From a virus: a stretch of 23,385 bases of DNA. The notes beneath the pieces were generated by a model, which was not told the origin of the DNA, made no database searches, and worked only from the letters and a program-made list of their open reading frames with translations. The stretch's first letter is position 1. Each line of letters begins with the position of its first letter. Of this stretch, positions 1-23,385 are shown in pieces. The stretch is from the IMG/VR virus record IMGVR_UViG_3300043395_001653, positions 1-23,385 of that record. One strand, given 5' to 3'. A program made the translations under genes and the position numbers.

Positions 1-2352
1 AATTGTTCTTCTAAAATCAATAGAATCTCTTGTAAATGTTGCATTATAATTTATTTCACCACTACCTAAAGAACCTGTTGTTAATCCTTTTACATATTTG
101 CTAGATGATGCATATGCTAAGTTTACAAATTTTTCACGATATCCAGTTGCTGCTGAACCTGTTACCAATATATGCAATTGTTTATCCGGCCAACCTTTTT
201 CTGGCTTTGTTAAACTACTTAATTCAATATCATTAACACCATCAATACGAATTGCTTGAATTTCTAAAGATGCGGTACTACTATTTCTAATTTGTGTTCC
301 TCTATAAGGTCTAATTAAATGGTTCACGCCACCAAATCCATCCAATACTCTACTGAATATCACTGTATCAGTATATCCTTCAACCTCTCCAGTAATTTTT
401 ACTAATTGTATAGTTTTATCAGTTCTAGAACCAGTAAAATGTTGTACTGTCATAGTTGGTGCATCGGATGTAATTCCATCCAACAAACCAGGATATCCAC
501 CACCATTTGTTATAGATGCGGTATATTGATATCCAAACAATTCATTACCATCGAAATCAAATGATTGTGAAGTATATGTTACAGAACCTGTAAGTAAATT
601 TTTTGTTACCGTAAATCCAACAACAGTTGGTGGAACTGGACTTGAACCAGAATCAAATTGAAATTGTAATGAACGTGGTGTAAATACTAAACCTTTTTGA
701 ATTCTTTGTAAATTACCACCATTAAATGTTTTTGTTGCTTCAACTAAAACAGGAATGTAATTGTTGTTTATATCATAAAACTCAAAACGATATAAGAATG
801 TTTCTTCTGGTAAAGTTCTTGGAACACTTTGTATAAAAGTAATTTCATCTGGTGAAAATGCTGTTTCTTGTGATGCTCTTAAAGTAACATCGGATATATA
901 CCATCCATTTCCTTTTACTTCAAAATATAATTTTGCATTATCAATTTGTTCTGCGCTAAAATTTGCAGTTAATTCGTTTTTTTGTAAAAGAGAACTATCA
1001 GATGTTATTGTTGAAATATTTTGTTCAATTTGAATAGTTTTTGGAGAACCACCAATTGTAGTTTGTCTTGAACCACTTATAAAAGCTTTTATGTAATTAC
1101 CAGCTAATACTTGACCGGAGCCAACTCTTAAATTAAAACCAAGAGTATATTCAATTCCTTCTGAAATATCTAATGATTTAGATGTATGAAAATAATTTAC
1201 ATTTGTACTATCTAATTTTACCGAATCGTATAAATAATTTTGATTAAATGTTGTAGTTAAATTATTAGATGATGTCATCCAATAATTTTTATAATTTGTT
1301 GTATCAAATATTCCGTAATATTCTTGATTTTTAGTATATGATTCTAAATCAATTAAAAGTTCATTTGATTCTAATTTTATTTCTTGTATAAATTGATAAT
1401 CAGCTAAATCGGATTGTGATTTTCTAAATATTTTTACTCTAGCACAATCACCAACAAATGTAGTTAAATCAGATAAAGTAATTTTTGCAAAAGAACCAGT
1501 TAATGCAGTTTTTAAATTATTTACCCCTTCAATAAAATTAAATGATGCTGTATATCCTTCGTTTTCAAAATTTGCAACCAATCCATTTATAGTGTATGGA
1601 TTTTTAACTAATAATTCTTTATTATTAATTACACTATCTGCTAAAGTTGTATATCCTAAAGATGGTACTTCAATATTTGTACCAACAACAGAACCTGTCC
1701 AGTTTGTTGAATCATTAATTGATAAAAGATATGTTGTTGGTGCAGTATAATTAGTAATAGATTGCCCTGCTCTTGGAGCTTGTGCAATACCACTTAAAGA
1801 ACCGGTTTGTGTGATTATTGTTGTTACATTATTGAATATAGGTTTTACTATTTCATCAATATTAACAACAGGTCTTCTATAAAATCTTACTTTATCTTCA
1901 TTGGAAAGTAATCTATTTATTTGGAAAGTTTTTTCCCATTTTACATTATAAACACCTTTCCACTCATCTGGTATATCTCTTACAACTCCACCATCATCTA
2001 CATAAGTTTTTAATTCACCCAATACCGTAACTTTTGCAGTACCAATAGGTGTATCTTCATAAACATAAACAGCAACTAATTTTGAAGTACCTTCATAGTA
2101 TTCAGGCACACCATTACCAGGTTCATAGTAAACAGGGTCACCATTTACATCTAAAATTTGTACTTTAACTTCTGTAGTTTCCTTTAGATGCTCAGAACCT
2201 TCAATTAAAAATCCATTTTTACCACCAGTAAATGTATCTTTAAATTCTGTAATTTTAAAGTACTGTGAGTTTGGTGCTGTATCAACTATGTATGTTCCAA
2301 ATGATGTTAAGTTTTGTGTTAAAACTTCTCCATATTTTTTGATTACTGCCAT
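1..2352 (-). CDS. Large fibre-like structural protein, C-terminus missing
   Basis: An open frame of 784 codons runs from an ATG at 2352 to base 1 without a stop, so the 3' end lies outside the window. The protein begins MAVIKKYGEVLTQNLTSFG. It is rich in Ser, Thr, Gly, Asn and aromatic beta-strand segments, with recurrent SGS/TGS turns, and shows no signal peptide, membrane segment or enzyme motif. This composition is typical of phage tail fibre or baseplate-appendage proteins, and the same style is seen in the structural genes at 7618-15639. The start follows an AT-rich leader (GAAAATAAATG) with the shared WATATTTAT-like motif 22 bases upstream, so it probably has its own late promoter. Function as a fibre is inferred from composition and context; no known domain was recognised with certainty. 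Confidence 0.7.
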   Translation of the reverse strand, partial: MAVIKKYGEVLTQNLTSFGTYIVDTAPNSQYFKITEFKDTFTGGKNGFLIEGSEHLKETTEVKVQILDVNGDPVYYEPGNGVPEYYEGTSKLVAVYVYEDTPIGTAKVTVLGELKTYVDDGGVVRDIPDEWKGVYNVKWEKTFQINRLLSNEDKVRFYRRPVVNIDEIVKPIFNNVTTIITQTGSLSGIAQAPRAGQSITNYTAPTTYLLSINDSTNWTGSVVGTNIEVPSLGYTTLADSVINNKELLVKNPYTINGLVANFENEGYTASFNFIEGVNNLKTALTGSFAKITLSDLTTFVGDCARVKIFRKSQSDLADYQFIQEIKLESNELLIDLESYTKNQEYYGIFDTTNYKNYWMTSSNNLTTTFNQNYLYDSVKLDSTNVNYFHTSKSLDISEGIEYTLGFNLRVGSGQVLAGNYIKAFISGSRQTTIGGSPKTIQIEQNISTITSDSSLLQKNELTANFSAEQIDNAKLYFEVKGNGWYISDVTLRASQETAFSPDEITFIQSVPRTLPEETFLYRFEFYDINNNYIPVLVEATKTFNGGNLQRIQKGLVFTPRSLQFQFDSGSSPVPPTVVGFTVTKNLLTGSVTYTSQSFDFDGNELFGYQYTASITNGGGYPGLLDGITSDAPTMTVQHFTGSRTDKTIQLVKITGEVEGYTDTVIFSRVLDGFGGVNHLIRPYRGTQIRNSSTASLEIQAIRIDGVNDIELSSLTKPEKGWPDKQLHILVTGSAATGYREKFVNLAYASSSKYVKGLTTGSLGSGEINYNATFTRDSIDFRRTI

Positions 2353-2373
2353 TTATTTTCGTTATTATATAAA

Positions 2374-2382
2374 ATAAATATT
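2374..2382 (-). promoter_or_regulatory. Candidate late promoter element, copy 1
   Basis: The minus strand reads AATATTTAT here, 22 bases before the ATG at 2352. The same nine-base motif (WATATTTAT) precedes four other minus-strand transcription units. The surrounding 88-base gap (2353-2440) also separates this gene from the divergent plus-strand gene at 2441. No clear plus-strand promoter was recognised in the gap. The promoter role is inferred from position and recurrence. Confidence 0.45.
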
Positions 2383-2440
2383 GGGATAATTTTTTATCTC
2401 CATAATTATATATAGAATTCTAAAGAAAAATAAAGAAGTA

Positions 2441-2617
2441 ATGAAAAAATACGCAATGATTCAAATTGATGCCGAAATACATCAAATTTTGAAGGAGTTT
2501 TGTAAAGAGAAAGGATACAAAATAAATGGGTTGGTAGAAACCCTTATAAAAGAAAAGGTAGAAGCTTCAAAGAAACCTCTACCTAAAAATGTATTACCAG
2601 TAAATTCTAAAAGTTAA
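2441..2617 (+). CDS. Small ribbon-helix-helix-like protein
   Basis: A 58-codon plus-strand frame encodes a protein starting MKKYAMIQIDAEIHQILKEF. A short beta strand (about residues 3-8, YAMIQID) is followed by two helices separated by a Lys-Gly-Tyr turn (KEKGYKINGLVETLI), the pattern of Arc/MetJ-type ribbon-helix-helix DNA-binding proteins. A basic, Pro-containing tail ends in NSKS. The gene is too short for a standard ORF cut-off and is the only convincing plus-strand gene here. Its leader, AAAGAAGTAATG, resembles that of the minus-strand gene starting at 21534. Its last 11 bases overlap the 3' end of the Mre11-Rad50 gene tail to tail. A role as a transcriptional regulator, perhaps at the 2353-2440 divergent gap, is inferred only. 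Confidence 0.62.
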   Translation: MKKYAMIQIDAEIHQILKEFCKEKGYKINGLVETLIKEKVEASKKPLPKNVLPVNSKS

Positions 2618-2625
2618 TTTTAGAA
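2605..2625. repeat. Inverted repeat spanning two convergent stop codons
   Basis: TTCTAAAA (2605-2612) and TTTTAGAA (2618-2625) form a perfect 8-bp inverted repeat around a GTTAA loop. The TAA stop of the plus-strand gene lies in the loop, and the TAG stop of the nuclease gene lies in the left arm. On the plus strand a T-rich run follows within about ten bases. The stem is AT-only except for one C-G pair, so it would be a weak bidirectional terminator at best; it may also occur by chance in AT-rich DNA. Confidence 0.4.
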
Positions 2626-5600
2626 AATCCGTTTTCTTTTTTAATTTCAATCAATCCATCTACAATATCTCTCATTTGTTCTAAGTGAGAAATTACCCAA
2701 ATGAAATCGAATTGAGTTTTAAGATACTGCATCATCATAAACAATGAAGATAGGTTATCTGCATCCAATGTACCAAACCCTTCATCTATTACTAAGAAGT
2801 TAGGTCTAGGTAACCCACATATGTTAATTAGAGCCACTCTAATCGCTAATCCACTAATGAACTTCTCCATACCACTACACATCTCTAAAGCCCACTCCTG
2901 GTCTTCGTAAACTATCTTAGCGTTAATGTTCTTTCCATCGGTATCCATTGAAAGTGAAAAGTCCACAACCTGAGCTAAGATATTGTTTACTTCGTTCTCA
3001 ATAACAGGCATTGCTTTGGAAATCAATTCGTATGGAACACCATCTTTCTTAACCGCATCTAAATAGTAAGTGTATAAGGTATTCTTATGTTCTAATTCTT
3101 TAACCTCATCCATCTTATCTTTAGTTGTTTTAATAAAAGATTCAATAGAACCAATAGTTCCAGTTACTGAAAGAATTTGTTTATTTGTATCTTTTATTTT
3201 CTTTTCAATTTCTTTCTTTTCATCTTCCAACCCTTTGATTTGTTCGTTCAATTCACCATTCTTTTTAATTGTGGCTTCATTATCAAAGTAACGTTTCTTA
3301 TCAGCCTTTACACCTTCTAATTGAGTTTGCAAAAGTTGTGATTGTGTTTCCAATCCATTTAATTCAGCTTCGGCCTTTTCCTTAACCACCACACCTCTAG
3401 TGTATTTGTTTCTTAATTCAACTAATTTAGCCCAAACATCTTCTACTTCCGAAAATGGTTCGGTTGCTTTGATTAAAGCCTGATGTGCAATATTAAGAGT
3501 TTCTAATTGAGCTTCTTGTGTTTTAACAACTTCTTTAGTTTGAATAGCATCCTTTACGAATACATTGTTCATACAAAACTGACAATTAGGGTCATACTCA
3601 TGTTGCTCTAAATGTTTTAGTTTTTCTAAATTAGATTCATATTGAGATTCTAACTTATCTATTTGTTGTTGAACTTCTACAATTTTACCCTTAGCCAAAT
3701 CCCACTCCTTCTTAGCTTCATCTATTGGTATTCCGTTTACTTCTGCATGTTCGTTAATAGATTGAGAAACCTCTCCTAATAACCCTATATATTCGTTTAT
3801 TTTAGCTATTTTAGTTTCCTTATCACTTTCATTGGTTTGGATTTTGCGTTCAATAGTGCTCTCCGCATTCTCTAATGCAACCAAATCTAACTTACTATCT
3901 ATTGGGGTGATAGATTTACTCAATTCCGTAATTTGGTTTTGAATTCCATCTTTACTTTCATTCTGCTCTCTTTGGGTTTTGTTAAGTTCTTTCAGAGTTT
4001 CCTTTTGGGATTTCAAGTCGGTTTCTTTTTGGGCTAATTCAGTCGTAAAATCCGTCCTTTTGAAATTTCTGATTAGTGCAGCCACTTCCTTAATTTCCTC
4101 ACTTGCCGTTTCATATAACTTATCAAATATATCAAGTCCCATAAACTGAGCCAACAAGTCCTTTCTCTCCGATTGTGATTTATCAATGAATAGAGCATTG
4201 TTACCTTGTAGTGATAGGGCAGTCATAACGAAATCCTCATATCTCCCTACATATCCCTCAATGATTTGATTGGTATCCCTTCTCTCCGTTCCGTTAAGTG
4301 ATTCTCTTTCCGTTCCATTGGTTCTCCAAAATTCCACATCTACCTTTACGTTCCTTCCCTTATTAATAGTTCGGGCTTCTCTACGGATTGAGTATGGAAT
4401 ACCTTCTACTTCGAAATCTAATTGGCAGTGGAAGTCACTCTTTCTATTGTTCATAATGTTAGCTGCCTTAAAGGCTCTACTACATCTATCGAACAGGCAA
4501 AAGGATATTGCATCAAATAGGGATGATTTACCTGCTGCGTTTGGTGCGAATAAGCCCATTAGTCCATTTACTTTGTCAAAATGGATTACATTGTCTTCAC
4601 CGTAACTGAACATATTGGAGAATTCAAATCTTACCGGCTTCCATTGTACGTTTCTTGTCAGCTCATCCAATACTATTCTACTATTAATATCTTTGTTTAG
4701 TGATTGCACTCCTGCTACGTCTTCCGCAGTTGCGAATGGCATCATCCTTTGAATGTAATCAGATATAAGTGAGTTTTGATAATTTACATCGGTAATATCT
4801 TCTAACTCTAATTGATTATCTCTATCACCAGTCTTTTTCTTTTGGAAACTATCTGTCCTTATGGTTGTAAAATCATCTACACCATATTTTATTTTGATTT
4901 CGGTGATTGCTCTTTTTGTATCTGCCGCATCGGTATCAGAGAATCTTACCCTAAGCCTTGGATGAACAGGTAAATCAGTAACGTCAGGAACAACTCCTGC
5001 GATAATATCCATGGTGTAATAACCATAATCGTTTTTAATATCAACTTCTTCATATGTTAGTGTTTCTAAATCCCAAACTAAAAAACCATGCTTATCTAAG
5101 GTTTCTCCAAAGTTTTGTTGTACCAATGAACCAGCGTACACACACTTACATCCTTTAGGTGAAATCAATTCTTGTCTTTTATGTATATCACCCAAAAGTG
5201 CCAAATGGAAACCATCAAATAAATCGGTTGTGAAATGCCTACTACTTACAACATATCCCACATCGGTTTGTGAATGGTCAACCGGTCCGTGAAATAGTGC
5301 AACTTTTAATCTGGCTGATTGTAAACTAAAATCATCAGCCATTATCCAATTATCTTTGTTATCAAAAATACTGAATACTGAAAATGCTACATCATCTACC
5401 CAATGTACCGAAGTATCTTTTAGATATGTAAAGTTAGGTAGGTTAAGAGCTTCTACAATTGGTGAAAGAACATCCAATCGGTCTTGGTTGTTCATATTAC
5501 AATCGTGATTACCAGCAATAAGAATTGTTGGGCATGTATTTGAACATTCGGTAAATAACCAACTAATCTCTTTCACTAATTCAGGTGACATTTCTAATTT

Positions 5601-5762
5601 AGCATGTGCAATATCACCAGCTAAATAAATGATTGAATCTTCAGTTCCTCTTTTACGGATTTCTTCAAACATTTTTTCAAATACTTGCCTAAACTCTTTG
5701 TGTCTCTTTACATTACGGATGTGTATATCCGCAATATGATAAATTCTTTTTAATTTACTCAT
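2607..5762 (-). CDS. Fused Mre11-Rad50 (SbcD-SbcC; T4 gp47-gp46) nuclease
   Basis: This 1051-residue protein carries both subunits of the SbcCD/Mre11-Rad50 recombination nuclease in one chain. Residues 1-240 hold the Mre11 phosphoesterase motifs: DIH (12-14), GDIAH (49-53), GNHD (84-87), FHG (157-159) and GDIH (191-194). A linker reaches about residue 370. The Rad50 ATPase follows, with Walker A APNAAGKS (406-413), Q-loop Gln 519, a long coiled coil (about 560-900) with a zinc-hook CQFC (727-730), signature CSGMEKF (962-968), Walker B FLVIDEGFGTLD (989-1000) and the H-loop His 1026. All key residues look intact. In T4, gp47 and gp46 are separate proteins that process DNA ends for recombination-dependent replication and degrade host DNA. 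The start overlaps the primase stop as ATGA, indicating translational coupling. Confidence 0.93.
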   Translation of the reverse strand: MSKLKRIYHIADIHIRNVKRHKEFRQVFEKMFEEIRKRGTEDSIIYLAGDIAHAKLEMSPELVKEISWLFTECSNTCPTILIAGNHDCNMNNQDRLDVLSPIVEALNLPNFTYLKDTSVHWVDDVAFSVFSIFDNKDNWIMADDFSLQSARLKVALFHGPVDHSQTDVGYVVSSRHFTTDLFDGFHLALLGDIHKRQELISPKGCKCVYAGSLVQQNFGETLDKHGFLVWDLETLTYEEVDIKNDYGYYTMDIIAGVVPDVTDLPVHPRLRVRFSDTDAADTKRAITEIKIKYGVDDFTTIRTDSFQKKKTGDRDNQLELEDITDVNYQNSLISDYIQRMMPFATAEDVAGVQSLNKDINSRIVLDELTRNVQWKPVRFEFSNMFSYGEDNVIHFDKVNGLMGLFAPNAAGKSSLFDAISFCLFDRCSRAFKAANIMNNRKSDFHCQLDFEVEGIPYSIRREARTINKGRNVKVDVEFWRTNGTERESLNGTERRDTNQIIEGYVGRYEDFVMTALSLQGNNALFIDKSQSERKDLLAQFMGLDIFDKLYETASEEIKEVAALIRNFKRTDFTTELAQKETDLKSQKETLKELNKTQREQNESKDGIQNQITELSKSITPIDSKLDLVALENAESTIERKIQTNESDKETKIAKINEYIGLLGEVSQSINEHAEVNGIPIDEAKKEWDLAKGKIVEVQQQIDKLESQYESNLEKLKHLEQHEYDPNCQFCMNNVFVKDAIQTKEVVKTQEAQLETLNIAHQALIKATEPFSEVEDVWAKLVELRNKYTRGVVVKEKAEAELNGLETQSQLLQTQLEGVKADKKRYFDNEATIKKNGELNEQIKGLEDEKKEIEKKIKDTNKQILSVTGTIGSIESFIKTTKDKMDEVKELEHKNTLYTYYLDAVKKDGVPYELISKAMPVIENEVNNILAQVVDFSLSMDTDGKNINAKIVYEDQEWALEMCSGMEKFISGLAIRVALINICGLPRPNFLVIDEGFGTLDADNLSSLFMMMQYLKTQFDFIWVISHLEQMRDIVDGLIEIKKENGFSKINF

Positions 5763-6694
5763 ATGTTATTTAACTTTGCCATCACCAAATCATCCCATCC
5801 AGTTTCTTTGGCATCTTTTAATATTTCATTTACTTTTTTAAAACCCATTTCACCTGCATCTTTATCAGTTGGTATAATGTTCTTTACACTTATACCATTC
5901 TTAATAAACCATTCAGTATGTTTAGTGGAATCTTCTACGGCATCGGAATCTAACATAATTGTTACATCCTTAACACCCTTTTCCATAATTTTATTTTTGA
6001 GTTTGCTAAGTAAGAATTTACCTAACAATGGAATTACATTTCTTTTAACTGAGAAAGAATCAAATACACCTTCAACCAAAATAATAGGTTCGTTCCAATT
6101 AATCATATTCTCAAATACAATTACATCTCTGCTAATTGGTGGATTCTTATACTTCATCCTCTCATCTTCATAAAAAGAACGAGCTACAAAGTAATTAAGG
6201 TCACCATTATCATCATAAGATGGAATGATAACTCTACCACCATAAAGGCCATCTTCACAATAACCAATATTATATTTAACAATATCGGCTTTTGTGATAC
6301 CTCTTTTATTTAAATAGTGTAATGCTTGGTTATACAAAGGATTAATACTCTTTGGACAGAAATATAATTGTTTGAATTCTTTTGGTAATTGTAATTTTGC
6401 TACAAATTCCTCTTTTGCATCGTATTCTGGTTCATCACCATATACATCCTTTACAACAGATATATCCCTAAGGTCTACATTTAATTTACGAAGAAGGGAT
6501 GATATACTTCTACCCTTAGAATCACATACCCAACAATGCCATCTTTGAGTATCTAAGTTAATTTGTAACTTCTTTTTATGGTGATTACAAAATGGACAAT
6601 GGTGTGCCTGTTCATTTCCCTTTAAGGATGAACCAACTCCCAATGCCGAGTCTAATATAGTGATTATTTTTAATTTGTTCTTACCAGATAGCAT
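5759..6694 (-). CDS. DNA primase (zinc finger plus TOPRIM, T4 gp61-like)
   Basis: This 311-residue protein has the domain order of DnaG-type primases in compact phage form. An N-terminal zinc-binding motif is seen as HCPFC (32-36) and WHCWVC (52-57), giving two CxxC pairs. The TOPRIM catalytic domain follows, with VEGVFD (207-212, acidic Glu 208 and Asp 212) and the DSD motif (249-251). The length is close to that of T4 gp61. It would make RNA primers for lagging-strand synthesis at the phage replisome, with a helicase gene that is not in this window. It is the first gene of a two-gene unit with the Mre11-Rad50 gene, which starts within its stop codon. A Bacteroidetes-like promoter lies just upstream at 6713-6744, so it is likely expressed separately from the tail genes. 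Confidence 0.9.
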   Translation of the reverse strand: MLSGKNKLKIITILDSALGVGSSLKGNEQAHHCPFCNHHKKKLQINLDTQRWHCWVCDSKGRSISSLLRKLNVDLRDISVVKDVYGDEPEYDAKEEFVAKLQLPKEFKQLYFCPKSINPLYNQALHYLNKRGITKADIVKYNIGYCEDGLYGGRVIIPSYDDNGDLNYFVARSFYEDERMKYKNPPISRDVIVFENMINWNEPIILVEGVFDSFSVKRNVIPLLGKFLLSKLKNKIMEKGVKDVTIMLDSDAVEDSTKHTEWFIKNGISVKNIIPTDKDAGEMGFKKVNEILKDAKETGWDDLVMAKLNNI

Positions 6695-6712
6695 ATTTTG
6701 TGTTATACCCTA

Positions 6713-6744
6713 CAAATATACAACTTTTTTAGGATATAACCAAA
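6713..6744 (-). promoter_or_regulatory. Bacteroidetes-like promoter for primase-nuclease operon
   Basis: On the minus strand, TTTG (6744-6741), then 20 bases, then TATATTTG (6720-6713) match the Bacteroidetes -33 TTTG / -7 TAnnTTTG pattern. The -7 box ends 18 bases before the primase ATG at 6694, predicting a leader of roughly 10 bases. The -33 box lies just past the stop codon of the 67-residue gene. Unlike the five WATATTTAT sites, this one has the terminal G of the -7 box and a -33 box. Confidence 0.65.
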
Positions 6745-6748
6745 TATT

Positions 6749-6952
6749 TTAACCCCAATTTGAGTTTTTAACATCTGTAAGAAAATCTGCCAAAAATTGT
6801 AATTTATTAGCAACTTGTTCTCTTGGAGTATTGTTTAAAACCATACCTTTAAGGTCTATAAGGGATGCAGCTGCAATAGAATGTGCATCATCTTTTGAAT
6901 TTAAGTATGCATCTGAAATGCCGTACTTTTTACAAATTTCATCTAAAGTCAT
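6749..6952 (-). CDS. Small acidic hypothetical protein
   Basis: A 67-residue protein, mostly helical in appearance, with no recognisable family. It begins MTLDEICKKYGISDAY, which is reminiscent of the first helix-turn of a helix-turn-helix, but the rest (Ala/Leu-rich helices around residues 22-60) does not clearly continue that fold. It lies 12 bases after the GIY-YIG-like gene, on the same strand and probably in the same transcript. It ends just before the primase promoter. The ATG follows AACACACGTT, with no ribosome binding site. Coding status rests on the clean fit between neighbours. Confidence 0.6.
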   Translation of the reverse strand: MTLDEICKKYGISDAYLNSKDDAHSIAAASLIDLKGMVLNNTPREQVANKLQFLADFLTDVKNSNWG

Positions 6953-6964
6953 AACGTGTGTTTA

Positions 6965-7372
6965 TTAATATATATCCTTTCGGAAGAATTTTCCCATTAA
7001 ATTTTCATTAATAGATTGTGGGTCCATCAAAACATCTAATTTGAATTGCCACCAAACTTCCCAATATGTAAGTGATTTTTTACTAAAGCAGAATTGAATG
7101 ATTTCTCTTTCAAAATCTTCCCCTCTACCTTCTTTTACTTCGTTTTTAATCCATTCGTTTGATGAATAGTATTTCTCCCAATCAGAAGCCTTACGAACTA
7201 CTCTTTTACGAACTTTCCCCTTTAGGGGTTTTAATCGGCGGGTTGAAGTGAGTGATTTTTTACCAATATAGAATTTACCAGTTGGAGTGTGTACAATCTT
7301 ATAGACAAACCCAACCGCACCCTCTGGTGTATTTTCTTCCGTAACAATATTTCCCTTAAATTTCCAAGACAT
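6965..7372 (-). CDS. GIY-YIG-like nuclease
   Basis: This 135-residue protein carries GFVYKI (21-26) and GKFYIGKKS (32-40), the two halves of the GIY-YIG motif. An Arg-rich segment follows (RRLK at 45-48), then DWEKYYSS (64-71), and a Glu (105) in TYWEVWW sits where the metal-binding Glu of the family is expected. Short phage proteins of this type (GIY-YIG followed by a SDWxxYY segment) are widespread and usually annotated as putative endonucleases. It could be a free-standing homing endonuclease or a DNA-processing enzyme; the sequence does not decide. No DNA-binding C-terminal module is present. It lies between two small unknown genes, with a 3-base gap upstream and 12 bases downstream. Confidence 0.72.
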   Translation of the reverse strand: MSWKFKGNIVTEENTPEGAVGFVYKIVHTPTGKFYIGKKSLTSTRRLKPLKGKVRKRVVRKASDWEKYYSSNEWIKNEVKEGRGEDFEREIIQFCFSKKSLTYWEVWWQFKLDVLMDPQSINENLMGKFFRKDIY

Positions 7373-7375
7373 TAA

Positions 7376-7585
7376 TTACTTTTTAAAAGTATCGGAGTAT
7401 TTTCTATTTTTCAATACCCCACCTCTTGCTTTGAATAATTTCTTTTCATCTTTAGATAAATCCTTAGATGGTTTCATTTCACCTCTAGGATTATCAGTTC
7501 CGATAGGAGTTGTATCTACACCTTTAACATTAGCAGCTCCAGTTTTTGGTGGAGTTTTTGCAAATATATCTAAAATTGTTGGCAT
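7376..7585 (-). CDS. Small basic hypothetical protein
   Basis: A 69-residue, Lys/Pro/Gly-rich protein starting MPTILDIFAKTPPKTGA. The middle is probably disordered (about residues 10-45) and the end is basic, with KARGGVLKNRKYSDTFKK as its last 18 residues. No family is recognised. It is the first gene of a three-gene group (with the GIY-YIG-like gene and the 67-residue gene) and has the WATATTTAT motif 21 bases upstream. It might be a small virion or chaperone-like protein, since its promoter motif is shared with the tail genes, but that is inference. Confidence 0.6.
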   Translation of the reverse strand: MPTILDIFAKTPPKTGAANVKGVDTTPIGTDNPRGEMKPSKDLSKDEKKLFKARGGVLKNRKYSDTFKK

Positions 7586-7605
7586 TTTTAATTATTTTTC
7601 TTTAT

Positions 7606-7614
7606 ATAAATATA
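7606..7614 (-). promoter_or_regulatory. Candidate late promoter element, copy 2
   Basis: The minus strand reads TATATTTAT, 21 bases before the ATG at 7585, in the 32-base gap after the 283-residue gene. It is continued by ATAAAG, as in copy 3 (ATAAAA). It fits the first seven positions of the Bacteroidetes -7 box (TAnnTTT) with A instead of the final G. Confidence 0.5.
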
Positions 7615-7617
7615 ACC

Positions 7618-8469
7618 TTATGTGTCCAAACGAACAATAAAATTTATTGGGTAATCTGGTAAAGATTTCATTGGTTGTGGTAATTTTGCAACTGCAACCA
7701 TATTTAAATCATTATCATATAATCCAATTGTTGTTATATAAGGTGCCAAATAAGAACCAGTTGGGTCTATTGAAGAACTAAATTCAAAATCAGCAAAACC
7801 TGCTGTAACCGTTGGGTCTATTGAAGAAGTTATAGAATGCAATTTTATTTTACCAGATTTTTTATCAGAACTCCAATCTATGGCTGTTGGATTAGTTGAT
7901 GTGTTAAATTCGTTTTCTAAAACAGTTAGAAAAATTTCATTTTCATAAATGGTTTTAGTTGAACGATAATTTAAAGTAAATGAATTTAATACAGAGCCAC
8001 TGTTTATATTTTTTGTTAAAACAATTATACCCCTGTCATAAAATACATTTCCTCTTATTTCATTATTGTAAACTAAATTAGAATACCCATCATCTACAAA
8101 AGTTTCACTTCCACTTATAAATTGTACAGAACCAACCTTAATACCTTCACCATACTTAGATTGTGGAACTGCTAAAACTGCCAATTCACTTTCCAAAACT
8201 CTTTCATTAGTTGAAGCATAAGATTGTCTTCTACCAACTTCGGTTAATATTGAAGCTGTTGATGGATTATTATAAAATTGAGCTTTTATAGAACGAAAAA
8301 ATGCTGCTTTGGAAATACCATATGATTTTTCTTCAATTTCTTCATCATAGTTTCCAAAACTACCACTTTTACCAAATATTGGCTGAATATCATTTTCATC
8401 TAAAGTCCATTCTTTATAAACTTTAAATTGTCTTGTAGTGATATCCGATTTTGGGATTTCTTTTAGCAT
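7618..8469 (-). CDS. Fibre-like structural protein, paralogue of the 403-residue protein
   Basis: This 283-residue beta-rich protein is related to the product of 8555-9766. Both contain a segment like FYxxxGIIxL, then EFNxSxNPT, then a C-terminal ITTxGLYxxxxxMxAVAKxxQP module followed by a short strand-rich tail. The shared end suggests a common attachment or assembly interface. The N-terminal part differs (MLKEIPKSDITTRQFKVYKE) and is not recognised. It has its own candidate promoter (8489-8497) directly after a terminator, so it is probably transcribed separately. A minor tail or fibre component is the best guess from context. No enzyme motif, signal peptide or membrane segment is seen. Confidence 0.75.
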   Translation of the reverse strand: MLKEIPKSDITTRQFKVYKEWTLDENDIQPIFGKSGSFGNYDEEIEEKSYGISKAAFFRSIKAQFYNNPSTASILTEVGRRQSYASTNERVLESELAVLAVPQSKYGEGIKVGSVQFISGSETFVDDGYSNLVYNNEIRGNVFYDRGIIVLTKNINSGSVLNSFTLNYRSTKTIYENEIFLTVLENEFNTSTNPTAIDWSSDKKSGKIKLHSITSSIDPTVTAGFADFEFSSSIDPTGSYLAPYITTIGLYDNDLNMVAVAKLPQPMKSLPDYPINFIVRLDT

Positions 8470-8488
8470 TTATTATTTTGGGTTTTAT

Positions 8489-8497
8489 ATAAATATT
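8489..8497 (-). promoter_or_regulatory. Candidate late promoter element, copy 3
   Basis: The minus strand reads AATATTTAT, 20 bases before the ATG at 8469 and only 9 bases past the T-run of the terminator stem. The terminator-then-promoter order supports a new transcription start here. No -33 box fits, because that position falls in the terminator hairpin. Confidence 0.5.
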
Positions 8498-8506
8498 TCC
8501 TAAATG

Positions 8507-8533
8507 AAAAACCCCCTTTAAATCGGGGGTTTT
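8507..8533 (-). terminator. Rho-independent terminator after the 403-residue gene
   Basis: The minus strand forms AAAACCCCC, an 8-base loop (GATTTAAA) and GGGGGTTTTT, a perfect 9-bp stem with five G-C pairs followed by a T-run. It begins about 20 bases beyond the stop of the 403-residue gene. Because the A-run and T-run are symmetric, it could act in both directions. It is the strongest hairpin seen in the window. Confidence 0.85.
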
Positions 8534-8554
8534 CATATTTTTAGATTATAAAAA

Positions 8555-9766
8555 TTAGAATGATAATTTTACTTTAATCAATACTTCTTTATCAAAAGAT
8601 TTTACAATTGGTTGAGAAGTTTTAGCTACTGCTATCATTTCATTTGCATCATTGTAAAGACCTACAGTTGTAATGAACGTTTGTGGGTCAGTTTCGAATG
8701 TTGTTTCTTGGAATGTACCATCAGTATTTACATATGTTGGGTTGTTAGAGTAGTTAAACTCTCTATTTGTTGCTCTTACAAAGAAATGTTGAGTTGATAC
8801 ATCTTCAGTTCTTCTTGCTTCAAAATCACCACCTTTCTTAATTGCGTAATGTAATAATTTGTGGTTATATGCTTCATGTGTAGTAGCTGTTGCTCCAACT
8901 AAACTACCTGTATTTGCAAATCCAACTTCACCTACATTACCTACAGTAGTTCCAACTGCAGCAGGGTTTAGGATGATTATTCCTTTATCAGGATAAAATA
9001 ATCCATATCCTAATCCGTTTGATGCGGTTGTTGATACTACAGTTGCATCATTTTGAGTTCCTAAATTTAAAGAACCAGATACAACTTTAAATACTCTACC
9101 AGCTTTACCTAAAGTATCTCCAAACTTCTTACCACTATCATCAATGAAAGTAAATAATCCGTTAGAACCAGAAAGTTTTAATGACCAGTTACCAGCATCC
9201 ATTTCTTCTCTGAATCTTGCTCTAGCAATATTAATTACATAAATGTTATTAGAATCAGTTGCTACACCACTTCCATTTTCAAATTGGAATTTAGCGGTTG
9301 GGTCATCTAACAACATTGTACGATATTGAGCGTAAGTAGCTTTAGTTGCTAATAATGAATTATCATCAGTTGCTAAATCTACTGAACCACTCCCATCAAC
9401 ATGTCCATATGCTACTGCGTATTGAACTTCTGCTGAAGAATTGCTTGATGGGTTAGCGTTGTAAACGTTGTAGTAATATTGTCCGCTTGTTGCGGTTGCT
9501 TGTGTAGATGATGTAAAGAATGCTGTTAAAGAACCAGAATCGTTAGTCCATAATCCAGTAGTTACAACTTCAACTTTTGCATTTACTTTATCAAAATCTC
9601 CAAATCTTTTGTATATTCCTGTTGTAACGCCAGAACCAACTGCGATTTGTTGTCCAGCAGGTAAAACAGAGTTTAATAAAGATACAATTGTATTTGTATC
9701 AATTGTTCCCTGATTTGCCAATGCTGCCAGTTGGGCGGTTACATTAGGGTCATTTATTAGTGCCAT
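8555..9766 (-). CDS. Structural protein, probably tail fibre or major appendage
   Basis: A 403-residue protein starting MALINDPNVTAQLAALANQG. An N-terminal helical segment (about 1-45) is followed by a long beta-rich, Ala/Thr/Gly/Ser-rich body. The C-terminal part (about 330-403) resembles that of the 283-residue protein downstream (EFNYSNNPT, ITTVGLYNDANEMIAVAK). It is the last gene of a two-gene unit with the 207-residue protein, 14 bases apart, and is followed by a strong terminator; such an arrangement suits an abundant virion protein. No catalytic motif is visible. The exact part of the virion is not determined by the sequence; fibre or tail-surface protein is inferred. Confidence 0.75.
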   Translation of the reverse strand: MALINDPNVTAQLAALANQGTIDTNTIVSLLNSVLPAGQQIAVGSGVTTGIYKRFGDFDKVNAKVEVVTTGLWTNDSGSLTAFFTSSTQATATSGQYYYNVYNANPSSNSSAEVQYAVAYGHVDGSGSVDLATDDNSLLATKATYAQYRTMLLDDPTAKFQFENGSGVATDSNNIYVINIARARFREEMDAGNWSLKLSGSNGLFTFIDDSGKKFGDTLGKAGRVFKVVSGSLNLGTQNDATVVSTTASNGLGYGLFYPDKGIIILNPAAVGTTVGNVGEVGFANTGSLVGATATTHEAYNHKLLHYAIKKGGDFEARRTEDVSTQHFFVRATNREFNYSNNPTYVNTDGTFQETTFETDPQTFITTVGLYNDANEMIAVAKTSQPIVKSFDKEVLIKVKLSF

Positions 9767-9780
9767 ATTCTATTTTAATT

Positions 9781-10404
9781 TTAAGCTTGATAAGTTACGG
9801 TTACTGGTATAGTTTGTGAACCACCTGTTTCGTTACCATACACAGTTATTGTAGTTGATACATCATAAGTTAATGATGGATTTGGAGTAAACTTGAACTC
9901 TAAACCAGTTACTACTTGTGCAGTTGTTGAAACTTCTTCACCTAAGAATACAGGAACAGTACCAGTTGCTGTTGCTCCTCTTGTCACAGTTAAAGTACCT
10001 GCTGATTGGTCAGCCAATACCATAGTGTATCCAGCTGCTGCGTTTCCAGCAGGAGATGTAGTTGGCAACATAGAAACTCCACCTTCTAATTGAGTAACTC
10101 CAATTGATGGAATACCAAGTTTTACTAAAGGAATTTGTGTTGTTCCTTTTGGTAAAGTTACTAATTTATATCTTAGTACTTGAGTTTCATCCGGAGTTGC
10201 TTCAGTTACAGGAATTGCTCTAATTGCTGAATCATAATAAGCCGAACCCTTTGGGTGTGCAGGCTCATAAAGTGTGTAATCAATTTCATCATCTCCCAAA
10301 GCGAATTTGGTGATGTTCAAAGATTGACCGGATGCTAATTTTTGTCTACCTTTTTTAGTAAGGATAGCATCAACGGTAATTTCGGTATTATCTAAATATG
10401 CCAT
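9781..10404 (-). CDS. Tail-associated structural protein with Ig-like C-terminus
   Basis: A 207-residue protein. The N-terminus is YLDNTEITVDAILTKKGRQK (residues 3-22), followed by ITKFALGDDEIDY (31-43), a segment I associate with conserved structural proteins of marine and environmental tailed phages. The second half (about 120-207) is a Thr/Val/Gly-rich beta region that looks like an Ig-like fold. It could be a fibre-connecting or decoration protein. It is the first gene after the 1724-residue gene, with its own candidate promoter 32 bases upstream, and shares a transcript with the 403-residue gene. No enzyme motifs are seen. Structural role is likely; the precise role is unknown. Confidence 0.72.
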   Translation of the reverse strand: MAYLDNTEITVDAILTKKGRQKLASGQSLNITKFALGDDEIDYTLYEPAHPKGSAYYDSAIRAIPVTEATPDETQVLRYKLVTLPKGTTQIPLVKLGIPSIGVTQLEGGVSMLPTTSPAGNAAAGYTMVLADQSAGTLTVTRGATATGTVPVFLGEEVSTTAQVVTGLEFKFTPNPSLTYDVSTTITVYGNETGGSQTIPVTVTYQA

Positions 10405-10435
10405 TTGATATTGTTTTTAATGCTTTATTTCTAAA

Positions 10436-10444
10436 ATAAATATA
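10436..10444 (-). promoter_or_regulatory. Candidate late promoter element, copy 4
   Basis: The minus strand reads TATATTTAT, 32 bases before the ATG at 10404. This spacing is about ten bases longer than at the other four copies. It lies in the 60-base gap after the 1724-residue gene, and like copy 2 is preceded by GGT. Confidence 0.42.
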
Positions 10445-10464
10445 ACCATTTGTTATTTTCAATT

Positions 10465-13400
10465 TTAATCCACTTCCAAAATTGGTTCACCACTACCTCT
10501 ACCAGTCTTAGCCACTCTAAGAATGTTAGGATTAGTTGTAAATGTTTCTACTGGGTCTAAACCATCAGGTGTGGTTGCTGCTGTTTGTTGAGAACCTTTC
10601 CAGAATGAACGTAACATACCCTCACCTAAATTATTCGTATAACGATAGTGAGATGGTAAGTATCCATTTAAAGGTGTTACTGAAATGGTATTATTACCAA
10701 CTGCTAAACTTCCACTAAATGGCATCAACGAAACTCTATATTTGTTATATGCAACATTTACATCTTCATATTTTACTTGCTCACCAGCAACTGCTCCATT
10801 TGTTGGATAACCAGCAGTTTGAGTTGAAACTTTTTTAGTATATTGTTCTTTTACTAAATAAATATTTTGTCTACTTTGTGTATAGTTTCCAAATATATCA
10901 TACTTTTTATAAATACCAACACCACCCTTTCCGTACAATCCAAATCCTAAATTTGATATAGAATCTTTTTCCATACCAATAGCCTCAAAAGTAAATGCAT
11001 CAGCTTCACCAGTTAATGTAGCTCCAGTTGGTACTGATATTTCTACATCATAAAATGGTGCTTCTGCTTCTAATATTGTTTGGTCTTCTACATTTATAGT
11101 AGTATTATATGTTGGATATGTACCATCTAAAATTGTACTATTATCAACATTTATAATAGTCTCATAATTATTTAAATCACCAACTAATGTTGTTATTGTT
11201 TCAGCATTTAGTTCTCCATTATAAACATCATAAGAAGATTGTATAGTTACATCATCAAAAGTATTTATTGATGTTTCAAAATTATTTTTTTCTGCTATTG
11301 GTTTATCCCACTTTGTTTTACTTCTTTCTAAATAATGTGGTTCAATAAGTAAACCTTTAGATACCTTTGCTCTAGCAGGTGCTAAATCAGCCAATACATC
11401 AAATAGAGATTTGTTTATATATCTTACTAATTGAATATATTCGTTTACATTTCTATCCAATCTTTCAAAATAATATTCTCTTAAATTTTCCAATTCTTTA
11501 TATGAATATCTATATTCATCAGATGGGTCACCAATGTAATTATCAATATTAAAATCACCAAAGGCTTTAACAATATCCATATTCAACTCCTTAATTGGAG
11601 AGAAGAATAATCCTAAACGAGAAGAATCTATTGGAGCTCTATCAAATGATTTTTTAGTTGCTCTAACTTTATAAGAAAGATTTCCAACAAGTTCTTGTTC
11701 TTCAAATCTAATTTTATTTGAATAATTAAATCCTAAAGATGGAACAGTAGCTGTTACAGTTCTTTCGTATGGGGTGTATTGATATGGATATGATGATGCC
11801 GAATACATATTACTAGCACTAGCATAATATTCTCCATATGTTTCGTTAATAGCTACGTTTTTAATATATGGGTCTGCGGTTCTATCTTTTGGATATTCAA
11901 AATCTAAACGGAATAAAAGGTCTTCAGTAGAAGCGGTGTATGAATTACCAGCTATTGAATCAGGATGTAAAACGTGATTGTTAAATTTAGTTCTTTGTAA
12001 AGGAACTCTCCATAAACGGAATTCATCAACATTTCCTACAAATCCATTACCACCAATTTGTAATGAAGAACCACTTATCCATTGAGAATCTTCAGTAAAG
12101 ATAGACATACTAACTGAAGTTATAATTCTATTTCCATTTGATGTACCTAACCAAACTTCATAAAGAGAACTATTGCCACCATAATCAATTCTATTAACAC
12201 ATACATTAGAATAATATTCTGTAGATATTGGGAATTCTAAACTTCCCGTAAATAAATCAGGTCCATAAACATATTCAATTGTTGTTGCAAAATACGGATA
12301 CCCTGCGCCACTTCCACTTAAAATATAAGGAGAATCGCCCAAATCACCACCAAAGTTTAATTCTAATTTACCAAATGAACCAGTTGTTTGTACTAAATCC
12401 AAAGTCCATTGGCTTGATGAAATTAAAGTATATTGTGTATTTGGTAAAGTTGATGGCTTAAAGTTAAATTCTATTGAAGAAGGTACATTTCCATTTACTT
12501 CTTTCCAAGGAATTTTTATGCTTGAACTTTGTGTTAAGTAAATTGCCGCTGTTCTATCTTCGAAACTAAAATCTCTAGAACCACCAATAGTTGGATCTTG
12601 AGGTCCACCAAATTCCATAATAGTTAAAAGAGATTGTGGTACACCATAACAAGCCATTATAGCTTTCATAGCTCTAGCAGTACCTTTGTGTTTTAACAAA
12701 TATGGTAAGTTATTTATAATTCTTCTCCAAACTTGATTGTTAGCTTCTTCTAAAGACATTGAAAATGCAGTATTACCATCTCTCTTTAATCCAAAAGCAT
12801 ATTCCCAAATAAATTGTGAATCGTAAGCTCTTTTAGCATCCCATCCCATTGATTTTAATAAATGCCATATTAAATCATCAGGAACACCCAAATCAGTTTT
12901 TTCTTCAACTACTCTTACTCTATTTAAAGCGTTTATGTATGACCAAATAATATCAAAATGTTGTCCAATCATATCTAAGAACAACAAAAACTGAGAATTG
13001 TCCACATCCGAATAAATAAATTCTGGAATGTTATTTATCAGATAATTTGCATTATATTTGTCATAGTATTCAGCTTCTTGTACTAAATTTTCATACCAAG
13101 CTGTTACTTCTGCACTATTTGATAATTTTAATATGTAAACTGGGACTCCATTTGGTAAAACTAAAATTTCTTTTGGATATGCTAAAGAATCTAAAGATGA
13201 GTACATCCATTTTTCAAATCCATCTAAGTTTCTTAATAAAAGATTTAATTCATTTAAAACTCTTTTTGCTTCATTAGCTTCTGGAACTGCGTTAAAATAT
13301 TGAATTTCATACTGAATATCAAATGCACCATCTTCGGTTACGAATTGGTATCCATCTATTGTTAAATAAGATTCATGTGAACCAGTTGCTTCAGTAAGAA

Positions 13401-15639
13401 TTGTACCAACTGGGAATGATGGTGGTGTTATTAAAGTTTCGTACCTTACTTTTAAAGTTTCAATTAATTTAGCTTTATAAAAGAAATTTTTAGCTCTTTC
13501 TGCAGCAGAACCAAAATGTGAAAAGTTTTCAAATGTATATACCGAACCACTTTGGTATTGTATATTTAATTTATTTGTATCTATTCCACTTTTCTCTAAA
13601 AATCTATTTGCGATTGCATCCGAAGTTAAAGAACCACTAGCTACTAAATCTTCAAAAATTGTATATCCAATACCATTATCAGGTTCTAAACTAAAATTTG
13701 GTCCTTTAAGTGGTGGACACAAATCAGATTCTATACCAGTAATTGTTATAGTTTCAACAATTGGATTTGATTGTATTTTTGAAATCCATACTTGTTGATT
13801 TGGTTGTATTGCGGTTGTTACAGGTTCATATAATTTTAAAATTAAAGATTCTCTATCACCAACCCAAGTTGTTATAATTTTATTATCACCATCGCCTAAA
13901 TGAAGAAGATGTGTTAAATATTTTGAATTTTCTTCAGCAAATACAGAAGAATCTAGTTGATTTATAAATCCTTCTACTAATCTATTAATTGCAACATTTC
14001 TTGGTAATACTTTTTTACTTTTTTCAAAATTAATTGTTATTAATTCATCTTTACCAGAAATTACTTCTTGTCCACTTGTGTTATATGGAGTTAATATAAG
14101 ACTTAATTGAACAATATCTTTTGATGTATCAATATTTGTTGAAGCTGCTAATTCTAATAACTTTTTAAAATTAAATGTTATTGAACCTGCTGCTTGTGCT
14201 TTTGTAGATGTTGTTAAACCCAATGGTTTAATTAGAACATAATCAGTATTTACCGATTGCCATGCAATATCAAAATCTACATCAAATCCTACAAAATCTT
14301 TTCCTTTAATATTTTGTGGAAAAACTATATTTCTTATATCAGGAGTACCAACATAAACTTTGTTTACAACATTTATTTTACATTCTATTGGTTCACTATC
14401 ACCATCTGCATTAGATGCAACTATTATAACTCTATAAACACCAATCGAAGTAAAATATTTTTCAGGTATTAAAACTACTGCTGCATTTCCTCTTACAGTT
14501 TCCCAAGGATTTCCAAATTCAATTGTTTGGTTATTTAATAAAACTCTTAATGAAGAAACATCACCAATTTTTGTTAATCCTATTGCAACACCAGATTTTG
14601 TATTAATATTATATTCTGCCAAATCATTTACATTTACAAATGCAATTGATGGTGGTGCTAAGGTTATTGGTGTAATGTTATTAGTATTAATTTCAATACC
14701 AATACCTTCTGTTAATACAAATTCAGTGGTTACACTTTCTAATGAATTTTGGGCTTCAATATTGTTTTTATTTTCACCCGTAACAATTATTGAACTAATT
14801 CTAAAATTTTCTAAATTAGAAGATGCTATTTTTATTTTTGTACCTGAAGGATATTTAAAATCATTTATACCTCTATTTAATTCTACTCTATCCGTATTAT
14901 TTACAATCAATATAGAAGATACATTATCTCCATTTAAGCTTACACTTACAGGAAATAAATTTTCTTTTGGTAATTCTTCATCCGATGGAATATCTTTTGG
15001 ATTTTTAATTTGTAGATTAGAAAATAATAATTCTCTTACTTGATTATTGACATCATAATCATAAGGTGTTTGGATACCATTTTCGTATTTTGTTATTCTA
15101 AGTGTATAAGCTGGTTCTCCTACATAAACAGGATCCATTAATCTCTTAGCTGTTATATCTGAATTAAATGTTGGTACACCAAATCTATCAAATTGATTAT
15201 ATGTATTATCAATTGGTGTTAAATTTCTTATAAAAGAATCGTCTTGATAATATTTTGGAGTAAATAAAACTTCAATTAAATATTTTTCATTTGTTGTATA
15301 ACCCTCTTTTTGAATAGTAATTGTATATCCACCATTTTTAATAACATCATCTACACTTATACTTAATCTATCAGGAGTTAATTTAAATGTATTTTCTCCA
15401 TTTAAATAAATTGATGCGTTATCCACATTTGATGCAACTCTAAAAAAATAAGTTGGTGCATAATTTGCAGTACCAACCAAATCTTGAGATTTATCAATTT
15501 TGATAGGAGCATTGGTGGATGGGTTTTTTATAAAAACATCACCATCAGAATTTATACCACCTTCCAATGGTGTTAAAAATTCTAACTTCTGAGAATCCGA
15601 TTTTGGTTCTAAACTATCTTCTATATCTATTAATCTCAT
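10465..15639 (-). CDS. Giant baseplate protein with gpI/gp7-like and LamG-like parts
   Basis: A 1724-residue protein. Residues 1-550 are a series of beta-rich segments, some Ig-like. Residues 855-1005 form a helical module with FLLFLDMIGQHFDIIW, DDLIWHLLKSMGW, and LPYLLKHKGTARAMKAIMACYGVP; this resembles the P2 gpI/T4 gp7-type tail module, in which a KGT...CYG segment is typical. Residues 1020-1250 look like a LamG/concanavalin-type jelly roll ending in VDEFRLWR (1204-1211). Residues 1345-1445 are helical again (LAPARAKVSKGLLIEPHYLE). Three 19-residue repeats follow at 1492-1548. It probably links the baseplate wedge to peripheral fibres and may bind carbohydrate. It is the last and largest gene of the run starting at 22007. 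The wedge role is inferred from motif and position. Confidence 0.78.
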   Translation of the reverse strand: MRLIDIEDSLEPKSDSQKLEFLTPLEGGINSDGDVFIKNPSTNAPIKIDKSQDLVGTANYAPTYFFRVASNVDNASIYLNGENTFKLTPDRLSISVDDVIKNGGYTITIQKEGYTTNEKYLIEVLFTPKYYQDDSFIRNLTPIDNTYNQFDRFGVPTFNSDITAKRLMDPVYVGEPAYTLRITKYENGIQTPYDYDVNNQVRELLFSNLQIKNPKDIPSDEELPKENLFPVSVSLNGDNVSSILIVNNTDRVELNRGINDFKYPSGTKIKIASSNLENFRISSIIVTGENKNNIEAQNSLESVTTEFVLTEGIGIEINTNNITPITLAPPSIAFVNVNDLAEYNINTKSGVAIGLTKIGDVSSLRVLLNNQTIEFGNPWETVRGNAAVVLIPEKYFTSIGVYRVIIVASNADGDSEPIECKINVVNKVYVGTPDIRNIVFPQNIKGKDFVGFDVDFDIAWQSVNTDYVLIKPLGLTTSTKAQAAGSITFNFKKLLELAASTNIDTSKDIVQLSLILTPYNTSGQEVISGKDELITINFEKSKKVLPRNVAINRLVEGFINQLDSSVFAEENSKYLTHLLHLGDGDNKIITTWVGDRESLILKLYEPVTTAIQPNQQVWISKIQSNPIVETITITGIESDLCPPLKGPNFSLEPDNGIGYTIFEDLVASGSLTSDAIANRFLEKSGIDTNKLNIQYQSGSVYTFENFSHFGSAAERAKNFFYKAKLIETLKVRYETLITPPSFPVGTILTEATGSHESYLTIDGYQFVTEDGAFDIQYEIQYFNAVPEANEAKRVLNELNLLLRNLDGFEKWMYSSLDSLAYPKEILVLPNGVPVYILKLSNSAEVTAWYENLVQEAEYYDKYNANYLINNIPEFIYSDVDNSQFLLFLDMIGQHFDIIWSYINALNRVRVVEEKTDLGVPDDLIWHLLKSMGWDAKRAYDSQFIWEYAFGLKRDGNTAFSMSLEEANNQVWRRIINNLPYLLKHKGTARAMKAIMACYGVPQSLLTIMEFGGPQDPTIGGSRDFSFEDRTAAIYLTQSSSIKIPWKEVNGNVPSSIEFNFKPSTLPNTQYTLISSSQWTLDLVQTTGSFGKLELNFGGDLGDSPYILSGSGAGYPYFATTIEYVYGPDLFTGSLEFPISTEYYSNVCVNRIDYGGNSSLYEVWLGTSNGNRIITSVSMSIFTEDSQWISGSSLQIGGNGFVGNVDEFRLWRVPLQRTKFNNHVLHPDSIAGNSYTASTEDLLFRLDFEYPKDRTADPYIKNVAINETYGEYYASASNMYSASSYPYQYTPYERTVTATVPSLGFNYSNKIRFEEQELVGNLSYKVRATKKSFDRAPIDSSRLGLFFSPIKELNMDIVKAFGDFNIDNYIGDPSDEYRYSYKELENLREYYFERLDRNVNEYIQLVRYINKSLFDVLADLAPARAKVSKGLLIEPHYLERSKTKWDKPIAEKNNFETSINTFDDVTIQSSYDVYNGELNAETITTLVGDLNNYETIINVDNSTILDGTYPTYNTTINVEDQTILEAEAPFYDVEISVPTGATLTGEADAFTFEAIGMEKDSISNLGFGLYGKGGVGIYKKYDIFGNYTQSRQNIYLVKEQYTKKVSTQTAGYPTNGAVAGEQVKYEDVNVAYNKYRVSLMPFSGSLAVGNNTISVTPLNGYLPSHYRYTNNLGEGMLRSFWKGSQQTAATTPDGLDPVETFTTNPNILRVAKTGRGSGEPILEVD
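10996..11166 (-). repeat. Three tandem 19-residue repeats in the 1724-residue protein
   Basis: Residues 1492-1510, 1511-1529 and 1530-1548 align without gaps, each starting with Tyr: YETIINVDNSTILDGTYPT, YNTTINVEDQTILEAEAPF, and the more divergent YDVEISVPTGATLTGEADA. The Ile/Val and Leu positions recur at the same spacing, suggesting a short repeated beta-strand unit such as a small beta-helix or prism. Confidence 0.65.
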
Positions 15640-15648
15640 TTGTTTTTA

Positions 15649-16968
15649 TTATTCAAAATTTTCATTTCTTACGTTATCCAAATTTTCAAAAAATCCACCT
15701 AAATCAATTCCTAAATTATTTCTATCATTAACAACAACTCTACCACGATTTCCACCACCACCGCCACCAAAACTAATACCACCTATTGGATTTGTTTTTA
15801 TCACCACAGGTTCTTCTTTAACAACAATTTCTTCTCTTAGTGGTGGTAAATCAAATATAGGTAATTCATCTATTGGTGTTTTTATAATTGGTGGCGGTTG
15901 GTCACCAATTATTGGTAATTGTTTTTTAATTAATTCTTTAAGTTTTATTGAAGAATCTTTTTCTATTGGTTTTGTAACTATACCAATTTTTTTAGTTACT
16001 TTAACATCACCACTTGGTATTTCAATATCACTTGTTTTACTTTGTATAATTTCTGAAATAGGGTCTACACTTTGTTCTACTTTATTATCAAAGGAACTTT
16101 TTGTTACTATATCAGGCGATGCTAAATATTTATCAAACAAAGAAACTAAGATACCCTCAATTGATGATTTGATTTTAGCTTCTGTGATTGTAACTGGTGG
16201 TTTGGTTTTTTTGGGTTTACCATAATTAACATCATTTATATTTGATATTCTATTTGTAAATTCATATATAGAAGCTTCTATAAATCTTTTATGAATATCC
16301 GTTACAAATACATCAAAACTTTGTATTTTATATTCATTAACCAAAACATCAAAAAATTCATTTCCATATTTAGTTTTTAAAAAAGAACTTATCAAAGATG
16401 GATTAATTTTTTCTATATATTGAAATGCTTGATAAATGTAGTCTTCTCTGAATTTTTTATTTTCCACAAATATACCAAATCTTTCTTCTAAATTTTTTAT
16501 TAACTCAGGTGGTTGGTTTTTTCTTAATGGAAAAAGTCTAATCTCTGTTCTTGATGGAGATATTTCTGAAATCCATAATTTATCCAATTCTTTTTCACTA
16601 CCAACTCTTTTGTTTATCAAAGTAATTTGTGTTTTATATACACCACTGTTATATCCTGCTTCTCTTAATAGTCTCTCCGCATCAATAAAATATTCTTTTG
16701 GTAAATTATACTTTTGAAATACAGTTCCATCTGGAACTAAAAAATAATCGTTAATGTTTTCTGTAGATAGTGGTATATATCTTACCATCTCACCATTCCC
16801 TTGTGGAAGTTGATTATTAGTATCATCATAAACAATAAACTCAATAGCATCATTTTCACTAAAACCAAAAAATGAACGCAAATCTCCAGTCTCAAAGATT
16901 GCTCTATCTTTTTGCTCTATAAAATAGCCTTTGTTTTCTATTAATTGTTTTACAGATTTTAATGCCAT
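15649..16968 (-). CDS. Baseplate-module protein of unknown fold
   Basis: A 439-residue protein, not recognised. The N-terminal 170 residues are mixed alpha/beta (MALKSVKQLIENKGYFIEQK). A helical region with ERFGIF and TEAKIKSSIEGIL follows (about 170-285). A disordered tail (300-420) holds several Pro clusters, one DLPPL motif and a glycine run (GGISFGGGGGG). It ends in an acidic, Asn-rich peptide. It sits between the coiled-coil gene and the giant baseplate gene, separated by 11 and 9 bases, so it is surely co-expressed with them. A wedge or connector protein is the likeliest role by position; a T4 counterpart (gp8, gp9 or gp10) cannot be assigned by eye. Confidence 0.72.
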   Translation of the reverse strand: MALKSVKQLIENKGYFIEQKDRAIFETGDLRSFFGFSENDAIEFIVYDDTNNQLPQGNGEMVRYIPLSTENINDYFLVPDGTVFQKYNLPKEYFIDAERLLREAGYNSGVYKTQITLINKRVGSEKELDKLWISEISPSRTEIRLFPLRKNQPPELIKNLEERFGIFVENKKFREDYIYQAFQYIEKINPSLISSFLKTKYGNEFFDVLVNEYKIQSFDVFVTDIHKRFIEASIYEFTNRISNINDVNYGKPKKTKPPVTITEAKIKSSIEGILVSLFDKYLASPDIVTKSSFDNKVEQSVDPISEIIQSKTSDIEIPSGDVKVTKKIGIVTKPIEKDSSIKLKELIKKQLPIIGDQPPPIIKTPIDELPIFDLPPLREEIVVKEEPVVIKTNPIGGISFGGGGGGNRGRVVVNDRNNLGIDLGGFFENLDNVRNENFE

Positions 16969-16979
16969 TTTTTTATTTT

Positions 16980-17990
16980 TTAACTACTACCTCTAAACTT
17001 CTTTAAATATATAGAAAGTGAAACCTCTGAACTTGAGCCTGCACTTGATTTTAATTTTAACGAACTTCTATATTCTCTGTCTCCAGCCGTTCCAATTACA
17101 CCTTTTGGTTTTTGGTCTCTAATCCAACCAATGTTTTCAACCAATTTAACATTCTTAGTTTCACCAGCTTTCAATGTAACCGAACCAGGTACATTGATAA
17201 TTGGGTCTCCAGAAATAGTAAATGATATTGTTGTATCTTTGTCAGTTGTAAAGTTTGTAAGTTCTAATGTAGGGCCATTTAGCCATTCTTCTGTTGCTTT
17301 GTTAGCTCTTGCTCTATATGCAATATCTCCCAAATCTTTTTCTTTTACTTCAATAATTTTTGCAGCAAAATCTTCACCAACTTTTGCACCTTCAGCAAGT
17401 TTACCTTGCTTACCATATAATTGCTCCCTCAATGCTCCCAATTCTTGCTCTAATGCTTGATTTCTAGCAAATAAAGAAACCCTTTGTATTGATTCAGCAG
17501 TTGCTTTTTGAATTGCATTTTGTAAATCAGTTAATGAACTTGCTACTTTAGAATTTGCTTGTAAAGATTGATTATCGGCATTTGCAACTAATAATTCCTT
17601 ACCATCTATTTCAACTCTTAAACTTTGAGAAACTATTTCTAATTCAGTTACTTTTGCTCTTAAATCTAATATAATATCAGTTTGTTCAGCTATTGTTATA
17701 TCTCTTAATCTTATATCTTCTAAAGCTGCATCGTAAATTACTTTAAGAACCATTTCCGGTCTTTCTGGTTCTTCTATTGGTAATAATTCAAATATTACCG
17801 TATCTATTGATTTTATTAATTCTTCTTCGTTATATTTTGGCTTAGTTAATTTACCAAACAAAACTCCATCTCTATCCTCATCTGCTCTAAAATCATATAA
17901 ACCAGAATTTGTTTTTTGCGGCAAAGCAAGAGAACCGCTAATTTCTATAGCGTTTACTAAACTTTCATTTTTTAATCCTGTCATTGCCAT
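16980..17990 (-). CDS. Coiled-coil tail protein with C-terminal beta domain
   Basis: A 336-residue protein in three parts. An N-terminal region (1-90) has no known motif. A long coiled coil follows (about 93-200) with heptad-like Leu/Ile/Val spacing and many Glu, Gln and Ala. The C-terminal beta sandwich (about 237-336) is rich in Thr, Ser and Gly, with segments such as TISFTISGDPIINVPG and VTLKAGETKNVKLVE. Coiled coil plus beta head is a common plan for trimeric phage fibres and whiskers. It lies in the baseplate operon, 7 bases after the DNRLRE-type gene. A short fibre or whisker is inferred; a minor baseplate scaffold protein is the alternative. Confidence 0.72.
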   Translation of the reverse strand: MAMTGLKNESLVNAIEISGSLALPQKTNSGLYDFRADEDRDGVLFGKLTKPKYNEEELIKSIDTVIFELLPIEEPERPEMVLKVIYDAALEDIRLRDITIAEQTDIILDLRAKVTELEIVSQSLRVEIDGKELLVANADNQSLQANSKVASSLTDLQNAIQKATAESIQRVSLFARNQALEQELGALREQLYGKQGKLAEGAKVGEDFAAKIIEVKEKDLGDIAYRARANKATEEWLNGPTLELTNFTTDKDTTISFTISGDPIINVPGSVTLKAGETKNVKLVENIGWIRDQKPKGVIGTAGDREYRSSLKLKSSAGSSSEVSLSIYLKKFRGSS

Positions 17991-17997
17991 TTTATTC

Positions 17998-19065
17998 TTA
18001 TTTTACAACACTAAACGTTATTTCATCATCAAAGTATTGAACACTTCCATTTAAAATAACTTTAAATTCAATTTTATATACTCTATCCGATTCCCAATTT
18101 GATAAATTTAAATTAATAAAATTACTTGTTGAATCGCAACTTATTTTTGAATAATCACTAAATGGTATTATAATATCATTTGATGCAAAATCTTTTATTT
18201 GATAATATGATGTTTGCGGTAAATATTTTGTTGTGTTGTAAGAAAAAGAATTTGAAAAACTTTTTAATGGATATAACTCTCTAGCAAAAATTCTTAATTT
18301 TGGAGTTGTTCCTACTTTGTATTCTTTTTTAAGATTAGTAATTCCTATTTTAATATCATCGTTAGAAATTGCTGTTAATGTTCCTGTTGAAAAGTTTTGG
18401 TCGTTCCAACCAATTCTTATTTTAGGTTGGTATATTGTATTTGTTTCTTTAGAAAAGAACTTTAATTGTCCATAATCTTTAGTATCATTTTCAAAAGTAT
18501 CTGAATATTTTATAATAATACCATCATTTGGTCTAGAACCACTCATCCAAGATTGAAGTAAAGATTTTACATTCATTTCTATATCAGCTGTTTTATAACT
18601 AAATGATTGAGATGCTGAATTTGCTATCCACCAAGTACCACCTGTACCATTATTTGGATTAGCATCACTACCATCTGCTAAACTATTATCTAACCAATCT
18701 AATTTAGTATCGCCTTCTCTATAATTCCAAGTTACCCCTTGTGTTGAAATATTATCAAATCTAGTACCAGTACCCATTTCCCAACTTCTTGAAACAGCAT
18801 TTGCATAAATTGTATATTCTAATGGAATTTCTTCACTCTTTGTTTCTTTTAATATTAAAGTTGCTTCAGACATAGAGATTGATGTATCAACCAAAGATGA
18901 TGATAAAAATCCTACTTCAAATTTTAAAAGTGCTCTAGAAATATCTTTTATATTTCCATAGTAAACTTTACTTATCTCTAATATCTCATCCAAACCAGTA
19001 TTTTGATTTGGTTGTTGAAGATAAACCGATGCATCTTTTGATGCTGTTAAAAAATAGTATGCCAT
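17998..19065 (-). CDS. DNRLRE-type beta protein in the baseplate operon
   Basis: A 355-residue protein whose first 220 residues look like a DNRLRE/CBM96-type beta domain. It opens with FLTASKDASVY, has SRALLKFE (43-50), SWMSG (172-176), NDGIIIKYSD (180-189) and a closing strand segment FFSKETNTIYQPKIRIGW (203-220). Such domains are found in cell-wall and carbohydrate-interacting proteins. The remainder (226-355) is a second beta domain of unknown type. The start codon overlaps the stop of the gp6-like gene in TAATG, so translation is coupled to it. Placement inside the wedge operon suggests a virion protein, possibly contacting host surface glycans; the binding role is inferred. Confidence 0.72.
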   Translation of the reverse strand: MAYYFLTASKDASVYLQQPNQNTGLDEILEISKVYYGNIKDISRALLKFEVGFLSSSLVDTSISMSEATLILKETKSEEIPLEYTIYANAVSRSWEMGTGTRFDNISTQGVTWNYREGDTKLDWLDNSLADGSDANPNNGTGGTWWIANSASQSFSYKTADIEMNVKSLLQSWMSGSRPNDGIIIKYSDTFENDTKDYGQLKFFSKETNTIYQPKIRIGWNDQNFSTGTLTAISNDDIKIGITNLKKEYKVGTTPKLRIFARELYPLKSFSNSFSYNTTKYLPQTSYYQIKDFASNDIIIPFSDYSKISCDSTSNFINLNLSNWESDRVYKIEFKVILNGSVQYFDDEITFSVVK

Positions 19066-21101
19066 TATCTTGCTCTTCCTTTAATATCTGAATCAGGGAA
19101 TTTAACCTCGAAAACCGATGGGTCTAATGATGGGTAAATAATTTTTGATTTAGTTGCTGCATCAATATTGTAAGAATTTACCGAATATCTTCCGCCACAT
19201 TTATTTGTAACTACAACAGATGGTACTGATTGAACTCCTTCAACATTTGCTATTATTAGTTCAACTTCACTCAAATTAATTGTTTGATTAAAACTCCAAT
19301 TATCTATATTAAAAAAATCTTTCAATTCTGTAATACATTTTGCTACTACTTCATTTTTATTGTAATTTTGATAGCAAATTATTTCAAAATCAATACCAAT
19401 ATTAATTATAAAACCATCGTTGAAATTTACACCATCAGTTAAAATTCTATATTCATTTAAATATGTTTTAAGATTTTCTTTTACACCTCTGTTTAAAGTT
19501 GTTAAATGATTATTTCTATCATATCCTAATAAATAAAGATTAATTGCAAACGGATTGTTTTTTTCATTTTCATTTGAAGTTTTTCCAATTAAAAAATTTT
19601 GTATTTCTGTTTTTACCGTTGCTGCTGTTGGCTCTTCGTTATCAGGTTTATTAACAAAACTCATTACCAAATCAGTAAATTGTTGAAGTGAATTTGGCGA
19701 TGCTAAAATTGATGATGGTGAGTTATTATCTAAAGTACCATCAGCCACTGCGTATGCTTTTGCAACTCCACCAAACTTAGATGGCATTGATAAAGCTCTA
19801 ACTTGATAATCTTTAGCAGTTACTGCTCTATTTTGAGAACCAAAATTAGCTAATGCGTTTTGTCTAATTTCTTCTATTGTTTCTCCACCTCTACCACCAA
19901 TAGCCGGAATTTCATTATCAACCGCTATTGAATTTTTTGAACTTTGTAAAACTCTAATTTCTGCGCTTGTATATTGTGAAATATCTTCTTCGTATTCAAT
20001 ACCATCAAGTTGAGTTAATTCTCCTTGTGGTACATTTGAATCAACACCACCACCTTTAAAATATTTAATGGTTATAGTAGTATTTGATGGAGATGTACCA
20101 TATGTTTTTGTTTTTAAGAAATTAGTTGGGTCAAATGATTCTTCTAATCTATTAATTGAGTTTGGCAATCCCAATCCTACGTTTTTAAGGTTTGGAATTA
20201 ATAACTCATCAGATGCTGTTGGGTCTCCGGCTCCAAATTGAATTGTTGTTGTACTATCTGAATTTATTTTAGTAACAAATCTTCTTGATGTTTTAATAGT
20301 TTTTAAAATATAAGGAACTGTTGATTTAAATTGTGATAAATCTGAATCGTTTGCTTCTGTATTTGGTTCTTCAACAAAAACCATTTCTTGTGCTAAATAA
20401 GGAACTTCATACCATTTGTTACCATCAGAATCTCTTACATCATATATTTGAATAATATCAGTATCTCCTAATTTAATAGATTCAAAAGCTTTATAATTTC
20501 CAAAAGTAAAACTTTGAGTTACTTCTATTGCTGAAATTACATCTACATATTTTTTAAATAAATAAAATGTTGGTTCTCCTGTTGTTACATCTCTTTGATA
20601 TACAGAAGTTTCTCTATCGGTTTCATCGCTAAAATCTACAACATCTGTTGTTCTAAATAAAACTCCTGTTTTTGAAGATTTTACTCTCATTCCTGCTTTT
20701 ATTTTTAAAGCATATTTTGTATCAGGCTTATTATCTGAGCTAGTTCCTATTGATGGAACTAATTGATAAACAGAAAGTTTTGTTACCGCTGGTGCTGTTA
20801 CTTTTGGTTTATAACCTAAAAACTGAGCTAATGATAACACATTCTTTTTATCTTCTGCATATGGTAACATTGATTCTTTAAGAGTATCATCTACATAGTA
20901 AGATAAAACATCACCAATGTAAGAAGCCATCTCAATAAACATCATACCAGGAGATGTTTCATTGAAATCATTATACGTTTTAGGAAAATAATTTTTTGCA
21001 AATTCTATTAAACTATCTCTATAAGATGCAAAATCTTTATTAAGATATTTTATATCCTTTCCTTTATTTTTAAAATTTTTATTTGTAGTTTTTAAGGCCA
21101 T
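19065..21101 (-). CDS. 6: Baseplate wedge protein, gp6/J-like
   Basis: This 678-residue protein shows the hallmarks of the T4 gp6/P2 gpJ baseplate wedge family. Near the N-terminus is PGMMFIEMASYIGDVLSYYV (51-70) followed by DDTLKESMLP, the conserved segment after the initial helix. In the middle, GGRGGETIEEIRQNA (402-416) and the following RAVTAKDYQVRAL match the Baseplate_J core. T4 gp6 forms the ring of wedge dimers that ties the baseplate together and is close in size. The gene follows the gp25-like gene by 7 bases, the usual order in many contractile tails, and ends in a TAATG overlap with the DNRLRE-type gene. High confidence in family, good confidence in role. Confidence 0.92.
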   Translation of the reverse strand: MALKTTNKNFKNKGKDIKYLNKDFASYRDSLIEFAKNYFPKTYNDFNETSPGMMFIEMASYIGDVLSYYVDDTLKESMLPYAEDKKNVLSLAQFLGYKPKVTAPAVTKLSVYQLVPSIGTSSDNKPDTKYALKIKAGMRVKSSKTGVLFRTTDVVDFSDETDRETSVYQRDVTTGEPTFYLFKKYVDVISAIEVTQSFTFGNYKAFESIKLGDTDIIQIYDVRDSDGNKWYEVPYLAQEMVFVEEPNTEANDSDLSQFKSTVPYILKTIKTSRRFVTKINSDSTTTIQFGAGDPTASDELLIPNLKNVGLGLPNSINRLEESFDPTNFLKTKTYGTSPSNTTITIKYFKGGGVDSNVPQGELTQLDGIEYEEDISQYTSAEIRVLQSSKNSIAVDNEIPAIGGRGGETIEEIRQNALANFGSQNRAVTAKDYQVRALSMPSKFGGVAKAYAVADGTLDNNSPSSILASPNSLQQFTDLVMSFVNKPDNEEPTAATVKTEIQNFLIGKTSNENEKNNPFAINLYLLGYDRNNHLTTLNRGVKENLKTYLNEYRILTDGVNFNDGFIINIGIDFEIICYQNYNKNEVVAKCITELKDFFNIDNWSFNQTINLSEVELIIANVEGVQSVPSVVVTNKCGGRYSVNSYNIDAATKSKIIYPSLDPSVFEVKFPDSDIKGRAR

Positions 21102-21108
21102 CTTTTAA

Positions 21109-21534
21109 TTATTGAACTGTAAATGTTAATGCTTCTAGTTTTGGATTTTCTCCAACTCTAAATTTAATAGAAACATCTACTTGATTTCTATCTTTTAAAT
21201 CATTAGATTGTTTTATATCTATTGTATCAATTGTAACAAAAGGAAGCCACATAGATAATGATTCAGAAATTCTTTGTTCAATTCTATCAGGCAAATCTTC
21301 GGTATTTTGTTCAAAAAGTAATTCTTGCAATCCACTTCCTAAATTTGGTTGCATTACTCTTTCATATTTCTTTGTAAGAAGTAAACTCTTAATATTTGTT
21401 TTTACTTGTTCTGCGGTAGTAAATGATTGATTAAATGCAGTATTACCAATTTGTAATGGTAAGGTTATACCTATTGCATAATCATTATACTCTTTAGTAT
21501 CAATTACTCTCTTTTGACCAAGTATTACAGGCAT
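21109..21534 (-). CDS. 25: Baseplate wedge protein, gp25-like
   Basis: A 141-residue protein with the features of the GPW/gp25 family: an N-terminal IGITLPLQIGN, a helix with VKTNIKSLLLTKKYERVMQP (45-64), then NLGSGLQELLFEQN and a helix DRIEQRISESLSMWLPF. The motif around ERVMQPNLGSGL is the classical signature of gp25, which joins the wedge to the sheath and inner tail. Length is near that of T4 gp25. It overlaps the preceding small gene by one base (TAATG) and is followed by the gp6-like gene, as in other contractile-tail clusters. Confidence 0.93.
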   Translation of the reverse strand: MPVILGQKRVIDTKEYNDYAIGITLPLQIGNTAFNQSFTTAEQVKTNIKSLLLTKKYERVMQPNLGSGLQELLFEQNTEDLPDRIEQRISESLSMWLPFVTIDTIDIKQSNDLKDRNQVDVSIKFRVGENPKLEALTFTVQ

Positions 21535-22007
21535 TACTTCTTAAATCTTTTAACAAGCTCTGAATAATCTCTATTCAATGCTTTATCTAATTCAGCTACA
21601 CCAGTTTGAACTCCCAATCCAGTTTTTTGAGGTCCGCTGGTGAAATCTCCGTAACCCATTTTTTCAGCAATTGCTGTTCTACCTACAATAGAACCCATAT
21701 CACCTTGTCCAAAATTCATAGTTCTAAAACCACCATCGCTTCCAACGGCTGCTTTAGTTTCATTAAGAATTTGATTAATCATTGGATTTTTGCTATATTC
21801 TTTTTTTGATTCTACAATAGTATTATCATCACCTAAAATAGCTTTAGCCATACTCAACCCTTCAGATTTAGTTTTTACAACCTTTCCCTCAGCCATCATT
21901 TTTTTCATTTCGGCTTTAACTCCCTCTTTAATTAGAGCTGGTAGTTGTTGTTTAACTTCCTCTTGAACTAAGATTTGAATAGCTTTTAAAAGTTTATCAG
22001 TATTCAT
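21534..22007 (-). CDS. Small baseplate-operon protein of unknown function
   Basis: A 157-residue protein, not recognised. The N-terminal half is helical and highly charged, starting MNTDKLLKAIQILVQEEVKQ, with many Lys and Glu. The second half is Gly- and Asn-rich (GFRTMNFGQGDMGSIVGRTA) and ends in a short basic helix (LVKRFKK). It leads the baseplate operon, directly behind a candidate late promoter, and its stop overlaps the start of the gp25-like gene. It could be an assembly chaperone or a small hub component; position is the only guide. Confidence 0.7.
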   Translation of the reverse strand: MNTDKLLKAIQILVQEEVKQQLPALIKEGVKAEMKKMMAEGKVVKTKSEGLSMAKAILGDDNTIVESKKEYSKNPMINQILNETKAAVGSDGGFRTMNFGQGDMGSIVGRTAIAEKMGYGDFTSGPQKTGLGVQTGVAELDKALNRDYSELVKRFKK

Positions 22008-22027
22008 ATTTCTTTATTGTTATGTTT

Positions 22028-22036
22028 ATAAATATT
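22028..22036 (-). promoter_or_regulatory. Candidate late promoter element, copy 5
   Basis: The minus strand reads AATATTTAT, 21 bases before the ATG at 22007, in the 52-base gap after the M15 peptidase gene. It would drive the seven-gene baseplate run down to 10465, in which no other gap is longer than 11 bases. No -33 TTTG or TTG is found at the proper distance. Confidence 0.5.
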
Positions 22037-22059
22037 TAAATGGATTATTTTTGGGTTTA

Positions 22060-23043
22060 TTATACCTTGTCTGTATAAAATCCCCAATATTCCCAATGCC
22101 ACATCTCATCAACACCATTACCATCTGCCAATCTATATGGATTATACCACCCATATTTAGGCGCATTGTTGGATAGCCATCTATATAAAGATGATGTTTC
22201 TCTACCTTGTTTATTAACACTAGGTACACCACTACCACCAACTGCTCTATACAATTCACCAAAATCTAGTGCTAATCCCCAACCATGTGGAGATTTACCA
22301 GCTTTAGCTATTGTAGAACCACTACCCAAAGAACTTTGATGCGATACACTTCTATAAGCAGATGTTATTGTCCATCCAATACCAGCAGATTTTGCAGCTG
22401 CTTTAAGTTTAAAATATTGATTTGCTGCTTCTGGATGTAGTAGATACCAACCACCCGTACCTTTGTATGTATATTCTGCCCTACCACCCTTTTCAACACC
22501 AATCATAGTATCTGGTGGTAAAGTTCCATTTTCGTATTTACCTTTCCAATCAGGTGGTGCTGAAACTCCAATAGCTCCAACTTGAGCAAATATTTTAGCT
22601 GGTGGGCCACTTTCTATCTTTTTTAAATTTTCAGTTGAAGGTTGTTTTTCTTCTGGTTTAAAATCGGTAGGTGGTTCACCTTGTATAGGAGTGGGTGCTG
22701 ATCTTGGTGCGTAATCAAAATTTGTTGTAGCTTGTTCGGCTGGTTTGGCTTCTATTTTTTTATCACTATCTACCTTGCCATTATTTTTTTCATGTTCATC
22801 TACACCCTTTCCTTCTGATTCTGGTGAATCATCGGATGGTGGTATTTGTGGTGATGGGGTTGATGGTGTTACTGTATAACCAGACCAAATAACCACACCT
22901 GGTCCAGGAGTTGGTACAGGTACAGTTGGATATAATGATATTGTTGAAGCTACTCCCGAAACTGTAGTTAAATGCTGAGTAGCATATTGAATAAAATCAT
23001 CAATTATTAAAGAAGTATTTTTTGTAGGGTCTATTATTGACAT
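22060..23043 (-). CDS. Tail-associated M15 (VanY-like) peptidoglycan peptidase
   Basis: A 327-residue protein. An N-terminal anchor-like region (1-55) is followed by a long, disordered, Pro/Glu/Lys-rich linker (56-145). The C-terminal M15 metallopeptidase domain (about 190-327) shows SAYRS (228-232), SPHGWGLALD (251-260, with zinc ligands His 253 and Asp 260) and EMWHWEY (313-319, with ligand His 316). This is the VanY/D,D- or L,D-carboxypeptidase fold; phage members cut peptide cross-bridges of the cell wall. No signal peptide is seen, which suits a virion-borne enzyme. It lies 10 bases after a second M15 gene and directly before the baseplate operon, so a tail-tip lysin is more likely than a holin-linked endolysin, though that remains possible. 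Confidence 0.86.
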   Translation of the reverse strand: MSIIDPTKNTSLIIDDFIQYATQHLTTVSGVASTISLYPTVPVPTPGPGVVIWSGYTVTPSTPSPQIPPSDDSPESEGKGVDEHEKNNGKVDSDKKIEAKPAEQATTNFDYAPRSAPTPIQGEPPTDFKPEEKQPSTENLKKIESGPPAKIFAQVGAIGVSAPPDWKGKYENGTLPPDTMIGVEKGGRAEYTYKGTGGWYLLHPEAANQYFKLKAAAKSAGIGWTITSAYRSVSHQSSLGSGSTIAKAGKSPHGWGLALDFGELYRAVGGSGVPSVNKQGRETSSLYRWLSNNAPKYGWYNPYRLADGNGVDEMWHWEYWGFYTDKV

Positions 23044-23053
23044 AACTTAAATA

Positions 23054-23385
23054 TTATTCATATATTGAAACGTGCATTGGGTCAAAACTTTTTAACCAAG
23101 TCATTCCCTCATTTTGAAAAACTTTAGCTACTTCCAAAAATCCCAAATCAAAATCATTAAAATCTCTAATTTTAGTTTTTCCTTCATATATCCCATCAGA
23201 ACCAAATTTAGTTCCTATCGGATATATATCAGCATTCATATCAATTGCCAATCCCCAGCTATGATTTGATAAACGAGTTCCGTTTGTTACATTTCTTATA
23301 GCTAGCCCACCTGAACAAGTTTTTATAAATTTATTTAATCCTTTGGCTTTTATTTTTTGAAAAGCAGGTTCTGCAACTATTTTAA
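23054..23385 (-). CDS. M15-type peptidase, N-terminus outside the window
   Basis: An open frame enters from the window edge and ends at 23054. The visible 110 residues include TRLSNHSWGLAIDMN, giving the His-x6-Asp zinc-ligand pair, and FDPMHVSIYE near the end, with the second His; both fit the M15 family. The internal ATG at 23251 would remove the first His ligand, so it is not the true start; the frame is open upstream through the window edge. The gene lies 10 bases before the second M15 gene and is probably in the same transcript. Its substrate is probably peptidoglycan; whether the catalytic Glu is present cannot be judged without the family alignment. Confidence 0.78.
   Translation of the reverse strand, partial: KIVAEPAFQKIKAKGLNKFIKTCSGGLAIRNVTNGTRLSNHSWGLAIDMNADIYPIGTKFGSDGIYEGKTKIRDFNDFDLGFLEVAKVFQNEGMTWLKSFDPMHVSIYE

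Follow-up and report, generated by a model that had tools for sequence, protein, structure and literature searches.

A single gene for both halves of SbcCD

The gene described here encodes, in one chain, a Mre11/SbcD nuclease followed by a Rad50/SbcC ATPase, the two parts of a universal machine for processing DNA breaks, and we regard this identity as confirmed. It lies in the window, which is the whole stretch of viral DNA that was analysed (23,385 bases, the full extent of the source record), as a single intact open reading frame on the minus strand at 2607-5762, with an ATG at 5762, a stop at 2607 and 1051 codons specifying 1051 amino acids. The plus strand over 2607-5762 is stop-rich, and no long frame was found there in the ORF scan. 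Pfam matches of the complete protein comprised Metallophos (residues 6-172, 5.5e-9), AAA_23 (residues 382-602, 2e-16) and SMC_N. When the two halves were searched separately, residues 1-365 matched the SbcD-like family PHROG_100 (2.2e-29), and the remainder matched the SbcC-like family PHROG_77 (1e-57). The first-pass annotation of this DNA had placed one 1051-residue chain, gp47-like and then gp46-like, at these coordinates, listing five phosphoesterase motifs, the ABC ATPase motifs and a zinc hook. Its coordinates are correct, the minus strand is added here, the intact ORF and the family match of each half bear out the domain order, and all of the listed motifs were located in the protein. 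All features of the gene given below are on the minus strand.

Nuclease half

The phosphoesterase (nuclease) domain with motifs I-V occupies residues 1-241 (5040-5762), as assigned from Pfam, motifs, alignment, the structural model and a fold match to SbcD. The motifs are D12/H14 (I), D50/H53 (II), G84-N-H-D with N85 and H86 (III), H158 (IV), and G191-D-I-H with D192 and H194 (V). Across 81 aligned proteins, D12, H14, D50, N85, H86, H158, D192 and H194 are invariant, and H53 is nearly so. Residues 5-303 match Staphylococcus aureus SbcD (7dog_B) with a Z of 25.1 and an rmsd of 3.3 over 276 residues. Within this structural match lies the capping domain at residues 242-304 (4851-5039), delimited by predicted secondary structure. 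It is followed by a low-confidence loop at residues 305-325 (4788-4850; pLDDT < 50 at 305-319) and by a helix-loop-helix at residues 326-360 (4683-4787; predicted helices 326-340 and 346-360), which stands at the position of the Rad50-binding helix-loop-helix of Mre11. By analogy with the published account (PMC3175470), this helix pair would be the one that binds Rad50. The protein thus has the features of the Mre11/SbcD class: the metal-ligand motifs, a predicted capping domain and a C-terminal helix-loop-helix.

ATPase half and zinc hook

The Rad50 N-terminal ABC lobe covers residues 373-543 (4134-4646) and was identified from Pfam, from its motifs (Walker A APNAAGKSS and a Q-loop) and from the fold match to the E. 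coli SbcC head. Predicted structure places the ascending arm of a coiled coil at residues 544-719 (3606-4133) and the descending arm at residues 734-904 (3051-3563). Between the arms is the zinc hook CQFC at residues 727-730 (3573-3584), recognised by motif and with both cysteines invariant in the 81 proteins. The C-terminal ABC lobe, at residues 905-1051 (2610-3050), carries SGME, VIDE, GTLD and SH, and was assigned from motifs, alignment, predicted structure and fold match. The ATPase motifs run from Walker A (A406-PNAAGKS) and Q519 to the S963-GME signature, the VIDE Walker B, the GTLD D-loop and the S1025-H H-loop. In the same alignment N408, G411, K412, C727, C730, S963, G964, M965, E966, D993 and E994 are invariant, Q519 and H1026 are nearly invariant, and Walker A residue 410 is variable. 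Residues 374-1051 match the E. coli SbcC head (7yzo_D) with a Z of 30.8 and an rmsd of 3.2 over 348 residues. The class features of Rad50/SbcC, namely ABC motifs divided between two lobes with a coiled coil inserted between them, and a CxxC hook between the arms, are therefore all present.

Two positions depart from the familiar pattern. Motif V reads GDIH, whereas E. coli, T4 and Bacillus phage Grass have GHxH, and the ABC signature is SGME, in contrast to SGGE/Q elsewhere (SGGE in E. coli). Judging from these residues, the activity may differ in detail from that of SbcCD.

The joint and the predicted fold

An AlphaFold2 model built from 35 sequences of the window and related loci had a mean pLDDT of 82 and a pTM of 0.46. 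It orders the chain as nuclease domain, cap, loop, helix-loop-helix, linker, N-lobe, coiled-coil arms around CQFC, and C-lobe; given the whole-chain pTM, the model describes each half and not their mutual packing. The inter-domain linker in the predicted structure is about 12 amino acids long (residues 361-372, 4647-4682). In the Thermotoga complex, the Mre11 C-terminus has been argued to lie ~28 A from the Rad50 N-terminus, a gap for which a linker of 9-12 residues would be enough (PMC3175470), and the predicted linker agrees with the length expected from that geometry. It had been proposed that a fixed 1:1 fusion would change how the complex assembles or closes on DNA, and this is possible. 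However, because the predicted length is about that needed, the geometry of the normal unfused complex is the simpler expectation, and the linker length suggests that the fusion keeps ordinary SbcCD geometry.

Conservation of the single frame

We found at least 598 confirmed relatives in a search of viral contigs, which puts the fusion far outside chance. Without exception, full-length relatives at 66-100% identity carry it as one uninterrupted reading frame. Other queries brought in more distant loci, of which 72 have the full-length single frame and most of the remainder are truncated by a contig end. A full-length relative was not found in the plasmid collection, while prokaryote genome contigs held only three loci, all on short MAG contigs (3.8-11.4 kb) that may be of viral origin. 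In 8/8 related phage records, among them the complete 190-kb genome of phage Mel-JY01, one convincing SbcC match and one convincing SbcD match fell in the same ORF, and further matches were few, weak and partial. The expectation of similar fusions in other environmental phages is thus strongly borne out, by the viral-contig relatives and by cultured phages alike, and the search for single chains covering both domains that had been proposed as a check finds them in metagenomic contigs and isolated phages.

These relatives also bear on whether the chain was created by a sequencing or assembly error that lost a stop or shifted the frame between two genes. Lone contig fragments may contain errors, and one distant relative (L124) has a frameshift-like split, yet the same frame recurs in independent contigs from many metagenomes and in the isolated phage Mel-JY01, and the joint itself is under purifying selection. 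In four close pairs, dN/dS was about 0.01-0.24 in every segment tested and about 0.13-0.2 in the capping/linker region, so that purifying selection runs across the Mre11-Rad50 joint. The conserved single frame in independent relatives excludes the joining error that the first-pass annotation had named as a refutation, and we give an artefact of this kind next to no credence.

Several loci show other arrangements. In the 484-kb huge phage LR756508.1 (L083:3953-8178), the fused gene is interrupted within the Mre11 part, just past motif V (GDIHKRQ), and resumes at FSGSLIQQN. The interrupting ORF (305 aa) has Cys-pair motifs and a TnsA-like/PD-(D/E)xK endonuclease end (PF08722, 5.8e-6), and the interruption looks like a gene-splitting homing-endonuclease insertion; Rfam gave no match in the window, L082 or L083, and with it no sign of a group I intron at this split. 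The split in L124 (1983-5224) is near residue 220, close to the insertion site in L083. In Yersinia phage YerA41 (L204:1405-4442), the annotated gene comprises Mre11, the Rad50 N-lobe and the coiled coil, with the C-lobe in a separate ORF that overlaps it by 4 bases, while Yersinia phage vB_Yru_GN1 (L205) has one ORF where YerA41 has two. The ATPase of YerA41 may be genuinely split, or the second ORF may only reflect a difference in sequencing. Distant fusions in the 735-kb huge phage LR756501.1 (L084:3001-6600) and in L195 have a motif II without the usual His, and their ATPase D- and H-loops are apparently degenerate (NRLV; EH replacing SH).

Gene neighbourhood

Directly upstream of the fusion is a DnaG-like primase gene (5759-6694, minus strand; PHROG_47, 8e-51), whose TGA stop overlaps the fusion ATG as ATGA. 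A primase was upstream of the fusion in 78/79 loci, with the four-base ATGA overlap in 69 of the 78, and the fusion is probably translated in tandem with it. A SegE-like GIY-YIG endonuclease gene was observed near the primase (6965-7372, minus strand; PF19835, 4e-26). A relative is upstream in 35/79 related loci, a count from which short flanks may hide some, and the gene seems to come and go among loci. A candidate Bacteroidetes-type promoter (TTG..TAnnTTTG) upstream of the primase, at 6743-6713 on the minus strand, was a perfect match but was rejected, as the total of such matches in the window equals chance. On the other side, a 58-aa ORF on the plus strand (2441-2617), with no Pfam match, converges on the 3' end of the fusion with an overlap of ~11 bases.

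The window also holds T4-like baseplate genes, encoding gp25 and a second baseplate wedge protein, and it is therefore probably a fragment of a contractile-tailed phage. Adjoining the baseplate genes is a gene (22060-23043, minus strand) with a C-terminal VanY-type D-Ala-D-Ala carboxypeptidase domain (PF02557, 3e-17), whose product is likely a tail-associated lysin.

Probable role in DNA end processing

From its motifs, its predicted fold and the analogy with T4, the protein is very probably a single-chain SbcDC of the Mimivirus R555 kind, in a tailed phage, that would resect DNA ends as T4 gp46/gp47 do. Most likely it is the only SbcCD or gp46-47 equivalent of the phage, processing DNA ends for recombination. 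What speaks for a T4-like function is the gene context and the single copy in related phage records. Two fusion chains would dimerise via Mre11 and via the ATP-bound Rad50 heads, as in SbcCD, with each Mre11 helix-loop-helix packing against the base of a Rad50 coiled coil, which the ~12-residue linker would permit within the same chain. ATP-gated clamping of ends would then allow blocked DNA ends to be trimmed or opened, leaving 3' single strands on which RecA could drive recombination-dependent replication and repair, as gp46/gp47 allow in T4. Fusion would chiefly secure 1:1 co-production and co-inheritance of the two activities.

It is improbable that the fusion has left end resection for host DNA degradation, for defence or counter-defence, or for nuclease-free bridging of ends. 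In favour of such a change, an Asp in motif V and the SGME signature set these proteins apart from T4 and E. coli without exception, and most of the published fusions in cellular organisms occur alongside a normal set and may serve other functions (PMC3175470). Against this, the remaining catalytic residues are all kept, the fusion is the sole SbcCD found in the eight related phage records, a primase adjoins it, and a RecA homologue was present in 3/3 of the related phage records searched.

We also considered whether the Rad50 part is freed, by cleavage or by internal initiation at Met 340/341 or 384, which would restore a conventional two-protein complex. ATG is 93-99% conserved at 340, 341 and 384, but these methionines lie within conserved helices or strands and Met has a single codon, and there is no excess of synonymous conservation at 331-395. 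A Shine-Dalgarno sequence precedes Met 340 in 14% of relatives, Met 341 in 3% and Met 384 in 0%, against a background of 4%; this test is uninformative, because the true start also lacks one (it is present in 1% of relatives), and the internal absence does not argue against such starts. Among the features described here, none pointed specifically to cleavage. We judge separation of the two parts to be quite unlikely.

Comparison with known systems

In 2011, Yoshida, Claverie and Ogata described Mre11/Rad50 fusions: Mimivirus R555 and twelve further proteins, whose sources were bacteria, plasmids, eukaryotes and Bacillus phage 0305phi8-36. They also found R555 relatives to be abundant in viral metagenomes from aquatic settings, where primases and other phage genes were often neighbours (PMC3175470). 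The novelty implied by the first-pass annotation does not hold, since that work already covered this domain order, an example from a phage and the aquatic viral metagenomes. Its statement that T4 and bacteria keep two genes is correct for T4 and E. coli but fails for the published fusions of Clostridium kluyveri, Anaerostipes, Ruminococcus and Deferribacter (PMC3175470). In our literature search, no later paper turned up with phage Mre11/Rad50 fusions as its main subject. The long contigs and the isolated phage confirm what the 2011 study had only from a few metagenomic fragments: in environmental phages, single-chain Mre11-Rad50 commonly stands in for separate gp46/gp47. Such a one-chain enzyme is convenient for structural work.

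That the window protein fits the R555-type description, a kind known since 2011, is well supported: Mre11 comes first, in one chain, with a linker able to reach Rad50. We compared R555 by its published description and the giant-virus relatives by structure; R555 was not in the trees. The two share the domain order, the capping and helix-loop-helix region, a similar linker length, GDxxH in motif II and an Asp (D192 here) in place of the motif V His (PMC3175470). The R555-type metagenomic relatives and the window gene have in common a phage primase as neighbour and abundance in aquatic viruses. R555 differs in being 1351 aa long, with a longer coiled coil, and in belonging to a giant virus of amoebae, compared with 1051 aa in a tailed phage. 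The best matches in the viral structure library were giant-virus proteins of similar full length from Tupanvirus (25% identity over 1313 columns), Harvfovirus, Yasminevirus, Terrestrivirus and Catovirus, and lower down came, among others, proteins of Tenacibaculum phages pT24 and PTm1 and of a Listeria phage. The viral fusions may conceivably form a distinct Mre11-Rad50 lineage that has moved between tailed phages and giant viruses and whose obligate pairing in one chain goes with GDxH and SGME, giving a reaction unlike that of SbcCD; we consider this doubtful.

Among isolated phages, Microcystis phage Mel-JY01 encodes a full-length fusion (WWT39521.1, 'AAA domain containing protein') with 40% identity at 100% query coverage. 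It shares the neighbourhood of a primase-like protein and a GIY-YIG gene, but has a small extra ORF between primase and fusion and belongs to another phage lineage. A second fused group comprises Rhizobium phage RHph_TM30 (959 aa), Vibrio phage 1.031.O, Acinetobacter phage Ab1-TPeters and Thermus phage phiLo. These are likewise Mre11-then-Rad50 single chains with a GD[IV]H motif V, but they are remote in sequence (about 20% for TM30) and have the classical LSGGQ signature. Their annotations read 'SbcD-like', 'coil containing', 'SbcC-like' or 'endonuclease subunit'; as several database records name one half only, counts of SbcC and SbcD in phages are skewed. In each of the two trees the window protein's clade forms a single group, with support of 96 for Mre11 and 94 for Rad50. 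The two fused phage groups stand apart in the trees, and a single common fusion was not rejected (AU p 0.06 and 0.32).

E. coli SbcCD and phage T4 gp46/gp47 are the same two enzymes, with the same folds and motifs, encoded by separate genes. In E. coli, sbcD lies immediately before sbcC and the two share 4 bases, while in T4 two small genes lie between 47 and 46. Phages Grass and Romulus also have separate genes: nuclease, ATPase, a small gene and primase are clustered on the same strand, an operon layout from which the fusion could plausibly have arisen.
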